A stretch of 64,000 nucleotides of DNA from Agromyces atrinae (GTDB lineage Bacteria; Actinomycetota; Actinomycetes; Actinomycetales; Microbacteriaceae), in the NCBI RefSeq assembly GCF_013407835.1, contig NZ_JACCBI010000001.1, positions 620,001-684,000 on the forward strand, read 5' to 3'. Below are positions 1 to 64,000 of the stretch, piece after piece; the first letter of the stretch is position 1, and each line of letters starts with the position of its first letter. Position numbers and translations under genes: made by a program. Below the pieces are notes generated by a model. That model made no database searches and had not been told where the DNA came from. It saw nothing but the letters and a program-made list of their open reading frames with translations.

Positions 1-194
1 TTTCCGGCGAGGCGGTGCGGCTGGGTCAGTTCGTGAAGTTCGCGGGCCTGCTCGACACCGGCGGCGACGTGAAAGAAGCCATCATCGACGGCTACGTGAC
101 CGTGAACGGCGAGGTCGATCGGCGTCGGGGGCGCCAGCTCCAGTTCGGAGATGTCGTCGGCTACGACGGTCGGCAGTTACGTGTAAGTCGCTAG
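1..194 (+). CDS. S4-domain RNA-binding protein, C-terminal part
   Basis: The window opens inside this gene; reading from base 3 gives about 63 residues to a TAG at 192-194. The visible part is a nearly whole S4 RNA-binding domain (VRLGQFVKFAGLLDTGGDVK, then DGYVTVNGEV and GDVVGYDG), the fold used by ribosomal protein S4 and small YaaA/RluB-like proteins to bind structured RNA. The domain is followed by only a few residues, as in the short stand-alone S4 proteins. The specific RNA target cannot be told. The gene converges on glnA and ends before a strong hairpin. Confidence 0.8.
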   Translation, partial: SGEAVRLGQFVKFAGLLDTGGDVKEAIIDGYVTVNGEVDRRRGRQLQFGDVVGYDGRQLRVSR

Positions 195-204
195 CGCAAC
201 GACA

Positions 205-256
205 GAACCCCGGCCTCGCCGGTCTCGATGTAGAGATCCAGCGAGAACCGGGGTTC
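205..256. terminator. imperfect hairpin between the S4 gene and glnA
   Basis: GAACCCCGG (205-213) pairs with CCGGGGTTC (248-256), and CTCGC (215-219) with GCGAG (241-245), leaving a small internal loop and a 21-nt apical loop. It lies directly downstream of the S4 stop and beyond the main terminator for glnA, so it could back up termination on either strand. There is no U-tract, so the role is tentative. Confidence 0.45.
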
Positions 257-274
257 ATCGGTCGTCTGAGTACG

Positions 275-310
275 ACAGAGGGGCGTGGCCGGATGGCCAC
301 GCCCCTCTGT
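275..310. terminator. bidirectional terminator between convergent S4 gene and glnA
   Basis: A perfect 16-bp inverted repeat: ACAGAGGGGCGTGGCC (275-290), loop GGAT, then the exact complement at 295-310. It sits 12 bases beyond the glnA stop codon and downstream of the S4 gene, so it can serve both convergent transcripts. It lacks a run of T, as is common for hairpin terminators in high-GC actinobacteria. Confidence 0.8.
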
Positions 311-322
311 CACGTCAGGTGA

Positions 323-1747
323 CTAGACGCCGTAGTACAGCTCGAACTCGAACGGGTGGGGACGCTGAGCCAGCGGCTTCAGCTCCTTCTCGCGCTTGTA
401 GTCGATCCAGGTCTCGATGAGCTCCTTGGTGAACACGCCGCCCTCGAGGAGGAAGTCGTGGTCGGCCTCGAGAGCGAGGAGGGCCTCGCCGAGCGAACCG
501 GGAACCTGGGGGATGGACTTGGCCTCCTCGGGGGGAAGCTCGTAGAGGTCCTTGTCGACGGGCTCGTGCGGCTCGATGCGGTTCTTGATTCCGTCGAGGC
601 CGGCCATGAGCTGCGCGGCGAAGGCGAGGTACGGGTTGCCCGAGGCGTCCGGCGCGCGGAACTCGATGCGCTTGGCCTTGGGGTTCGTTCCCGTGATGGG
701 GATGCGGATCGAGGCCGAACGGTTACCGGCCGAGTAGACCAGGTTGACGGGGGCTTCGAAGCCGGGCACGAGGCGGTGGTACGAGTTGACCGTCGGGTTC
801 GTGAACGCGAGCACGGCGGGAGCGTGCTTCAGCAGGCCACCGATGTACCAGCGGGCGATGTCGGAGAGACCGCCGTAGCCGGCCTCGTCGTAGAACAGCG
901 GCTTGCCGTCGTTCCAGAGCGACTGGTGGGTGTGCATGCCCGAACCGTTGTCGCCGAAGAGCGGCTTCGGCATGAACGTCGCGGTCTTGCCCCACTGCTC
1001 GGCCGTGTTCTTGACGATGTACTTGAACTTCAGGATGTCGTCGGCCGAGTGGACCATGGTGTCGAAGCGGTAGTTGATCTCCGCCTGTCCGCCGGTGCCG
1101 ACCTCGTGGTGCGCGCGCTCGAGGATGAGGCCCGCGTCGATGAGCTTGAGCGAGATGTCGTCGCGCAGGTCGGCCTGCTTGTCGACGGGGCTCACGGGGA
1201 AGTAGCCACCCTTGTAGGGCGTCTTGTTGGCGAGGTTTCCGCCCTCTTCCTTGCGGCCGGTGTTCCAGGCGCCCTCTTCGGAGTCGACGCTGTAGAAGCT
1301 CGAGCGCTGGTCGACGTTGTAACGAACGTCGTCGAAGATGTAGAACTCGGCCTCGGGGGCGAAGAACGCGGTGTCGGCGATGCCGGTCGAGGCGAGGTAC
1401 TTCTCAGCTTTCTTGGCGACCTGACGCGGGTCCTTCGAGTAGATCTCACCGTTGCGCGGGTTGTAGATGTCGAAGACCATGATGAGCGTGCGCTCGACGC
1501 GGAAGGGGTCGATGTACGCGGTCGACACGTCAGGGATGAGCTGCATGTCGGACTCGTGGATGTTGGCGAAGCCGCGGATCGACGAACCGTCGAACAGCTG
1601 ACCGACGGTGAAGAACTCCTCGTCGACCGTCGAGGCCGGGATGTTGAAGTGCTGCTGCACACCCGGGAGGTCGGTGAAGCGGATGTCGAGGAACTTGACG
1701 TCCGTCTCCTTGATGAACGTAAGGACTTCGGATGAATCACTGAACAT
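323..1747 (-). CDS. glnA: type I glutamine synthetase
   Basis: Makes glutamine from glutamate, ammonia and ATP; a cytoplasmic dodecamer in this family. 474 residues, the usual length of GSI. Visible motifs are DGSSIRG (53-59), the metal/glutamate region [10 protein letters not shown], the ATP-binding stretch [18 protein letters not shown], and DLYELPPEE with Tyr402, the site that GlnE adenylylates in GSI-beta enzymes, so post-translational control is expected. The ATG at 1747 is chosen because GGAGA (1756-1760) lies 8 nt upstream; a TTG five codons further upstream overlaps that site and is unlikely. The glnA - RDD - DUF4191 - lipA - lipB neighbourhood is the one found around mycobacterial glnA1. 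Confidence 0.97.
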
Positions 1748-1890
1748 GTGACGTATCTCCAAGAGTGTGCGGAATCTGGATGATTGGCGTGTTCAGACGA
1801 AGGCCTGGGCTGCCGAGTCCGACGCTAACGCCCAGGGGTTTCCCTGCCGTGTCGCAATTGTTTCCGCCATGTTACGCGATGCCCCGACGG

Positions 1891-1896
1891 TAGAAT
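1891..1896 (+). promoter_or_regulatory. -10 box for leaderless start of the RDD gene
   Basis: TAGAAT followed by 7 nt and then the GTG at 1904. Transcription starting 7-8 nt after the box would begin at the start codon itself, and no ribosome binding site is visible. Confidence 0.6.
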
Positions 1897-1903
1897 TTCA
1901 CGA

Positions 1904-2344
1904 GTGAGCTCCTCAGGATCGAAACCCACCACCTTCGGCGAACTGGCACCGAGCCGTTGGCCGGGGGAGCGACTCGGCCTTCCCGAGCGGGGTCAGCACT
2001 CCGTCGCTCGCGTCGGGCGACGGATCGCGGCGCTCGTCGTCGACTACGGCCTGGCGGTCGTGATCGCGCTGCTGTTCGCGCCGTACGAGTCCGCAGCGCA
2101 CTCGCTCATCACGATCGGTGTCTTCGCGCTCATGCAGATGATCTTCATCCCCACGATCGGCGGCAGCATCGGACACCGCCTGCTCGGCATGCGCATCGTG
2201 CCGATCAGCGGAGGGTGGGTCGGCCTGTGGCGACCCGTCGTCCGATCGCTGCTTCTCGCCATCGTCATCCCGGCTCTCGCCTGGGATTCCGACCAGCGCG
2301 GCTTCCACGACAAGGTCGCAGGAACCGTCCTCATCCGGGCCTGA
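1904..2344 (+). CDS. RDD family membrane protein
   Basis: 146 residues. The N-terminal 35 residues are soluble, followed by RIAALVVDY (the Arg and Asp of the RDD motif) leading into a first membrane helix. A second helix lies around residues 68-85 and a third around 107-125, with GHRLLGMRIV between them, a hallmark loop of RDD proteins. RDD proteins are small integral membrane proteins of mostly unknown function; some are ion exchangers. It is divergent from glnA and convergent with DUF4191, as in mycobacteria. The GTG start fits the leaderless promoter at 1891-1896. Confidence 0.85.
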   Translation: MSSSGSKPTTFGELAPSRWPGERLGLPERGQHSVARVGRRIAALVVDYGLAVVIALLFAPYESAAHSLITIGVFALMQMIFIPTIGGSIGHRLLGMRIVPISGGWVGLWRPVVRSLLLAIVIPALAWDSDQRGFHDKVAGTVLIRA

Positions 2345-2352
2345 CGCCCGGC

Positions 2353-2376
2353 GGTGCTGATCGAGAGATCAGCGCC
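2353..2376. terminator. bidirectional terminator between RDD and DUF4191 genes
   Basis: GGTGCTGATC, loop GAGA, GATCAGCGCC: a 10-bp stem (one G-T pair) sitting in the 38-bp gap between the two convergent stop codons. Confidence 0.7.
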
Positions 2377-2382
2377 GAGCGA

Positions 2383-3096
2383 TCAGCGGATCTTGCCGCG
2401 CTGCGGGCGCGCGCGCAGCGGGTCGATACCCTTGGGGATCGGCAGCTGCGTCTGGAGCGAGTTCAGACGATTGTTGACCGCGACGACCTCGGGCTTCGTG
2501 ATCGCCTTCTTGGTCTTCTTGAGCGCCGGGCCCAAGCGGTGCAGTTCGACCTCGCCGGCACCGTGGCCGACGGCGATCGTCGATACGGGAACGTTGGGGA
2601 GGATGCGCGCGACCTTCCGCTTCTCCTCCTCGAGCATGCGCTGGGTACGCGTCTGCGGGCCCTCGCTGATGAGCACGACACCACCGCGGCCGACGGCGCG
2701 GTAGACGGCGTCCTGGGTCTTGGCGTTGACGGCGACGGGCATCTCGTTGCCGATCCAGCCGCGACGCAGGCCGCTCTTCAGCACGGCACCCACGGCGCCC
2801 GGCTGCCCGTCGATCTGCGAGTAGGCGGCGCGCTCGGCGCGACGACCCAGGATGATCATCGCGACGAGGATGCCGGCGAGGAGGCCGGCGATGACCCAGA
2901 GGGCGATCGTGAAGCCGTTGCCTCCGCTGAGCAGGATGCCGACGCCCACTCCGAGGATGATCGGGCCGACGAGGCCCAACAGAATCCACCACTGCGCCTT
3001 CGAGTCGTAGCGACGGGTCATCTGGAAGACCTGCCACATCTGCTTGATGCGACCGGGTTCCTTCGTCACGGAGGACGACTCCTTCTTGCGTGCCAT
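2383..3096 (-). CDS. DUF4191 membrane protein
   Basis: 237 residues of unknown function, of the family annotated DUF4191 (Rv2219-like). It starts MARKKESSSV with a basic N-terminus. Two adjacent membrane helices at roughly residues 43-65 and 68-88 are followed by a soluble C-terminal domain of about 140 residues containing GRRAERAAYSQIDGQPGA and VGRGGVVLISEGP. The family sits next to lipA in many actinobacteria but has no proven role. A longer reading frame upstream is ignored because a TATTCT box lies 7 nt before this ATG. Confidence 0.85.
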   Translation of the reverse strand: MARKKESSSVTKEPGRIKQMWQVFQMTRRYDSKAQWWILLGLVGPIILGVGVGILLSGGNGFTIALWVIAGLLAGILVAMIILGRRAERAAYSQIDGQPGAVGAVLKSGLRRGWIGNEMPVAVNAKTQDAVYRAVGRGGVVLISEGPQTRTQRMLEEEKRKVARILPNVPVSTIAVGHGAGEVELHRLGPALKKTKKAITKPEVVAVNNRLNSLQTQLPIPKGIDPLRARPQRGKIR

Positions 3097-3103
3097 GCCG
3101 ACA

Positions 3104-3109
3104 AGAATA
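3104..3109 (-). promoter_or_regulatory. -10 box for leaderless start of DUF4191 gene
   Basis: On the minus strand TATTCT is followed by 7 nt (TGTCGGC) and the ATG at 3096. No Shine-Dalgarno sequence is present in the spacer. Confidence 0.55.
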
Positions 3110-3168
3110 CCGGGGCCGGAGGATCGTGCCGACCGTGTTCGCCGACCGCGTGGAGACACGCGCCGGTG

Positions 3169-4158
3169 TCATCCCACCGCCTGGGGAAAACCGCCCTCCT
3201 CGACATTCAGGTGCGACAACCGGTCGGGGATCGGACGCCCGCTCCGGCGCATCGCCTTCGCCCAGAGTCTGCCTGCGCGATAGGACGAGCGCACGAGCGG
3301 GCCGGAGAGCACGCCGGCGAATCCGATGGCCTCGGCCTCCGCGCTCAACTCGACGAACTCCTCGGGGCGCACCCAGCGAGCGACGGGCAGATGGCGGGGG
3401 CTCGGGCGCAGGTACTGGGTGATCGTGATGATGTCGGCGCCGGCCTCGTGCAGATCGCGGAGTGCTGTCGACACCTCGTGCCGCTCCTCGCCCATGCCGA
3501 GGATGAGGTTCGACTTCGTGATGAGTCCCGCGTCCCGAGCTTGGGTGATGACGTCGAGCGAGCGCTCGTAGCGGAATGCGGGTCGGATCCGCTTGAAGAT
3601 GCGAGGGACCGTCTCGACGTTGTGCGCGAACACCTCGGGACGTGCGGAGAACACCTCGCCGAGAAGTGCGGGATTGCCCGAGAAGTCGGGTACGAGGATC
3701 TCGACCCCAGTGCCGGGGTTCGCGTCGTGGATGCGCCTGATCGTCTCGGCGTAGAGCCAGGCGCCCTCATCGGGGAGGTCGTCACGAGCGACTCCCGTCA
3801 CCGTCGCGTAGCGCAGCTGCATCGTCGCGACCGATTCCGCGACCCGCCGCGGCTCGTCGATGTCGTAGTCGGCGGGCTTGCCCGTGTCGATCTGGCAGAA
3901 GTCGCATCGGCGAGTGCATTGCGAGCCGCCGATCAGGAAGGTCGCTTCGCGATCCTCCCAGCACTCGAAGATGTTGGGGCATCCGGCTTCCTGGCACACC
4001 GTGTGCAATTCCTCGCCTTTCACGAGGTCCTGGAGTCGACGGTATTCCGGCCCCATCTTCGCGCGGGTCTTGATCCATTCCGGCTTCTTCTCGATGGGCG
4101 TCTCCGAGTTGCGGATCTCGAGGCGGAGCATGCGACGCCCGTCGGGCGCGGCGGTCAT
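3169..4158 (-). CDS. lipA: lipoyl synthase
   Basis: Radical-SAM enzyme that inserts two sulfurs into protein-bound octanoyl groups to make lipoate. 329 residues, normal length. The auxiliary 4Fe-4S cluster ligands are Cys55, Cys60 and Cys66 ([12 protein letters not shown]), and the radical-SAM cluster ligands are Cys81, Cys85 and Cys88 (CTRRCDFC). The C-terminal RSSY serine that ligates the auxiliary cluster is present. Its start overlaps the lipB stop by four bases (ATGA), so the two are translationally coupled. Its products, lipoyl groups, are used by the E2 encoded 2.2 kb away. Confidence 0.97.
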
Positions 4159-4790
4159 GCGGTCACCGCCAGTACGGAGCGGAACGCGTTCTCGACGTGT
4201 TGGATCATGTCGCCGGGGGAGACGCGACGGCCGAGGACGCGCGAGATGGTCGTCACCCCTGCATCACGGATGCCGCACGCGATGATGCTGTCATAGGGAT
4301 CGAGCGAGTTGTCGCAGTTGAGCGCGAAGCCGTGCATGCTCACCCCCTCGGCGATCCGCACTCCGATCGCGGCGATCTTGTCCTCGTGGCCGGCGGGACC
4401 GAACCAGACCCCGCTTCGCCCGGGAACACGCACACCGGCGACCCCGATGTCGGCGAGGGCGATGATTAGGACCTCTTCGAGTCGGCGCACGTGGGCGACG
4501 ACGTCCACCGGTTCGGGAAGGCGCACGATGGGATACCCGATCAGCTGCCCGGGCCCGTGCCAGGTGATCTTGCCGCCTCGATCGACGTCGATGACGGGTG
4601 TGCCGTCGGTCGGTCTCTCGTCGGGCGACGTGCGTCGGCCCGCGGTATAGACGGAGGGGTGCTCCAGAAGGAGGACGGTGTCGGGGCTTTCGCCCGCGAC
4701 GACCGCGCGATGGACGGCGCGCTGAAGGTCGAGACCCTCTCGGTACGGCACGGAGTTGGCGCTTAGCCCCGCGACGACGAAGTCGAGCAT
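4155..4790 (-). CDS. lipB: octanoyl-[ACP]:protein N-octanoyltransferase
   Basis: Transfers octanoate from acyl carrier protein to lipoyl domains, the step before LipA. 211 residues. Motifs: [16 protein letters not shown] (72-87), Lys138 in [10 protein letters not shown] and the acyl-thioester Cys172 in SIIACGI, the Cys/Lys dyad of the family. First gene of the lipB-lipA pair. A TAGACT box 6 nt before the ATG suggests a leaderless mRNA. Confidence 0.96.
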
Positions 4791-4796
4791 GACATC

Positions 4797-4802
4797 AGTC
4801 TA
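4797..4802 (-). promoter_or_regulatory. -10 box for leaderless lipB-lipA transcript
   Basis: TAGACT on the minus strand with a 6-nt spacer (GATGTC) to the lipB ATG. It lies in the 55-bp gap shared with the divergent pseudokinase gene. Confidence 0.6.
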
Positions 4803-4845
4803 GGAGCCTCGTCTCGTCCTCCACAGCGCAGGCGTAACCGTTCAC

Positions 4846-6354
4846 GTGCACAGATCGTCACCGCCCGAGCGGTGGACGCTGCGGCACGCTGTGAGGCTGT
4901 CCGACGTGGGCAGACGACGAGTGGATGACAGGGGCGGGCGCGACACGGATGCATCGGCGGGTGGCCCCGTGCCGGCGACGATCGCCGGCTATCGCGTCGT
5001 CAGGCGGCTCGGCGCGGGAGGGCGGGTCGAGGTGTACCTGGCACGGCGAGATGATGCTCCCGATGAGGAGCCCGTCGCTGTGCGGGTGTATCGCAGGGCG
5101 GACGACGACGTGACGGCCCTCGAACTCGAAGCCCTCGATCGTGTCGACGGTCGAGGATGGCCGCGCCTCATCGACCTCAGCAGCATGCCGGACGGCCGCC
5201 TGTGCGTGGTGCAGGAGGTCTTCGGCGGGCCGTCTCTCGCGTCGATCCTCCACCAGAGGAGGCTCTCCGTGAACGAAGCCGTAACGGTCTCCGCCTCGCT
5301 CGTCCAAGCCGTCGCCGCCCTCCACGCCGTCGGCTTCGTCTACGGTCGGATGCGTTCGTCGGCGGTGCAGTTCTCCGCCGACGGCCGACCGGCGTTCGTG
5401 GGCGCGGGTGCCGTCGTCCGGCACGCGCTGCCCGACGGCACGAGCGATCTCGGCGCCGTTCGCGCCGACCATGAGCATCTCGCCGAACTGCTCGACGGCG
5501 TCTGGGCGGGCATCGAGCGCGCACCCGGCGCCGTCGCACCGGCGGAATGGCTACGCGAGCGGATCGCCACGCGGCCGTTCGTCGCGTGCCTCGCCGAACT
5601 GGAGCGGGTCGTGTTCGACATCGCGTCGCCCGCCGCGGTCGATCTGAATCCGGTGGTGCACCCTGAGCCTGTTCCGGTCACGCGACGGTCGACGAAATCG
5701 GCAGCGACGATCGCACCGACGGCGCGAGCGCGGTCCGTCGTTCCGGACGATCTGCTCGAGACGATCGCGGCGCTCCTCGAGACGTCATGGGTCGCTGCGG
5801 CTCGAACACGACTGAGTCGCCTGCTCGCAGCGCGCCGACCCGTCGTGATCGTCGGCGCATGCATCGCGGCGGCGAGCTCCGTCGTGCTCCTCACCGTGGT
5901 GCCTCCGAGCTCGCCCGCGGTGGATGCCGCGAGCGAGTCGTCGAGCGTCGTCACCGAGCCATCGGAAGCGCCGAAGCCGCAGCAGACGAGCGCCGGCGCG
6001 CGCGGTACGGAGATCGCTGAGAAGGCCACCGACGACGCCGTCACCGCACTCCGCGGGCTTCTCGAGCGTCGCGCCGAGTGCAGGGCGGAACTATCGGTGA
6101 GCTGCCTCGAGGCGATCGAGCAGCCGGGATCGGCCATTCTCGACGCGGATCGCCGAGCGATCATCGCCGCTCAGAACGGTGAACAGATCGACGAGTTGCC
6201 TCGCACGTGGGAGGCGGAGATCCGGGTCACGGGAACCATGGGCGAAGCCGTGCTCCTGTCGATCGATGCTCTGCCGGGAGACAGCGAACCGGCCTCGGCC
6301 CTCATCGTGAGGGGCGAGGCCGGTTGGCGTCTGCGAGAGATCTTCGCGGAGTGA
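4846..6354 (+). CDS. membrane-anchored pseudokinase with extracellular domain
   Basis: 502 residues. Residues about 45-270 align with the Hanks-type protein kinase fold: YRVVRRLGAGG is the glycine-rich loop and EEPVAVRVYRR the VAIK strand with Arg for Lys. The catalytic loop normally reading HGDLKPSN is YGRMRSSA, and the DFG region is FVGAGAV. The ATP-anchoring Lys, catalytic Asp, loop Asn and metal-binding Asp are therefore all lost, so this is a pseudokinase. A single membrane helix follows at about 331-355, then a Ser/Thr-rich linker and an extracellular domain of about 115 residues (Cys pair around CRAELSVSC), possibly NTF2/SnoaL-like. The GTG start is uncertain; in-frame GTGs lie downstream. 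Its stop abuts the sucB stop with no gap. Confidence 0.75.
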   Translation: MHRSSPPERWTLRHAVRLSDVGRRRVDDRGGRDTDASAGGPVPATIAGYRVVRRLGAGGRVEVYLARRDDAPDEEPVAVRVYRRADDDVTALELEALDRVDGRGWPRLIDLSSMPDGRLCVVQEVFGGPSLASILHQRRLSVNEAVTVSASLVQAVAALHAVGFVYGRMRSSAVQFSADGRPAFVGAGAVVRHALPDGTSDLGAVRADHEHLAELLDGVWAGIERAPGAVAPAEWLRERIATRPFVACLAELERVVFDIASPAAVDLNPVVHPEPVPVTRRSTKSAATIAPTARARSVVPDDLLETIAALLETSWVAAARTRLSRLLAARRPVVIVGACIAAASSVVLLTVVPPSSPAVDAASESSSVVTEPSEAPKPQQTSAGARGTEIAEKATDDAVTALRGLLERRAECRAELSVSCLEAIEQPGSAILDADRRAIIAAQNGEQIDELPRTWEAEIRVTGTMGEAVLLSIDALPGDSEPASALIVRGEAGWRLREIFAE

Positions 6355-7809
6355 TCAGAGACCGAGGTCGCCCTCGAAGTCGCCCTCTTCGAGGCGAGCC
6401 TTGATCGTGGTGAGGAAGCGAGCGGCATCCGCACCGTCGATGATGCGGTGGTCGTACGAGAGGGCCAGGTAGACCGTCGAACGAATACCGATCGAGTCGA
6501 ATCCGTCTTCGCTCACGACGACGGGCTTCTTGACGACGACACCGGTGCCGAGGATCGCGCTCTGCGGCAGGAACACGACGGGCGTGTCGAACAGCGCGCC
6601 GCGCGAGCCCGTGTTGGTGAGCGTGAAGGTGCCGCCGGCGAGCTCGTCGGGCTTCAGCTTGTTGTCGCGCGTGCGAGCGGCGAGGTCGGCGATCTGGGCG
6701 GCGAAGCCCGCGATGTCGAGGTCGCCCGCGTTGCGGATCACCGGTGTGAGGAGACCGCGCTCGGTGTCGACCGCGATCGAGATGTTCTCGCTCTCGGGGT
6801 AGACGATCGAGTCGCCGTCGACGGTCGAGTTGATGATCGGGTACGCCTTGAGCGCCTCAGCCGCAGCGAGACCGAAGAACGGCAGGAAGGACAACTTGTT
6901 GCCGGTCTTCTGGAGGAATTCGCCCTTGACCTTGTCACGGAGGCGAGCGACGCGAGTCACGTCGACCTCGACGACCGTGGTGAGCTGAGCCGTCGACTGC
7001 ATCGACGCCACAGCGCGCTCGGCGACGACCTTGCGAAGACGCGTCATGGCGACGGTCGTGCCACGCAGAGGCGAGATCGGTGCGGCTTCGCGGGCCGGAG
7101 CCGACGAACCCGACTGGGCTGCGAGCACGTCCTGCTTGCGGATGCGTCCGCCGACGCCGGTGCCGGTGACGTTGGCCAGATCGACGCCCTGCTCGTTGGC
7201 GAGCTTGCGCACGATCGGAGTGACGTATCCGCTCGTAGCAGCGTGCGAACCCGTTGCGGCCGGTGCGGGTGCGGCAGCAGCGGCGGGCGCCGGTGCAGCA
7301 GCCGGTGCCGGTGCGGCAGCCGGAGCGGCAGCCGGTGCCGGTGCGGCAGCCGGAGCGGCGGGTGCCGGCGCGGCGGCCGGGGGAGCAGCGGCCGGTGCCG
7401 GTGCCGCGGCGGGCGCCGGTGCGACAGGAGCCGGAGCAGCGGGTGCGGCCGGCGCCTCGGGCTCGGGCGCGGCGGGTGTCTCAGCGGCGGGAGCCTCAGC
7501 AGCAGGTGCTTCAGCCGGTGCCTCGGCGGGAGCTGCCGGTGCCTCCTCTGCGGGGGCGTCAGCGGATCCGCTGCCGTCGCCGATCGTGACGAGGGCGGTT
7601 CCCACCTCGACGGTCTCGTCCTCCTGGACGAGGATCGCCTCGATGACGCCGGCGACCGGCGAGGGGATCTCGGTGTCGACCTTGTCGGTCGATACCTCGA
7701 GCAGGGGCTCGTCGACCTCGACGCGGTCGCCCACGTTCTTCAGCCAGCGGGTGACCGTGCCTTCCGTGACACTCTCTCCGAGTGCCGGGAGGCTGACGGA
7801 TTCGCTCAT
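6355..7809 (-). CDS. sucB: dihydrolipoamide acyltransferase (E2, succinyltransferase type)
   Basis: E2 core of a 2-oxo acid dehydrogenase complex. Residues 1-80 form one lipoyl domain (lipoyl Lys in STDKVDTEI). Residues about 85-190 are an Ala/Pro-rich flexible linker, then a peripheral-subunit-binding domain ([20 protein letters not shown]) and the catalytic acyltransferase domain ending with the active-site motif SYDHRIIDG. Annotated sucB in actinobacteria, although mycobacterial DlaT-type E2s of this layout also serve pyruvate dehydrogenase. Upstream of it on the same strand is lpdA (E3), 66 bp away. The lipoate genes are 1.5 kb distant, so lipoate synthesis and use are clustered. No terminator separates it from the convergent pseudokinase. 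Confidence 0.93.
7255..7560. repeat. Ala-Pro codon repeat in the E2 linker
   Basis: A low-complexity tract made of iterated GCx/CCx codons encoding runs of A, P and E ([12 protein letters not shown] type). It encodes the swinging-arm linker of the E2 protein. Repeats of this kind vary in copy number by slippage. Confidence 0.85.
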
Positions 7810-7875
7810 GCGATTGTCTCCTTCACAGCGTGTGACGCTTCTTAGCTTATTAGTCGGTGCCGGCGGGCCGGCGGA

Positions 7876-9249
7876 TCAGATCGCGTGGAGCGGCTTGCCG
7901 GCGAGCATGAGGAATGCCTCGCCGAGAGCCTCGTTCTGGGTGGGGTGCGCGTGGATGAACGGCGCGATGTCTTCGGGGTACGCCTCCCAGTTCACAGCGA
8001 GCTGGGCTTCGCCGATGAGCTCACCGACGCGTGCACCGATCATGTGGACGCCGAGCACGGGGCCGTCGTTCACGCGGACCACCTTGATGGAGCCTGCGGT
8101 TCCGATGATGTGGCTCTTGCCGTTGCCCGCGAGGTTGAAGTCGTAGGTCGAGATCGCGTCGGCGCCGTACTTCTCGGCGGCCTTCGCCGTCGTGAGACCG
8201 ACGGAGGCGACCTCGGGGTCGCTGTAGGTGACCTTGGGGATGTTGGCGTCTTCGACGACGATCGGGTTGAGACCGGCGATCTCTTCCGCGACGAAGATTC
8301 CCTGCTGGAAGCTGCGGTGCGCGAGCTGCAGGCCGGGGACGATGTCGCCGACGGCGTAGACGCCGGGGATGTTGGTCGCGAGGCGCTCGTCGGTGATGAC
8401 GAATCCGCGGTCGAGCGTGATGCCGACCTCGTCGTAGCCGAGGCCCGACGTCGAGGGGCCACGACCGACGGCGACGAGGAGCAGGTCGGCCTCGATCGTC
8501 TTTCCGTCTTCGAGGGTGACGACGACACCGGACTCGTTCTGGGTCACGCCCTGGAATCGAACGCCGAGCGAGAACTCGATGCCGCGCTTGCGGAACGCAC
8601 GCTCGAACTGCTTGGAGATCGACTCCTCCTCGTTGGGGACGAGGTGGGGGAGCGCTTCGATGATGGTGACGTCGGCACCGAACGACTTCCAGACGCTCGC
8701 GAACTCGACGCCGATGACGCCGCCGCCGAGGATGGCGACCTTGTTCGGCACGAAGTCGAGCTCGAGTGCCTGCTCGCTCGTGATGACGCGGCCGCCGATC
8801 TCGAGGCCGGGGAGCGAACGCGAGTACGACCCGGTCGCGAGGATGACGTGCTTGCCCACGATGCGGTCGTCGCCGACCTGGACCGTGGTGGGGGAGACGA
8901 GCTTGCCTGCGCCCTCGATGACGGTGATGCCGCGAGCCTTGATCAGGCCCTGGAGGCCCTTCCACTTGCTCGAGACGATGCCCTCGCGGTACGAGGTCAC
9001 AGCCGAGATGTCGATTCCCTCGAACGTGGCGTTGACGCCGTACTTCTCCGACTCGCGGGCCACGTCGGCGACCTCGGCGGAGTGGAGGAGGGCCTTCGTC
9101 GGGATGCAACCCCGGTGCAGACACGTTCCGCCGAGCTTGTCCTTCTCGACGAGTCCGACGGTGAAGCCCAACTGGACGGCGCGCAGCGCGGCTGCATAGC
9201 CACCGCTTCCGCCGCCGAGAACGACGATGTCGAAGTTCTGCTCTGACAC
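7876..9249 (-). CDS. lpdA: dihydrolipoyl dehydrogenase (E3)
   Basis: FAD enzyme that reoxidises dihydrolipoamide with NAD+. 457 residues from the GTG at 9249, which has GGGAGAT upstream; an in-frame ATG 12 codons earlier lies over the leader. FAD-binding GGGSGG (12-17), the redox disulfide Cys43/Cys48 in GGTCLHRGCIP, the NAD-binding GGGVIGVEFAS and the C-terminal catalytic HAHPTQNE are all intact. It forms a unit with the downstream E2 gene. Confidence 0.96.
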   Translation of the reverse strand: MSEQNFDIVVLGGGSGGYAAALRAVQLGFTVGLVEKDKLGGTCLHRGCIPTKALLHSAEVADVARESEKYGVNATFEGIDISAVTSYREGIVSSKWKGLQGLIKARGITVIEGAGKLVSPTTVQVGDDRIVGKHVILATGSYSRSLPGLEIGGRVITSEQALELDFVPNKVAILGGGVIGVEFASVWKSFGADVTIIEALPHLVPNEEESISKQFERAFRKRGIEFSLGVRFQGVTQNESGVVVTLEDGKTIEADLLLVAVGRGPSTSGLGYDEVGITLDRGFVITDERLATNIPGVYAVGDIVPGLQLAHRSFQQGIFVAEEIAGLNPIVVEDANIPKVTYSDPEVASVGLTTAKAAEKYGADAISTYDFNLAGNGKSHIIGTAGSIKVVRVNDGPVLGVHMIGARVGELIGEAQLAVNWEAYPEDIAPFIHAHPTQNEALGEAFLMLAGKPLHAI

Positions 9250-9461
9250 TCGGTTATCTCCCTCGCGCATAGATATGCGACGCACCGTGCCCTAGCGGAT
9301 GGTGACCCGCAGGCACGCGGTCTTCGGCGAGCGTTTCTCGCCCCTACGACCTTACTACCTGCACGAATTGACTCAGGCCAGCACACGGGTGCGACGAGCG
9401 CATGTCTGGTCGTGTTCGCTCAGAGCTTGCCGCGCTCGGTCGGGGGGCCTTCCCCCGTCGG

Positions 9462-9467
9462 TACGAT
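9462..9467 (+). promoter_or_regulatory. -10 box for leaderless PAC2 gene
   Basis: TACGAT followed by 6 nt (GGGGGA) and the ATG at 9474. The G-rich spacer could also act as a weak ribosome binding site. Confidence 0.55.
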
Positions 9468-9473
9468 GGGGGA

Positions 9474-10400
9474 ATGCGTGATCCTCGGGGCCTCTACGAC
9501 CTCAACTCCGACGTCGTGGTGCCGACCGGACTGCATCTCGTCGCGGCACTTACGGGCTTTGCGGATGCCGGGGGCGCCGTCTCCCAGTTCTCCAGCTATC
9601 TGCTGGACACGCTCGACACCGAGGTCGTCGCCCAGTTCGATCCCGACGAACTGCTCGACTACCGAGCGCGTCGACCGATCATCTACTTCGACCAGGACCA
9701 CCTGACGGGTTACGAACCCGCTCGCCTGAGCCTCGACCTCGCGCGCGACGAACTCGGGCGGCCGTTCCTCCTCCTCTCGGGGTTCGAGCCCGACTTCCAG
9801 TGGAATCGCTTCTCGGCCGCCGTCATCGGTCTCGTCGAGTCGCTCGGTGTCGCATCGACGACGTGGGTCCATTCGATCCCCATGCCGGTGCCGCACACGC
9901 GCCCGATCGGCGTGACCGTGAGCGGCAACCGCAGCGACCTGATCGACTCCATGTCGGTCTGGCGTCCGCACACGCAGGTGCCCTCGAACGCACTGCACCT
10001 CATCGAGTACCGGCTCCAGTCGCTCGACCACCCGACGGTGGGCTTCGTGCTCCTCATTCCGCACTACCTCGCCGACACCGAGTACCCGGCGGCAGCCGTC
10101 GCGGCACTCGAGAGCATCAGCGCCTCGACGGGGCTCATCTTCCCGACCGACGAGCTCCGCGCTCAGGGGCGTGAGTTCCTCGCACGCATCGACGATCAGG
10201 TCGCGGAGAACGGCGAGCTCGCGAAGCTCGTCGGAACACTCGAGGAGCGGCACGACGCCTATATGGAGGGCACGACGCTGCGTTCTCCGTTGACGGACGA
10301 GGACGGCGAGCTGCCGTCCGCCGACGAGATCGCGGCCGAGCTCGAGAAGTTCCTGGCCTTCCGACGCGGGAGCGATGACGAGCCCCCGCTCGCCTCGTGA
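9474..10400 (+). CDS. PAC2 family protein
   Basis: 308 residues belonging to the PAC2 (proteasome assembly chaperone 2-like) family widely found in actinobacteria. Recognisable segments are HLVAALTGFADAGGAVSQ near the N-terminus and RPHTQVPSNALHLIEYRLQSL in the middle. The biochemical role in bacteria is unknown. The ATG at 9474 is chosen because of the -10 box just before it; an upstream in-frame start would lie inside the promoter. Its TGA overlaps the GTG of the next gene (GTGA), so it is cotranscribed with the MFS transporter. Confidence 0.85.
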   Translation: MRDPRGLYDLNSDVVVPTGLHLVAALTGFADAGGAVSQFSSYLLDTLDTEVVAQFDPDELLDYRARRPIIYFDQDHLTGYEPARLSLDLARDELGRPFLLLSGFEPDFQWNRFSAAVIGLVESLGVASTTWVHSIPMPVPHTRPIGVTVSGNRSDLIDSMSVWRPHTQVPSNALHLIEYRLQSLDHPTVGFVLLIPHYLADTEYPAAAVAALESISASTGLIFPTDELRAQGREFLARIDDQVAENGELAKLVGTLEERHDAYMEGTTLRSPLTDEDGELPSADEIAAELEKFLAFRRGSDDEPPLAS

Positions 10401-11728
10401 ACAGTAGGCGCGCCCGCGTCGTCATCGCTGTTGCCGCCTTCGCCTATGTGATCGCGGTCCTGCAACGGACATCCCTCGGGGTCGCCGGGGTCGCGGCAGC
10501 CGATCGGTTCCAGGTCTCGGCAGCCCTCCTGTCGACGCTCGCCGTCGTGCAGCTGGCGGTCTACGCGGGCATGCAGATTCCCGTCGGCGTGCTGATCGAC
10601 CGCCTGGGGCCTCGCGTGCTCATGCTCTCGGGGCTCTTCGTGATGATCGTCGGGCAGACGACTCTCGCTCTGTCGACGGAGATCGGCTGGGCGATCGCGG
10701 GCCGGGTGCTCGTCGGCGCGGGCGATGCGACGATCTTCGTCTCGATGATGCGCCTGGTCGCCTCGTGGTTCAGCGGTCGGATCGTGCCCCAGCTCTCGCA
10801 ATGGGTCGGTAACACCGGGCAGCTCGGTCAACTGCTGTCCGCGGTGCCGCTCGCGTTCGTCCTTCGTGAGTTCGGCTGGAGCGCCGCGTTCCTCTCGGCC
10901 GCCTCGCTCGCTCTGCTCGCCTTCGCGCTCGTTTTCTTCGTCGTCGCCGACCACCCCCGCGGGGCGCCGGACGAACGGGCGGATGTCTCGTGGCGCGACG
11001 CGATGAGGGAGCTGGGCCGCGCCCTGAAGCGCCCGGGAACGCGCCTCGGCTTCTGGGCTCACTTCGTCACCCAGTCGTCGGGCACCGTCTTCGCCCTGTT
11101 CTGGGGATTCCCCTTCCTCGTCTACGCGGTCGGCCTCTCGGAGCAGGTGGCGGCGTGGCTGCTCGTCCTGCTGACCGGGTCGGGGCTCGTCATCGGCCCC
11201 GTGCTCGGCGTGCTCACCGCTCGCTACCCCAACCGCCGGAGCAATGTCGTGCTCGGCATCGTCGCGGCGATGGGCGTCGCGTGGGCCGTCGTGCTCCTCT
11301 GGCCGGGCGTGCCTCCGACGTGGCTCCTCGCCGCCCTCATCATCGTCATCGGCGTGGGCGGTCCGGGCTCGATGATCGGATTCGACTACGCGCGCACGTT
11401 CAATCCCGCCCGCAGTCTCGGGTCGGCGAACGGCATCGTGAACGTCGGCGGTTTCTCCGCGAGCTTCCTCATCATGCTGCTCGTCGGAATCATCCTCGAC
11501 GCGCTCGACCACGCCCGGGTGGCGACCGGTCTCGAGAGCAATCTGTATGCGCTCGACTCGTTCCGTGTCGCGCTGTCGGTGCAGTTCGTGGTCGTGGGCG
11601 CGGGCGTCGTCGGACTCCTCATCGCTCGACGGCGCACACGGGCGGCTGTTCTCGAGCAGGAGGGAATAGCCGTGGCGCCCCTGTGGGTTGCAGTTGTCAG
11701 GGCCTGGAAGGGCCGCAACGGCCGCTGA
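10397..11728 (+). CDS. MFS transporter
   Basis: 443 residues with about 12 membrane helices. The motif-A-like loop GVLIDRLGPRVLMLSG follows helix 2 and the two halves are separated by a charged loop (RGAPDERADVSWRDAMRELG). It resembles NNP/OFA-type or sugar-phosphate MFS proteins; the substrate cannot be told. Translationally coupled to the PAC2 gene. Confidence 0.85.
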   Translation: MNSRRARVVIAVAAFAYVIAVLQRTSLGVAGVAAADRFQVSAALLSTLAVVQLAVYAGMQIPVGVLIDRLGPRVLMLSGLFVMIVGQTTLALSTEIGWAIAGRVLVGAGDATIFVSMMRLVASWFSGRIVPQLSQWVGNTGQLGQLLSAVPLAFVLREFGWSAAFLSAASLALLAFALVFFVVADHPRGAPDERADVSWRDAMRELGRALKRPGTRLGFWAHFVTQSSGTVFALFWGFPFLVYAVGLSEQVAAWLLVLLTGSGLVIGPVLGVLTARYPNRRSNVVLGIVAAMGVAWAVVLLWPGVPPTWLLAALIIVIGVGGPGSMIGFDYARTFNPARSLGSANGIVNVGGFSASFLIMLLVGIILDALDHARVATGLESNLYALDSFRVALSVQFVVVGAGVVGLLIARRRTRAAVLEQEGIAVAPLWVAVVRAWKGRNGR

Positions 11729-11756
11729 AGCGGCTCACCGGGCGACGAGCGTCGCC
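11717..11756 (+). terminator. hairpins after the MFS gene, ahead of the sigA promoter
   Basis: GCCGC-TGAA-GCGGC spans the MFS stop codon, and GGCGAC-GAGC-GTCGCC follows at 11741-11756. Together they may limit read-through into the sigA promoter region; neither has a T-tract. Confidence 0.4.
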
Positions 11757-11765
11757 GTCACGGGT

Positions 11766-11771
11766 TATAAT
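11766..11771 (+). promoter_or_regulatory. consensus -10 of the sigA promoter
   Basis: A perfect TATAAT in a GC-rich gap, the best -10 in the window. No clear -35 is present at 17 bp. Transcription from here would give a leader of about 150 nt before the sigA ATG. A TTGACA at 11832-11837 in that leader has no good -10 partner. Confidence 0.65.
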
Positions 11772-11927
11772 TGAAGCAGGACCCGTTCACGTCCGCGTGG
11801 CAGCGACTTTCGCAGCCAGATCTCCGCGGACTTGACATGGGTCTTCGTAATGTCACTTTTACCACTGGCCGGATCGATTCCGGCGAAGCTGCATCATCCC
11901 GAGACTGCAGCGTTGAGAGGTTTTCGA

Positions 11928-13259
11928 ATGGCGACTGCCACCACTAAATCCGCCGCACCGACGTCTGAGGCCGCCGAGCCCGAGACCGTTGCAGCGACGA
12001 AGGCCCCGGCAAAGAAGCCGGCGGCGAAGAAGGCGCCCGCGCGGAAGCCGGCGGCGTCCGAAGGCAAGCCCGCGACCGAGACGAAGCCGACGCGCGCTCG
12101 TGCGGCGAAGAAGACCGCTTCGTCCGACGAGTCGCCCGAGGGTGAAGACGACGACGAGGGCGACTCCGACGAGCCGACCGTTGTCGTCGACGTCGAGGTC
12201 GGCACCGACGACTCGACGGACGACTCCGACGACGACGAGGCGAAGCCCGCGATCCCCGTAGAACCGCACCCGACCGGCGCGATCGTTCTGCGTGCCGTCG
12301 ACGACGAAGACGAAGTCCCCGTCTACTCGGCTCAGATCACCGGCGCCACGGCCGACCCCGTCAAGGACTACCTGAAGCAGATCGGAAAGGTCGCGCTCCT
12401 GAACGCGGCCGAAGAGGTCGAGCTCGCCATGCGCATCGAGGCGGGTCTCTTCGCCGAAGAGAAGCTGGCGCACATGGCTGACGCCGAGAAGCGCTCGCAG
12501 CTCGGCCGCGAGCTCCAGTGGGTCGCGCGCGACGGCCAGCGTGCCAAGTCGCACCTCCTCGGAGCCAACCTCCGTCTCGTCGTGTCGCTCGCGAAGCGCT
12601 ACACGGGTCGCGGCATGCAGTTCCTCGACCTCATCCAGGAGGGAAACCTGGGTCTCATCCGTGCAGTCGAGAAGTTCGACTACACGAAGGGCTTCAAGTT
12701 CTCGACCTACGCCACGTGGTGGATCCGTCAGGCGATCACGCGCGCGATGGCCGACCAGGCCCGCACGATCCGCATCCCCGTGCACATGGTCGAGGTCATC
12801 AACAAGCTCGCTCGCGTGCAGCGCCAGATGCTCCAGGACCTGGGCCGCGAACCCACGCCTGAAGAGCTGAGCCGTGAGCTCGACATGACTCCTGAGAAGG
12901 TCATCGAGGTCCAGAAGTACGGTCGCGAGCCCATCTCGTTGCACACGCCACTCGGTGAAGACGGCGACAGCGAGTTCGGCGACCTCATCGAGGACACCGA
13001 GGCCGTCGTCCCCGCCGACGCCGTCGGCTTCACGATGCTGCAGAAGCAGCTCGAGAGTCTGCTCGACTCGCTGTCGGAGCGTGAGGCGGGTGTCATCCGC
13101 ATGCGCTTCGGTCTCGGGGACGGCATGCCGAAGACGCTCGACCAGATCGGTGACACGTTCGGCGTGACGCGTGAGCGCATCCGCCAGATCGAGTCGAAGA
13201 CGATGGCGAAGCTCCGCCACCCGTCGCGGTCGCAGTCGCTGCGCGACTACCTCGAGTAG
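11928..13259 (+). CDS. sigA: principal RNA polymerase sigma factor
   Basis: 443 residues, group 1 sigma-70 (RpoD/HrdB/SigA). Residues 1-70 are Ala/Lys/Pro-rich ([16 protein letters not shown]) and 65-110 strongly acidic, the poorly conserved actinobacterial N-terminal region. Region 1.2 starts at about 141 ([12 protein letters not shown]), region 2 contains [20 protein letters not shown] residues ([24 protein letters not shown]) and [13 protein letters not shown], and region 4.2 ends with [20 protein letters not shown]. The ATG is preceded by GAGAGG at 7 nt; a longer frame upstream lies in the leader. Followed at 7 bp by murT. Confidence 0.97.
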
Positions 13260-13266
13260 GAGAGCA

Positions 13267-14523
13267 GTGCGGTACGCTCCGGCGGTCGCCGTCGGCCGAG
13301 TGGTGCGCGTCCTCGCGCGCCTGCGAAAGCCGGGCGGCGGTTCGGCGGTGCCCGGCCTCGTGGTCAATCGGATCGCACCGGGGTACCTTCCGGCGACCCT
13401 CGGAGGGTTCCGAGACGGGCTCCTCATCGTCTCGGGATCGAGCGGTAAGTCGACGACGACGAAGATGCTCGTGGCCGTTCTGCGTGCCCACGGCCTCTCG
13501 GTCTTCACGAACCCGTCGACCGCGAACATCAGTCAGGGGCTGACCTCGGCGCTGCTCGAGCAATCGGATTGGCGGGGCCGCGTGCCCGGCGACATCGGCG
13601 TGCTCGAGATGGACGAGGGGCACGGTGCGCTCGTCATGCGAGGGATCGACGCACGTACGGTGACTCTCACGAACATCATGGTCGACCAGATCGACCGGTT
13701 CCACGACTCCGAGATGGTCGCCGGCATGCTCGGCCGCATCGCCGGCCGAGCTCGTGAATCCGTCGTGATCAACGCGGACGACGCGTATCTCGAGACCCTC
13801 GCCGATCGTGTGGTCGACGGCATCGCCGTGCATCGGTTCGGTGTCTCCGCCGAGGTGCTCGCGAGTGCGCCCCGCGGACTCGGGTACACGCAGACAACCG
13901 ACGCTCGCCTCACGCCGGGCGAGGGAGTGCGCGTCGAGTCGGTCGTCGATCGTTCGACGGTCCTCACATCGCGCGGCGACGAGATCGTCGTCGGGCTCCC
14001 AGCCCGAGGCATCCACTACGCGGTCGACGCCGCTGCAGCCTATGCGACGGCGGAGGCCGTGCTCGGCGAGCGGTTCTCCTCGGAGATCGCGGCGAAGGCC
14101 CTCACCGACATCCCCGCCGTCTTCGGCCGCGGTGAGCGGACGACCGTTCGCGGTCAGCTCGTCGAGTTCGTGCTCGTGCAGAACCCGGCGAGCTTCCAAC
14201 TGAACGTCGACAGCATCGCACCCGGCACGAGCCCCATCCTCTTCGCCATGGGCTCCGATGTGCGCGATCCGTCGTACTTCTGGCCCGTGGATCCGTCGAG
14301 CCTCGGACGCGTGGCGATCGTGAGCGGATCGAAGGCCGACGAAGCCGCTCTCCACCTCGTGTACGGGGGAGTAGCGGTCGATCGGATCGAGCACGATCTC
14401 CACCGCGCGATCGACGACTTCCTCGCTCTACCGACCCCCGAGGTCGGAGTGAAGACGATCGTCTTCACCGCCGACTCGATGCGGCGTGCACGCGCCCACC
14501 TCGGAATGACGGAGACCGCATGA
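13267..14523 (+). CDS. murT: MurT-like Mur ligase, atypical (no Cys4 ribbon)
   Basis: 418 residues. Mur-ligase central domain with the ATP loop GSSGKSTTTK (57-66) and NADD, plus a C-terminal DUF1727 domain; MurT activates the alpha-carboxyl of D-Glu in lipid II with ATP, and GatD normally supplies ammonia. Oddities: the protein contains no cysteine, so the four-Cys zinc ribbon inserted in known MurT proteins is missing. The GatD-facing stretch, typically NDN..ADGRDVSW.WD, reads MGSDVRDPSYFWPVD (328-342). The GTG at 13267 has GGAGAG upstream, within the sigA stop. Its stop overlaps the gatD start (ATGA). It may act on another amine than ammonia; see findings. Confidence 0.85.
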   Translation: MRYAPAVAVGRVVRVLARLRKPGGGSAVPGLVVNRIAPGYLPATLGGFRDGLLIVSGSSGKSTTTKMLVAVLRAHGLSVFTNPSTANISQGLTSALLEQSDWRGRVPGDIGVLEMDEGHGALVMRGIDARTVTLTNIMVDQIDRFHDSEMVAGMLGRIAGRARESVVINADDAYLETLADRVVDGIAVHRFGVSAEVLASAPRGLGYTQTTDARLTPGEGVRVESVVDRSTVLTSRGDEIVVGLPARGIHYAVDAAAAYATAEAVLGERFSSEIAAKALTDIPAVFGRGERTTVRGQLVEFVLVQNPASFQLNVDSIAPGTSPILFAMGSDVRDPSYFWPVDPSSLGRVAIVSGSKADEAALHLVYGGVAVDRIEHDLHRAIDDFLALPTPEVGVKTIVFTADSMRRARAHLGMTETA

Positions 14524-15251
14524 CCCTCGAGATCGTTTCGCTGCTCCCGTCGCTGCTCAACACCAACGGTGACGCGGAGAACGCGCGCGTGCTCCTGCGC
14601 CGTGCGGAGTGGGCGGGGATCGACGCTCGCGTCAGTACCGTCGAGCGCGCGGCCGAGCTTCCGAGCGAACCCGACCTCGTCGTCATCGGATCGGGAAGCG
14701 ACGCGAGTCTCGGGGAGGCGCGACTGCGACTGTTCGACATGCTCGACGAGTTGCGCCGCTGGGGTACCGATCGAGTGGGTGTGCTCGCCGTCGGAACCGG
14801 CTGGGAGCTCCTCAGCTGGGGTATCGAGTTCGCCTCGGGCGAGCAGCTCGAGGGCCTGGGCGTGCTGCCCGGTCGAGCCGTTCCCCGCGTCGAGGGGCGT
14901 GTCACCGGTGATCTCGTCATCACGCGCAAGGGTGCCCGACTCGTCGGGTTCGAGAACCACGAGCGCGACTACGTCGGCGCCGAGGCATCACCGCTTGGCC
15001 GTGTCGTCGCCGGCGCGGGCAACGGCCGCGGATCCGCCCAGGAAGGCGTCGTCACGGGAACCGTGATCGGCACGCACCTGCACGGACCGGTGCTCGCGAA
15101 GAACCCGACGCTCGCTGATCAGATGCTGACGACAGCGGCCGAGCGACGAGGTATCGAGTACCAGGTCGGCTCGGCCGCGGTGAAAGTCGACGACTTCGCG
15201 AAGGGAGCGCGGAACGCTGTTCTGCGTTCCCTGTCTCTTCCCGAAGACTGA
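14520..15251 (+). CDS. gatD: GatD-like glutamine amidotransferase lacking the nucleophile Cys
   Basis: 243 residues, class I (CobB/CobQ-like) glutaminase fold. Family landmarks are clear: IVSLLPSLLNTNGDAEN at the N-terminus, EGLGVLPG, VGFENH, the GAGN..G..EG segment and GTHLHGP with His188. The nucleophile elbow, which in GatD reads A-I-C-G-G-Y-Q, is here AVGTGWE (90-96): Gly92 replaces the catalytic Cys and Glu96 the Gln. Glutamine hydrolysis by the standard thioester route should be impossible. Overlaps murT by four bases, so the pair is made together. The fold may be kept as a structural partner or may bind another amine donor. Confidence 0.85.
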   Translation: MTLEIVSLLPSLLNTNGDAENARVLLRRAEWAGIDARVSTVERAAELPSEPDLVVIGSGSDASLGEARLRLFDMLDELRRWGTDRVGVLAVGTGWELLSWGIEFASGEQLEGLGVLPGRAVPRVEGRVTGDLVITRKGARLVGFENHERDYVGAEASPLGRVVAGAGNGRGSAQEGVVTGTVIGTHLHGPVLAKNPTLADQMLTTAAERRGIEYQVGSAAVKVDDFAKGARNAVLRSLSLPED

Positions 15252-15258
15252 ATCGGGT

Positions 15259-15495
15259 CTACGGCTTCGAGTCTCCGAGAAGCCGAGCCGACTCGTCGTG
15301 CCAGCTGTGGGCGATCTGCGAGAGCTTCTCCTGGTACTTGCGCCCGTGGTGAGCGCAGAAGAGAAGTTCGCCGCTGTTGACGACGACCCGGATGTACGCC
15401 TGTGCTCCGCAGCTGTCGCAGCGGTCGAGCGCAGTGAGTTCGTGCGGGGTCTCGAGTTCGTCGACGGAACCGTTCGTGCTGGTGAACTGAGTCAT
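15259..15495 (-). CDS. small zinc-ribbon protein, DUF7455 family
   Basis: 78 residues: TALDRCDSCGAQAYIRVV, then LFCAHHGRKYQEKL, giving CxxC and CxHH zinc ligands. This conserved actinobacterial family sits near the principal sigma factor and the topoisomerase genes. Function unknown; its length and ribbon suggest binding to a nucleic acid or RNA polymerase, which is inference. Strong ribosome binding site GGAGGAGG before the ATG. Convergent with gatD, 7 bp apart. Confidence 0.8.
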   Translation of the reverse strand: MTQFTSTNGSVDELETPHELTALDRCDSCGAQAYIRVVVNSGELLFCAHHGRKYQEKLSQIAHSWHDESARLLGDSKP

Positions 15496-15649
15496 GGTGC
15501 CTCCTCCGTCGTGCGTCCCGGGATTTCGGGTTCATCAATGTAAACACGTGGACCGTTGACCCTATGCCACATCTCGGGGCATTTCGCTGTGCGCGTAGTC
15601 GATCGGCGGCGGTCGGGTGTCGGTGCGCCTCACGCGCGGGGGCGCGAAC

Positions 15650-15655
15650 TAGGCT
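15650..15655 (+). promoter_or_regulatory. -10 box before parE
   Basis: TAGGCT followed by 8 nt and the GTG at 15664; there is no Shine-Dalgarno, consistent with a leaderless mRNA. Confidence 0.5.
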
Positions 15656-15663
15656 CGTCAATC

Positions 15664-17742
15664 GTGAACTCCGACTACTCCGCACGCCACCTCTCCGTCC
15701 TTGAGGGTCTCGAGGCTGTGCGCAAACGACCGGGAATGTACATCGGTTCGACCGATGCCCGCGGTCTCATGCACTGCCTCTGGGAGATCATCGACAACTC
15801 GGTCGACGAGGCCCTCGCCGGACACGGTGACCGCATCGACGTCGTGCTCCACCCCGATGGCAGTGTCGAGGTGCGTGACACCGCGCGCGGCATCCCCGTC
15901 GATGTCGAGCCGAAGACGGGTCTCACCGGTGTCGAGGTCGTGTTCACCAAGCTCCACGCGGGCGGCAAGTTCGGATCCGGATCGTACGCGTCGTCCGGCG
16001 GTCTCCACGGCGTGGGAGCCTCGGTCGTCAACGCGCTGTCGGAGCGGCTCGACGTCGAGGTCGATCGCGACGGCAAGACGTACACGATGTCGTTCCACCG
16101 TGGTGAGCCCGGGACGTTCGCCGACACGGGCGCGCCGAGCCCTGATGCTCCGTTCACCCCGTTCGAGAAGTCGAGCACGCTGCGCGTCGTCGGCAAGGTC
16201 GCCAAGGGCGTCACGGGAACGCGTGTGCGGTACTGGGCCGACCGTCAGATCTTCACGCGCGGCGCCGAGTTCCAGGTCGAGGAGCTCCTCGGACGCGCTC
16301 GACAGACTGCCTTCCTCGTGACCGGTCTCGGCATCGAGATCGCCGACGAGCGTCTCGAGGAACGCGAGGTCCACTCGTTCCGCTACGACGGGGGCATCGC
16401 GGAGTTCGTCGACTACCTCTCCGTCGATTCGCCGCTGACCGACACGTGGCGCCTGACCGGTTCGGGCACGTTCACCGAGACCGTCCCCGTCCTCAACGAG
16501 AACGGCGCGATGCTGCCCACCGAGCTCACACGAGAGTGCGAGGTCGACATCGCTCTGCGCTGGGGTACGGGGTACGAGACCGTCACGCGCAGCTTCGTCA
16601 ACATCATCGCCACCCCGAAGGGCGGCACGCACCAGAACGGCTTCGACCAGGGCCTGCTGAAGTTCATCCGCACCCAGGTCGAGCAGAACGCGCGACGTCT
16701 GAAGGTCGGCAACGACAAGATCGACAAGGATGACGTGCTCGCCGGTCTCACGGCAGTCCTCACCGTTCGCCTGCCCGAGCCGCAGTTCGAGGGGCAGACC
16801 AAGGAGGTCCTCGGAACTCCCGCTGTGCGCGCGATCGTGGCGAACGTCGTGGCGAAGTCGCTCGCCGAGCGCTTCTCGTCGACGAAGCGCGACGACAAGG
16901 CACAGACCGCGCTTGTGCTCGACAAGGTCGTCGCCGAGATGAAGTCGCGCATTTCGGCGCGAGCGCACAAAGAGACCCAGCGTCGCAAGAACGCGCTCGA
17001 GAGCTCGTCCCTGCCGGCGAAGCTCGTCGACTGCCGCTCGTCCGACGTGCAGCACAGTGAACTCTTCATCGTCGAGGGAGATTCCGCCCTCGGCACGGCC
17101 AAGCTCGCGCGCGACAGCGAGCATCAGGCGCTCCTGCCGATCCGAGGGAAGATCCTCAACGTGCAGAAGGCGAGCGTGTCCGACATGCTCTCGAACCTCG
17201 AGTGCGCATCGATCATCCAGGTGATCGGCGCCGGTTCGGGGCGCAGCTTCGACCTGTCGGCAGCGCGCTACGGTAAGGTCATCATCATGAGCGACGCCGA
17301 CGTCGACGGTGCGCACATCCGCACGCTCCTCCTCACGCTCTTCTTCCGCTACATGCGCCCGATGATCGAAGAGGGACGCGTGTTCGCGGCGGTCCCGCCG
17401 CTGCATCGCGTCGTCGTCATGAACCCCGGATCGAAGCCGAACGAGACGATCTACACGTACTCCGAGGCGGAACTCCACGGCGTTCTCGCGACACTGCGGA
17501 AGCAGGGGAAGCGCTACCAGGACCCGATCCAGCGCTACAAGGGACTCGGCGAGATGGATGCCGACCAGCTGGCCACCACGACGATGGACCGTCGGCAGCG
17601 CACGCTCCGTCGCGTCGGAGTGTCGGACGCCGAGAACGCCGGCCGTGTCTTCGAACTGCTCATGGGCAACGAGGTCGCTCCCCGCAAGGAGTTCATCATC
17701 GACTCGGCGACGGACCTCAGCCGCGAGCGCATCGACGCCTGA
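15664..17742 (+). CDS. parE: DNA topoisomerase IV subunit B (ParE-type GyrB homologue)
   Basis: 692 residues, type IIA topoisomerase ATPase subunit. The GHKL ATPase motifs are EIIDNSVDEAL, DTARGIPVD and GGLHGVGASVVNALS; the Toprim domain has FIVEGDSA and IMSDADVDGAHI, and the C-terminus has RYKGLGEMDADQL. Its position next to sigA and DUF7455, facing a second GyrA-type gene, matches the topoisomerase IV pair of Streptomyces rather than gyrB beside recF/dnaN. Start GTG chosen by the TAGGCT box and the conserved N-terminus (YSARHLSVLEGLEAVRKRPGM). Confidence 0.88.
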   Translation: MNSDYSARHLSVLEGLEAVRKRPGMYIGSTDARGLMHCLWEIIDNSVDEALAGHGDRIDVVLHPDGSVEVRDTARGIPVDVEPKTGLTGVEVVFTKLHAGGKFGSGSYASSGGLHGVGASVVNALSERLDVEVDRDGKTYTMSFHRGEPGTFADTGAPSPDAPFTPFEKSSTLRVVGKVAKGVTGTRVRYWADRQIFTRGAEFQVEELLGRARQTAFLVTGLGIEIADERLEEREVHSFRYDGGIAEFVDYLSVDSPLTDTWRLTGSGTFTETVPVLNENGAMLPTELTRECEVDIALRWGTGYETVTRSFVNIIATPKGGTHQNGFDQGLLKFIRTQVEQNARRLKVGNDKIDKDDVLAGLTAVLTVRLPEPQFEGQTKEVLGTPAVRAIVANVVAKSLAERFSSTKRDDKAQTALVLDKVVAEMKSRISARAHKETQRRKNALESSSLPAKLVDCRSSDVQHSELFIVEGDSALGTAKLARDSEHQALLPIRGKILNVQKASVSDMLSNLECASIIQVIGAGSGRSFDLSAARYGKVIIMSDADVDGAHIRTLLLTLFFRYMRPMIEEGRVFAAVPPLHRVVVMNPGSKPNETIYTYSEAELHGVLATLRKQGKRYQDPIQRYKGLGEMDADQLATTTMDRRQRTLRRVGVSDAENAGRVFELLMGNEVAPRKEFIIDSATDLSRERIDA

Positions 17743-17790
17743 CGTCGTCGCAGAGGGGCCGCACTCAGGCGAACTTCGGCGTTCTTCGGC

Positions 17791-20256
17791 TCAACCGCCG
17801 ATACGTCGACCGACCGCGCCCACGACGGCATCCAGGATGACGCCGGATGCGTCGCGCTTCGCTCCGGCTTCGGGGAGAGCGCGAACGCTTCCGTCGATTC
17901 CGACGGCGTGCGCCGGTGCCGGTCCGACCCACGCGAGAGCCAGTTCGCTCTCGCCCTTGAGGAAGCGCTGCGCACGGACGCCGCCGGTCGCGCGACCCTT
18001 GCCGGGGAACTCCGCGAACGACGACACCTTGCCCGACCCGGGCTCGGTGCCGAGCAGAGTGTCGGCGCCGGCCGCGATCGTCACGACGACCGACTCCTCG
18101 AGTTCGGCAGGAGTGAGCGCGGTGAAGTGGATGACGCGATTGCCCGCGCCGAGCTTGATGCCCGCCATTCCCCCGGCTGTCGTGCCCTGCGGGCGCACGG
18201 ATGACGCGGAGAAGTGCAAGAGCTGGGCATCGCTCGTCGTGAAGACCAGCTCGTCGTCATCCGCGGCGCTCGTCGCACCCACGACCTCGTCGGAGCCCTT
18301 GAGGGCGATGACCTCGAAGTCGGGACGGTTCGGGTAGGCGCCCGGCGCGACCCGCTTGACCACGCCGTCGCGCGTGCCGACGACGATCGGAGTCTCGGAC
18401 GTGAGCGACACGATCGCGAGCACGCGCTCGGCACGGTCGGCGAGTGCGAGGTAGTCGTGGACGCGGACGCCGGCGCCGAGCTGGACCGAGTTGCCGGGCA
18501 GCACGGGAAGCTCGAGCGGCGAGAACCGGATGAGGCGCCCGCGGCTCGTGACGGCACCGATCTCGCTCCGGCTCGTGGTGTCGAGCGTCGAGAGGATCGC
18601 ATCGTGCTTGCTGCGTCGGGCCGGGGGAGTGACGACGAGCTCGCCCTCGGTCGCGTCGACGCGAGCGACACGACCCGTCGCGCTGAGCAGCACTCGGCAC
18701 GCGGTGTCGGCGAGTTCGAGGCTTGCGGCGGCGGCGCGCTTGGCGGCCGCTCCCGTCGGGGTCGCGCGGGCCTCCGTCAGGAGTGTGCGGCGCGGCGTGC
18801 CGTGCTTCTCGGAGACCTCACCGAGCTCGCGAGAGACGAGGGCGCGGATGTTCCGTTCACTGCTCAGGAGCTCTTCGAGCGTCGCGATCTCGGCGAGGAG
18901 CGCGTCGCGCTCGGCCTCGAGTTCGATGCGGGAGAACTTCGTGAGGCGTCGCAGGCGCAGCTCGAGGATGTACTCGGCCTGCAGCTGACTGAGGTCGAAG
19001 ACGTCCTGCAGCTTCGTGCGGGCCTGCTCGGAGTCATCGCTCGCGCGGATGACCTGGATGACCTCGTCGATGTCGAGGATCGCGACGAGCAGTCCCTCGA
19101 CGAGGTGGAGACGCTCACGGCGGCGCGCGAGTCGATACTGCGAGCGACGGGTGACGACGCGGATGCGGTGGCCGATGAAGACGAGCAGGAGTTCGCGGAG
19201 TCCGAGCGTCTGCGGCTGGCCGTCGACGAGGGCGACGTTGTTGATGTTGAACGAGTCTTCGAGGGGTGTGAGCCGGTAGAGCTGCTCGAGCACGGCGTCG
19301 GGGTTGAAGCCGGTCTTGATCCCGATCACGAGGCGCAAGCCGTTCGTGCGGTCGGTGAGGTCGGTGACATCGGAGATGCCGGTGATCTTCTTAGCGTTGA
19401 CGCCGTCCTTGATCTTCTCGATGACCTTCTCGGGCCCGACGAGGTAGGGGAGCTCCGTGACGACGAGACCGGTCTTGCGGGCCGTGATCGACTCGACGGA
19501 GACACGTGCGCGCGTCTTGAACGAGCCGCGCCCGTTGGCGTACGCATCGCGCACCCCGGCGAGGCCCACGATGGTTCCGCCCGAGGGGAAGTCGGGGCCG
19601 GGCACGAACTCCATGAGTTCGTCGAGCTCGGCCGACGGATTCTCGATGAGATGGCGCGCGGCGGCCACGACCTCGATGAGATTGTGCGGAGCCATGTTCG
19701 TCGCCATGCCGACGGCGATGCCGCTCGCGCCGTTGACGAGGAGTGCGGGTATCGCAGCGGGGAGCACATCGGGCTGGGTGAGCTGATTGTCGTAGTTCGG
19801 CACGAAGTCCACGACGTCTTCGTCGAGATCGGCCGTCATGGCGAGAGCGGCGGCGGCGAGGCGGGCCTCGGTGTAGCGGGGCGCGGCGGGACCGTCGTCG
19901 AGTGAGCCGAAGTTTCCGTGTCCGTCGATGAAGGGAACACGCAGAGTGAAGGCCTGAGCCATACGAACGAGAGCGTCGTAGATGGCGGTGTCGCCGTGGG
20001 GGTGGAGCTTTCCCATCACTTCGCCGACGACACGAGCCGACTTCACGTGACCCCGATCGGGGCGGAGACCCATCTCGCTCATCTGGTAGAGGATTCGGCG
20101 CTGCACGGGCTTCAGTCCGTCGCGCGCGTCGGGGAGAGCGCGCGAGTAGATGACGGAATAGGCGTACTCGAGGAACGAGCCCTGCATCTCGGACGCGACG
20201 TCGACGTCTTCGATCTTCTCCACGATGTCGTCGGGCTGCGATTTCGCTCTCTGCAC
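17791..20256 (-). CDS. parC: DNA topoisomerase IV subunit A (ParC-type GyrA homologue)
   Basis: 821 residues. The breakage-reunion domain carries [28 protein letters not shown] and the catalytic Tyr in [10 protein letters not shown] coiled-coil tower with [18 protein letters not shown] follows, then a beta-pinwheel C-terminal domain. No GyrA box (QRRGGRG) is visible in the C-terminal domain, which fits a decatenating topoisomerase IV rather than a supercoiling gyrase. GTG start after AAGGA. Convergent with parE across a 48-bp gap with no obvious hairpin. Confidence 0.88.
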
Positions 20257-20317
20257 GGAGGTCCTTCTACGGGATGCGGCGGGGGAGGCTCAGACGGTCT
20301 GTGCCAGACTGAGCGCG

Positions 20318-21466
20318 ATGCCCCCCATGCTACCGGCGGCCCCCGACGGGGCCGTGCGCCTTGCCGACGTCCTGCCGAGTTGCCTCGCGAGCCTCGAGGC
20401 CGAACCCAACATCCTCGGCCTGCCCCCGGCCCGCGCGGCGATCGTCGTGCTCGTCGACGGACTCGGCGCCTCGAACATCAAGTCACGCGCCGGACACGCC
20501 CGGTTCCTCGCCTCACGGCTCGGCAGACGCGACATCGCGATCGGCCACTTCCCGAGCACGACGGCTGCCGGAATCGCGAGCCTCACGACCGGAACCCCGC
20601 CGGGACAGCACGGCCTCGTCGGCTACGCGACGCTCGACACCGAGGCCGACCGGATCGTCAACCAGCTGAACGGCTGGGATCACGGACTGCTCGGCCCGGA
20701 GTGGCAGCGGAGCGAGACGGTCTTCGAGCGGGCCGCCGCTCGGGGCCTCCCGTCGTTCGCCGTCGGACTGCCGCGCTATGCGACCTCCGGGCTCACCGGC
20801 GCCATCCTGCGCGGCGCGGAGTACGTCATCGCCGGTACGCTCACCGAGCGCTTCGCCGAGGCGGAGCGCCTCGCGTCGACCGGCGGCCGCGCGATCATCT
20901 ACGTCTACGTCGCCGAACTCGATGTGATCGCGCACGCGAGCGGGTGGGAATCATCGCGGTGGACCTCCACCCTCGAGACGCTCGACTCCGAACTGGCGTC
21001 CCTCGACGCCCGCCTGCCCCGCGACGTCGGCCTCATCGTCACGGCCGATCATGGGATCGTGGACGTGCCGGCGCACAAGCACGTGTTCCTCGACCGCGAC
21101 CAGGGCCTCCTGGTCGGTGTGCGCCACGTGGGCGGAGAGCCACGGTGCCGGTACCTCTACCTCGAACCCGAACTCGACGATGCGGGGCGCGCGGCCCTGC
21201 TCGACGCGTGGCGCGCCGCCGAGGGCCACCGCGCGTGGGTGTTCTCGCGCGACGAGGCGATCGACGCGGGGCTCTTCGGCGACGTGGATCCCGCGGTGGC
21301 ACCGAGGATCGGCGACATCGTCATCGCTGCGCGCTCGGGGATCGCCTACTACGACGGACGGGATCCGAACGTGCAGTCGCACGGCATGGTCGGCCAGCAC
21401 GGATCGCTGAGCGACGAAGAGACGCGTCTGCCGCTCATCCGAGGCGGAGCGTACCGGCGCGACTGA
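20318..21466 (+). CDS. alkaline phosphatase superfamily phosphodiesterase/nucleotide pyrophosphatase
   Basis: 382 residues of the type I phosphodiesterase/nucleotide pyrophosphatase family. Metal and nucleophile motifs: VVLVDGLGASN, HFPSTTAAGIASLTTG (Thr nucleophile region), YVAELDVIAHASG, VTADHGIVD and HGMVGQHG. The substrate is unknown; the protein has no signal peptide. The ATG at 20318 follows a weak CAGACT box by 7 nt. Divergent from parC, whose start codon lies 61 bp away. Confidence 0.8.
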   Translation: MPPMLPAAPDGAVRLADVLPSCLASLEAEPNILGLPPARAAIVVLVDGLGASNIKSRAGHARFLASRLGRRDIAIGHFPSTTAAGIASLTTGTPPGQHGLVGYATLDTEADRIVNQLNGWDHGLLGPEWQRSETVFERAAARGLPSFAVGLPRYATSGLTGAILRGAEYVIAGTLTERFAEAERLASTGGRAIIYVYVAELDVIAHASGWESSRWTSTLETLDSELASLDARLPRDVGLIVTADHGIVDVPAHKHVFLDRDQGLLVGVRHVGGEPRCRYLYLEPELDDAGRAALLDAWRAAEGHRAWVFSRDEAIDAGLFGDVDPAVAPRIGDIVIAARSGIAYYDGRDPNVQSHGMVGQHGSLSDEETRLPLIRGGAYRRD

Positions 21467-21493
21467 TCGTGCCGATGGTCGGGTCGGGACGAC

Positions 21494-22081
21494 CTAGCTC
21501 GGGAACTGGCGACGCTTGACCTGCGGCTTCGGAAGACGCATGGGGCGCATCTGCAGAGCGCGCATGGCCGCGTACCAGCGCACGCGCTCGACGCGCGATT
21601 CGCCGTACTTCGCCGCGAGCTTCTTCTGCAGGCGGAAGCCGAGCAGGATGCAGTCGATGACGGCGATCGCGAAGAACGCCCACAGGACGAGGATCGAGAT
21701 CATCTGGGCTTCGACGCTCGGCAGGAGTGTCAGGAGGATGACACCGAACATGACCGGGATGAGGACCTCGCCGACGGAGAAGCGAGCGTCGACGTAGTCG
21801 CGGACGAACTTCTTCTGCGGACCCTTGTCGCGGGTCGGGAGGAAGCGCTCGTCTCCCTGTGCCATACCGACACGAGCTCGATCACGAGCCGCAGCAGCCT
21901 TCGCGCGCGCCTGCTTCGCCGCTTCCTTGCGGTCGTCCGGAACGAGGGGGCGCTTGCGCGCGGCCTCTTGCTCGCGACGGGAGGGAGTCGGGGTGCCCTT
22001 GCCCTGCTTCAGGCGGGCCTCCGTCTCTTCGACGGTCTCGATGACGGGTTCGACGCCCTCAGGCACGCTTCGCTTGCTCAC
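21494..22081 (-). CDS. DUF3043 membrane protein
   Basis: 195 residues. A basic, charged N-terminal half (KRPLVPDDRKEAAKQARAKAAA) is followed by RFLPTRDKGPQKKFVRDYVDARFSVGE, two membrane helices at about 116-155, and a basic tail. This is the actinobacterial DUF3043 family of unknown function, found near cytochrome oxidase/erpA genes. The GTG at 22081 has GAGGA upstream. Confidence 0.85.
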   Translation of the reverse strand: MSKRSVPEGVEPVIETVEETEARLKQGKGTPTPSRREQEAARKRPLVPDDRKEAAKQARAKAAAARDRARVGMAQGDERFLPTRDKGPQKKFVRDYVDARFSVGEVLIPVMFGVILLTLLPSVEAQMISILVLWAFFAIAVIDCILLGFRLQKKLAAKYGESRVERVRWYAAMRALQMRPMRLPKPQVKRRQFPS

Positions 22082-22105
22082 ATCAGTCCTCGGATTCGGT
22101 TCCCT

Positions 22106-22113
22106 TAAGATTA
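22106..22113. promoter_or_regulatory. overlapping back-to-back -10 boxes
   Basis: TAAGATTA reads as TAAGAT on the plus strand, 7 nt before the M20 peptidase ATG at 22119 (leaderless), and as TAATCT on the minus strand for the DUF3043 gene, with a short leader and ribosome binding site. The two boxes share bases, so polymerase cannot occupy both at once. Confidence 0.5.
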
Positions 22114-22118
22114 CCCGC

Positions 22119-23528
22119 ATGACAGAGACCCTGCCGACCGAAGTTCACCCGCTCGATTCCGCCATCCGCGAATCCGTCGAGCTCGGGCTGCCGCGCACGA
22201 TCGCCGATCTCTCGCGTCTCGTCCGCATCCCCTCGGTGTCGTGGGCCGCCTTCGACGCCGCCCATGTCGCGACGAGCGCCGAGGCCGTCGCCGAGCTCGC
22301 GCGGGGCCTCGAGGTGTTCGACACCGTCGAGATCCGTCGTGCGGCGACCGAGTCGGGGGAGCAGGGCCAGCCGGCCGTACTCGCCCGCCGAGAGGCAAAG
22401 AACGGACGCCCGACGGTACTGCTGTACGCGCACCACGACGTTCAGCCGCCCGGCGACGACGAGCACTGGTCGACGCCCCCGTTCGAGCCGACGGTCGTCG
22501 GCGAGCGGCTCTACGGCCGCGGTTCGGCGGATGACAAGGCCGGCGTGATGGCGCACATCGCTGCCATCCGTTCGCTCCTCGAGGTCGGGGGAGGCGACCC
22601 CGACCTCGGAATCGTCCTCTTCGTCGAGGGCGAGGAGGAGTTCGGTTCGCGATCGTTCGCGAACTTCCTCGCCGAGAACCGCGAGGCGCTCGAGGCCGAC
22701 GTCATCATCGTCGCCGACTCGAACAACTGGGACATCGACACCCCCGCGGTCACGGTCGCCCTGCGCGGCAACGTCACACTCCGCCTCACCGTGTCGACGC
22801 TCTCTCACGCGTCGCATTCGGGAATGTTCGGCGGACCGGTGCCCGACGCCATGCTCGCGACCATCCGTCTGCTCGCGACGCTCCACGACGACGAGGGCGC
22901 CGTCGCCGTCGACGGCCTCACGAGCACCGAGTTCGAGACGCCCGACTACTCCGAGGAGCAGCTGCGCGACGAGGCGGGACTCCTCGACGGCGTGATGCCG
23001 ATCGGGCGCGGCAGCATCCTCTCGCGCATCTGGGCGCAGCCGGCCATCACCGTCACGGGAATCGACGCACCGAGCGTCGCGAACGCGTCGAACACGTTGT
23101 CGCCGTCGATCTCGGTGCGCGTCAGCGCACGTATCGCCCCGGGGCAGGACGCCGCCGAGGCGTTCGAGGCGCTCGAGAAGCACCTCCGTGCACACGCTCC
23201 CTTCGGTGCGCACATCGAGATCGACGACGTCGACACCGGTCAGCCGTTCCTCGTCGACACGAGCGGGTGGGCCGTGGCGGCGATGCGCGAATCGATGGCG
23301 GATGCCTGGGACCGCGAGCCCGTCGACATCGGTGTCGGTGGCTCGATCCCGTTCATCGCCGACCTCGTGCGGGTGTTCCCGTCGGCGCAGATCCTCGTGA
23401 CCGGAGTCGAAGACCCCGATTCGCGTGCGCACAGTCCGAACGAGTCGCTCCACCTCGGGGTGTTCCGCCGCGCCGTGCTGTCGGAAGCGCTCTTCCTCGC
23501 CCGGTTGGACTCCGCAGCGAACGAGTAG
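22119..23528 (+). CDS. M20 family dipeptidase
   Basis: 469 residues, cytoplasmic zinc metallopeptidase. Zinc ligands and catalytic residues are visible in YAHHDVQPPG (His, Asp), GRGSADDKAG (bridging Asp) and FVEGEEEFGS (general-base Glu, Glu ligand). A dimerisation lid follows from about residue 230 (SHASHSGMFGGPVPDAM). M20 dipeptidases of this size cleave dipeptides and related amides. Leaderless start at 22119. Confidence 0.9.
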   Translation: MTETLPTEVHPLDSAIRESVELGLPRTIADLSRLVRIPSVSWAAFDAAHVATSAEAVAELARGLEVFDTVEIRRAATESGEQGQPAVLARREAKNGRPTVLLYAHHDVQPPGDDEHWSTPPFEPTVVGERLYGRGSADDKAGVMAHIAAIRSLLEVGGGDPDLGIVLFVEGEEEFGSRSFANFLAENREALEADVIIVADSNNWDIDTPAVTVALRGNVTLRLTVSTLSHASHSGMFGGPVPDAMLATIRLLATLHDDEGAVAVDGLTSTEFETPDYSEEQLRDEAGLLDGVMPIGRGSILSRIWAQPAITVTGIDAPSVANASNTLSPSISVRVSARIAPGQDAAEAFEALEKHLRAHAPFGAHIEIDDVDTGQPFLVDTSGWAVAAMRESMADAWDREPVDIGVGGSIPFIADLVRVFPSAQILVTGVEDPDSRAHSPNESLHLGVFRRAVLSEALFLARLDSAANE

Positions 23529-23562
23529 GGAATGCACAGGCCGATCTCCGTGTTTCACGGTT

Positions 23563-23568
23563 TAGACT
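23563..23568 (+). promoter_or_regulatory. -10 box of erpA
   Basis: TAGACT about 50 nt before the ATG; here a leader with a normal GAGGAG site follows. Confidence 0.45.
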
Positions 23569-23617
23569 GACGAAATCCGCGCGCGTCCCGCGAGCGACCG
23601 AACTACCGAGGAGTGTC

Positions 23618-23989
23618 ATGACTCAGACCGACAGCCCCGAGATCACGGCTACTTCCACCGCCGAGCACGGCGTGCTGCTCAGTGAGCACGCCTCGTCGAA
23701 GGTGCGGAGCCTGCTCGAGCAGGAGGGTCGCGACGACCTGCGCCTGCGCGTCGCCGTTCAGCCCGGCGGCTGCTCCGGCCTCATCTATCAGCTCTACTTC
23801 GACGAGCGATACCTCGACGGCGACGCCGTCGTCGACTTCAGCGGTGTCGAGGTCATCATCGACCAGATGAGCGTGCCCTACCTCGACGGAGCGACGATCG
23901 ACTTCGAGGACACGATCCAGAAGCAGGGATTCACGATCGACAACCCGAACGCTCAGGGCAGCTGCGCGTGCGGAGACTCGTTCCACTGA
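23618..23989 (+). CDS. erpA: A-type iron-sulfur cluster insertion protein
   Basis: 123 residues, HesB/IscA family. The three cluster-binding cysteines are in PGGCSGL and the C-terminal SCACGD. It delivers Fe-S clusters to apoproteins; nearby clients include LipA and the Rieske protein. GAGGAG lies 6 nt before the ATG. Ends 21 bp before a strong terminator. Confidence 0.93.
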   Translation: MTQTDSPEITATSTAEHGVLLSEHASSKVRSLLEQEGRDDLRLRVAVQPGGCSGLIYQLYFDERYLDGDAVVDFSGVEVIIDQMSVPYLDGATIDFEDTIQKQGFTIDNPNAQGSCACGDSFH

Positions 23990-24010
23990 GTTTCAGAACG
24001 ATTTTCTTCC

Positions 24011-24045
24011 CCGGACGGGAGGCCGCAGAGCGGCCTCCCGTCCGG
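24011..24045 (+). terminator. terminator after erpA
   Basis: A perfect 15-bp stem (CCGGACGGGAGGCCG, loop CAGAG, complement) followed by TGTTT. It separates erpA from the ctaCDF operon. Confidence 0.85.
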
Positions 24046-24185
24046 TGTTTCCGGGGTTCGGGGGCGGCTCGCGAAACGGCGACATCCGCGCGGGGTGCAC
24101 ATGTGCGGCACAGAGTCGGAGTAGGCTAGAACGAGATCATGGCGCTTCCCTGTGAAGCGCCCCCGAGTCCTCCGAAAGGTCACCG

Positions 24186-25073
24186 GTGCGCAACAACCGC
24201 CGTCTCCGATGGGCTGCGATTCCGATCGCGGCGACACTCAGTCTTGTACTCGCCGGGTGCACGCAGGCTCAGCTCAACGGCTTCCTGCCGGGATTCGAAG
24301 AGGGGCAGCCCCCCGTCACGAACAACACCGAGCGAGTAGCCGGACTCTGGGTCACGTCCTGGATCGTCCTGCTGATCGTCGGCCTCATCACCTGGGGTCT
24401 GACGATCTGGGCCGTCATCGCCTACCGCCGCCGCAAGGGCCAGACCGGCCTTCCCGTTCAGCTGCGTTACAACATGCCGATCGAGATCTTTTACACGGTC
24501 GTGCCGCTCATCCTCGTCCTGGGCTTCTTCGCCTTCACCGCGCGTGACCAGGCGGCCATCGAGGCGCGCTTCGACGAGCCCGACGTGACCATCGAGGTCG
24601 TGGCCAAGCAGTGGGCATGGGACTTCAACTACGTCGACGAAGACGTCTACTCGCCCGGCATCCAGGCGCAGCTCGACCCGAACGGCGAGCCCGGCTCGAT
24701 CGACCAGTCGGTGCTGCCCACGCTCTACCTGCCCGTCGGCAAGAAGATCGAGATCGAGCTCGAATCGCGCGATGTCATCCACTCCTTCTGGGTCGTCGAC
24801 TTCCTCTACAAGAAGGACATGTACCCGGGAAAGACGAACATCATGTCCGTCATCCCCGAGCGCGAGGGAACGTACGCCGGCAAGTGCGCCGAGCTGTGCG
24901 GCGAGTACCACTCGCTCATGCTCTTCAACGTCGAGGTCGTCTCCGAGGCCGAGTACGAGGACTACATCCAGTCCCTCCGCGACTTGGGCCAGGAAGGCCA
25001 GCTCTCGAGCGAGTACGACCGCAACACGAATCTGCCCGGCACGGGCGCGCCCGAGCTGAAAGAGGAGCACTAA
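24186..25073 (+). CDS. ctaC: cytochrome c oxidase subunit II
   Basis: 295 residues, aa3-type oxidase subunit carrying the CuA centre. The N-terminal lipoprotein signal has the lipobox LAGC (Cys25), followed by two membrane helices (about 50-75 and 97-118) and a cupredoxin domain with CAELCGEYHSLM, which supplies the CuA ligands. Starts GTG. First gene of ctaC-ctaD-ctaF; the lipid modification would need Lgt and Lnt, the latter encoded at 55535-57121. Confidence 0.96.
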   Translation: MRNNRRLRWAAIPIAATLSLVLAGCTQAQLNGFLPGFEEGQPPVTNNTERVAGLWVTSWIVLLIVGLITWGLTIWAVIAYRRRKGQTGLPVQLRYNMPIEIFYTVVPLILVLGFFAFTARDQAAIEARFDEPDVTIEVVAKQWAWDFNYVDEDVYSPGIQAQLDPNGEPGSIDQSVLPTLYLPVGKKIEIELESRDVIHSFWVVDFLYKKDMYPGKTNIMSVIPEREGTYAGKCAELCGEYHSLMLFNVEVVSEAEYEDYIQSLRDLGQEGQLSSEYDRNTNLPGTGAPELKEEH

Positions 25074-25079
25074 GCCGCC

Positions 25080-26804
25080 ATGACCACGACAGCACCAGCT
25101 CCCCGGACGGCTCCGCCCGGCTCGTCGAAAGTCGAGCGCAAGGGCAACATCCTCGTGAAGTGGATCACGTCGACCGACCACAAGGTCATCGGCTACATGT
25201 ACCTCATCACGTCGTTCATCTACTTCTGCATCGCCGGCGTGATGGCACTCATCATCCGCGCACAGCTCTTCGAGCCCGGCCTCGAGATCGTCCAGACGCG
25301 TGAGCAGTACAACCAGCTCTTCACGATGCACGGCACGATCATGCTTCTCATGTTCGCGACGCCGCTCTTCTTCGGCTTCGCGAACGCGCTCATGCCCCTG
25401 CAGATCGGTGCCCCCGACGTCGCGTTCCCGCGACTGAACGCCTTCTCGTACTGGCTGTTCAACTTCGGTTCGCTCATGGCCGTCGCCGGCTTCTTCACCC
25501 CGCAGGGTGCGGCATCGTTCGGTTGGTTCGCGTATCAGCCACTCGCGTCGACGACCTTCTCACCGGGTATCGGTGGAAACCTCTGGATGATCGGCCTCGG
25601 CCTCTCGGGCTTCGGAACGATCCTCGGTGGCGTGAACTTCATCACGACGATCATCACGATGCGCGCTCCGGGCATGACGATGTTCCGCATGCCGATCTTC
25701 ACGTGGAACACCCTCGTGACGTCGATCCTCGTGCTCATGGCCTTCCCGGTGCTCGCCGCGGCAATGCTCGCCGCTGCTGCTGACCGCGTGTTCGGCGCCC
25801 ACGTCTACGACCCTGCCAACGGCGGTGTCATCCTCTGGCAGCACTTGTTCTGGTTCTTCGGACACCCCGAGGTGTACATCATCGCGCTGCCGTTCTTCGG
25901 CATCGTGTCGGAGATCCTGCCGGTGTTCAGCCGCAAGCCGATCTTCGGATACAAGACGCTGGTCTACGCGACGATCGCGATCGCCGCCCTCTCCGTGACG
26001 GTGTGGGCCCACCACATGTACGTCACCGGTTCGGTGCTCCTTCCGTGGTTCGCACTGATGACGATGCTCATCGCGGTGCCTACGGGTGTGAAGATCTTCA
26101 ACTGGATCGGCACGATGTGGCGAGGGTCGGTCACGTTCGAGACGCCGATGATCTGGACGCTCGGCTTCCTCATCACGTTCGTCTTCGGTGGTCTGACCGG
26201 TGTCATCCTCGCGTCGCCCCCGCTCGACTTCCACGTCTCTGACACCTACTTCGTCGTCGCCCACTTCCACTACGTCGTCTTCGGCACGGTCGTGTTCGCC
26301 ATGTTCGCCGGCTTCTACTTCTGGTGGCCCAAGTGGACCGGCAAGATGCTCAACGAGAAGCTCGGCAAGTGGCACTTCTGGCTGCTCTTCATCGGCTTCC
26401 ACACGACGTTCCTCATCCAGCACTGGCTCGGTGTGGTCGTCATGCCCCGCCGGTACTACTCGTACCTGCCGGAAGACAACATCACCTGGATGAACCAGCT
26501 GTCGACGATCGGCGCGATGATCCTCGCCGTCTCGCTCATCCCGTTCTTCCTGAACGTCTACCTGACCGCACGACGCGCTCCGCGGGTCACGGTCAACGAC
26601 CCGTGGGGCTACGGAGCGTCGCTCGAATGGGCGACGAGCTGCCCGCCGCCTCGCCACAACTTCACGTCGATCCCGCGCATCCGTTCGGAGCGTCCGGCAT
26701 TCGACCTGAACCACCCTGAAGCGGGGATCCCCGTCGGAATCGGTCCCGCGAAGGACGCTCCCGACGCCCCGACGTACGACATCGACTCGGAAAAGGTCAA
26801 GTAG
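25080..26804 (+). CDS. ctaD: cytochrome c oxidase subunit I
   Basis: 574 residues, 12 membrane helices. Haem-copper ligands: the low-spin haem His in [20 protein letters not shown] with the CuB His and cross-linked Tyr, HHMYVTG, and HFHYVVFGT. Pumps protons and reduces O2. Six bp after ctaC. Confidence 0.98.
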
Positions 26805-26805
26805 C

Positions 26806-27228
26806 ATGCGCACGAATGTCGTTCTGTTCTGGGTGCTTGCGGTCTTCTTCCTGCTGTCGGCCGCGGTCTACGGCGTCTGGACGTTCTTCGCTGACGGGAA
26901 CAATCACCCCGAGTGGGTCGGCACCGTCTCCATGGCCCTCTCGGCGATCCTCGCCGGCTTCATCGCGTTCTACGTCGGACGTGTGCACTCGGCCCAGGGT
27001 GGAGAGCTGCCCGAGGACCGCGTCGATGCCAACATCGACGACGGTGACGCCGAGCTCGGGTTCTTCAGCCCGTGGAGCTGGTGGCCCATCCTGCTCGCAG
27101 GTTCGGCTGCGTTGCTCTTCCTCGGTCTTGCCGTGGGCTTCTGGATCTGCTTCATCGCCCTCGGCGTCGGCTTCATCAGCCTCGTGGGCTGGGTGTTCGA
27201 GTACTACCGCGGTAACTTCGCGCGCTGA
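26806..27228 (+). CDS. ctaF: cytochrome c oxidase subunit IV, actinobacterial type
   Basis: 140 residues with two N-terminal helices (about 5-27 and 38-57), a polar loop and two C-terminal helices. FFADGNNHPEWVGTVSMALS is typical of the actinobacterial CtaF of the bcc-aa3 supercomplex. Starts one base after the ctaD stop. Ends 18 bp before a hairpin. Confidence 0.93.
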   Translation: MRTNVVLFWVLAVFFLLSAAVYGVWTFFADGNNHPEWVGTVSMALSAILAGFIAFYVGRVHSAQGGELPEDRVDANIDDGDAELGFFSPWSWWPILLAGSAALLFLGLAVGFWICFIALGVGFISLVGWVFEYYRGNFAR

Positions 27229-27246
27229 CTCTCTCAGCAGCATTCG

Positions 27247-27278
27247 CCACGACCTCGCCCCTGTGGGTGAGGTCGTGG
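27247..27278 (+). terminator. terminator of ctaCDF
   Basis: CCACGACCTCGCCC, loop CTGT, GGGTGAGGTCGTGG: a 14-bp stem followed by CTTTCTGCT. It overlaps the first codons assigned to the next gene. Confidence 0.8.
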
Positions 27279-27740
27279 CTTTCTGCTGAGTACGTCGTCG
27301 ACGATGACCTCGTGCTCTGCGTATCGGCCGGCGCGGACCGCGCGCGCGTGAGAGTCAACGTCTCGGTTGAATGCGCTGCGGACTGGTTCGATTGCTACGT
27401 CGGGGTCGACGGCCGGGCGGAGTACGCCGCTGAGGTGAAGCGCATCCTCGAGCGCACTCCATCGCTCTACCTCTCCGCCGCGCTGCCGTCCGCCGTGGTG
27501 GGTACTGCGCGCCTCACCGTCATCGATGACGTCGCGGTACTCAGCTGCATGGCGGTGCGTCCGGAGGCACGACGGCAGGGAATCGCCCGCGCACTCATCA
27601 GCGCGGCTCGGGACGCAGCGCGAGAGCGTGATGTCGTTGCCATCGGTCTTCAGGTCGTCGCGTCGAACACCCCGGCCCGCGCACTCTACGCGGCGGCCGG
27701 CTTCGCAGAGGCCGACGGCTACCACTACCGGGTCAGATGA
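27267..27740 (+). CDS. GNAT acetyltransferase, apparently N-terminally short
   Basis: Up to 157 residues. The C-terminal 90 residues form a GNAT acetyl-CoA core: VGTARLTVIDDVAVLSCMAV, then RPEARRQGIARALI (motif A, Q/R-x-x-G-x-A) and ALYAAAGFAEADGYHYR. The segment before it (CAADWFDCYVGVDGRAEYAAEVKRIL) resembles the middle of larger two-part GNATs, whose first ~80 residues are absent here. The GTG at 27267 lies in the ctaF terminator stem, so the true start may be GTG 27312 or 27348. It may be a truncated remnant or a short functional enzyme. Confidence 0.6.
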   Translation: MRSWLSAEYVVDDDLVLCVSAGADRARVRVNVSVECAADWFDCYVGVDGRAEYAAEVKRILERTPSLYLSAALPSAVVGTARLTVIDDVAVLSCMAVRPEARRQGIARALISAARDAARERDVVAIGLQVVASNTPARALYAAAGFAEADGYHYRVR

Positions 27741-27764
27741 CTCGAGCTCGCGCGGGGAGACGTC

Positions 27765-28607
27765 TCACTCGAGCGATCCGCTCACGAACGTCAGCACGTC
27801 GACGCTCACCGTCACACGAGACGGCAACGACGCCGCATCGGGGGAGCGGTGATGGGCAGAAGGCCCCATCGCGATGACGTGTTCGACGTCGGATTCGTCG
27901 AGATCCATGGAGTACTCGACTCTCGTGCGGTCCTCGAGCGCGAAGCCGCCGAACGACGCGATGACTCTGTCGGCCTTGTCGGGCTGCACCTCGATCGCGT
28001 GACCCGACTCTCGCAGCTCGGTGAGGTGATGCTCCGTCGGCACGACGGTGACGAGGGTACCGCCCGGCCGCAGAACGCGCAGGAACTCGGACGCGTGACG
28101 CGGAGCGAAGACATTGAGGATGACGTCGATGCCGTCATCCACGAGGGGAAGCGGCGCCCAGATATCGGCGACGAGCCCGAGGGAATCGGGAATGCCGCGT
28201 ACGGCGCGTCGCACGGCCTCGGGCGAGAGGTCGCTGACGATGAACTCCGCGTTCGGCAGCGCGGCACGGACGGCCGCTGAGTAGTATCCGGTGCCGCAGC
28301 CGAGATCGGCGACGATCGTGCTCTCGGTACGTTGCTCGGAACGCGATGCGGCGGCAGACCCGACCGCGTCCGCGATCGGCGCATAGTGTCCGGCAGCGAG
28401 AAACGTCGCCCGGGCGTCGAGCATCTCCGCGGAATCGGCGATGAACGCGGGGCGCTTCGGACCGAGGAGCGAGATGTAGCCGCGACGGTTCACGTCGAAG
28501 CGATGCCCCGAATCGCAGCCGAAGGTTCGTCCTGCGTCATCCGTGGGGGAGAGCGCCCGGAAACAGGTCGGGCACCGCAGCCGGTCGGCCGAAGCCGAAC
28601 CGATCAT
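27765..28607 (-). CDS. RlmA-type 23S rRNA (guanine-N1)-methyltransferase
   Basis: 280 residues. An N-terminal zinc finger (LRCPTCFRAL, then CDSGHRFD with Cys and His ligands) is followed by NRRGYISLLGPKR, characteristic of RlmA, and a Rossmann SAM-binding domain (VADLGCGTGYYSAAV). RlmA enzymes methylate G745 or G748 of 23S rRNA; the second type (TlrB) gives tylosin resistance in Streptomyces, and which site is used here is unknown. The first ATG after the upstream qcrB stop is at 28607; no ribosome binding site is obvious, so it may rely on coupling to qcrB. Confidence 0.85.
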   Translation of the reverse strand: MIGSASADRLRCPTCFRALSPTDDAGRTFGCDSGHRFDVNRRGYISLLGPKRPAFIADSAEMLDARATFLAAGHYAPIADAVGSAAASRSEQRTESTIVADLGCGTGYYSAAVRAALPNAEFIVSDLSPEAVRRAVRGIPDSLGLVADIWAPLPLVDDGIDVILNVFAPRHASEFLRVLRPGGTLVTVVPTEHHLTELRESGHAIEVQPDKADRVIASFGGFALEDRTRVEYSMDLDESDVEHVIAMGPSAHHRSPDAASLPSRVTVSVDVLTFVSGSLE

Positions 28608-28630
28608 GCGGTGCCCGAATGCTGTGACGA

Positions 28631-30247
28631 TCAGTGCTCGCCGTGGTGGTTCTGCTCGAGTTCCGTCTTCGTCGCCGGAGCGATGCGGTCCTCGAAGAAC
28701 CAGCGCGAGAGCGCTGCGCGGAGGTGCTGAGCGGGGCCGATCTTGCCGCGCGCGTTCGGGCGGATCATGAGCGGCTCGTAGCTCTCGAAGCTGACCAGGC
28801 GCCAACGGTCGTACTCGTCGAGGGGCTGGTGCACCTCGATGAACTCGCCGCCCGGGAGCTTCACGATGCGTCCCGACTCGAAACCGTGCAGCACGATCTC
28901 GCGGTCCTTCTTCTGAAGCGCGAGGCACACGCGCTTCGTCACGAAGTAGGCGAGGATCGGGCCCAGCAACGTGATGGCCTGCAGCGCGTGGATCACGCCT
29001 TCCATCGTCAGCATGAAGTGCGTCGCCAGGATGTCGGAGCTCGCCGCCGCCCAGAGGCCGGCGTAGAACGTGACGCCTGCAGCACCGATGGCCGTACGGG
29101 TCGGGGCGTTGCGGGGACGGTCGGCGATGTGGTGCTCGCGCTTGTCGCCCGTGACCCACGCTTCGATGAACGGGTAGATCAGCGCGAGGACGATGAAGAT
29201 ACCGATCGCGATCAGCGGCACGAGGATGTTGAACGACCACGTGCGATCGAAGAGCACGAACTCCCAGTGCGGCGGGATCAATCGCAGGGCGCCGTCGGCG
29301 AAGCCGATGTACCAGTCGGGCTGGGTGCCGGCAGACACCGGCGAGGGGTCGTACGGTCCGTAGTTCCAGATCGGGTTGATCGTGAACAGCGACGAGATGA
29401 GCGCGATGACACCGAAGACGATGAAGAGGAAGCCACCGGCCTTCGCGGCGTACACCGGGAGGATGGGCGGGCCGACCGCGTTCTGCTGCGTCTTGCCCGG
29501 TCCTGCGTACTGCGTGTGCTTGTGCACGACGACGAACACCAGGTGGATCGCGATGAGCGCGACGAGCAACGCGGGCAGCAGCAGGATGTGCAGCGTGTAC
29601 AAGCGGCCCACGATCGCCGTGCCCGGGAACTCTCCGCCGAACAGGAGGAACGAGATCCAGGTGCCGACGAGCGGGATTCCCTTGATGATGCCGTCGATGA
29701 TGCGGAGACCGTTGCCCGAGAGGAGGTCGTCGGGGAGGGAGTAGCCGGTGAAGCCCTCGGCCATCGCGAGGATGAAGAGGACGAAACCGATGACCCAGTT
29801 GATCTCGCGCGGCTTGCGGAACGCACCGGTGAAGAAGATGCGGAGCATGTGGAGACCGATGGCCGCCACGAACAGCAGAGCCGCCCAGTGGTGCATCTGA
29901 CGGACGAAAAGACCGCCGCGTACGTCGAACGAGATGTCGAGCGTCGACGCCATGGCGACCGACATCTCGATTCCCTTGAGGGGCACGTAAGAGCCCTCGT
30001 AGTGGATCTCGGCCATCGACGCCTGGAAGAAGAACGTCAGGAACGTTCCCGACAGCAGGATGACGATGAAGCTGAAGAGCGCTACCTCACCGAGGAGGAA
30101 CGACCAGTGATCGGGGAAGGCCTTACGACCGAGCTCCTTGACGAGTCCGGAGATGCTCGTGCGCTCGTCGATGTAGTTCGCGGCCGCGCCGGTGAATCCG
30201 CCCGATTTCTTCTTCGGGGGAGCGTTGACGGTGGTTGCGGTGCTCAA
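28631..30247 (-). CDS. qcrB: cytochrome bc1 complex cytochrome b subunit
   Basis: 538 residues with an N-terminal cytochrome b domain of four helices carrying the haem His pairs (MHHWAALL, LHILLLPALL/IHLVFVVVH) and an actinobacterial C-terminal extension. The quinol-site PEWY equivalent is QPDWYIGF. It begins with TTG, overlapping the qcrA stop as TTGA, so it depends on translational coupling. Confidence 0.95.
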   Translation of the reverse strand: MSTATTVNAPPKKKSGGFTGAAANYIDERTSISGLVKELGRKAFPDHWSFLLGEVALFSFIVILLSGTFLTFFFQASMAEIHYEGSYVPLKGIEMSVAMASTLDISFDVRGGLFVRQMHHWAALLFVAAIGLHMLRIFFTGAFRKPREINWVIGFVLFILAMAEGFTGYSLPDDLLSGNGLRIIDGIIKGIPLVGTWISFLLFGGEFPGTAIVGRLYTLHILLLPALLVALIAIHLVFVVVHKHTQYAGPGKTQQNAVGPPILPVYAAKAGGFLFIVFGVIALISSLFTINPIWNYGPYDPSPVSAGTQPDWYIGFADGALRLIPPHWEFVLFDRTWSFNILVPLIAIGIFIVLALIYPFIEAWVTGDKREHHIADRPRNAPTRTAIGAAGVTFYAGLWAAASSDILATHFMLTMEGVIHALQAITLLGPILAYFVTKRVCLALQKKDREIVLHGFESGRIVKLPGGEFIEVHQPLDEYDRWRLVSFESYEPLMIRPNARGKIGPAQHLRAALSRWFFEDRIAPATKTELEQNHHGEH

Positions 30248-31320
30248 TGACGCTCCCAGAAGCTCGGACCGACGGGTTCGGTGAAGTCGCTGCGCGCGAC
30301 GAGGTAGCCCTCGTCGTCGACGGTGATGGGCAGCTGAGGCAACGGCCGGGCCGCGGGTCCGAAGATGACCGCGCAGTGCTCGGTCACGTCGAACTGCGAC
30401 TGGTGGCACGGGCACAGCAGGTGGTGGGTGTGCTGCTCGTAGAGTGCGACGGGGCAGCCGACGTGCGTGCAGATCTTCGAGTAGGCGACGATGCCGTCGT
30501 ACGACCAGTCGACGCGGTCGGGAGCCTCGTTGAGGTCCTTCGGGTCGAGACGCATGAGGAGGACGGCAGCCTTGGCCTTCTCTTCGAGGCGGCCGTGCTC
30601 CATGTCCTGGAGACCCTCGGGGATGACGTGGAACGCACTACCGATCGTGACGTCGGACGCCTTGATCGGAACGCCGCTCGGGTCGATGGCGAGGCGAGTG
30701 CCGCGCTTCCACATGGTGTGGCTGAGGAGCTCGACCGGAAGCTGGTCCTGAGGAGCCCAGCCGCGGAACAGGACCACGGCGGGAAGCGCCGATGCCGCGA
30801 GAGCACCGATGAGGCTGTTGCGGATCATCGAACGACGGCTGAAGCCCGACTCCTCGTCGGCGACGCGGAAGATCTCGACCGCTGCGGCGCGCGTCTCGTC
30901 GGTTCCGCGAACGGGGTGGCGCTCGTCGACCTTCTCGACGTCGTGCATGAGCGACTTGCCCCAGTGCACGATGCCGAAGCCGACGGCGAGGAGAGCCAGA
31001 GCGATTCCGAGCCCGACGAACATGTTGTTGAGGCGAACCTCGCCGACGTTGTTCGACTCCATCGGGAAGATCATGTAGGCGATGATCGCCCAGATGCTTC
31101 CCACGATGGAGATGTAGAAGAGGGTGTAGACGGTTCGTTCCGCCGACTTCTCTTTCTTCGGGTCGATGTCGGTGACGCGCTTGCGGTGCTCCGGGAAGCC
31201 CGGGTTCTCGAACGCGTCAGCCGAAATCACGGCCGTGCCGACCGGAACCTCGGGGCCGTGCTCGGCGTGCGACGAGCCCGCAGCGGCGATGTCCTTACCG
31301 CTGTTGTCGTCCTGTGCCAT
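30244..31320 (-). CDS. qcrA: cytochrome bc1 complex Rieske iron-sulfur subunit
   Basis: 358 residues. Three N-terminal membrane helices (about 57-77, 96-112 and 169-187), as in actinobacterial QcrA, precede the Rieske domain with CTHVGCPVALYE and LLCPCHQSQFD supplying Cys-His/Cys-His ligands to the 2Fe-2S cluster. Middle gene of qcrC-qcrA-qcrB. Confidence 0.96.
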   Translation of the reverse strand: MAQDDNSGKDIAAAGSSHAEHGPEVPVGTAVISADAFENPGFPEHRKRVTDIDPKKEKSAERTVYTLFYISIVGSIWAIIAYMIFPMESNNVGEVRLNNMFVGLGIALALLAVGFGIVHWGKSLMHDVEKVDERHPVRGTDETRAAAVEIFRVADEESGFSRRSMIRNSLIGALAASALPAVVLFRGWAPQDQLPVELLSHTMWKRGTRLAIDPSGVPIKASDVTIGSAFHVIPEGLQDMEHGRLEEKAKAAVLLMRLDPKDLNEAPDRVDWSYDGIVAYSKICTHVGCPVALYEQHTHHLLCPCHQSQFDVTEHCAVIFGPAARPLPQLPITVDDEGYLVARSDFTEPVGPSFWERH

Positions 31321-31351
31321 GGTTCTCCTTCTTAAGCTTCTTCAGTACCGG

Positions 31352-32146
31352 CTAGTTCGACTTCGCGGTGACCCACACAGTGATCGCCACAATCGTCCCG
31401 AGGCCGAAGATCCAGATGAACAGTCCCTCTGCGACGGGGCCGAGCGAGCCGAGCTCGAAGCCACCGGGCGAGCGGTTGTCCTGTACGTACTTGAGGTACG
31501 TGATGATGTCGCGCTTGTCTTCCGGCGAGATGTTCAGGTCGTTGAACACGGGCATGTTCTGCGGGCCGGTGACCATGGCCTCGTAGATGTGCACGCCGGA
31601 GACGTCGGTCAGCGGGGGAGCGAACTTACCCTCGGTGAGAGCTCCACCGGCGCCGGCGACGTTGTGGCACATGGCGCAGTTGATGCGGAAGAGCTCGGCA
31701 CCGAGAGCGGCGTCGCCGCCGCCGTTGACGAGGTGGTCCGCGGGGATGTCGGGGCCGGGGCCGAGCGACGCGACGTAGTACGCGAGCTGCTTGACCTGGT
31801 CATCCGTGAACTGGACGGGCTTCTGCTCGGCCTGCGGGCCGGACATCTGCATGGGCATGCGGCCCGTTCCGACCTGGAAGTCGACCGAGGCGGCGCCGAC
31901 GCCGATGAGGCTCGGGCCTTCGTCGGTGCCCTGAGCGGAGAGACCGTGGCACGTCGCGCAGTTCGCCTGGAAGAGCTTCTTGCCCTCGTCGATGGTCTGC
32001 TGCGAGTTGCCGTCGATCTCCGCCTGCGCGGAGGTGCCCGCGCTGATCGCAGCGTACGCACCACCCGTGAAGAGGAGTCCGAGTGCGAGCAGCGCCACGG
32101 TGGCGAGCGGATGACGGCGTCCCGTGCGTCGTTTCGAGTTGGTCAT
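31352..32146 (-). CDS. qcrC: di-haem cytochrome c subunit of the bcc complex
   Basis: 264 residues with an N-terminal signal/anchor, two haem c motifs (CATCH and CAMCH) and a C-terminal membrane helix (IWIFGLGTIVAITVWV). In actinobacteria the two haem domains link the bcc complex directly to the aa3 oxidase without a soluble cytochrome c. The ATG at 32146 has AGGAAA upstream; an ATG seven codons earlier lacks one. Confidence 0.96.
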   Translation of the reverse strand: MTNSKRRTGRRHPLATVALLALGLLFTGGAYAAISAGTSAQAEIDGNSQQTIDEGKKLFQANCATCHGLSAQGTDEGPSLIGVGAASVDFQVGTGRMPMQMSGPQAEQKPVQFTDDQVKQLAYYVASLGPGPDIPADHLVNGGGDAALGAELFRINCAMCHNVAGAGGALTEGKFAPPLTDVSGVHIYEAMVTGPQNMPVFNDLNISPEDKRDIITYLKYVQDNRSPGGFELGSLGPVAEGLFIWIFGLGTIVAITVWVTAKSN

Positions 32147-32190
32147 TGCTTTCCTGTTCCCGGCCATGCTGAAGGGGTGACTCCTGCTCA

Positions 32191-32820
32191 CTATCTGAGG
32201 ATGTAGATGACGAAGAACAGGCCGATCCAGACCACGTCGACGAAGTGCCAGTAGTACGAGACGACGATGGCGCTCGTCGCCTCCTTGTGTCCGAAGTTCT
32301 TGACCGCGAAGACACGTCCGATCACGAGGAGGAAGGCGATCAGACCGCCTGTCACGTGAAGACCGTGGAATCCGGTGGTGAGGTAGAAGGCCGAGCCGTA
32401 GGCGTTCGAGTCGAGGGCGATGCCCTCCGAGACGAGGGTCGCGTACTCCCAGATCTGACCGGCGACGAAGACGGCGCCGAGCGCGTAGCTCAGCATGAAC
32501 CACTCGACGAGGCCCCACTGCGTCGGCTTCCAGCCGGTCGCGCGGGGCTGCATGCGCTCAGCGGCGAAGACACCGAACTGAGCGGTGAACGACGACGCCA
32601 CGAGGATCGTCGTGTTGATCGCCGCGAAGGGGATGTTCAGGCGGTTCGCCTCGAACTCCCACAGCTCGGGAGACGTCGAACGGAGCGTGAAGTAGATCGC
32701 AAAGAGGCCGGCGAAGAACATGACTTCGCTACCGAGCCAGACGATCGTACCGACCGCGACGCTGTTCGGACGGTTGATCACGGGCGCTGTCGCGCGGGGT
32801 GGTGTCAAGGTGCTCGTCAC
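32191..32820 (-). CDS. ctaE: cytochrome c oxidase subunit III
   Basis: 209 residues, five membrane helices (the short bacterial form), with typical [20 protein letters not shown] and [14 protein letters not shown]. It heads the ctaE-qcrC-qcrA-qcrB operon, on the strand opposite ctaCDF, as in mycobacteria. GTG start preceded by GGAGGG and a CATAAT box. Confidence 0.96.
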
Positions 32821-32826
32821 CCCTCC

Positions 32827-32832
32827 ATTATG
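32827..32832 (-). promoter_or_regulatory. -10 box of the ctaE-qcrCAB operon
   Basis: CATAAT on the minus strand, then GGAGGG (6 nt), then the GTG of ctaE. Confidence 0.5.
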
Positions 32833-32948
32833 GCCGAAAGAGCGCGTGTTTTTTGCCCACCCCGGTACCCCGTGTCGATGCGAAGTTGCTTAGGTGAACC
32901 TAAGTAGCGCCGAGAATCGGCCGGGAATCCCCTGTGAGATGGGGCCAG

Positions 32949-32954
32949 TAGGAT
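32949..32954 (+). promoter_or_regulatory. -10 box for leaderless trpD
   Basis: TAGGAT followed by CGTCCCC (7 nt) and the trpD ATG; the spacer has no purine-rich site. Confidence 0.6.
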
Positions 32955-32961
32955 CGTCCCC

Positions 32962-34014
32962 ATGCTCGACTCGCGCTCCTGGCCCGCCGTCCTGACCAGT
33001 CTCCTCGCCGGAGAAGATCTGAGTGTCGGCGACGCCGCGTGGTGCATGGAGCAGGTCATGCTCGGTCTCGCGACTCCCGCGCAGCTCTCGGCGTTCCTCG
33101 TGGCCCTCCGCGCCAAGGGGGAGACCGTCGACGAGATCGTCGGGTTCCGCGACGCGATCCTCGATCACGCCGTGCCCCTCTCCGTCGATCCGATGGCCCT
33201 CGACGTCGTCGGCACGGGCGGCGACCGGTTCGGCACGGTGAACGTCTCGACGATGTCGGCGATCATCGCCGCGGCGTCGGGCGTGCCCGTCGTCAAGCAC
33301 GGGAACCGCGCGGCGAGCTCGGCCTCCGGGTCATCCGACGTCCTCGGTGCACTCGGCATCGATCTCGCGCTTCCCGCCGAGCGAGTCGCGGCCGTTCTCG
33401 ACGAGGCGGGCATCACCTTCGCCTTCGCGGCCGCCTTCCACCCGGGTTTCAAGCACGCCGCCGCCGTGAGGAAGGAACTCGGTGTGCCGACGGTCTTCAA
33501 CTTCCTCGGCCCGCTCTGCAACCCGGCCCGCCCCGAGGCGTCCGCCGTCGGCGTCGCCCACCTGGATCGCGTCCCCCTCATCGTCGGCGTGTTCCAGACG
33601 CGCGGAGCGACCGCCCTCGTGTTCCGGGGCGACGACGGCCTCGACGAGCTGACGACGACGGGCCACAGCCACATCTGGGAGGTGTCGCTCGGTCGTGTTC
33701 GTGAGCACGACCTCGACCCCCGCGACCTGGGTATCGCTCGCTCTCGAATCGAGGATCTGGTGGGCGGGCACGCCGCACACAATGCCGAGATCGTGCGCCG
33801 GACATTCGCGGGTGAGGAAGGTCCCGTTCGCGACATCGTGCTCCTGAACGCTGCTGCGGGTCTCGTCGCCTTCGATCTCGCCCGGAATCCGGATGAGGCT
33901 CAGCGCAACATCCTCGAGCGCTTCGCCGAGAAGATGGCGGTCGCCGCGACGACGATCGATTCGGGCGCCGCGACCGCGAAGCTCGATCAGTGGGTGCGGG
34001 CGACATCCGCATAA
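32962..34014 (+). CDS. trpD: anthranilate phosphoribosyltransferase
   Basis: Second step of tryptophan synthesis, anthranilate plus PRPP. 350 residues. DVVGTGGDRFGTVNVSTMSA and KHGNRAASSASGSSDVLGALG are the PRPP- and anthranilate-binding motifs; NFLGPLCNPARP is also present. No other trp gene lies nearby. Divergence from ctaE is conserved in actinobacteria. Confidence 0.96.
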   Translation: MLDSRSWPAVLTSLLAGEDLSVGDAAWCMEQVMLGLATPAQLSAFLVALRAKGETVDEIVGFRDAILDHAVPLSVDPMALDVVGTGGDRFGTVNVSTMSAIIAAASGVPVVKHGNRAASSASGSSDVLGALGIDLALPAERVAAVLDEAGITFAFAAAFHPGFKHAAAVRKELGVPTVFNFLGPLCNPARPEASAVGVAHLDRVPLIVGVFQTRGATALVFRGDDGLDELTTTGHSHIWEVSLGRVREHDLDPRDLGIARSRIEDLVGGHAAHNAEIVRRTFAGEEGPVRDIVLLNAAAGLVAFDLARNPDEAQRNILERFAEKMAVAATTIDSGAATAKLDQWVRATSA

Positions 34015-34080
34015 CGGGTCGCGCGCCCGCGGAGGCGCGTACCGTGGGAGGGGAACAGCACTCGAGTGGAGAGGCAGATC

Positions 34081-34776
34081 GTGGGTCGAGCGGGAGATGT
34101 CGGGATCGTGGTCGTCTCGCACAGTGAGCACCTGGCCACCGGCCTCGTCGAACTCGCCGCCCAGATGGCGCCGAACGTGCGGATCGTGGCTGCCGGCGGA
34201 CGCGAGGGATCGGGCTCGGATGCCATCGGCACGAGCTTCGAGCGCGTCATGGCGGCCCTCGAGCAGGCGGACGACGGCCACGGAGCGGTCGTGCTCGGCG
34301 ACCTCGGCTCGGCGATCCTCACGGCGGAGTCCGTCCTCGACTTCCTCTCCGCGGAATCACGCGATCGAGTGAGGATCGCTCGTGCTCCCTTCGTCGAGGG
34401 CGCGGTCGCCGCGGCCGTCTCGGCCGAGAGCGGGGGAGACGTCGACGATGTCGCAGCCGCCGCACGCGGCTCACTCGACGCGTTCGAACCTCTGCAGAGC
34501 GCTCCCGAGCTCGCGGCCGATGTGTACCGCCGCACCGTCGTGCTGATCAACGACGAGGGGCTTCACGCCCGGCCCGCCGCGGAGCTCGTGCGTCTCGCCG
34601 GCACCTTCAACGCCCACATCACGGTCAACGGGCGTGACGCGAAGAGCCTGCTGGGCATTATGTCGCTCGGTCTCGTGAAGGGCATGTCGGCCGAGATCGC
34701 TTCGGCGGACGGTCAAGCGCACGAGGCGGTCGATGCACTGGCGTCGCTCGTCGAGTCGGGCTTCCACTCGCGCTGA
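34081..34776 (+). CDS. DhaM-HPr fusion phosphotransfer protein
   Basis: 231 residues. The N-terminal half is a DhaM/EIIA-mannose-type domain with the phosphorylatable His14 in VVVSHSEHLATG and VVLGDLGSAILTAE. The C-terminal half is an HPr domain with INDEGLHARPAAEL (His162) and SLLGIMSLG, the site of the regulatory serine. Such proteins pass phosphate from PEP via enzyme I to DhaL-ADP in dihydroxyacetone phosphorylation. No dhaK, dhaL or ptsI is in this window. The GTG at 34081 is chosen because GGAGAGG precedes it; a GTG five codons earlier overlaps that site. Confidence 0.85.
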   Translation: MGRAGDVGIVVVSHSEHLATGLVELAAQMAPNVRIVAAGGREGSGSDAIGTSFERVMAALEQADDGHGAVVLGDLGSAILTAESVLDFLSAESRDRVRIARAPFVEGAVAAAVSAESGGDVDDVAAAARGSLDAFEPLQSAPELAADVYRRTVVLINDEGLHARPAAELVRLAGTFNAHITVNGRDAKSLLGIMSLGLVKGMSAEIASADGQAHEAVDALASLVESGFHSR

Positions 34777-34811
34777 GCCACTCGACGCTGTCGCGCGAAC
34801 CTCCACGGGCG

Positions 34812-34817
34812 TACCAT
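34812..34817 (+). promoter_or_regulatory. -10 box for leaderless small zinc protein
   Basis: TACCAT, 6 nt, then the ATG at 34824. Confidence 0.5.
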
Positions 34818-34823
34818 GACGGC

Positions 34824-35048
34824 ATGTCAGGCAACGACGCCATCGAACGACCCACCAGCTCCGACCCGTGCCCCGTGTGTGGTCATCCCATGTTCGAGCA
34901 TGCGATCGACCGGTCGTCCCACGACTTCGTGCTGATCTGCCCGACCGATGAACGGTTGCCGCTCCCGGCGAACGACGGCCCCCTCGGCGAGCTCGGCATG
35001 CCGGCGTCGGAGGAGCGGATCGAGAAACTCGGTCGTCACCGTCACTGA
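34824..35048 (+). CDS. small Cys/His protein, unknown function
   Basis: 74 residues. DPCPVCGHPMFEHAIDRSSH followed by LICP suggests a small zinc-binding knuckle (CxxC, His and a later Cys). The family is not recognised. It has its own promoter and converges on the SDR gene 5 bp away. Coding use and GC match the neighbours, and the leaderless signal supports expression. Confidence 0.65.
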   Translation: MSGNDAIERPTSSDPCPVCGHPMFEHAIDRSSHDFVLICPTDERLPLPANDGPLGELGMPASEERIEKLGRHRH

Positions 35049-35053
35049 AGGCG

Positions 35054-35815
35054 TCAGTTGCCTCCGGTCACGCGCAGGTCGGTGCCCGACGTGTAGGACG
35101 CGTCGGAGCTGAGCAAGTACGAGACGGCTCCCGCGATCTCCTCGGGCTCGCCGGCTCGGCGCAGGGGGATGTTCGGGGCGCGCTCTGCGGGCGCGTTGGG
35201 ACGGCCGGCGGCCGCGTGGATGTCGGTGTGAGTCGTTCCGGGTGAGACGGTGTTCACGCGGATTCCCTCGGGGCCGAACTCCTTGGCGAGGCCGACGGTG
35301 AGCATGTTGAGCGCCGCCTTGCTCATCGAATAGGGGACGTACGTGCCCGGGGCTCCCGTCGTCGCCGCTCCCGACGAGATGTTGACGATCGACCCGCCGC
35401 GACCGCCGCGTGCGGTGGACATATGAGCGATGGCCGCCTGACTGAGAGCGAGCGGTGCCAGCACGTTGATCTCGAGGACGTCGCGTGTCTCGGCGAGGTC
35501 GACGTCGAGGAAGCCTCCGATTCGACCCGTGATGCCGGCGTTGTTGACGAGGCCGGTCACGGCAGGGAACTCGGCGAGGACAGCGGGCAGGAGCGACAGC
35601 ACGTCGGCGAGGTCCGCCATGTCGACGCGGTGGATGCTGACCTGCGCACCGTGCTCGCGTGCATCACGGGCTACCTCCTCAGCGGCATCCCGTCGGTCGC
35701 GGTAGGTGAAGGCGATGTCGTGCCCGTCGCGGGCGAGGCGACGCACGATGGCGGCGCCGATGCCGCGGCTGCCGCCGGTGACGAGCGTGACGGGACGGTG
35801 GGGCGTGTCAGTCAT
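35054..35815 (-). CDS. SDR family oxidoreductase
   Basis: 253 residues, classical short-chain dehydrogenase: VTGGSRGIGAAI (NAD(P) loop), LVNNAGITG, catalytic Ser in NISSG, YSMSK (Tyr and Lys of YxxxK), and a C-terminus resembling FabG/glucose-1-dehydrogenase (TSGTDLRVTGGN). Substrate unknown. Confidence 0.88.
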   Translation of the reverse strand: MTDTPHRPVTLVTGGSRGIGAAIVRRLARDGHDIAFTYRDRRDAAEEVARDAREHGAQVSIHRVDMADLADVLSLLPAVLAEFPAVTGLVNNAGITGRIGGFLDVDLAETRDVLEINVLAPLALSQAAIAHMSTARGGRGGSIVNISSGAATTGAPGTYVPYSMSKAALNMLTVGLAKEFGPEGIRVNTVSPGTTHTDIHAAAGRPNAPAERAPNIPLRRAGEPEEIAGAVSYLLSSDASYTSGTDLRVTGGN

Positions 35816-35821
35816 GCCACA

Positions 35822-35827
35822 ACGCTA
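35822..35827 (-). promoter_or_regulatory. -10 box for leaderless SDR gene
   Basis: TAGCGT on the minus strand, 6 nt, then the ATG at 35815. Confidence 0.45.
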
Positions 35828-35922
35828 GCCGGATGACGCGAAGCTGGGCGGCCTGTCGGTGCAGAGGACTATCGTGTGCGGAGTCGGAACCCGCCGACCG
35901 GCACGTCGAATCGGAGGCCAGA

Positions 35923-37635
35923 GTGAGCGCACGGAGTCTGCCCGGACCGGGCCTCACGCTCGCGGAAGACCGCAGTTCGCGACCGAAAGAGCGAGCATCG
36001 CTCGGGCGGGGTCGCCGCTTCGCCGAACTCGCGAGGATCGCTCGGCGCAATGGCCTGCTGCCCTGGCGGAAACTCGACTTCACGACGGATCTCGCCACGG
36101 CCGACCTGCGTGCAGAGCAAGCGGAGGGCCTGCGCCGAGCGCTCGAGCAAGCGGGCGGCGCGTTCGTGAAGCTCGGCCAAGTTCTCTCGACGCGGTCCGA
36201 TCTGCTCCCGCACGAGTACGTGACGGCGCTGTCCCATCTGCAACGCGACGTGGCACCCGCGCCGTGGGTCGATGTGCGTGCGATGCTCGAGACGGATTTC
36301 GGTGCTCCTCTCGATGAGGTGTTCCTCGACTTCGACAGCGAGCCCGTCGCGGCAGCCTCGATCGGTCAGGTCCATCGGGCGACGTTACCGAGCGGCCGAA
36401 CAGTAGCCGTCAAGATCCTTCGCCCGGGAATCGCACCCGAGGTCGAGCGCGACGTCGACATCGCACTCCGATTCGTCTCGTTCATCGACCGCACGTCGGC
36501 GCAAGCACGCATGCTCGGCATTCGCCAGGTGGCCGAGCAGTACGGCGCCGACCTCGTTCGTCAGCTCGACTTCCGCCTGGAGGCACTCAATCTGACCGCC
36601 CTCCGAGCGATGCAAGCGCGGGGTGGGCGCAGCGACGACATCCGTCTTCCCGAACTCGTCGAGTCGCTCTCGAGCGAGCGCGTGCTCGTCATGGAGTTCC
36701 TCGAGGGCGACACGATCACCGCGATCAACAAGCGACCGGGCCCGGTGTCAGCAGAGGTCGCACCCGCACTGCGCTCCGTGCTGCGCTCGTTCGTGCGTCA
36801 GATCGTCTTCGACGGCATCTACCACTCCGACCTCCACCCCGGCAACATCATGATCCTGCCGGACGGCCAGCCCGCTCTCGTCGACTTCGGATCCGTGGGT
36901 CGACTCGATCTGCAGCTGCGCGAGTCGGTGCAGGAGCTGCTCATCGCCTACCTGCAATCCGACAATCAACTCATCGCCGACGGCCTGCTGACCCTCGCGC
37001 GTCTCCGTGACGGTGCCGACGAGGAGGCGTTCCGCCGAGAGCTCAGTGCGTTCGTGGCGTTCGAGTTGGGCCCGGGTGCGCGCATCAGCGTGGCCACGGT
37101 CGACGCCGCCGTCGCGATCTTCGTGCGCTACGGCATGTCGGTACCCGCCGAGCTCATCGCCGCCGGACGCGGCTTCGCGGTGCTCGAGGGGTCACTGCGT
37201 TCGACGCTTCCCGACTTCGACATCCTCGAAGAGGCCCGGGCTCTCGCCGCCGAGCAGATCCGCGATCAGATGTCTCCGCGGAGGCTCCGCGAGACACTGA
37301 CCACCGAGCTCCTCGCACTGCTGCCCGGCGTCAGGCGTCTGCCGAGGCGCATCGACCGCATCGGGCACGCGCTCGAGACCGGCGATCTGAACGTCAACAT
37401 TCGATTGCTCGCCGACCACCGAGACCGTCGACTGCTGCGCGGGCTCATCCGCCAGCTGTCGCTCACCGTCGTCGGCGTCGTCGCCGGCGTGTCATCCGTC
37501 GGCTATCTCACGACCCCGGAACCGGCGGGAGACGTCGCCGTCCAGCCCGCGGTCGCGGGTCTCTGGCTCGGTATCGGCGCCATCGTCGCCTTCGCGGCAG
37601 CAGGAATCGATGCGCTGCGGGGCCGCCGCCGGTGA
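35923..37635 (+). CDS. ABC1/UbiB-family atypical kinase
   Basis: 570 residues, AarF/UbiB/COQ8 family. Family motifs: EQAGGAFVKLGQVLSTR (the KxGQ motif), AAASIGQVHRATLPSG (Ala-rich loop replacing the glycine loop), VAVKILRPG, HSDLHPGNIMI (catalytic loop) and VDFGSVG. Two C-terminal membrane helices (about 528-545 and 551-568) anchor it. These proteins act as ATPases/kinases in isoprenoid-quinone or lipid handling. GTG start with GGAGG 6 nt before. Confidence 0.9.
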   Translation: MSARSLPGPGLTLAEDRSSRPKERASLGRGRRFAELARIARRNGLLPWRKLDFTTDLATADLRAEQAEGLRRALEQAGGAFVKLGQVLSTRSDLLPHEYVTALSHLQRDVAPAPWVDVRAMLETDFGAPLDEVFLDFDSEPVAAASIGQVHRATLPSGRTVAVKILRPGIAPEVERDVDIALRFVSFIDRTSAQARMLGIRQVAEQYGADLVRQLDFRLEALNLTALRAMQARGGRSDDIRLPELVESLSSERVLVMEFLEGDTITAINKRPGPVSAEVAPALRSVLRSFVRQIVFDGIYHSDLHPGNIMILPDGQPALVDFGSVGRLDLQLRESVQELLIAYLQSDNQLIADGLLTLARLRDGADEEAFRRELSAFVAFELGPGARISVATVDAAVAIFVRYGMSVPAELIAAGRGFAVLEGSLRSTLPDFDILEEARALAAEQIRDQMSPRRLRETLTTELLALLPGVRRLPRRIDRIGHALETGDLNVNIRLLADHRDRRLLRGLIRQLSLTVVGVVAGVSSVGYLTTPEPAGDVAVQPAVAGLWLGIGAIVAFAAAGIDALRGRRR

Positions 37636-37656
37636 TCGACGACGGCCACCGCGTGG

Positions 37657-38148
37657 TCAGGCGTCGGTCGCCACGTCTCGGATGAAGTCGCGCACGTGCT
37701 CGGAGAGCACGGCGATTCGGCGGCGACGCTCGGCCTCGACGTCGAAGCCGACGTAGGCGAGCGGGGGCCGCCGACGTACGTTCGTCGAGCACTCGAAGTT
37801 GGCGCACACGAGCGTACCGATCGTGTTGCCCATGCGTCCCGCGCGGCCCGCGCGCTTGGCGATGAACATGATGACGTCGTTCGGCAGGTGGATGTCCTCG
37901 CACCATGAACATTGCGGCCGAGAGCGGACCTGTCCCGAGGCGCGACGGAGCAGCGCCCCCGTCGGGACGCCGTCGATCTCGACGACGACGTAGCCCACAT
38001 CGGCGAGCTTGCGGTCGCGCCAGGCGATGAAGTCGAGGCCGTCCCAGTCGATCGAGTCGACGTCGGACGGGGGAGTGATCGACTGTCGCTCGCGGAGCGA
38101 CGTGTTGATGAAGCTGGATCGAAGGTCGTCCAGGGTGAGTTTCTGCAT
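37657..38148 (-). CDS. FBP-domain (elongation factor G-binding, FusB-like) protein
   Basis: 163 residues. The C-terminal half has the treble-clef zinc-binding FBP domain: CSWC (Cys80, Cys83) and CANFEC (Cys115, Cys120), with FIAKRAGRAGRMGNTIGTLVC between. FusB/FusC proteins of this fold bind EF-G and free it from fusidic-acid-stalled ribosomes; actinobacterial homologues are widespread but little studied, so drug resistance is an inference. It lies behind a 115-nt leader with a candidate leader peptide and hairpins, and is divergent from the HelD-type gene. RBS is weak (AGGA about 9 nt before ATG), which suits control by leader structure. Confidence 0.85.
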   Translation of the reverse strand: MQKLTLDDLRSSFINTSLRERQSITPPSDVDSIDWDGLDFIAWRDRKLADVGYVVVEIDGVPTGALLRRASGQVRSRPQCSWCEDIHLPNDVIMFIAKRAGRAGRMGNTIGTLVCANFECSTNVRRRPPLAYVGFDVEAERRRRIAVLSEHVRDFIRDVATDA

Positions 38149-38223
38149 GAGGAGAGTCCTGAGAACATGCCGACGCGCGACGAGCGGTCGGCGAGAGGTC
38201 GGAGAGAAGAGGCGTCACAACGA

Positions 38224-38262
38224 CACGAGTGCGTGGTGACGAAGCGAGCGCTGGCGCTCGTG
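38224..38262 (-). promoter_or_regulatory. possible attenuator: mutually exclusive hairpins before the FBP gene
   Basis: Just after the leader-peptide stop, CGAGCG (plus-strand 38245-38250) can pair with CGCTCG (38255-38260). The same right arm, CTCGTG (38257-38262), can instead pair with CACGAG (38224-38229), extended by two more pairs past a mismatch. The two stems cannot coexist. The first begins 2 nt past the leader stop codon, where a stalled ribosome would block it. Confidence 0.4.
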
Positions 38263-38263
38263 A

Positions 38264-38359
38264 TCAGCGAGGAAGGGGGCTGACTCTCGGACCGGCGTGA
38301 AGGGCGCCGACAACCTCCGATCGCCCGACGGGCAACTCGAGGAGGGTGGTGGTGGTCAC
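38264..38359 (-). CDS. candidate leader peptide upstream of the FBP gene
   Basis: A 31-codon frame starting with GTG at 38359 and ending TGA at 38264-38266; the peptide begins MTTTTLLELPVGRSE and ends SPLPR. The GTG is exactly 6 nt after a TAGACT -10 box, the same leaderless geometry used by genuine genes in this window. Four consecutive ACC codons and several Pro/Arg/Leu codons near the end are the kind of features that make drug-sensitive ribosomes stall. No homology is known to me. The coding claim rests on the start geometry and location only. Confidence 0.5.
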   Translation of the reverse strand: MTTTTLLELPVGRSEVVGALHAGPRVSPLPR

Positions 38360-38365
38360 CCGCCG

Positions 38366-38371
38366 AGTCTA
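38366..38371 (-). promoter_or_regulatory. -10 box of the leader peptide/FBP transcript
   Basis: TAGACT on the minus strand with a 6-nt spacer (CGGCGG) to the leader-peptide GTG. No consensus -35 is seen. Confidence 0.55.
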
Positions 38372-38428
38372 TCGAGACGGCGGGAGGGCGCGACCGTGTG
38401 CCTGCACGTCCAGTTTAACGTCGGGGGA

Positions 38429-38447
38429 GGGGCTTGCCGCAAGGCCC
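38429..38447 (+). promoter_or_regulatory. rifamycin-associated element (RAE)
   Basis: GGGGCTTGCCGCAAGGCCC is an imperfect inverted repeat. It matches, from memory, the 19-bp RAE published upstream of rifamycin-inducible genes (GGGGCTTGCGGCAAGGCCC) at all but the central base. It ends 4 nt before the GGAGG of the HelD-type helicase gene, which is one of the known RAE-associated families (HelR). It also lies about 60 nt upstream of the divergent leader-peptide promoter. Confidence 0.8.
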
Positions 38448-38463
38448 CCACGGAGGCACAGAA

Positions 38464-40611
38464 TTGTCGATCGTGACGACCGGAACCCGTGCCTTCGACC
38501 TCCCTGATCGGCTCAGCGCGAAGCGTGAGCCTGCTCGAATCGAAGCCGATGAGGCGCACTTCCAGGCCATCGCGGAGTGTCGGGAACAGTCGGTCTCCGA
38601 GCTCGTCGACCGGCTCGCGATCGAGCGGCGCTCGGCCGGAGGCATCGGGCAGCAGGCGATGGATCGAGACATCGAGATCCATCGCCTCACGGCACGCCTT
38701 CGCGTTCTCCGGCGATTCACCCTCGACGCCTGCCTCGGCCGGATCGTGACGGCCGACGATCCTGAGCCGCTCTACATCGGGCGATTCGGTCTGACCGACC
38801 GCGATGGGCGACGTCTGCTCATCGATTGGCGTGCTCCGGCTGCGGCGCCGTTCTTCGCGGCGACGCTCGCGCATCCGCTCGGCGTGGTCAGTCGGCGCCG
38901 CTATCGCTGGACGCGCGGACTCGTCAGCGACTACTGGGACGAGGTCTTCAGCTTCGAGGAGGCATCGGAGGCGGCGTCGCCCGACGATCAGTCGGCATTC
39001 ATCGCGAGCCTCGGCCAGAGCCGGTCGCCGCGCATGCGCGATGTGCTCGGCACGATCCAGGCCGACCAGGACGCCGTCATCCGAGCGGGGTCTCGAGGGG
39101 CTCTCGTCGTCGACGGCGGACCGGGTACGGGTAAGACGGTCGTCGCGCTGCACCGGGCCGCGTACCTTCTCTACTCGGATCCGCGTCTGGACGCCCGGCG
39201 CGGGGGAGTGCTCGTCGTCGGGCCGCACCAGCCGTACCTCGCCTACGTGTCGGACGTGCTGCCGAACCTCGGCGAAGAGGGCGTTCAGACGTGCACGCTG
39301 CGCGACCTCGTCGTGGAGGGAGCAGGTGCGGTCGTCGAGGCCGACGCGGATGTCGCGAGGCTCAAGGAATCACTCAATGCGGACGACGTCATCGCGCGCG
39401 CCGTCAAGCGGTATGAACAGCCTCCGCGCGACGGCGTTCTCGTCGAGACACCGTGGGCGGACGTGTGGCTGAGTGCGAGCGACTGGGCCGTCGCCTTCGA
39501 TGCCGCCGAGCCGGATGCCTCTCACAACGACGCCCGCGAGCAGGTCTGGGACGAGCTCATCGCGATCGCTGCGGAGGGGCTGGATGACGAGGTGCCGAGC
39601 GACCGCGCTCGGAGCATCATCGCGAAGAATGCCGACCTCCGCGCGGCATTCTCGCGCGCCTGGCCCCTCCTCGATCCCGCCGGAATCGTCGCCGACCTCT
39701 GGGCTGCGCCCGACTACCTCCGGGAGTGCGCGCCGGTGCTCGATGACGTCGAGCGCGGTCTCCTGTGGCGGACGCGAGGAGGGCCATGGACCGACGCCGA
39801 CCTTCCGCTGCTCGATGCGGCCCGACAAAGGTTCGGCGACCCGGAAGCGGAGAAGCGTGCACATCTGCGCGCCGCGGCCCTCGCCGCGGATCAGGAGCAA
39901 CGTGATCGGGTGATCGACGACTTGATCGCGGCCGACGATTCGGAGTTGCTGCTCATGTCGATGTTGCGAGGGCAGGACACGAAGAACTCCCTCGTCGACG
40001 AGGACGTGGTTCCCCGGGCGATGCCCGACCTTCTCGCCGGACCGTTCGCGCACATCGTGGTGGACGAGGCGCAGGAACTGAACGACGCCCAGTGGCAGAT
40101 GCTGCTCCGACGCTGTCCGTCGCGAAGCTTCACGATCGTCGGAGATCGAGCGCAGGCGCGACACGGCTTCACCGAGACGTGGATCGAGCGACTCGAGCGT
40201 GTCGGCCTCCGCGACATCCATCTCGCGTCGCTCACCATCAACTACCGCACGCCGGAAGAGGTCATGGAGGCCGCAGAGCCCATGATCCGGGCCGAGCTGC
40301 CCGATGCGAACGTGCCGACATCGATTCGCCGGAGCGGACGACCGGTGCGCCGCGGAGTCATCGCAGAGCTCTCGGATCTCCTCGGCGAGTGGCTCGACAC
40401 GCACCCCGACGGGGTCGCGTGCGTCATCGGTGACGAGACCTTCGCGGCGACCGATCGTGTGAGTTCGCTCACGCCCGAGCTCGCGAAGGGGCTCGAGTTC
40501 GATCTCGTCATCGTCGTCGATCCTGCCGCGTTCGGGGCGGGGATCGAGGGCACCGTCGACCGTTACGTCTCGATGACGCGAGCGACGGAGCAGCTCGTCA
40601 TCCTCGACTAG
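38464..40611 (+). CDS. helR: HelD/HelR-type RNA polymerase-associated helicase
   Basis: 715 residues, UvrD/Rep-like superfamily 1 protein of actinobacterial HelD (class II) size. N-terminal helical arm (about 20-90), then a lobe with LIDWRAPAAAPFF. Walker A GGPGTGKTVVALHRAAYL is at about 218, followed by a large insertion, DEAQELND (motif II), GDRAQARHGF (motif III), NYRTPEE (motif IV) and VSMTRATEQL (motif VI). HelD proteins enter the RNA polymerase channels and strip it from DNA; HelR displaces rifamycins and gives tolerance. The symbol is suggested by the RAE just upstream. TTG start at 38464 chosen because GGAGG is 7 nt before it; an upstream in-frame TTG lies inside the RAE. Confidence 0.87.
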   Translation: MSIVTTGTRAFDLPDRLSAKREPARIEADEAHFQAIAECREQSVSELVDRLAIERRSAGGIGQQAMDRDIEIHRLTARLRVLRRFTLDACLGRIVTADDPEPLYIGRFGLTDRDGRRLLIDWRAPAAAPFFAATLAHPLGVVSRRRYRWTRGLVSDYWDEVFSFEEASEAASPDDQSAFIASLGQSRSPRMRDVLGTIQADQDAVIRAGSRGALVVDGGPGTGKTVVALHRAAYLLYSDPRLDARRGGVLVVGPHQPYLAYVSDVLPNLGEEGVQTCTLRDLVVEGAGAVVEADADVARLKESLNADDVIARAVKRYEQPPRDGVLVETPWADVWLSASDWAVAFDAAEPDASHNDAREQVWDELIAIAAEGLDDEVPSDRARSIIAKNADLRAAFSRAWPLLDPAGIVADLWAAPDYLRECAPVLDDVERGLLWRTRGGPWTDADLPLLDAARQRFGDPEAEKRAHLRAAALAADQEQRDRVIDDLIAADDSELLLMSMLRGQDTKNSLVDEDVVPRAMPDLLAGPFAHIVVDEAQELNDAQWQMLLRRCPSRSFTIVGDRAQARHGFTETWIERLERVGLRDIHLASLTINYRTPEEVMEAAEPMIRAELPDANVPTSIRRSGRPVRRGVIAELSDLLGEWLDTHPDGVACVIGDETFAATDRVSSLTPELAKGLEFDLVIVVDPAAFGAGIEGTVDRYVSMTRATEQLVILD

Positions 40612-40707
40612 ATGCTCTCACTGCTCTGCCTTGCGATGATGCCGATTGACGACGGAACCGCCGTCTGGCAGGTTCGACCCCACGACCACACGCACCCGGA
40701 GGCCACC

Positions 40708-41349
40708 ATGGCGGTTCGTATCGATCTCAACATCTCGCTCGACGGCGTGGCGATGCCGACAGGTCAGACCCCGGAGGACCCGATGGGGGAGGACTGGGGG
40801 CGGCTCGTCGCGGATTACGCCGCGACCAGGACTTTTCACGAGCGCGTGTTGCACGACACGTCGGGTGCGGGCACGACCGGAGTCGATGATCGCTACGCGT
40901 CGGCGTACTTCGACGATATCGGCGCGGAGATCATGGGAGCCGCGATGTTCGGCCTGCACACGTACCCGGACGATCCTGACTGGCGGGGCTGGTGGGGAGA
41001 CGAGCCTCCGTTCCATGTTCCGGTGTTCGTACTGACGCACCGCGAGCGTCCGCCGCTCGAGTTCGCGAACGGGACCCGATTCGAGTTCCTCGCGACGTCG
41101 ACGGCGGATGTGCTCGCGCGTGCCCATGAGGTGGCCGGCGGAGCGGACATCCGTATCGGAGGGGGAGTGAGCGTCGCGCGCGACTTCCTCGCCGCGGGGC
41201 TCGTCGATCGACTCCACGTCGGTATCGTTCCCATCGTGCTCGGACGCGGTGTGCGGCTATGGGACGACCTGCGGGAGTTCGATCTCGGATACGAGGTCAC
41301 CTCCGAGGTCGCCGAGAGCGGCGTCATCCACGTGACGTTCTCGCGCTGA
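40708..41349 (+). CDS. dihydrofolate reductase/RibD C-terminal family protein
   Basis: 213 residues of the RibD-C/DHFR-like fold (VRIDLNISLDGVAMP, IMGAAMFGLHTYPDD, VFVLTHRERPPLEF, ADIRIGGGVSVARDFLAAGLVDRLHVGIVPIVLGRGVRL). NADPH-dependent reductases of this group have unknown substrates. ATG with GGAGG 6 nt upstream. It lies 96 bp after the helicase gene, possibly in its transcript. Confidence 0.85.
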   Translation: MAVRIDLNISLDGVAMPTGQTPEDPMGEDWGRLVADYAATRTFHERVLHDTSGAGTTGVDDRYASAYFDDIGAEIMGAAMFGLHTYPDDPDWRGWWGDEPPFHVPVFVLTHRERPPLEFANGTRFEFLATSTADVLARAHEVAGGADIRIGGGVSVARDFLAAGLVDRLHVGIVPIVLGRGVRLWDDLREFDLGYEVTSEVAESGVIHVTFSR

Positions 41350-41363
41350 GGGGAGCGGCACTC

Positions 41364-41798
41364 ATGGCTGTTCGTCGCATGGATCACGTCGGGTACGTCG
41401 TCGACGACCTCGAGTCAGCGGTCGCGTTCTTCGTCGCACTCGGTCTGGAGGTCGAGGGGCGTGCGTCGGTGAGCGGGGAGTGGGCAGACCGTCTCCTCGC
41501 GCTCGACGACGTGCAGACGGATATCGCGGTCGTGCGTACGCCGGATGGTCAGAGTCGCGTCGAGCTGTCGACCTTCCACAACCCTGCCGTGCAGCCGGGC
41601 ATGCCGGACGCCCCGGTCAACGTCACGGGAATCCCGCGACTGACCTTCGTCGTGGATTCTCTCGACGAGACTCTCGAGAACCTCAACCCGCACGGCGCGC
41701 GGCTCGTCGGCGATATCGCGCGCTACGAGGATGTCTGTCGCTATTGCTACGTGCGCGGACCCGCGGGCGTCATCATCGGGATCGTCGAGGAGTTCTGA
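41364..41798 (+). CDS. VOC family (glyoxalase-like) protein
   Basis: 144 residues with two beta-alpha-beta-beta-beta modules (MDHVGYVVDDLESAVAFF, RLTFVVDSLDETLENL) and metal-ligand-like His8, Glu in RVELSTF and Glu near the C-terminus. VOC proteins include dioxygenases, epimerases and drug-binding proteins; this one is unassigned. 14 bp after the previous gene, with GGGGAG upstream. Confidence 0.82.
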   Translation: MAVRRMDHVGYVVDDLESAVAFFVALGLEVEGRASVSGEWADRLLALDDVQTDIAVVRTPDGQSRVELSTFHNPAVQPGMPDAPVNVTGIPRLTFVVDSLDETLENLNPHGARLVGDIARYEDVCRYCYVRGPAGVIIGIVEEF

Positions 41799-41811
41799 GT
41801 TCCGGTGCGCG

Positions 41812-42312
41812 TCACGAGCACGCTTCACCGGCGCGGGACTCGAACTCCGGGGGAGTGAGGACGGCGTCGCTGCTCGCTCGCACAGCGGGCGTGAGGACGA
41901 ATCCAGGCTCGACGGCCGCGAGATCGGCTGCGCTGAAGTACGCAGAGTGGGCAGTGCCGTTCTGACCGTACGCCATGAGCTCGTAGAGGATGTCGGACCG
42001 AACTGAGCTTTCCTCGAAGGGGAGAGGGATGTCCACCGAGTCGATCACTGTCGTGGGAAGTGGCGCGAGCTCGTCACGCACGCTCGCCCACCGGCCGTCA
42101 TCGGGTTTGTCATGTTCGGGAACCGGATAGGAATTGATCGCCCTCAGTGCGATCGAATCGACGGATTCCTCGCAGATGCGAATCATCACGGTGAGCGAGC
42201 CGTCGTCCTGACGGGCGATTCCGAGCGTGCCGATCACTGCTGGACCGCACGAGGTCAGCGCGACCATCAGCGCGCATGCGACAGGCGCCGCGAGGAGTGA
42301 TCTGCGTTTCAC
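41812..42312 (-). CDS. hypothetical lipoprotein
   Basis: 166 residues. A signal peptide MKRRSLLAAPVACALMVALTSC ends in the lipobox LTSC, so the mature protein is likely lipid-anchored outside the membrane. The rest (IARQDDGSLTVMIRICEES ... YSAADLA-like) has no recognised domain. The GTG at 42312 places the signal peptide at the N-terminus; the frame is open further upstream without a sensible start. Confidence 0.7.
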   Translation of the reverse strand: MKRRSLLAAPVACALMVALTSCGPAVIGTLGIARQDDGSLTVMIRICEESVDSIALRAINSYPVPEHDKPDDGRWASVRDELAPLPTTVIDSVDIPLPFEESSVRSDILYELMAYGQNGTAHSAYFSAADLAAVEPGFVLTPAVRASSDAVLTPPEFESRAGEACS

Positions 42313-42406
42313 GTCTTCGCCGTACGAGTTGGTCAGCGGTGGCACGTGCTCTGTGACGGAATCGTGAGGTGGAGGCGCGGCGATGAGAAGGGACGGAATT
42401 GCTTTG

Positions 42407-42440
42407 TTGACATAATGTGCATTATCGGACACATTAGGAT
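42407..42440. promoter_or_regulatory. AT-rich nested palindromes with promoter-like boxes
   Basis: TTGACA (42407-42412) is followed by ATAATG-TG-CATTAT, and TAATGTG pairs with CACATTA (42430-42436); TAGGAT lies at 42435-42440. It marks the edge of the lower-GC island and could be an operator/promoter for the TIR locus or a scar of insertion. The 210-bp gap 42313-42526 holds nothing else recognisable. Confidence 0.4.
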
Positions 42441-42526
42441 CGAAAGAAGCGGGGCTGTGGTCGACTGACAAGTCAGTGCTTCGCGCATGGTCTCGATCCT
42501 AGGTTTCGGGCGAGAAATCTGATGCG

Positions 42527-42931
42527 GTGATCGTCGAGCGTCATCTGCGGAAGCTCGCTCGCCCGATGGCCGTAAAACGCAGCAGAACGGTTGTCGGACA
42601 CACCGGTGCTCGGTACCGCCCAATCATTCAGGTGCCCGCCAAGAACGGCGGAGTTCGCTCCGGGGTGTTCGTGAGGCGGTACTGGGAGCAAGTCGCTGTG
42701 CCCGAGCAGATTGAATGGCGCACGGTCGACGTCATTGACTCAATTACAGGCGCGATCGACACCGAATTTTGCGAAATCGAGGTGCCCGCGCACATCCGGA
42801 CGATCCGACGTCGTTCGATCGGCTCCTACACGGGTGGATCCGGGTTCCTCATCGTCAACGACGGCCGTGTGACAGGTGGAGACATCGTGCGGCTTCTCGC
42901 CAGCTCGCGCGATTGGACCCTTGCGGCGTAG
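42527..42931 (+). CDS. hypothetical protein beside the TIR gene
   Basis: 134 residues from GTG 42527, or 121 from ATG 42566 (MAVKRSRTVVGHTG). No recognised domain. Contains RYRPIIQVPAKNGG, EWRTVDVIDSITGAIDTEFCEIEVP and GSGFLIVNDGRVTGGDIVRLL. A TAGGTT box lies at 42500-42505. Only 59 bp separate it from the TIR gene on the same strand, so they are probably one operon. Weaker GC bias at third positions than the flanking genes. Confidence 0.55.
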   Translation: MIVERHLRKLARPMAVKRSRTVVGHTGARYRPIIQVPAKNGGVRSGVFVRRYWEQVAVPEQIEWRTVDVIDSITGAIDTEFCEIEVPAHIRTIRRRSIGSYTGGSGFLIVNDGRVTGGDIVRLLASSRDWTLAA

Positions 42932-42990
42932 TCGATCTGTAACCAGTTAAGGGACGAGTGAGACGCGACGATCGTCGGTACCGTCGAAAG

Positions 42991-44088
42991 ATGAGCGAAG
43001 ACGCCGAACTTGAAGTTCAGGGATTCATTAGTTACAACCGAGCGGATAACGCCGGGTTTGCCAATGTCGTAGACCAGATCAAAACTGACCTCGAGCAGCG
43101 TTTTCATGCGTCGACGGGCAGACGGCTAAAGATCTTCTTGGATAGGGAGTCCATCGGCTGGGGTGCAGACTGGCGCGCGAGTATTTCAGGGAGCGTCAAG
43201 GGCGCCACGTTCTTCATCCCTATCGTTTCGCAGCGATACTTCGAAAGTCCTGCCTGTAAGGAAGAGCTGCTCCTGTTCCATGAGAACGCGAAGAACCTTG
43301 GCGTAACGCGCCTCATCCTTCCAATCGTTCTCACGGGCGCTGAGCGGATATCGCCTGAAGACGATCGCGAGGAAGTGCAGATCGTTGAGCAGCTGAACTA
43401 CAAGAACGTCGAACCTGCCTGGCTCGCCGGTTATGACTCCGCCGAGTGGCGGCGTGCCATCTACGAGATGGTGAAGCATCTTGAGGAAGCTCTCCAGCTT
43501 GCAGAAACTCACCTCGCTGAACAGGAATCTGCGATAGCTACTGTCGTCGGACTCGGCGAACCTGATGATGATGATGTCGTTGTAGCTGATTCTCTTGAGC
43601 TGTCGAAGGATATCGAACGTCTGACTGAACTCACCGGTCAGATACCGGGCGTGATGACCGACTTCACATCGGCGGCTACTGCAGCTGCGAACGGAATTGA
43701 GGGTAAGACGCTCACAACCACCCAGAAGCAAGCAGCTGCGGTACGCCTAGCTCACGATCTCAAAACTCCTGCGCTAAATCTTGAGCAGCTGGGGCGAGAG
43801 TTCGAGGCGACGGCGGTTTCGACTGATGCTCGACTTCGAGCCGTCGCTGAGGAGCTCCGTTCGTTGAATCTCGCTTCTGCCGAAGACCAACTTGAGCGAA
43901 CTCTCGCTGAGCTCCGCAGTATCGAGGGGCTGCGTGCGGTCGTCAGCCAATTCGAGGAACCCATCCAACAGCTTCGGTATGTCGCGACTGCGAACGTCAG
44001 CATTAGAAAGAGCGTGCAGCCAGCGATCAATGGTTTCCAGGCAATCTCGAGCGCCATCTCGACGATAGATAGCTGGAAGACGGTCTAA
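42991..44088 (+). CDS. TIR-domain protein with helical C-terminus
   Basis: 365 residues. Residues 10-140 are a TIR domain: GFISYNRADN (strand A), LKIFLDRESIGWGADW (BB loop region), ATFFIPIVSQRYFES and SPACKEEL, whose CxxE glutamate (Glu92) is the catalytic residue of NAD-cleaving TIRs. Residues about 190-360 are almost all alpha-helical with heptad-like Leu/Ala (LRAVAEELRSLNLASAEDQL), suggesting a coiled-coil oligomerisation or sensing part. Bacterial TIR proteins of this kind are often antiphage effectors. The codon use is less GC-rich than its surroundings. A GTG 11 codons earlier (42958) is an alternative start. Confidence 0.85.
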   Translation: MSEDAELEVQGFISYNRADNAGFANVVDQIKTDLEQRFHASTGRRLKIFLDRESIGWGADWRASISGSVKGATFFIPIVSQRYFESPACKEELLLFHENAKNLGVTRLILPIVLTGAERISPEDDREEVQIVEQLNYKNVEPAWLAGYDSAEWRRAIYEMVKHLEEALQLAETHLAEQESAIATVVGLGEPDDDDVVVADSLELSKDIERLTELTGQIPGVMTDFTSAATAAANGIEGKTLTTTQKQAAAVRLAHDLKTPALNLEQLGREFEATAVSTDARLRAVAEELRSLNLASAEDQLERTLAELRSIEGLRAVVSQFEEPIQQLRYVATANVSIRKSVQPAINGFQAISSAISTIDSWKTV

Positions 44089-44089
44089 C

Positions 44090-44359
44090 TCACGCAACGT
44101 TGATCTGTTCATCTTGTGGGGCGACCGCGATAAAGGACGAGCTGAAGGTCACGCGCCGTGTTGCCTTCAGAATGAATAGGTCTCCCCCGGCAGATAGCGC
44201 CGTTACCTCCACTGTCTCCACTCGGAAGCGGCGAAGGTCGTGCTCGATCAGTCGGCGGGCCTGGGTGGTGACGCGGACGTCTCGGACGTCGTAGACGCCG
44301 AACTGCCATTGCTTCCACTTCGGTCTCGTCGAGATGGTGAGCACGACCTCCGCGCTCAT
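44090..44359 (-). CDS. hypothetical small protein
   Basis: 89 residues (MSAEVVLTISTRPKWKQWQF ... FIAVAPQDEQINVA). No recognised family. It converges on the TIR gene, their stops being one base apart. Its ATG overlaps the TGA of a truncated upstream frame (ATGA), so it was once the second gene of an operon whose first gene is now a fragment. Confidence 0.5.
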   Translation of the reverse strand: MSAEVVLTISTRPKWKQWQFGVYDVRDVRVTTQARRLIEHDLRRFRVETVEVTALSAGGDLFILKATRRVTFSSSFIAVAPQDEQINVA

Positions 44360-44532
44360 GTGGTGCTGCTCCCCCAGTTGGTCACGATGTCGAGTTCGTG
44401 GATGAGGTTGCGTCGGGTGTTGTCTCGTTCGATGGCGTCGAAGAGCATGCGGTCGAGCGCGGGTCCGTTGTGCCCTGTGCAGGCAATACCGCGCGCGGCC
44501 GCAAGTGCGCAGTCGATGAGCGTGCGCAGCCG
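44356..44532 (-). pseudogene. 3'-end remnant of an unidentified gene
   Basis: Reading minus-strand codons from 44532 to the TGA at 44356-44358 gives about 58 residues, including RTLIDCALAAARGIACTGHN and RDNTRRNLIHELDIVTNWG. The frame has a stop immediately upstream and no start codon before an internal Met, yet it ends in the usual ATGA overlap with the next gene. This looks like the C-terminal end of a gene whose 5' part was deleted at the island boundary near 44535. Confidence 0.5.
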
Positions 44533-44543
44533 TTACGCCCCGC

Positions 44544-45038
44544 TTAGAGCAATGTTCCCGCCGGCTGGAGCCGATCGCGCGCATGCTTCCATGGCTTGAC
44601 CCAGGTCATCTGCCCGGCGCTCAGCGCGGCGCCGCACGAGCTGCACGTTTCACCGGACGTCGTCTCGTCACCGCACGTCTCGTGAATGAGCGCCATGTGT
44701 GCGCCGCCCGCGGGCATGACCGTATGACGCTCGCCCCAGACGGCGAGCTGCTGAAGCACCGGCAAGAGCTCAGCCGCTGCGTCCGTCGCTGCATAGCCCT
44801 GACGAGTCCGTGGTCCGTCGGCGTAGTCGACGCGTACGAGCAGTCCGGCTTCGACCATGGTCTGCAGTCGACGACTGAGAACGGGCTCCGAGATGCCGAG
44901 GTTGTCTCTGAGCACATCGAAGCGTCCCCGGCCGTGGAGCACATCACGGATGATGAGGAGCACCCAAGGGTCGCCGAGCACGTCGAGAGATCGACGAATG
45001 GGGCAGAACTCCCCCGACCAGTCAGATCGCAGCGGCAT
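44544..45038 (-). CDS. HxlR family transcriptional regulator with zinc-ribbon tail
   Basis: 164 residues. Winged helix-turn-helix of the HxlR type: CPIRRSLDVLGDPWVLLIIRDVLHG, RFDVLRDNLGISEPVLSRRLQTMVEAGLL and the wing GPRTRQGYAATDAA. The C-terminal tail has HETCGDETT and CSSCG, a likely zinc ribbon seen in a subset of HxlR proteins. Divergent from the MFS gene with a 72-bp shared gap containing a palindrome, so it probably controls that transporter and itself. Confidence 0.87.
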   Translation of the reverse strand: MPLRSDWSGEFCPIRRSLDVLGDPWVLLIIRDVLHGRGRFDVLRDNLGISEPVLSRRLQTMVEAGLLVRVDYADGPRTRQGYAATDAAAELLPVLQQLAVWGERHTVMPAGGAHMALIHETCGDETTSGETCSSCGAALSAGQMTWVKPWKHARDRLQPAGTLL

Positions 45039-45086
45039 GGGGCCCTTTCCTTCGATCGGTCATTCGGGCTAGGCTCGCACCCACTC

Positions 45087-45107
45087 TAACTTCGTTGAAG
45101 AAAGTTA
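45087..45107. promoter_or_regulatory. candidate HxlR operator
   Basis: TAACTT-N9-AAGTTA, a 6-bp-arm inverted repeat in the gap between the divergent hxlR-like and MFS genes, ending 3 bp before the MFS ATG. Confidence 0.5.
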
Positions 45108-45110
45108 TCA

Positions 45111-46409
45111 ATGATCCCCTCGCCTCAGCGCCCGCCATCCTCACCGCGTCGCGTGCATCCTGCGTGGTGGGTGGCCGCCGCAGCCTTCCTCGCCCTGCTC
45201 GCCGCCGCGGGATTTCGAGCCGCACCCGGCGCCCTGCTGGTTCCCCTGCACGAGGAGTTCGGGTGGTCGACGAGCGTGATGTCGTTCGCGGTCAGCATCA
45301 ACCTCGTGCTCTACGGACTCACCGCGCCCTTCGCCGCGGCACTCATGGACCGCTTCGGCGTGCGGCAGATCGTCGCGACGGCTCTCATCCTCATCGCACT
45401 CGGCGCCGGCGGAAGCGTGTTCATGACCGCCTCATGGCAGCTCCTCGTCTTCTGGGGTGTGCTCATCGGGCTCGGCACCGGCTCGATGGCCCTCGTCTTC
45501 GCCGCGACGATCGCCAATCGTTGGTTCGTTCGTCGGCGGGGCCTCGTGATGGGCGTGCTGACCGCCGGATCGGCTACCGGTCAGCTGATCTTCCTCCCGC
45601 CGGTGGCGTCGATCGCCGAGACGGAAGGATGGCGACCGGCATCCCTCATCGTCGCGGTCGCGGCCCTCGCGGCCGTGCCCATCGTCTGGCTCGTGCTGCG
45701 TGACTACCCCGAGGATCGCGGAGCACTCCCCTACGGTGCTGATCCGGAAACGTATGCGGCTCCCCCTCGGGCGACGGGCGGAGCGACCCGCCGCGCCTGG
45801 GAAGGACTGACGTTCGCGGTCAAGCACCGCTCGTTCTGGGCGCTCGCGATCGCCTTCGCGATCTGCGGCGCCACCACCAACGGCCTCATCGGCATCCATT
45901 TCATTCCCTCGGCGCATGACCACGGCATGGCGACGACAGCCGCAGCGGGATTGCTCGCCGTCGTGGGCGTCTTCGACATCGCCGGAACGATCGCGTCGGG
46001 ATGGCTGACGGACAAGTTCGACCCACGGAAGATCCTCGTCGCCTACTACGTCTTTCGCGGCGTCGGGCTGCTCGCGCTGCCCTGGCTGCTCTCCGACTCG
46101 ATCCACCCGAGCATGGTCGTGTTCGTCGTCATCTACGGCCTCGACTGGGTCGCCACCGTTCCTCCGACGGCGGCGCTCTGCCGAGAGATATTCGGTGACC
46201 GCGGCACGATCGTCTTCGGCTGGGTATTCGCCGCCCACCAGTTGGGTGCTGCTGCAGCGGCGCTCGGAGCGGGAGTCATCCGCGATGTGTTCGGCGAGTA
46301 CACCTACGCCTGGTGGGGCGGGGCTGCAATGTGCGTGATCGCCGCGGCGCTCTCGATCGAGATCCGCCGCCCGCGCGAGGTCGCGTCGTCGTCACGGATG
46401 AAGGCCTGA
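45111..46409 (+). CDS. MFS transporter
   Basis: 432 residues, about 12 helices. The N-terminal half has FAVSINLVLYGLTAPFAAALMDRFGVRQ (motif A region) and the C-terminal half GWLTDKFDPRKIL. Resembles oxalate/formate- or monocarboxylate-type MFS proteins. Likely under control of the neighbouring HxlR regulator. Confidence 0.85.
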   Translation: MIPSPQRPPSSPRRVHPAWWVAAAAFLALLAAAGFRAAPGALLVPLHEEFGWSTSVMSFAVSINLVLYGLTAPFAAALMDRFGVRQIVATALILIALGAGGSVFMTASWQLLVFWGVLIGLGTGSMALVFAATIANRWFVRRRGLVMGVLTAGSATGQLIFLPPVASIAETEGWRPASLIVAVAALAAVPIVWLVLRDYPEDRGALPYGADPETYAAPPRATGGATRRAWEGLTFAVKHRSFWALAIAFAICGATTNGLIGIHFIPSAHDHGMATTAAAGLLAVVGVFDIAGTIASGWLTDKFDPRKILVAYYVFRGVGLLALPWLLSDSIHPSMVVFVVIYGLDWVATVPPTAALCREIFGDRGTIVFGWVFAAHQLGAAAAALGAGVIRDVFGEYTYAWWGGAAMCVIAAALSIEIRRPREVASSSRMKA

Positions 46410-46448
46410 CACGACACACAGTCGGCTGGGCGAACCACGTGAGCGTCG

Positions 46449-46820
46449 CTACCTCGATTCGCAGAAGCGAAGCTCGTTACCGAACGGGTCAATGATGCTC
46501 ATCGTCGGACCGACGGGCGCGTCTGCGTCGATACCCGGTCGCAGGTGCCCGCCCGCAGCCTTCGACACGAACGAGTGATACGCCGTCAGACGCCGGAGGG
46601 GGATCCAGACGACGGAGCCGGGCGTACCATCGCCGTGGTGCTCGCTCAGCCCCAGCGTGGTCTTGCCGAGTCGCACGCCGAGAAAGACCGGCATTCGCGC
46701 ACCGAATCGGTGCGTGAACTCGACGGTGAAGCCCAAGACATCGACATAGAACGATCTGGCACGCTCTGCATCGACGACCCGCAGGATTGGCATGGCCGAA
46801 CCGGCCGCGAACGAAGTCAT
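46449..46820 (-). CDS. VOC/glyoxalase superfamily protein
   Basis: 123 residues, one VOC module pair (MPILRVVDAERARSFYVDVLGFTVEF, SIIDPFGNELRFCES). It resembles bleomycin-resistance-like proteins, which bind drugs or modify small molecules. GGAG upstream. 40 bp downstream of the UvrA2 gene on the same strand, so probably cotranscribed. Confidence 0.82.
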   Translation of the reverse strand: MTSFAAGSAMPILRVVDAERARSFYVDVLGFTVEFTHRFGARMPVFLGVRLGKTTLGLSEHHGDGTPGSVVWIPLRRLTAYHSFVSKAAGGHLRPGIDADAPVGPTMSIIDPFGNELRFCESR

Positions 46821-46860
46821 GTGCGCTCCTTCGTATCGTGAGGTGGTTGAGGGTCGACGG

Positions 46861-49245
46861 TCACTCCCCCACGTAGGCTGCCAGGTGCTCCCCCGTGAGC
46901 GTCGAACGCGCGGCGACGAGATCGGCGGGAGTGCCCTCGAAGACGAGGCGGCCGCCGTCGTGACCGGCGCCCGGGCCGAGGTCGATGATCCAGTCGGCGT
47001 GTGCCATGACGGCCTGGTGGTGCTCGATCACGATGACGGATTTGCCCGAGTCGACGAGACGATCGAGCAGCCCGAGGAGGTTCTCGACATCGGCGAGGTG
47101 CAGCCCGGTGGTCGGTTCGTCGAGGACGTAGATCTCGCCCTTCTCGGCCATGTGCGTCGCGAGCTTCAGGCGCTGCCGTTCTCCCCCGGACAGCGTCGTC
47201 AAGGGCTGGCCGATCGTTAGGTACGCGAGCCCGACGTCGACGAGTCGAGCCAGGATGGCGTGCGCCGCGGGAATGCAAGCGTCACCTGAGGCGAAGAACT
47301 GCTCCGCCTCCCCCACCGACATCGTCAGGACGTCGTCGATGTTGCGGCCGCCGAGCGTGTACTCGAGCACGGAGGCCTGGAAACGCTTTCCCTCGCACAC
47401 TTCACATGTTGCGGCGACGCCGGCCATGATGCCGAGGTCGGTGTACACGACGCCCGCACCGTTGCAGTTCGGGCACGCTCCCTCCGAGTTCGCGCTGAAC
47501 AGCGCCGGCTTCACCCCATTGGCCTTCGCGAACGCCTTCCTGATCGGTTCGAGGAGCCCGGTATAGGTCGCCGGGTTGGAACGACGGGATCCGCGGATCG
47601 CCCCCTGGTCGATCGAGACGACGCCGGCGTCGTCGGGCAGCGAGCCGTGGATGAGCGAGCTCTTGCCCGAACCGGCGACTCCGGTGATCGCGACGAGCAC
47701 TCCGAGCGGTACGTCGACATCGACATCCCTCAGGTTGTTCGCGTGCGCACCGCGAATCTCGAGCGCACCGGTCGCCTCTCGCACAGTGCTCTTGAGCGTC
47801 GCGCGGTCGTCGAGGTGTCGCCCCGTGAGGGTGTCACTCGCTCGTAACTCGTCGACGGTGCCCTCGAAGCAGATCGTGCCACCCGACGATCCGGCACCGG
47901 GCCCGAGGTCGATCACGTGATCGGCGATCGCGATCGTCTCGGGCTTGTGCTCAACGACGAGCACAGTGTTGCCCTTGTCGCGGAGGCGCAGGAGGAGTTC
48001 GTTCATGCGCTGGATATCGTGGGGGTGGAGCCCGACCGTGGGCTCGTCGAAGACGTACGTCACGTCGGTGAGCGACGAACCCAGATGACGGATCATCTTC
48101 GTGCGTTGCGCCTCGCCGCCTGAGAGCGTGCCCGACGGCCGGTCGAGCGAGAGGTAGCCGAGGCCGATCTTCACGAAGGAATCGAGCGTCGCCTGCAGCG
48201 TCTCGAGAAGCGGCGCCACCGAGGGTTCGTCGAGGGCGCGCACCCACTCGGCGAGGTCGCTGATCTGCATCGCGCATGCATCGGCGATGTTCATTCCCCC
48301 GATCTTCGACGACCGCGCGCCGGCGCTCAGGCGCGTGCCGTTGCATTCCGGGCACGCCGTGAATGTCACCGCCCGGTCGACGAACGCACGGATGTGCGGC
48401 TGCATCGCCTCTTTGTCTTTCGACAGGAACGACTTCTGGATCTTCGGGATGAGGCCCTCGTACGTCATGTTGATCGACTGGAACGTGACCTTGACGGGCT
48501 CCTTGTAGAGGAAGTCGTGCAGCTCGACGTCGGTGTAGTCGCGGATCGGCTTCGCCGGGTCGAGGAATCCGGATTCGCTGAAGATCCTCACGAGCCAGCC
48601 GTCGACGTTGTAGCCGGGAATCGTGAGTGCGCCGTCGGCGAGCGACTTGCTCGCGTCATACAACTGGTCGAGAGCGATGTCGTTGACGGTTCCCATGCCT
48701 TCGCAGCGCGGACACATGCCGCCCGTGATGGTGAAGTCGCGCCGTTCGGCCTTACTGCTCGTGCCCTTCTCGACCGTGAGCGCGCCAGCGCCGTGCGCCG
48801 ACGCGACGTTGAACGAGAACGCCTGCGGCGAACCGATGTGCGGCTCCCCCAACCGGCTGAAGAGGATGCGGAGCAGAGCGTTGGCATCGGTCGCCGTGCC
48901 GAGCGTCGAGCGGGAGTTGGCGCCCATGCGCTCCTGGTCGACGATGATGGCCGTCGTGAGCCCGTCGAGCACATCGACGTCGGGCCGGGCCAGCGTCGGC
49001 ATGAAGCCCTGAACGAACGCGCTGTAGGTCTCGTTGATCATGCGCTGCGACTCGGCGGCGATGGTGCCGAACACGAGCGAGCTCTTGCCCGAGCCCGAGA
49101 CTCCCGTGAACACGGTCAGCCGACGTTTCGGCAGCTCGACGCTGATGTCCTTCAGGTTGTTCTCGCGTGCGCCGCGCACGCGGATGCGGTCGTGGCTGTC
49201 GGCATCGTGGCGCCCGTGCGCCGCCGGGCTCGCTGCAGTGCTCAT
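46861..49245 (-). CDS. UvrA2-like ATPase (DrrC type)
   Basis: 794 residues, shorter than UvrA1 (about 950). Two ABC ATPase modules: Walker [11 protein letters not shown] and [10 protein letters not shown], signatures LSGGEAQR and LSGGERQR. Zinc knuckles are [15 protein letters not shown] and CPNCNG/CEVCEG. The UvrB-binding domain between the first Walker A and signature is lacking, as in class II UvrA. UvrA2/DrrC proteins protect DNA from intercalating drugs or act in damage tolerance rather than classical excision repair. Leads an operon with the VOC gene. Confidence 0.88.
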
Positions 49246-49404
49246 CGTGGTGCTCCTCGTCCTCGGCCGTCAGCATAGTTCGGACGTGCGACAGCGCCAC
49301 AGCGACGGGTGGACTTCTGGTGAACCGCCGCGCGTGTCGCTGGTGGCTACGCGACACGCCGCAATAGTCTGGCCACACAGGTACCACCCAGGAAAGGTCT
49401 ACCC

Positions 49405-50007
49405 ATGTCATCCACACAGCCCTCGGCCTTCGCCTCGTTCTCGCTCAACGGGAAAGACCTCACGAAGTCCGCCATCAGCGCGATCCGCGTCGCCCTCGGA
49501 GTGAGCGGCGTGGTCGCCCTCATCATCGGCATCATCATCACCGTCTGGACGAAGGAAGCAGCACTCGTCCTCACGGCTCTCATCGGCGTGTACTTCATCG
49601 TCGCCGGACTCGCCTACCTCGGTATCGGACTCTTCGCCAAGGGCTTGAGCGGCGGTGCGCGTGCCCTCGACATCATCCTCGGCGTGCTGCTCGTGATCTC
49701 GAGCATCATCGTCTTCACGAACCTCACCGACTCGGCCGTCATCCTCGGCATCTTCCTCGGTGTCTTCATCGGTGTGCTGTGGATCGTCGAGGGTGTCGTC
49801 GCCCTCGTTCAGAGTGGTGACTCCGGTTCGCGCGGGTGGGCGATCTTCTTCGGAATCGTCAGCCTCATCGCCGGTATCGTCGTGCTCTTCTCCCCGCTGT
49901 GGGGCACCGTGGTGCTCTTCATCTTCGCGGGCATCAGCCTCATCGTCCTCGGTGTGCTGCAGATCGTTCGTGCCTTCACCTTCGGCAAGGGCGTCGCAAC
50001 CGTCTGA
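49405..50007 (+). CDS. HdeD family (DUF308) membrane protein
   Basis: 200 residues with six membrane helices in three DUF308 pairs (ALGVSGVVALIIGIIITVW, GVYFIVAGLAYLGIG, ILGVLLVISSIIVF and so on). HdeD of E. coli is linked to acid resistance; the role in actinobacteria is unknown. AGGAAAGG before the ATG; a TAGTCT box lies about 40 nt upstream. Confidence 0.85.
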   Translation: MSSTQPSAFASFSLNGKDLTKSAISAIRVALGVSGVVALIIGIIITVWTKEAALVLTALIGVYFIVAGLAYLGIGLFAKGLSGGARALDIILGVLLVISSIIVFTNLTDSAVILGIFLGVFIGVLWIVEGVVALVQSGDSGSRGWAIFFGIVSLIAGIVVLFSPLWGTVVLFIFAGISLIVLGVLQIVRAFTFGKGVATV

Positions 50008-50014
50008 GCAGACG

Positions 50015-50055
50015 ACGACGAAGGGCGACCCCACCTCGGGGTCGCCCTTCGTCGT
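50015..50055. terminator. bidirectional terminator between hdeD-like and S9 peptidase genes
   Basis: A perfect 18-bp stem (ACGACGAAGGGCGACCCC), loop ACCTC, then the complement and TTTACG. It lies between convergent genes. Confidence 0.88.
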
Positions 50056-50063
50056 TTACGGGC

Positions 50064-52046
50064 TCAGACCGGCAGGTACCGGTTCCACCACTCGATGATC
50101 GCCTCGAACCGCTCGACGCGGTGACGCGGTCGTCCGGAACGGCTCAGTTCGTGATCCTCCCCCGGGAACACGAGCAATTCGGTCTCGACCCCGTTGCGCT
50201 TGAGCGACGCGTAGTAGCGCTCCGCCTGCCCGAGCGGGCAGCGCAGGTCGTTCTCCGAGTGGATGACGAAGGTGGGCGTCCTCACCTGATCGACGACGGC
50301 CTGAGGGCTCTGCGAACGCTGCAGCGCGGCATCCGTTCCCGTGTACTCGTCGGCGAAGAAGTCGCCGATGTCGGAGGTGCCGACGACGTACTCGGGGTCG
50401 AGGAAGCCGCGTTCCACGATCGCCGCGGCGAAGCGGTGGTCGTGCGCGATCGCCCAGGCCGTCAGATATCCGCCGTACGATCCGCCGAGGATCCCGAGGC
50501 GGGTCGCGTCGAGCGCGCTATCGAACGCGAGAGCGCTGTCGAGAAAGTCGAGCACGTCGGTCAGGTCGACGCTGCCCATCTTCTGACGAATGACGCGGCC
50601 GTGCGCTTCGCCGTAGCCCGCCGAGCCGCGCGGGTTGCAGAAGACGACGGCGTAGCCCGCATCGGCGAGCACCTGCGCCTCATCGAAGAGGTGCACCGAG
50701 TACTGCGAGAACGGACCGCCGTGGATCATGAGGAGCGTCGGATGCGGGCCGTCGCCTTCCGGGCGGACGATCCAACCGTGAACGGTCGACCCGTCGCGAG
50801 TGGGGACGGTGATCTCCCGCGGCCGGGCGATGCCCGCGGCGCGGATGTCGGCGGAGAAGTCGGTCAGCCGACGGTGACCGGCGCCGTCGATGACGACGAG
50901 GTCGCCGAAACTCTCGGCCGACTGCACGGAGGCGACGACGACGTTCCCCGCCGCCGCACCCGTGACCTCGACGGCTCCGTCGAGAACCGGCGTCACGTCG
51001 CCCGTCCGCGTCACGGAGAGGAGCTCGACACGGCCGCGCGTGCGATTCTGCACCAACACGGCGTCGGAACCCGCCGGGGTGATGCGACTTCCGACCTCGC
51101 CGAGGTCGATCGTCTCGGCATCGGTCAGCCGGGTCGCTGAATCGCCCTCGATCACGAAGAGCCCGGTGTTGCGCGCGACGAAATCGCGCCCCGACTCCCC
51201 CGTCTTACTCGCGAGGACGACCGGCACGTCGTCGAAACCGACGACGAGGTCGCCGATCGACAGGCCGGCGGTCGGCGAGAGGATGACGCGGCGCGCACTC
51301 TCGCCCGCCTCGATGCCATACGCGTAGACGCCGGAGTTCAGATCGATGTCGCGTTCGTCGTGCAGTGCTTCGACGACCCAGAGCTCGGTGCCATCGGGCG
51401 AGAACGTGAACGCACCGGCGTCGCCCTCCGGGCTCGAGAGCGCGACGCCGGGAGTCACGGGCGACGCCTCCTGCGTCGATCCGTCGCGTTCGGCGATCGG
51501 GGCGACGAACGGTGCACCCTGCAGGTCGGGGGAAGGAAAGAGGTGCACGCGCGCGGGGCGATCGCCGGTGTAGCCGACGCCGTTCGAGCGGTAGCGCAGC
51601 GTCGTGAGGCGGCGGGGAGCCTCGGCTCCGGCGGACATGCCGTCGACGGATCCGTATCGTCCGAGCTCCGGGACGCGCGCGCGGAAGGCGAGAGTCGACC
51701 CATCGGGCGACCACTGGAACGCGTCCACACCGAGTTCGGCATCGGTCACGATGATCGGCTCCCCGCCGCGCGCGTCGGTCACGGCGAGCTGAGTCGGCTC
51801 ACCGGGTGCTGCGCGGAGGAAGGCGAGTGCCGATCCGTCGGGCGAGAACTGCGGGGAGCCGTCACGGAACCCCCGGGTCAGTCGCCGCGGCGGCACCGAA
51901 CCATCGAGTGCGACCTCCCATAGCTGACCGACGTAGGCATCGGCCGCGAGGTGAGGACGGGTGACGGCGACGACGGCCCGCTCACCCGACGGATCGAGCG
52001 TGGGTCGTGACAGGTTCGACAGCAGTTCGATGTCGACGGCGCGCAT
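50064..52046 (-). CDS. S9 family prolyl oligopeptidase-like peptidase
   Basis: 660 residues: an N-terminal beta-propeller (repeated WSPDGS/FSPDGT motifs) and a C-terminal alpha/beta hydrolase from about 400. Nucleophile Ser is in GGSYGGYLTAW, catalytic His in GEDHELSRSG, and ENDLRCPL supplies the Asp. No signal peptide, so cytoplasmic acylaminoacyl-peptidase-like activity is likely. Confidence 0.92.
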   Translation of the reverse strand: MRAVDIELLSNLSRPTLDPSGERAVVAVTRPHLAADAYVGQLWEVALDGSVPPRRLTRGFRDGSPQFSPDGSALAFLRAAPGEPTQLAVTDARGGEPIIVTDAELGVDAFQWSPDGSTLAFRARVPELGRYGSVDGMSAGAEAPRRLTTLRYRSNGVGYTGDRPARVHLFPSPDLQGAPFVAPIAERDGSTQEASPVTPGVALSSPEGDAGAFTFSPDGTELWVVEALHDERDIDLNSGVYAYGIEAGESARRVILSPTAGLSIGDLVVGFDDVPVVLASKTGESGRDFVARNTGLFVIEGDSATRLTDAETIDLGEVGSRITPAGSDAVLVQNRTRGRVELLSVTRTGDVTPVLDGAVEVTGAAAGNVVVASVQSAESFGDLVVIDGAGHRRLTDFSADIRAAGIARPREITVPTRDGSTVHGWIVRPEGDGPHPTLLMIHGGPFSQYSVHLFDEAQVLADAGYAVVFCNPRGSAGYGEAHGRVIRQKMGSVDLTDVLDFLDSALAFDSALDATRLGILGGSYGGYLTAWAIAHDHRFAAAIVERGFLDPEYVVGTSDIGDFFADEYTGTDAALQRSQSPQAVVDQVRTPTFVIHSENDLRCPLGQAERYYASLKRNGVETELLVFPGEDHELSRSGRPRHRVERFEAIIEWWNRYLPV

Positions 52047-52054
52047 CGGGGCGC

Positions 52055-52819
52055 CTACTCGGCCGCGAAGCCGGAGACGTCGCCGACGTAGCGTGTGTTC
52101 TCAGCGGGCACGGGCTCGACGACGGCCGAAGCGACCTCGGCCGCGAACTCCGACACGTTGTAGAGACGACCGGCGTCCTGCTTGCGCGCATCGATCGCGC
52201 CCGGGTTGGCCCGCTCGAGCAGGGTCGCCGTGATCGTTCCTTCGATCATGTCGCCCGAGACGACCACGAACTCGATGCCGGCGGCATCGAAGGCGGGGAT
52301 CTTCTCGCGCAAGGCGTCTTCACCCGCGCGCTTCGAGAGGGCGACGGGCTCGTACTCGGGCATCGTCGCCGTCGTGCGGATGAAGTGGGCCTGGTGGCTC
52401 GTGACGAAGACGATGCGGGCACCGGCCGCGAGGTACGGGAGCGCCGTGTCGACGACGTTGACCTGGGCGTCACGGTTGAGCGTGAGCGCGTAGTCGGCGG
52501 CCATGCCGGACTCCATGCCGCCCGAGGCGTTCAGCACGAGCACGTCGAGCGGGCCGAAGGTGTCGGCGGCGGTCGTGATGAGCTCCCGCACGGAGTCGGC
52601 ATCGGTGAGGTCGGCGCCGACGGCGATCGCCGTTCCGCCCGCTGCGGTGATCTCACCGACGAGCTTCTCGGCGCGAGCGGCCTTGTTGCGGTAGTTGATG
52701 ACGACGCGGGCTCCGGCGGCGGCGAGGTAGCGAGCCGTGTCGGCTCCGATTCCACGCGACGAGCCGGTGACGAGTGCGGTCTTTCCGGCGAGCGAGCCGG
52801 GAGCGAGAGGAGTGTTCAC
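52055..52819 (-). CDS. atypical SDR family protein
   Basis: 254 residues. ALVTGSSRGIGADTARYLA (cofactor loop), VLVLNASGG (in place of NNAG) and VTSHQAHF with a Ser. The Tyr-x3-Lys catalytic pair is altered: the Lys in PVALSKRAGED is preceded at -4 by Val, not Tyr; a Tyr lies three residues earlier. Oxidoreductase activity is therefore doubtful. GTG 52819 follows a TAGGGT box by 8 nt. Confidence 0.8.
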   Translation of the reverse strand: MNTPLAPGSLAGKTALVTGSSRGIGADTARYLAAAGARVVINYRNKAARAEKLVGEITAAGGTAIAVGADLTDADSVRELITTAADTFGPLDVLVLNASGGMESGMAADYALTLNRDAQVNVVDTALPYLAAGARIVFVTSHQAHFIRTTATMPEYEPVALSKRAGEDALREKIPAFDAAGIEFVVVSGDMIEGTITATLLERANPGAIDARKQDAGRLYNVSEFAAEVASAVVEPVPAENTRYVGDVSGFAAE

Positions 52820-52827
52820 AGTCCACG

Positions 52828-52833
52828 ACCCTA
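52828..52833 (-). promoter_or_regulatory. -10 box for atypical SDR gene
   Basis: TAGGGT on the minus strand, 8 nt before the GTG. Confidence 0.4.
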
Positions 52834-52901
52834 CCAAGGGGGTCGGTCTGACGCCGTGGCTGCTAGTTTCGAATCACGCTCACGACGACGAGAGGAACGC
52901 G

Positions 52902-53372
52902 ATGATCGACATCACCGATTATCTGTGGATCATCTGGCTCTCGTTCATCGTGATCTGCGTCATCATCGAGCTGTTGACCCTCGAGTTCACGTTCCTCATG
53001 ATCGCCTTCGGATCTATCGCGGGCCTCGGCGCCGAACTGCTCGGCTGGGAGTGGTGGGTGCAGATCCTGCTCGCCGCGATTGTGTCGGTGCTCCTGCTCT
53101 TCACGATCCGTCCGCTCCTCCTGAAGAAGCTCCGGACCGGTGAGGATCCGACGCCGAGCAACATCGCGGCGCTCCTCGGCATGCGCGGCCGAGTCGTCTC
53201 GCCCATCGTCGAGACCGGCGGGCTCGTCAAGCTCGCGAACGGCGAGACCTGGACGGCGCGAATCGCGTCGAGCACCGAGCAACGCACCATCGAGACCGGC
53301 GAGGACGTCCTCGTCACCGTCGTCGACGGGGCGACCGTCGTCGTCGTCCCGGTCGAACGCGCCACCGTCTGA
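52902..53372 (+). CDS. NfeD-like membrane protein
   Basis: 156 residues: membrane helices at about 7-45 and 52-70, then an OB-fold domain (ALLGMRGRVVSPIVETGGLVKL...GETWTARI). Short NfeD proteins pair with stomatins; the next gene is one. AGAGGA before the ATG. Confidence 0.9.
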   Translation: MIDITDYLWIIWLSFIVICVIIELLTLEFTFLMIAFGSIAGLGAELLGWEWWVQILLAAIVSVLLLFTIRPLLLKKLRTGEDPTPSNIAALLGMRGRVVSPIVETGGLVKLANGETWTARIASSTEQRTIETGEDVLVTVVDGATVVVVPVERATV

Positions 53373-53388
53373 AGAGAGAGGACACATC

Positions 53389-54315
53389 ATGCCTGACGTC
53401 GGAGGACTCGTTCTTCAGATCTTCATCGTCGTGCTGCTCGTCGTCGTCGCGATCTTCGTCGTCATCGTGCTGTTCCGGGCCATCCGGATCATCCCGCAGG
53501 CGTACGCGGGCGTCGTCGAGAGGCTCGGTCGATACCACAAGACGCTCAACCCGGGGCTCAACATCCTCGTCCCCTTCATCGACCGGGTGCGCCCGCTCGT
53601 CGACATGCGCGAGCAGGTCGTCTCCTTTCCGCCGCAGCCCGTCATCACCGAGGACAACCTCGTCGTCTCGATCGACACCGTCGTCTACTTCCAGGTGACC
53701 GACGCCCGCGCGGCGACCTACGAGATCGCCAACTACCTCGGCGCGGTCGAGCAGCTCACGACTACGACGCTCCGCAACGTCGTCGGCGGCCTGAACCTCG
53801 AAGAGGCGCTCACGAGCCGCGACAACATCAACGGGCAGCTGCGCGTCGTGCTCGACGAAGCGACCGGCAAGTGGGGAATCCGCGTGTCGCGCGTCGAGCT
53901 CAAGGCGATCGACCCGCCCCTCTCCATCCAGGACTCGATGGAGAAGCAGATGCGCGCCGAGCGTGACAAGCGCGCCGCCATCCTCACCGCCGAAGGAACC
54001 AAGCAGTCCGCGATCCTCGAGGCCGAAGGGCGCCGCCAGGCGGCCATCCTGAGCGCCGAGGGCGACGCCCAGGCGGCCATCCTCCGAGCCGATGGCGAGG
54101 CGAAGGCGATTCTCACGGTCTTCGAGGCCATCCACCAGGGCGACGCCGACCCGAAGCTCCTCGCCTACCAGTACCTGCAGACCCTTCCGAAGATCGCCGA
54201 GGGAACCGCGAACAAGCTCTGGATCGTGCCGAGCGAGTTCTCGGACGCCGTCAAGAACATCGGTGCGGCATTCGGCGTCAAGGGCGACGGCACGCAGAAC
54301 CGGCCGCCCGTCTGA
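53389..54315 (+). CDS. SPFH/band 7 stomatin-like protein
   Basis: 308 residues: N-terminal membrane helix (about 8-30), an SPFH domain (YAGVVERLGRYHKTLNPGLN, VDMREQVVSFPPQPVITEDN), then a helical region with an 11-residue repeat ending AEG/ADG (ILTAEG, ILEAEG, ILSAEG, ILRADG). Forms oligomeric membrane microdomain scaffolds with NfeD. 16 bp after the NfeD gene. Confidence 0.93.
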   Translation: MPDVGGLVLQIFIVVLLVVVAIFVVIVLFRAIRIIPQAYAGVVERLGRYHKTLNPGLNILVPFIDRVRPLVDMREQVVSFPPQPVITEDNLVVSIDTVVYFQVTDARAATYEIANYLGAVEQLTTTTLRNVVGGLNLEEALTSRDNINGQLRVVLDEATGKWGIRVSRVELKAIDPPLSIQDSMEKQMRAERDKRAAILTAEGTKQSAILEAEGRRQAAILSAEGDAQAAILRADGEAKAILTVFEAIHQGDADPKLLAYQYLQTLPKIAEGTANKLWIVPSEFSDAVKNIGAAFGVKGDGTQNRPPV

Positions 54316-54317
54316 GC

Positions 54318-55073
54318 ATGCAGGTCGAGTTCTTCGGGGGAACGCTCCCCCGCGTCTTCGCACACCGCGGACTCGCCGTCGACGCGCCCGAGAACACCCT
54401 CCTCGCGTTCGCGCGTGCCGTCTCGGCGGGAGTGCGCTACATCGAGACCGACGTGCACGTGAGTCACGAGGGCGTGGCGATCGTGGCGCACGACCCCGAC
54501 CTCAAACGGGTCGCCGGACGACCGGTGCGCATCGACCAGTTGACGGTGCCGGAACTCCGGAGGATCGACCTCGGCTCGGCTCAAGGCTTCTGCACGCTCG
54601 AGGAGGCGCTCGACGCCTTCCCCGAGACGTGCTTCAACATCGACGTGAAGACGGATGCCGCGGCGCTGCCGATCTCGCGGGCCATCGCCCGAACCCGTGC
54701 CGAGAAGCGCGTCCTCATCGCCTCGTTCTCCGATGCCCGCAGGAAGCGCGTGCTCGCGGCTCTCCCGCGAGTCGCCTCGTCGGCCGGAAGCGCGACGATC
54801 GCTCGGGTACGTGCCGCGCTCTCGGCCGGAGCGGTGCGCCGCGCTCTCGCCGATGTCTCGGCCGTGCAGGTGCCCGAACGCTACGGTGCCCTGCGCATCG
54901 TGTCGCGCACGTTCGTCGACCGCGTGCACGCGGCGGGCCATGAGGTGCACGTCTGGACGGTCAACGAGACCGACGACATGCAGCGGCTCCTCGATCTCGG
55001 CGTCGACGGCATCATCACCGATCGCGCCGATCAGGCACTCGACGTCGTGCGACGCCGATCACCTCGACCCTGA
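54318..55073 (+). CDS. glycerophosphodiester phosphodiesterase
   Basis: 251 residues, GDPD TIM barrel: VFAHRGLAVDAPENTLLAF (catalytic His), YIETDVHVSHEGVAIVAHDPDLKR (metal ligands, second His), FNIDVKTD, and VNETDDMQRLLDLGVDGIITDRAD. Cytoplasmic. Begins 2 bp after the stomatin stop, so part of the same operon. Confidence 0.93.
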   Translation: MQVEFFGGTLPRVFAHRGLAVDAPENTLLAFARAVSAGVRYIETDVHVSHEGVAIVAHDPDLKRVAGRPVRIDQLTVPELRRIDLGSAQGFCTLEEALDAFPETCFNIDVKTDAAALPISRAIARTRAEKRVLIASFSDARRKRVLAALPRVASSAGSATIARVRAALSAGAVRRALADVSAVQVPERYGALRIVSRTFVDRVHAAGHEVHVWTVNETDDMQRLLDLGVDGIITDRADQALDVVRRRSPRP

Positions 55074-55100
55074 GAGTCCCCTGGCAGAACAGCCCCTCGC

Positions 55101-55133
55101 GGAAAGAGAACGCCCAGCTTCGTCGTTTATAAC
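55101..55133 (+). promoter_or_regulatory. rbpA promoter with SigR-like and housekeeping boxes
   Basis: GGAAA (55101-55105), 19 nt, GTT (55125-55127) resembles the GGAAT-N18/19-GTT consensus of the thiol-stress sigma factor SigR/SigH. TATAAC (55128-55133) directly after it could serve SigA. In Streptomyces rbpA is a known SigR target. The ATG is about 37 nt further on, with GAGGAG. Confidence 0.5.
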
Positions 55134-55169
55134 TGATGAGGATTTGGGGAGAGCGAGAGGAGAACGGCC

Positions 55170-55538
55170 ATGGCTGACCGGAGTCTACGAGGGATGCGGC
55201 TGGGCTCACAGAGCCTTCAGAGCGAGGACGGCGTGATCTTCGCCGATCGCGCGCAAACGACGTACTTGTGCGCCGATTGCGGACGCGAGACTGTCATGGT
55301 CTTCGCGAGCGACGCCGAGCTTCCCGATGTGTGGGAGTGCCGCACGTGCGGACACGAGGCGACCCGCCTCGTCGACGCCAAGCCCGTCGAGATCGATCGA
55401 TCCGGCGAGAAGGTGGCACGTACCCACTGGGACATGCTGCTCGAGCGCCGCACGCGCGCCGAGCTCGAAGAGCTGCTCGAAGAGCGACTCGCCTACCTCC
55501 GCGCACGTCGCGGTGGACAGCAGAAGATCGGGGCCTAG
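55170..55538 (+). CDS. rbpA: RNA polymerase-binding protein RbpA
   Basis: 122 residues, the actinobacterial transcription activator that stabilises SigA holoenzyme and open complexes. Core domain with zinc site CADCGRET and CRTCGHEA, basic linker KPVEIDRSGEKVARTHWDMLLERR, and C-terminal sigma-interaction helix TRAELEELLEERLAYLRARR. Its stop overlaps the convergent lnt stop within the palindrome CTAG. Confidence 0.96.
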   Translation: MADRSLRGMRLGSQSLQSEDGVIFADRAQTTYLCADCGRETVMVFASDAELPDVWECRTCGHEATRLVDAKPVEIDRSGEKVARTHWDMLLERRTRAELEELLEERLAYLRARRGGQQKIGA

Positions 55539-57121
55539 TCGCCCGAGATGATCGCCCGTCGACTCTGTCGGCGGGCGATTATTGCTGCCGCCAGCAGGGT
55601 GCCGAGTGATGCCAGAGCGATGGTCCACGGCACAGCGGCACCGAGTACGACCGAGGGAGTGAGTCCGGTCCGCAGCTCGACATCCGTCACCATTGCACCG
55701 GCCTCGTACGCGGGAAGCGCATCGATCGTCCTGCCCGTCGGATCGATGACCTGACTCGTCCCGACCGTCGAGATGTTGACGATCGAGCGTCCCGTCTCGA
55801 TGGCGCGGAGGCGCGCGATGGCGAGCTGCTGCATGTTCTCGTCCGTCCCGCGGAAGTCGGCGTTGTTCGTCTGCAGCAGGTAGAGCTCGGCTCCCTCGCG
55901 CGCGCCCTGCCAGATGACGTCGTCGTAGATGACGTCGAAGCAGATCGCGAGCCCCGCGATGGTTCCGTCGAGATCGAAGACGGGCGGCTTCGTGCCGGGC
56001 GAGTATCCGCGCTGCACGAGGCCGATGAGGTCGGGGGCGAGCGCGTAGTAGAAGTCGCGATCGGGGATGTACTCGCCGAACGGCACGGGATGCATCTTGT
56101 CGTAGGTCGCGACCGAGCCCTCGCCGGAACGCCACAGCATCGAGGTGTTGAAGAACTCGTCACCCGTCGTCGTCACCGTGTTGAGGAGGAGCGGCGCATC
56201 GGCCTCCTCCGTGAGGCGGTCGAGCAGACGTGCCGTCGTCGCGTCGCGCGTCGGATCGATGTCGGACCCGCCCTCGGGCCAGAGGATCACGTCGATGCCG
56301 GGAGTGTCGAGGATCGGCTCGGTCGCCGCGAGCGACGAGGCGAGCAGATCGCCCCGCTGCCGCTCGTCGAAGTAGCCCGCCGGGCCGTTGCCCTGCACGC
56401 TCGCGACCGTGTACTCGCCCGCCGAAGTCGTCGGCCACGCCGGCAGGCCGAGCAGGAGGGCGAGCGTGACGGCAGCCGGGATGACGGTGCGGACGTCGCG
56501 CAGCGCGCGGACACGTGACCACTCGATGACGGCGGCGACGAGCAGCACCATGAGGAACCCGAGCCCGGTCGACCCGACCCACGACACGACGTCGGCGAAC
56601 GGGCTCTCCGACTGGCTGAGCGCGGCGCGCCCCCAGGGGAACCCGCCGTAGGGGAACGAACCCGTGACCGCCTCACGGACGACCCAGAGCCCCGCGACGA
56701 CGAGCGGGAGCACCACGAGACGGCCGATTCGGCCTGGCCACGCCCGCGGGAGCCACCGGTACGCGAGGGTGATGAGCACCGCTCCCCCGGCGACGAAGAG
56801 CGACTCGAGCACCGAGAGGGCGAGCCACGGCACCGGGCCGAGGTAGAGGCTCGTCCACGAGACGTGGTTGAGGTAGAACGCGAGCCCGAAGACGAGCCCG
56901 ACGAGGAACGCGCTGCCCGCTCGACGACCGATGAGCGACACGAGAGTCATCGCGATGCCGACGAAGGCGAGCGGCCAGATCGAGACGTCGGGGAAGGCGA
57001 GGTCGTAGACCACTCCCCCGAGACCGCTGACGATGAGCGCCGCCCACAGCGGGAGGAACGGCGAAGGCCGGGCGGCCACGGGGCGCGCGGCGGTGACCTC
57101 GGCGGCAGTCGGTGCGCTCAT
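55535..57121 (-). CDS. lnt: apolipoprotein N-acyltransferase
   Basis: 528 residues. About eight membrane helices (residues 20-240), then a nitrilase-fold catalytic domain with Glu in LWPEGG, Lys in TYDKMHPVPFGEY and Cys in AICFDVIYDD, then a final helix. Acylates the N-terminal Cys of lipoproteins such as CtaC and the FKBP here. No polyprenyl-monophosphomannose synthase domain is fused, unlike mycobacterial Ppm1. Overlaps helY by ATGA. Confidence 0.95.
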   Translation of the reverse strand: MSAPTAAEVTAARPVAARPSPFLPLWAALIVSGLGGVVYDLAFPDVSIWPLAFVGIAMTLVSLIGRRAGSAFLVGLVFGLAFYLNHVSWTSLYLGPVPWLALSVLESLFVAGGAVLITLAYRWLPRAWPGRIGRLVVLPLVVAGLWVVREAVTGSFPYGGFPWGRAALSQSESPFADVVSWVGSTGLGFLMVLLVAAVIEWSRVRALRDVRTVIPAAVTLALLLGLPAWPTTSAGEYTVASVQGNGPAGYFDERQRGDLLASSLAATEPILDTPGIDVILWPEGGSDIDPTRDATTARLLDRLTEEADAPLLLNTVTTTGDEFFNTSMLWRSGEGSVATYDKMHPVPFGEYIPDRDFYYALAPDLIGLVQRGYSPGTKPPVFDLDGTIAGLAICFDVIYDDVIWQGAREGAELYLLQTNNADFRGTDENMQQLAIARLRAIETGRSIVNISTVGTSQVIDPTGRTIDALPAYEAGAMVTDVELRTGLTPSVVLGAAVPWTIALASLGTLLAAAIIARRQSRRAIISGD

Positions 57122-59553
57122 GCGACGGTCGCGTAGGCGACGACCCCGCGCCGCACGGCATCGATGGCGGCACGCGCCGTCGCAGCGAGCTCCGGAGGCG
57201 CGACGAGCGAGATCTGATCGAGCAGATCGATCGTCTGCTTCGACCAGCGCACGAAGTCACCCGCAGCAAGGTCGGCCTCTTCTAGCACGGACCCGAGCGG
57301 GAGACCCCGCGCCCAGCTGTGCATCGCGAGGCTGAGTCCGGTGGAGATCGGCTCGGTACCCGGAAGACGGTGTTCGCGTTCGACGTCGTCGAGCTCGCTC
57401 CAGGCATCCGTCGTCAATTCGAGGGCGCGCCGGAATGCGCCGCGCGGGAGGTAGCGATCATCGATGGGGTTCTCTTCGCGCCGCGGTTCGAAGACGAGCG
57501 CCGTGGCCATCGCGGCGAGTCCCGCGACATCGAGGTCGTTCCAGTAGCCACGACGCAGGCACTCGGCGACGAGCAGATCGCGTTCGCCGTAGATGCGGCG
57601 GAGGGACACGCCGGCATCGGTCAGCGTCGCCTCGCCGGCGTCCGACACGCGCACGTAGTCGAGCTCGAGCAGCACGTCGGTCACCCGGTCGAAGATCTTC
57701 GCGACGGCTCCGGTGCGCGTGCGGATCTGTCGGGCGAGGTCGTCGCTCTCGCGGCGCAGACGCCACCAGCGCTCGGCCCAGCGGGCGTGCGCCTCGCGGT
57801 CGGAGCAGCCGTGGCACGGGTGCGCCTTCATGCGCTTCTTCAGATCGGCGATCTGCCGCTGGATGCGCTCGCGGTTGCCGTGGGACAGCCCCGCCTTCGA
57901 TGCCTTCTTCTCGAGGTCGCCGAGCTCTCGGCGGATGCTCGAGTACTCCCGGAAGTCGCCGAGGTGGCACTGCATCGACCGCTCGAAGCCGGCGAGCGAC
58001 TCTTGCTGCTTGCGCACCGTGCGCGCGAGGTCGACGACGGAACGGTCGGCCTGGAACTGCGCGAAGCTCGACTCGAGGATCTCGCGCGTGCGTTCGCGCC
58101 CGAACTGCTCGATGAGGTTGACCGCCATGTTGTACGTCGGCCGGAAGCTCGAGTTCATCGGGTACGTGCGGCGCGAGGCGAGCGAGGCGACCGCTTGAGG
58201 GTCGAGGCCGTCGACCCACTGGATGACGGAGTGGCCCTCGACGTCGATGCCTCGGCGGCCCGCGCGGCCCGTGAGCTGGGTGTACTCGCCGGGCGTGATC
58301 GGAACGCGAGCTTCGCCGTTGAACTTCTCGAGCTTCTCGAGAACGACCGTGCGCGCGGGCATGTTGATGCCGAGTGCGAGGGTCTCGGTCGCGAAGACTG
58401 CCTTGACGAGCTTCTTCTGGAAGAGTTCTTCGACGACCTCCTTGAAGGCCGGGAGCATACCCGCGTGGTGGGCGGCGACGCCGCGCTCGAGGCCCTCGAG
58501 CCACTCCCAGTAGCCGAGCACGGCGAGGTCTTCATCGAGCAGGGTGCGGCAATGTTCTTCGACGATCGCGCGGATCTCTTCGCGCTCGGCCGAGTCGGTG
58601 AGACGGATGCCGGAACGCAGCACCTGACGCACCGCCTGGTCGCAGCCGACGCGAGAGAAGATGAAGAAGATCGCCGGCAGCAGGTTCTTGCCGTTGAGCA
58701 TCTCGACGACGTCGGGCCGGTCGAGTCGGCCGACGCGATTCGCCTCGGCGTGCCAGCGGCCCCGGTCGGCGCCGCGCCGCCCGCGTGACGAACGACCCTG
58801 GATCGAGCGGCCGCCGGCCTTGGCGAGCTGCACGAGTTCGGGATTCACCCGGTGCGTCGCGGCCGTACCCGACGAGTCGAACAGGTCGAGCATCTTCTGA
58901 CGCACGAGCACGTGCTGTTCGAGAGGAACGGGGCGCTCCTCCGAGACGATCACGTCGGTGTCGCCCCGCACGGCCTGCATCCAATCGCCGAACTCCTCGG
59001 CGTTGGAGACGGTCGCGCTCAGTGAGACCATCCGCACCGACTCCGGCAGGTGGATGATGACCTCTTCCCACACGGCGCCTCGGAACCGATCGGCGAGGTA
59101 GTGCACCTCGTCCATCACGACGAAGGCGAGGTCGGTGAGCAAGGGCGAGTTGGCGTAGAGCATGTTGCGCAACACCTCGGTCGTCATGACGACGATCCGG
59201 GCGGAGGCGTTGATGTTGGTGTCGCCCGTGAGCAACCCGACCTCGGAGGAGCCGTACTCGGCCTGGAACTCCTGGAACTTCTGGTTGCTGAGCGCCTTCA
59301 TGGGCGTCGTGTAGAAGACCTTCGCGCGCGGCTCCTGCATCGCGATGTAGACCGCGAACTCGGCGACGATCGTCTTGCCCGCACCTGTCGGGGCGGCGAC
59401 GAGGACACTGCGGCCCTCGTCGAGCGCGATGCAGGCCGCACGCTGGAACGGATCGAGGTCGAAACGCTGACGCGCGGCGAACCCCTCGACTCGCGGTTGC
59501 CGTTGACGCGACTGGGCGGCGGCGAAACGTTCGGCCGGGGAGAGGGTCATCAC
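57118..59553 (-). CDS. helY: Ski2/Mtr4-like DEVH RNA helicase
   Basis: 811 residues. Walker A LVAAPTGAGKTIV (about 54), TTPMKALSNQK, DEVH box VVMDEVHYLADRFRG, SLSATVSNAEEF and QLTGRAGRRGID. A C-terminal DSHCT-type domain contains a zinc-like CHGCSD cluster. Actinobacterial HelY is fixed next to tatC. Begins GTG 59553, 6 nt after TAGGCT, though the next codon is ATG. Confidence 0.94.
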   Translation of the reverse strand: MMTLSPAERFAAAQSRQRQPRVEGFAARQRFDLDPFQRAACIALDEGRSVLVAAPTGAGKTIVAEFAVYIAMQEPRAKVFYTTPMKALSNQKFQEFQAEYGSSEVGLLTGDTNINASARIVVMTTEVLRNMLYANSPLLTDLAFVVMDEVHYLADRFRGAVWEEVIIHLPESVRMVSLSATVSNAEEFGDWMQAVRGDTDVIVSEERPVPLEQHVLVRQKMLDLFDSSGTAATHRVNPELVQLAKAGGRSIQGRSSRGRRGADRGRWHAEANRVGRLDRPDVVEMLNGKNLLPAIFFIFSRVGCDQAVRQVLRSGIRLTDSAEREEIRAIVEEHCRTLLDEDLAVLGYWEWLEGLERGVAAHHAGMLPAFKEVVEELFQKKLVKAVFATETLALGINMPARTVVLEKLEKFNGEARVPITPGEYTQLTGRAGRRGIDVEGHSVIQWVDGLDPQAVASLASRRTYPMNSSFRPTYNMAVNLIEQFGRERTREILESSFAQFQADRSVVDLARTVRKQQESLAGFERSMQCHLGDFREYSSIRRELGDLEKKASKAGLSHGNRERIQRQIADLKKRMKAHPCHGCSDREAHARWAERWWRLRRESDDLARQIRTRTGAVAKIFDRVTDVLLELDYVRVSDAGEATLTDAGVSLRRIYGERDLLVAECLRRGYWNDLDVAGLAAMATALVFEPRREENPIDDRYLPRGAFRRALELTTDAWSELDDVEREHRLPGTEPISTGLSLAMHSWARGLPLGSVLEEADLAAGDFVRWSKQTIDLLDQISLVAPPELAATARAAIDAVRRGVVAYATVA

Positions 59554-59559
59554 TCCCCC

Positions 59560-59565
59560 AGCCTA
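59560..59565 (-). promoter_or_regulatory. -10 box for leaderless helY-lnt
   Basis: TAGGCT on the minus strand, then GGGGGA (6 nt), then GTG ATG. It sits in the short gap after tatC, giving helY its own promoter. Confidence 0.5.
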
Positions 59566-59591
59566 GACAGCCGCGCTGGGAAGATCGCCCG

Positions 59592-60389
59592 TCAGCCCGC
59601 GAGTTCCGCGTCGAGTTCGGCCGCTCGCTTCGCGACCCGTCGATCGTGGAGATAGGCGATGAACCACGCCGCGAAGTACAGGCCGATCATGGGGATCGCG
59701 AGGAGGAACATCGAGATCACGTCGGCGGACGGCGTGGCGATCGCCGTGAAGAGCACGATGACGAGGATCGCGACGCGCCACGCCTTGATGATCGCGGCCG
59801 CGCTCCAGACCCCCACGAAGTTCAGCAGCACGATGAAGACCGGCACGACGAACGCGACACCGATCGCGACGACGAGCTTCAGGACGAAGTCGAAGTACTC
59901 CCGCGCCGTGAGGAGGCTCGCGGCCCCCTCGGGCACGAAGCTCGTCATGATGCGCACGATGTTCGGCAGCACGAACCAGCCGGCGGCGCAGCCCGCGAAG
60001 AAGAGGGGTACAGCGCTGAAGAGGAAGGCGAACGTGTAGCGCTTCTCGCGTCGGTTGAGGCCGGGGACGAAGAACGCGAAGATCTGGTAGAGCCAGACCG
60101 GGCTCGAGACGACGATGCCGACGGTCAGCGCGATCTGCAGACGCAGATCGAAGGCGCTCGTGATGGTCGGGAAGATGATCCCCGTCGCCCCGTCACGCGC
60201 TTCGGCGACCTTCGAGACCGGCTCCTGGATCGCGTCCCAGATGAACAGGTCGGTGAGGATCCAGCCGATGATGCCGCCGACGACGATCGCGATCGCAGCA
60301 GCGAACAGTCGACGGCGCAGTTCCACCAGGTGGGCGCCGAGCGACATCCGTTTCTCGCGGTTCTCACCGCGAGTCTGCCGGGCGCTCAC
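59592..60389 (-). CDS. tatC: twin-arginine translocase subunit TatC
   Basis: 265 residues, six membrane helices. MSLGAHLVELRRRLF is the conserved N-terminal signal-receptor region; FVPGLNRREKRYT and FRxGL-type loops are present. With TatA it exports folded proteins. GTG start 3 bp after the tatA stop. Confidence 0.96.
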   Translation of the reverse strand: MSARQTRGENREKRMSLGAHLVELRRRLFAAAIAIVVGGIIGWILTDLFIWDAIQEPVSKVAEARDGATGIIFPTITSAFDLRLQIALTVGIVVSSPVWLYQIFAFFVPGLNRREKRYTFAFLFSAVPLFFAGCAAGWFVLPNIVRIMTSFVPEGAASLLTAREYFDFVLKLVVAIGVAFVVPVFIVLLNFVGVWSAAAIIKAWRVAILVIVLFTAIATPSADVISMFLLAIPMIGLYFAAWFIAYLHDRRVAKRAAELDAELAG

Positions 60390-60392
60390 GCG

Positions 60393-60605
60393 CTAGGAGA
60401 CCGGCTTCTGCGGCTCGTCGCCCGTCGTGTCAGTGGTGACGTCGGACTTCGGCGCCTCGCTGGAGTCGCTCCGAACCTCCGACTTCAGGATCTTCATCGA
60501 CTGACCCAGGCTGCGAGCGAGCGCGGGAAGCTTGGGTGCGCCGAACAACAGAAGGATCACGACGAGAATGATCAGAGCGTGCCAGCCCGTGAAACCTTGC
60601 CACAT
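60393..60605 (-). CDS. tatA: twin-arginine translocase subunit TatA
   Basis: 70 residues: one N-terminal membrane helix (HALIILVVILLLFG), the hinge APKLPALARSLGQS and an amphipathic helix, then an acidic tail. No TatB is in this window. Confidence 0.94.
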   Translation of the reverse strand: MWQGFTGWHALIILVVILLLFGAPKLPALARSLGQSMKILKSEVRSDSSEAPKSDVTTDTTGDEPQKPVS

Positions 60606-60641
60606 GATGATTCATCCGATCGTGAAGAGCGAGAGTCCAGT

Positions 60642-61619
60642 CTAACCCGAGACCTGATCATCGCCCTCGTAGAGCGCGGCACCGGCTTCAGCCCACTCCG
60701 CGACGGCGGCGCGCGCCTCGAGCGGATCGATGACGCGGACCACACCGGGAAGGCCGGCGACGAGCCGCTTCAGGCTGTGCACATGCGCGACGCGCACCGA
60801 CACGCGAGTGACCTCCGCTCCGGCATCCTCGATGCGCGCCCGATAGTCGGCGAGGAGCGGCAATGCGCTCGACGCGACGTCGAGCGTGACGGTGAGGTCG
60901 TCGGCCGAGTTCTGGAAGAGCGTGTCGGGAAGCGTGACGTCGGGATGATCGGCGACCGGCACGTCGGAGACGAGGACCTCGCTCATGCGGTCGAGTCGGA
61001 ACGTGCGCACCGCCTCTCGGCGGTGGCACCAGGCGCGCAGGTACCAGTCGCGATCGGCCGACTCGACGCGCAGCGGGTCGACGACGCGACGTTCGCTCTC
61101 GCCTCGCGCATTGACGTAGTCGAACTCGAGGCTGTGCGAACCCGACACGGCGTCACGGATCGTCGCGAGCGTCGAATCGACGTCTCCTCCGGCGATCGCG
61201 ACGGCGCTCGGCGTCGACGACGCGCCGCGCGCGAGTTTCGCCATGAGCGACGCGATCGAATCGCGGTCGATGTTCTCGGGAAGGCCCGAGAGGTACTGGA
61301 GCCCGGCGATGAGAGCGGCGGCTTCACGCGACGAGAAGCGCGGCGAGTCGTCGATCGCGACCTGGTGCACGATGACGATCTCGTCGTGCTGCTCGAACGA
61401 GTCCCAGTCGATGTCGAAGAGATCGTTGTGCAGGTAGGCGTTCGTCGAGCCGGGCACGCCCGACATCGCGATGACGGTCACGGCCTGACGGATGTGCTCG
61501 GGCGTCGTCGAGAAATGGCGGGCGGCATCGGCGACGCTCACGCGCGAACGGTCGATGAGGAAGGGTACGAGGGCGAGCAGGAACGTGAGCTTGTCCTGGG
61601 CCCGAAGTGGTGCGGCCAT
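60642..61619 (-). CDS. pafC: WYL-domain transcriptional activator PafC
   Basis: 325 residues: winged helix at the N-terminus (RVSVADAARHFSTTPEHIRQAV), a WYL domain with DPLRVESADRDWYLRAWCHRREAVRTFRLDRM, and a WCX C-terminal extension. PafB-PafC is the mitomycin-type, RecA-independent DNA-damage regulator of actinobacteria. Overlaps pafB by ATGA. Confidence 0.93.
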   Translation of the reverse strand: MAAPLRAQDKLTFLLALVPFLIDRSRVSVADAARHFSTTPEHIRQAVTVIAMSGVPGSTNAYLHNDLFDIDWDSFEQHDEIVIVHQVAIDDSPRFSSREAAALIAGLQYLSGLPENIDRDSIASLMAKLARGASSTPSAVAIAGGDVDSTLATIRDAVSGSHSLEFDYVNARGESERRVVDPLRVESADRDWYLRAWCHRREAVRTFRLDRMSEVLVSDVPVADHPDVTLPDTLFQNSADDLTVTLDVASSALPLLADYRARIEDAGAEVTRVSVRVAHVHSLKRLVAGLPGVVRVIDPLEARAAVAEWAEAGAALYEGDDQVSG

Positions 61620-62635
61620 CAGATCTCCCCCGTACGGTGGGCCTCGGCGACCGCGAGCAGACGCGCACGCACGGCATCGGCGAGTGAGGCGGGTTCGACG
61701 ACGCGCACCTCGGGGCCGAAGCCCGTCAATTCGTCGGCGAACACGTTGGCGTCGGTGTAGTGGACGACGAGGCGCTCCCCCGCGCGTTCCGCGCCGGGCC
61801 GCTTCGTGAGACGGATGTCGGCATCGCTGCCGCGCACGACATCGAGCGTCGCGGTGCGAGCGCGCCACACGTCGTCGAGCCCGGCGATCGCCTTCTCGGC
61901 CTGCCCGGCTCCGGGATCGTCGAACGACCCCTCGGCATCGAGCTCGACATCCCCGACGATGCGGGAGAGGAGGAACGTGCGCGAGTCGTCGGCGTCGCGA
62001 TCGTGTCCGAAGAGGTGCCACCGACCGTCGTGCAGCACGACGGCGTACGGCTCGACGGTGCGCGTGCGCGGTGCCGCCTCGCCGGGCTTGAGGTAGCCGA
62101 ACCGGGCGAGCTGGCGCCGGTCGACGGCGACGCTCAGCGGCTCGAATGCAGCATCACGCACACGGAGCTTCGGCGCGTAGCCGATGACCCATTCCTGCGA
62201 CTCGATGCCGAACGAGCGGAGCTTGGTCAGCGCTCGTCTCGACTCCGTCGAGAGTGAGCCCTCACGCCAGACCGTGGCGGCGAGACCGAGGAGCGAGAGC
62301 TCTTCCGGAGAGAACGTGATGTCGGACGGGAGGTCGTAGAGACCCTTCGGGATCCGATACCGCGCCGTGCGGTTGTCGCCCGGGCTGTCGGGCGAGTCGA
62401 TCGTCTCGATCGGAATACCCAGTTCGCGGATGTCGTCCTTGTCGCGCTCGAACTGACGCTCGAGGCTCGCGTTCTGACCGCCGTGCTCGTGACGTTGGCT
62501 GTAGCCGTGCACCGTCGAGAGGATCTGCGACTTCGTCAGGCCGGTCTCGGTCGCGAGGAGCGCGAGCACCAGGCTGAAGAGACGCTCCTCGACGGGCACG
62601 GGAGGCTCGCTCGATGAGGCTCGGTTCGCAGGCAC
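61619..62635 (-). CDS. pafB: WYL-domain transcriptional activator PafB
   Basis: 338 residues. N-terminal HTH (GLTKSQILSTVHGYSQRHE, FERDKDDIRELGIPIET), WYL domain with VEPYAVVLHDGRWHLFGHDRDADDSRTFLLSRI, and WCX domain. Partner of PafC; the heterodimer senses single-stranded DNA. GTG start 7 nt after a TAAGAT box. Confidence 0.94.
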   Translation of the reverse strand: MPANRASSSEPPVPVEERLFSLVLALLATETGLTKSQILSTVHGYSQRHEHGGQNASLERQFERDKDDIRELGIPIETIDSPDSPGDNRTARYRIPKGLYDLPSDITFSPEELSLLGLAATVWREGSLSTESRRALTKLRSFGIESQEWVIGYAPKLRVRDAAFEPLSVAVDRRQLARFGYLKPGEAAPRTRTVEPYAVVLHDGRWHLFGHDRDADDSRTFLLSRIVGDVELDAEGSFDDPGAGQAEKAIAGLDDVWRARTATLDVVRGSDADIRLTKRPGAERAGERLVVHYTDANVFADELTGFGPEVRVVEPASLADAVRARLLAVAEAHRTGEI

Positions 62636-62642
62636 AGAGGCG

Positions 62643-62648
62643 ATCTTA
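62643..62648 (-). promoter_or_regulatory. -10 box for leaderless pafB-pafC
   Basis: TAAGAT, then CGCCTCT (7 nt), then the pafB GTG. Confidence 0.55.
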
Positions 62649-62683
62649 CCGGCCGGTGACGTCGGTCACCGGCATCCGTCCGA

Positions 62684-63547
62684 TCAGCCGATGACCCCGA
62701 GCAGGTCGATGACGTTGACCGTCGCCGAGCCGTTCTCGGTCGGGATGATGACGATGAGCTGGCTGCCCACCTGCTGGCCGACGATGGCGTCGGTGATGGC
62801 CTTCTGGGTCGCATCGGCCGAGGCAGGGTCGAGCAGCACCGCGTTCGGCGTGCCGGCCTCCCACGTCGTCGAGACGAGGTCGTTGGTGTCCCAGTTGACG
62901 ATGGCCTGGTGGAAGACGGCCGTCTGGCCCTCCTCGAACGTGTCGCCCGAACCCTGGCGCAGCACGGAGGACTCGACGTCCTTCGGCGCGTCGGCGTCGG
63001 GAACCGTGATGCCGGGGCGTCCGTCGGGGGCGAGGACGACTGCGGGGAATCCGTCGCGGCCGGGGCGGGGGTCGCCGTCGGCACGAGCCGGGAAGGTCTG
63101 CGTGACGTCGAACACGACGACGAACGAGTTGCTCTCGCCATCGCCCTGACCGAGTTCGGCGCTCGCGATGACGGCGACGACGCGCGAGTCGGCCGACGCG
63201 CACGCGAGTGCCTTGTCGAAGCCGTCGTTGGTCTTGCCGACGGGGAAGGCCTGCGGCGCGGTCGCCTGGAGCTGCTCGCCGGTCGACCCGTCGAACGCGG
63301 TGACCGAGGCGATGACGAGCTGGCCGTCGTCGATGCGATCGCCCGTGCCCGCGATGTCGGTGCGGCACTCGGTGGTGTCGACGGAGATCGGGGTCGGGAA
63401 GTCGGCGGTCACTGCCTCACCGAACTCGCCGGTCACCGACACCAGGTCGGCATTGGGTGACGCAGCGGGCTCGTCGCTCGTGGCACAGCCGGCGAGCGAC
63501 AGGGCGAGCACTGCAGCAGCAGCGAAGGGCGCGATCTGACGGCGCAC
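62684..63547 (-). CDS. FKBP-type peptidyl-prolyl isomerase lipoprotein
   Basis: 287 residues. Signal peptide MRRQIAPFAAAAVLALSLAGC with lipobox LAGC, Ser/Pro-rich spacer, then two FKBP-like modules; the second (SVLRQGSGDTFEEGQTAVFH...NDLVSTTWEAGTP) resembles FKBP_C. A role in folding exported proteins is inferred. The GTG at 63547 is chosen for its RBS (GAGGA) and the signal peptide position; a longer frame runs upstream to 63616. Confidence 0.85.
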   Translation of the reverse strand: MRRQIAPFAAAAVLALSLAGCATSDEPAASPNADLVSVTGEFGEAVTADFPTPISVDTTECRTDIAGTGDRIDDGQLVIASVTAFDGSTGEQLQATAPQAFPVGKTNDGFDKALACASADSRVVAVIASAELGQGDGESNSFVVVFDVTQTFPARADGDPRPGRDGFPAVVLAPDGRPGITVPDADAPKDVESSVLRQGSGDTFEEGQTAVFHQAIVNWDTNDLVSTTWEAGTPNAVLLDPASADATQKAITDAIVGQQVGSQLIVIIPTENGSATVNVIDLLGVIG

Positions 63548-63596
63548 GGATCCTCGATTCCTCTTTCCGAACGGGCGTTGACCGCCCCGATGAATC

Positions 63597-64000
63597 CTAA
63601 CGGGAGTCGGCGTCACGCGATTTCGCGAGCTCGGCCGCGGTCTCCGAGGCGCGAACGCGCTTGCGGAGGCTCTTGTCGCTCACGGAACGCTCGCCGAGCG
63701 CTCCGGGCGTCCACGCCTCGACGTCCGCGTCGGAGTAGTCCGACTTCGACGGGCGGCGCTTGAGCTCGGGCAGTTCGGTGCCGGGGGCGAGACGACGGGC
63801 GGTCAGGAGGAAGCCGGTGTGGCCGATCATGCGGTGGTCGGGCCTGACCGCGAGACCCTCGACGTGCCAGCCGCGCACCATCGTCTCGGAGGACGACGGG
63901 TTCGTGTAGAGACCCGAGCCGCGGATCGCCTCGGCGACGCGGGAGAGCTGGGTGGCCGTGGCGATGTAGCAGAGCAGCACGCCGCCGGGCTTGAGCGCGG
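63597..64000 (-). CDS. trmI: tRNA (adenine-58-N1)-methyltransferase, C-terminal part
   Basis: The gene runs off the window end. The visible ~134 residues carry LKPGGVLLCYIATATQLSRV, WHVEGLAVRPDHRMIGHTGFLLTARRLAPG, the typical end of the TrmI methyltransferase, and a basic tail. It methylates A58 of tRNA. In actinobacteria it borders the Pup-proteasome locus, which should lie just beyond the window. Confidence 0.9.
   Translation of the reverse strand, partial: ALKPGGVLLCYIATATQLSRVAEAIRGSGLYTNPSSSETMVRGWHVEGLAVRPDHRMIGHTGFLLTARRLAPGTELPELKRRPSKSDYSDADVEAWTPGALGERSVSDKSLRKRVRASETAAELAKSRDADSR

Follow-up and report, generated by a model that had tools for sequence, protein, structure and literature searches.

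The window, a 64,000-nt stretch of the Agromyces atrinae genome (GCF_013407835.1), carries a variant murT–gatD gene pair between sigA and parE, arranged as follows:

11832..13259, plus strand: sigA ORF, primary sigma factor, delimiting the site on the left
13267..14523, plus strand: murT variant of 418 aa with a Mur-ligase middle domain and MurT_C, zero Cys
14245..14292, plus strand: MurT residues 327-342, the shortened GatD-facing loop AMGSDVRDPSYFWPVD, in which Asp334 corresponds to S. aureus Asp349
14520..15251, plus strand: gatD variant of 243 aa, its class I glutamine amidotransferase domain lacking the nucleophile
14793..14795, plus strand: GatD Gly92 codon, where S. aureus GatD has Cys94
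15081..15083, plus strand: GatD His188 codon, kept
15259..15495, minus strand: small gene, 78 aa, with CxxC, between gatD and parE
15556..17742, plus strand: parE ORF, topoisomerase IV subunit B, delimiting the site on the right

According to the ORF coordinates, murT and gatD overlap by 4 bp, as a preliminary description of this DNA had stated. At many other loci a small opposite-strand gene is likewise called at the place of the 78-aa gene. A second, canonical murT–gatD pair elsewhere in the genome, which the preliminary description had named as evidence against its proposal, was looked for and not found: in this one-contig 3.65-Mb genome MurT_C gave a single match, and the three further GATase_3 matches are PdxT, PurQ and HisH.

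In an alignment with S. aureus GatD (PDB 5n9m), the LAVGTGWELL segment of the window protein falls on LTICGGYQFL, placing Gly92 at the position of Cys94, and the protein contains no Cys residue at all. His188, the equivalent of His189 of the shared triad, is present, whereby the replacement of the nucleophile with retention of the His, as described before, is confirmed; the lid residue Tyr17 of the S. aureus protein corresponds to Asn16. GatD is recognized by the Pfam model GATase_3 (PF07685) with 63.3 bits, and its best score against the NCBI isoglutaminyl-synthase models is 107.4 bits at a cut-off of 450. The MurT partner gave matches to Mur_ligase_M (PF08245; 45.6 bits) and MurT_C (PF08353; 26.0 bits, cut-off 25), and at best 73.6 bits against the NCBI isoglutaminyl-synthase models (cut-off 800). 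The earlier statements that this MurT is devoid of Cys, has an intact ATP loop and is diverged in its GatD-facing loop all hold: there is no Cys and thus no Cys4 zinc ribbon, the P-loop Lys61 is intact along with Glu114 and Asp334, and three residues are missing before Asp334, the canonical ND.YADGRD.SW loop being longer by three.

The family was sampled with 150 Microbacteriaceae genomes, 120 with and 30 without MurT. Loci L001-L005 were left out of the alignments and same-genome repeats of one sequence were dropped from the residue counts, which also leave out G053, G111, G118 and G123 of the 108 GatD-positive genomes (G118 and G123 were Cys-less on later reading); L335, L345, L348, L349 and L354 had no usable gene calls (low-GC regions). 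The GatD Cys is absent in 95 of 112 GTDB Microbacteriaceae loci read, and present in all 54 loci read outside the family. Being common to so many family loci and to none of those read outside, the loss is not a matter of chance, nor is it a strain defect. The bacteria with the 54 outside loci presumably have peptidoglycan of type A, and a Cys loss of this kind in many species with A-type walls, which the preliminary description had considered detrimental to its proposal, was not seen among them. Of the two losses whose coincidence with group B peptidoglycan it proposed to check, that of the GatD Cys follows the family in the above comparison; that of the MurT Cys4 ribbon is not coupled to it. 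Live Cys-bearing pairs from other families of the order also have a Cys4-less MurT (CxxC absent in 25 of 27, one in the remaining 2), so that ribbon loss was rejected as part of the signature.

The GatD Tyr17 equivalent is Tyr in 0/95 Cys-less loci, but in 17/17 Cys-bearing loci of the family and 54/54 Cys-bearing loci outside it. The His is lost in 28 of the 95 Cys-less family loci, while the Arg128 equivalent (Arg127 in the window) is retained in 91 of them. MurT Lys61 and Glu114 are each kept in 94/94 and Asp334 in 93/94 Cys-less family loci, and the canonical DG.D loop motif occurs in no scored Cys-less Microbacteriaceae MurT row. In a MurT tree of rows longer than 350 residues, to which no Cys-less row was added once its genus was represented, the Cys-less pairs, with the exception of one divergent type, form a single clade (56 Cys-less rows, SH-aLRT 100); the loss of the Cys itself is one evolutionary event. 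The pair lies directly behind sigA in 84 of 88 testable Cys-less family loci versus 0 of 17 Cys-bearing ones, and is kept even in a genome of 0.93 Mb (G015). Cys-less GatD was also found at nine loci of Clostridia, Eggerthellaceae and other Bacillota; that of the Clostridia and Eggerthellaceae is paired with a canonical MurT loop.

The MurT–GatD pair would not be the sole holder of its putative function in the family, as genomes with a CofE-type gene and no MurT match exist (21/150). Strong CofE-type matches were obtained in 21 of the 30 MurT-lacking versus none of the 120 MurT-bearing genomes (Fisher test, 6e-19, without correction for kinship); neither the pair nor a strong CofE-type gene was matched in 8 of 150. 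In 14 loci read, the CofE-type gene occupies the sigA-parE site (one of them without sigA, as the contig ends), with racemase-fold genes alongside and mostly an ATP-grasp ligase too. The CofE-type homologue reaches 30.6 bits of the 180.65 required by the CofE equivalog model, which makes an F420 function doubtful. On a ParE tree of 95 rows, at least 12 changes separate CofE-type and MurT–GatD labels, but the CofE-type label is unclustered (12 changes versus a shuffle mean of 13.3, a value as low in 67 of 500 shuffles), so that the swap count may be too high owing to poor resolution. This tree leaves out rows without a usable ParE stretch, includes three genomes of the order sample (G215, G229 and G257), and labels genomes outside the typed lists as Cys-less, among them G005 with a partial MurT. 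The window genome gave neither a CofE-type match nor a match to the ATP-grasp ligase.

Group B peptidoglycan occurs outside the Microbacteriaceae in Eubacterium, Acetobacterium and Erysipelothrix, and some group B bridges start with other residues; Schleifer and Kandler, in 1972, reportedly classified group B cross-linking as proceeding through D-Glu. The pair occurs in 13 named genera, and for 5 of these a published type is described as B-type and contains 2,4-diaminobutyrate (Dab): Agromyces aureus, Rhodoluna, Cryobacterium, Compostimonas and Glaciihabitans. At the site, racemase-fold genes turned up in 23 of the 149 loci searched, each of them Cys-less, and EctB (Dab transaminase) or a homologue adjoins the CofE-type gene in G057 and G020. 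The window genome encodes an EctB homologue elsewhere, with none adjacent to the pair, and the racemase pair was looked for in this genome and not found. An ATP-grasp gene, a candidate for adding a second residue, was seen in 2 of 94 genomes of the Cys-less MurT class.

Two simple rules for predicting the bridge were dropped. Genomes G010 and G092, which we take to be Rhodoluna, each gave one racemase-model match, as expected for a plain alanine racemase. Since the Rhodoluna bridge is D-Ala-D-Dab, presence of the racemases cannot be taken to mean D-amino acids, nor their absence L-Dab. Equating the CofE type with Orn or Lys failed because metagenome-assembled genomes named Lacisediminihabitans and Cryobacterium, both Dab genera, carry the CofE type.

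From sequence and gene context, we consider the pair to be probably a glutaminase-free MurT–GatD, a putative amino-acid ligase acting on the α-carboxyl of D-Glu in the peptidoglycan precursor. Judged by the conserved residues and the chemistry of the family, MurT would use ATP to form an acyl phosphate at this carboxyl, which would then be attacked by a free amino acid, most likely Dab in this genome, in place of ammonia. GatD would no longer hydrolyze glutamine but be kept as a partner that MurT cannot do without, its retained Arg127 perhaps serving to bind the amino acid to be added. This would create the bond with which the group B interpeptide bridge begins, and transpeptidases would subsequently join the bridge to D-Ala. 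Coupling of D-Glu to the bridge amino acid by the ATP-activating half, with a dead GatD as partner, appears to be the best reading of the context in view of the single origin of the Cys-less clade, the coordinated MurT loop change, the conserved ligase residues and the site contents, the latter comprising racemase-fold genes, a Dab transaminase in two CofE-type clusters and a mutually exclusive substitute ligase. It would also be mechanistically plausible by analogy to the S. aureus GatD C94G mutant which, according to the published passages, loses glutamine use and keeps NH3-dependent activity at pH 8.5.

Some observations point the other way. Leucobacter, of which L. chironomi is described as B-type, has GatD of the Cys-bearing type, and in G096 and G014 of this genus group the sigA-parE interval contains a small gene only; muropeptides of Clavibacter are reported to contain some amidated D-Glu. 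Genomes with neither module, the canonical loop beside Cys-less GatD in Clostridia and Eggerthellaceae, and the missing racemase pair of the window genome belong here as well, as do the unclustered CofE-type label on the ParE tree and the fact that the Cys loss counts as a single evolutionary event. The D-Glu-to-bridge ligase with a dead GatD, as first proposed in the preliminary description, is partly supported: it has gained from clade, loop and site context, and is limited by the uncoupled Cys4 ribbon, the genomes with a CofE-type gene in place of MurT, and Leucobacter, reported as B-type, with its live GatD.

A broader and more tentative idea, to which we give somewhat less than even chances, slightly reduced on account of the Dab genera with the CofE type, is that the sigA-parE interval of Microbacteriaceae might be a group B bridge locus, occupied by a ligase module of any of three interchangeable kinds: the Cys-less MurT–GatD clade, a second Cys-less MurT–GatD with zinc-ribbon motifs, or the CofE type, usually together with an ATP-grasp ligase. 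In many cases the D-amino acid would come from an enzyme of alanine-racemase fold encoded by two genes, one chain carrying the PLP lysine and the second the catalytic tyrosine, and the module would help to set the bridge.

Among other explanations, it appears unlikely that the pair still amidates D-Glu from free cytoplasmic ammonia, thereby producing isoglutamine and not a bridge. The intact ligase residues of MurT, the Clavibacter amidation and the activity of the C94G complex at pH 8.5 would all be in line with this, but the same published passages report that this complex did not use NH3 at pH 7.5. Moreover, the CofE-type swap, the linked racemase-fold and EctB genes and the loop and Tyr changes would go unexplained, and in B-type genera amidation would block the bridge at the very same carboxyl. 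We regard as improbable that the pair serves a trans-acting donor as a scaffold, GatD being supplied with ammonia or some other amine by a separate glutaminase or transferase; this would account for the retention of GatD with Arg127 despite loss of the nucleophile, but PdxT, PurQ and HisH are the remaining GATase_3 matches of the genome. Just as little credence is given to the pair attaching glycine, or a similarly simple residue, to D-Glu, with the diamino acid added by another enzyme. Bridges that begin otherwise would fit, and so would Gly or D-Ser on the D-Glu α-carboxyl, known from other bacteria in the published passages; yet all five pair genera with a published type have Dab, and the ATP-grasp candidate for the second residue is confined to the 2 of 94 genomes mentioned above. 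A decaying, functionless relic, as losses of Cys, Tyr and in part His might suggest, is highly improbable given the almost invariant ligase residues, the preserved position, the gene overlap in the window, GatD matches free of internal stops among those listed, and retention of the pair in the 0.93-Mb genome.

The putative ligase reading provides named candidate enzymes and a chromosomal address for the bond between D-Glu and the bridge, for which searches of the open-licence literature found no paper naming an enzyme; those for B-type peptidoglycan together with MurT, GatD or F420 ligase returned nothing on a bridge ligase. It also suggests how an amidotransferase may become an amino-acid ligase, namely by loss of its glutaminase, and in the Microbacteriaceae the protein annotations lipid II isoglutaminyl synthase and F420 ligase may be misnomers.

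The closest known system is the MurT–GatD lipid II isoglutaminyl synthase, described in published passages for S. aureus and S. pneumoniae, likewise encoded by adjacent genes for a Mur ligase and a class I glutamine amidotransferase. With the S. aureus enzyme, of which neither subunit is active alone according to these passages, the window pair shares the ATP-site residues, the MurT Asp349 and the GatD His and Arg128 equivalents; it differs in lacking the GatD Cys, Tyr17, three MurT loop residues and the Cys4 ribbon, and in scoring far below the NCBI equivalog cut-offs for isoglutaminyl synthases. The C94G complex has the same Cys-to-Gly exchange, and its MurT needs GatD and uses ammonia, but it is a laboratory mutant with a canonical MurT, and the passages describing it mention no amino-acid nucleophiles. 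MurC, MurD, MurE and MurF, whose central domain the window MurT shares (weak matches), are ATP-dependent and extend the peptidoglycan precursor by a free amino acid or a dipeptide. MurT is without the N-terminal UDP-binding domain of the Mur ligases. A published passage speaks of truncation of this domain in MurT. In contrast to MurC-MurF, MurT needs GatD, and its proposed acceptor is the D-Glu α-carboxyl. Finally, the F420-0:γ-glutamyl ligase family, CofE (PF01996), has a domain unrelated to MurT–GatD, and it is a homologue of this family that replaces murT–gatD behind sigA in other genomes.

The Cys-less pair of the window lies between sigA and parE, arranged as follows:

11832–13259, sigA
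13267–14523, murT (Pfam Mur_ligase_M and MurT_C)
14520–15251, gatD (Pfam GATase_3)
15259–15495, opposite strand, small gene
15556–17742, parE

The murT and gatD frames indeed overlap, as stated in the preliminary description, and the loss of the nucleophile noted there was confirmed by alignment to S. aureus GatD: Gly92 occupies the position of Cys94 and Asn16 that of Tyr17, with His188 and Arg127 retained. The closest named relatives of this GatD are Agromyces proteins (62–69% identity). The source genome (one contig, 3.65 Mb) contains one MurT_C match, and a search there for a second GatD returned, as the remaining GATase_3 matches, PdxT, PurQ and HisH.

The Cys loss extends far beyond one genome. 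A GatD search with the window protein gave matches in 108 of the 150 genomes sampled from its own GTDB family (Microbacteriaceae); the aligned family set, drawn from 30 loci of the search itself and 80 further fetched regions, comprises 112 loci from 104 genomes after removal of repeats. Ninety-five of these loci are Cys-less (Cys column: G 67, A 18, C 17, S 4, N 3, T 2, H 1); by genome, 87 are Cys-less only, 14 Cys-bearing only and 3 have both. Outside the family, Cys and His were both present in 54/54 GatD loci read, namely the best 27 of 41 order-sample matches and the best 27 of 49 further phylum-sample matches. Among named loci 75/79 are Cys-less, a set that is biased because it was retrieved with a Cys-less query; it includes Agromyces, Leifsonia, Cryobacterium, Rathayibacter, Plantibacter, Glaciihabitans, Amnibacterium and Rhodoluna and, beyond the family, Clostridia (n = 4), Eggerthellaceae (n = 3) and Bacillota MAGs (n = 2). 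In the Eggerthellaceae loci (L103, L105, L106) MurT and the Cys-less GatD share a single open frame; in these and the Clostridia loci (L098, L101, L102, L104) the nucleophile position is Asp or Gly, and the canonical MurT loop and CxxC pairs are present. The smallest genome sampled (G015, 927,303 bp) keeps a Cys-less pair (L189) with Ser at the nucleophile position, along with both racemase-fold genes described below. One published survey describes murT-gatD as universal among Actinobacteria; its excerpted text makes no mention of Cys-less forms.

The changes are paired between the two proteins. In S. aureus the proposed catalytic triad consists of GatD Cys94, GatD His189 and MurT Asp349, and the glutamine site includes GatD Tyr17 and Arg128. 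Tyr at the Tyr17 position was found in 0/95 Cys-less family loci versus 17/17 Cys-bearing family loci and 54/54 outside the family; the Arg128 equivalent is retained in 91/95 Cys-less loci. In Cys-less family MurT rows of sufficient length, the P-loop Lys (94/94), Glu114 (94/94) and the Asp349 equivalent (93/94) are kept. The loop before Asp349 reads ND.YADGRD.SW in live pairs, and the pair of the window and its Cys-less relatives have three residues fewer there; across the whole combined alignment, its DG.D motif is absent from 163 Cys-less rows and present in 7, all from Clostridia or Eggerthellaceae. Loss of Tyr and Cys, shortening of the MurT loop and retention of the ligase residues together indicate that the predicted glutamine site has been dismantled on both sides of the MurT–GatD interface. 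Absence of the MurT Cys4 ribbon, initially regarded as a linked feature, has to be dropped from this set, as MurT without Cys4 is normal for the order and known from some Actinobacteria. Three family genomes (G128, G083, G059) have a Cys4, Cys-bearing pair located off sigA (L174, L176, L179); they nest near Cys-less genomes on the ParE tree, which suggests replacement.

A tree built from 114 MurT rows, to which each genus contributes a single Cys-less row and two second copies are added (quick method, one substitution model), placed 56/57 Cys-less family rows in one clade (SH-aLRT 100) beside live pairs of the order, and the Cys-less family pairs, the L192 type apart, are best read as having one origin. 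The sole row outside this clade, locus L192, represents a second type of Cys-less pair: it has CxxC motifs, a Thr-His-Asn motif occupies the nucleophile site, and the Asp349 position is Asn in the three loci read for it (L192, L301, L303). Six such pairs were read (L192, L301–L305) plus a more divergent one in genome G123; the type lies behind sigA in L301–L304 and was apparently recruited independently.

What is new beyond this is a common chromosomal site that holds alternative candidate ligases, together with a putative split racemase. With enough upstream sequence, 84/88 Cys-less family loci lie directly behind sigA versus 0/17 Cys-bearing ones; among the four exceptions, L118 (in G122) and L117 (in G113) are additional copies off the site, both genomes holding another Cys-less pair. 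The tally of the 150 family genomes, which combines MurT and CofE-type searches with GatD reads, assigns 94 to the main Cys-less class (90 with a GatD read as Cys-less; G095, G027, G081 and G144 from MurT alone), 11 to the second type (seven by reading, four from score or genus), 21 to the CofE type, 14 to live pair only and 2 to partial MurT (G005, G038). Eight have none of these modules (G019, G022, G049, G051, G062, G119, G121, G146), two of which are 87% complete. In the seven live-only genomes with a readable site (G014, G047, G133, G070, G003, G096, G016), nothing more than a small or unconvincing frame separates sigA from the parE that follows it; G051 and G121 resemble these, and G049 and G119 carry ABC-transporter-like genes there.

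MurT was missing at E 1e-30 from 30/150 genomes. Regions from 13 of these were read, the thirteenth (L294) representing a different part of the genome; the other 12 encode an F420_ligase family protein of ~230–240 aa (49.3 and 56.9 bits against a cut-off of 25 in the two tested with Pfam, others assigned by similarity), directly behind sigA in 11/12 and at the contig start in L288. Examples of this gene in the place of murT-gatD, found in 11 other loci as well, are:

L286, 3562–4266, CofE-family gene
L292, 772–1467, CofE-family gene
L298, 3521–4219, CofE-family gene

Similar proteins are annotated as F420-0:gamma-glutamyl ligase, a name that is doubtful because the match to the CofE equivalog reaches 30.6 of 180.65 bits. 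An ATPgrasp_ST-type gene accompanies it in 10/12 regions and a racemase-fold gene in 12/12, and the region of G057 encodes an EctB equivalog (603 bits, cut-off 552). By genome, the ATP-grasp gene occurs in 19/21 CofE-type, 5/11 second-type and 2/94 main-class genomes. Strong CofE-type matches were confined to MurT-lacking genomes (21/30 versus 0/120 MurT-bearing; Fisher 6e-19, ignoring kinship), with weaker ones in three MurT-bearing genomes (G053, G123, G147). Seven family genera combine one CofE-type and one MurT genome, the latter of the main Cys-less class in six (g7, g9, g13, g58, g77, g84) and of the second type in g59; in the order sample, genus g85 has the CofE type in G215 and G229 versus a Cys-less pair in G106 and G257. 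The ParE tree (95 rows, 14 CofE-type) requires at least 12 changes between CofE and main Cys-less labels, 4 being forced for the CofE label by starred branches alone. That label is barely more clustered than chance (as low in 67/500 shuffles), which fits frequent swaps and also a poorly resolved tree.

The interval from gatD to parE contains racemase-fold genes in 23/149 loci of at least 5.5 kb, all with Cys-less GatD; in 20/23 they form a tandem pair. Three of the 23 are:

L128, 2125–3950, racemase-fold genes
L165, 4758–6493, racemase-fold genes
L189, 1944–3825, racemase-fold genes

In an alignment of 16 chain A and 17 chain B sequences, chain A (206–264 aa in 13/16) has Arg, Ser, Thr or Asp at the PLP lysine position of alanine racemase (Lys 0/16) and keeps the VSY tyrosine motif (16/16); chain B has the lysine in 17/17 and the motif in 0/17 (L123 reads FSYG at a different column). 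In alanine racemase, the PLP lysine and the tyrosine face each other across the dimer interface. Given these complementary losses, the two chains look like one obligate heterodimeric racemase.

Published wall types bear on function through a genus-level comparison, the types stemming mostly from strains other than those sequenced. In the descriptions as excerpted, 5/13 named Microbacteriaceae genera with Cys-less pairs have a published type, all with Dab: Agromyces (A. aureus, B2gamma, D-Glu-L-Dab; PMC5217419), Rhodoluna (R. lacicola, B2beta (B10), D-Ala-D-Dab and Gly-D-Glu; PMC4156110), Cryobacterium (B2gamma), Glaciihabitans (B10) and Compostimonas (B1, L-Dab; PMC7033078). Six CofE-type genera have one, among the matches listed (120 of 6649): Orn or Lys in Paramicrobacterium (B2, D-Orn; PMC10757982), Frigoribacterium (B2beta, D-Lys), Homoserinimonas (B2beta, D-Orn) and Salinibacterium (B with Lys and Orn; PMC7033078), and Dab in Lacisediminihabitans and Cryobacterium (one MAG each). 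Leifsonia appears among both Cys-less-pair genera and, among the matches listed, CofE-type genera. Lysinibacter has L-Lys, its structure being given as unknown (PMC7033078), and Microbacterium species have Lys, Orn or Dab.

The preliminary description proposed that MurT couples the D-Glu alpha-carboxyl to the bridge diamino acid, and this amino-acid ligase function is, in our view, the best reading and a probable one. MurT would activate the alpha-carboxyl, as its family suggests; Dab would be the nucleophile, in line with genus chemistry and an EctB homologue (60% identity) in the source genome, which may serve ectoine synthesis instead; and GatD might bind the donor, the weakest step of the proposal. 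Several observations count against bridge ligation. The wall of Leucobacter chironomi is reported to be B-type and to contain Dab and GABA (PMC4511665); the nearest matches to Cys-bearing family GatD are Leucobacter proteins (query rows L148, L172 and L182 read CGLYQ), and in G096 and its genus mate G014, of the Leucobacter genus group, the interval from sigA to parE contains just a small gene. Either the bridge is formed differently in Leucobacter, or the wall type of this genus needs re-examination. Likewise, muropeptides of Clavibacter, a D-Dab genus outside those sampled by name, include some amidated D-Glu (PMC9603630), and in the source genome the racemase model matches a single gene, likely the housekeeping alanine racemase.

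The main rival, ammonia-dependent amidation by the pair, and the bridge-ligase reading meet in the same S. aureus data. There, MurT or GatD alone is inactive, and the C94G complex uses no glutamine; its NH3-dependent amidation is unaffected at pH 8.5, as the rival would have it, but none occurs at pH 7.5 (PMC3266927). This complex is the key precedent for the window pair, from which the natural variant differs by additional loss of the lid Tyr and of part of the GatD-facing MurT loop, a loss that would fit accommodation of a larger nucleophile.
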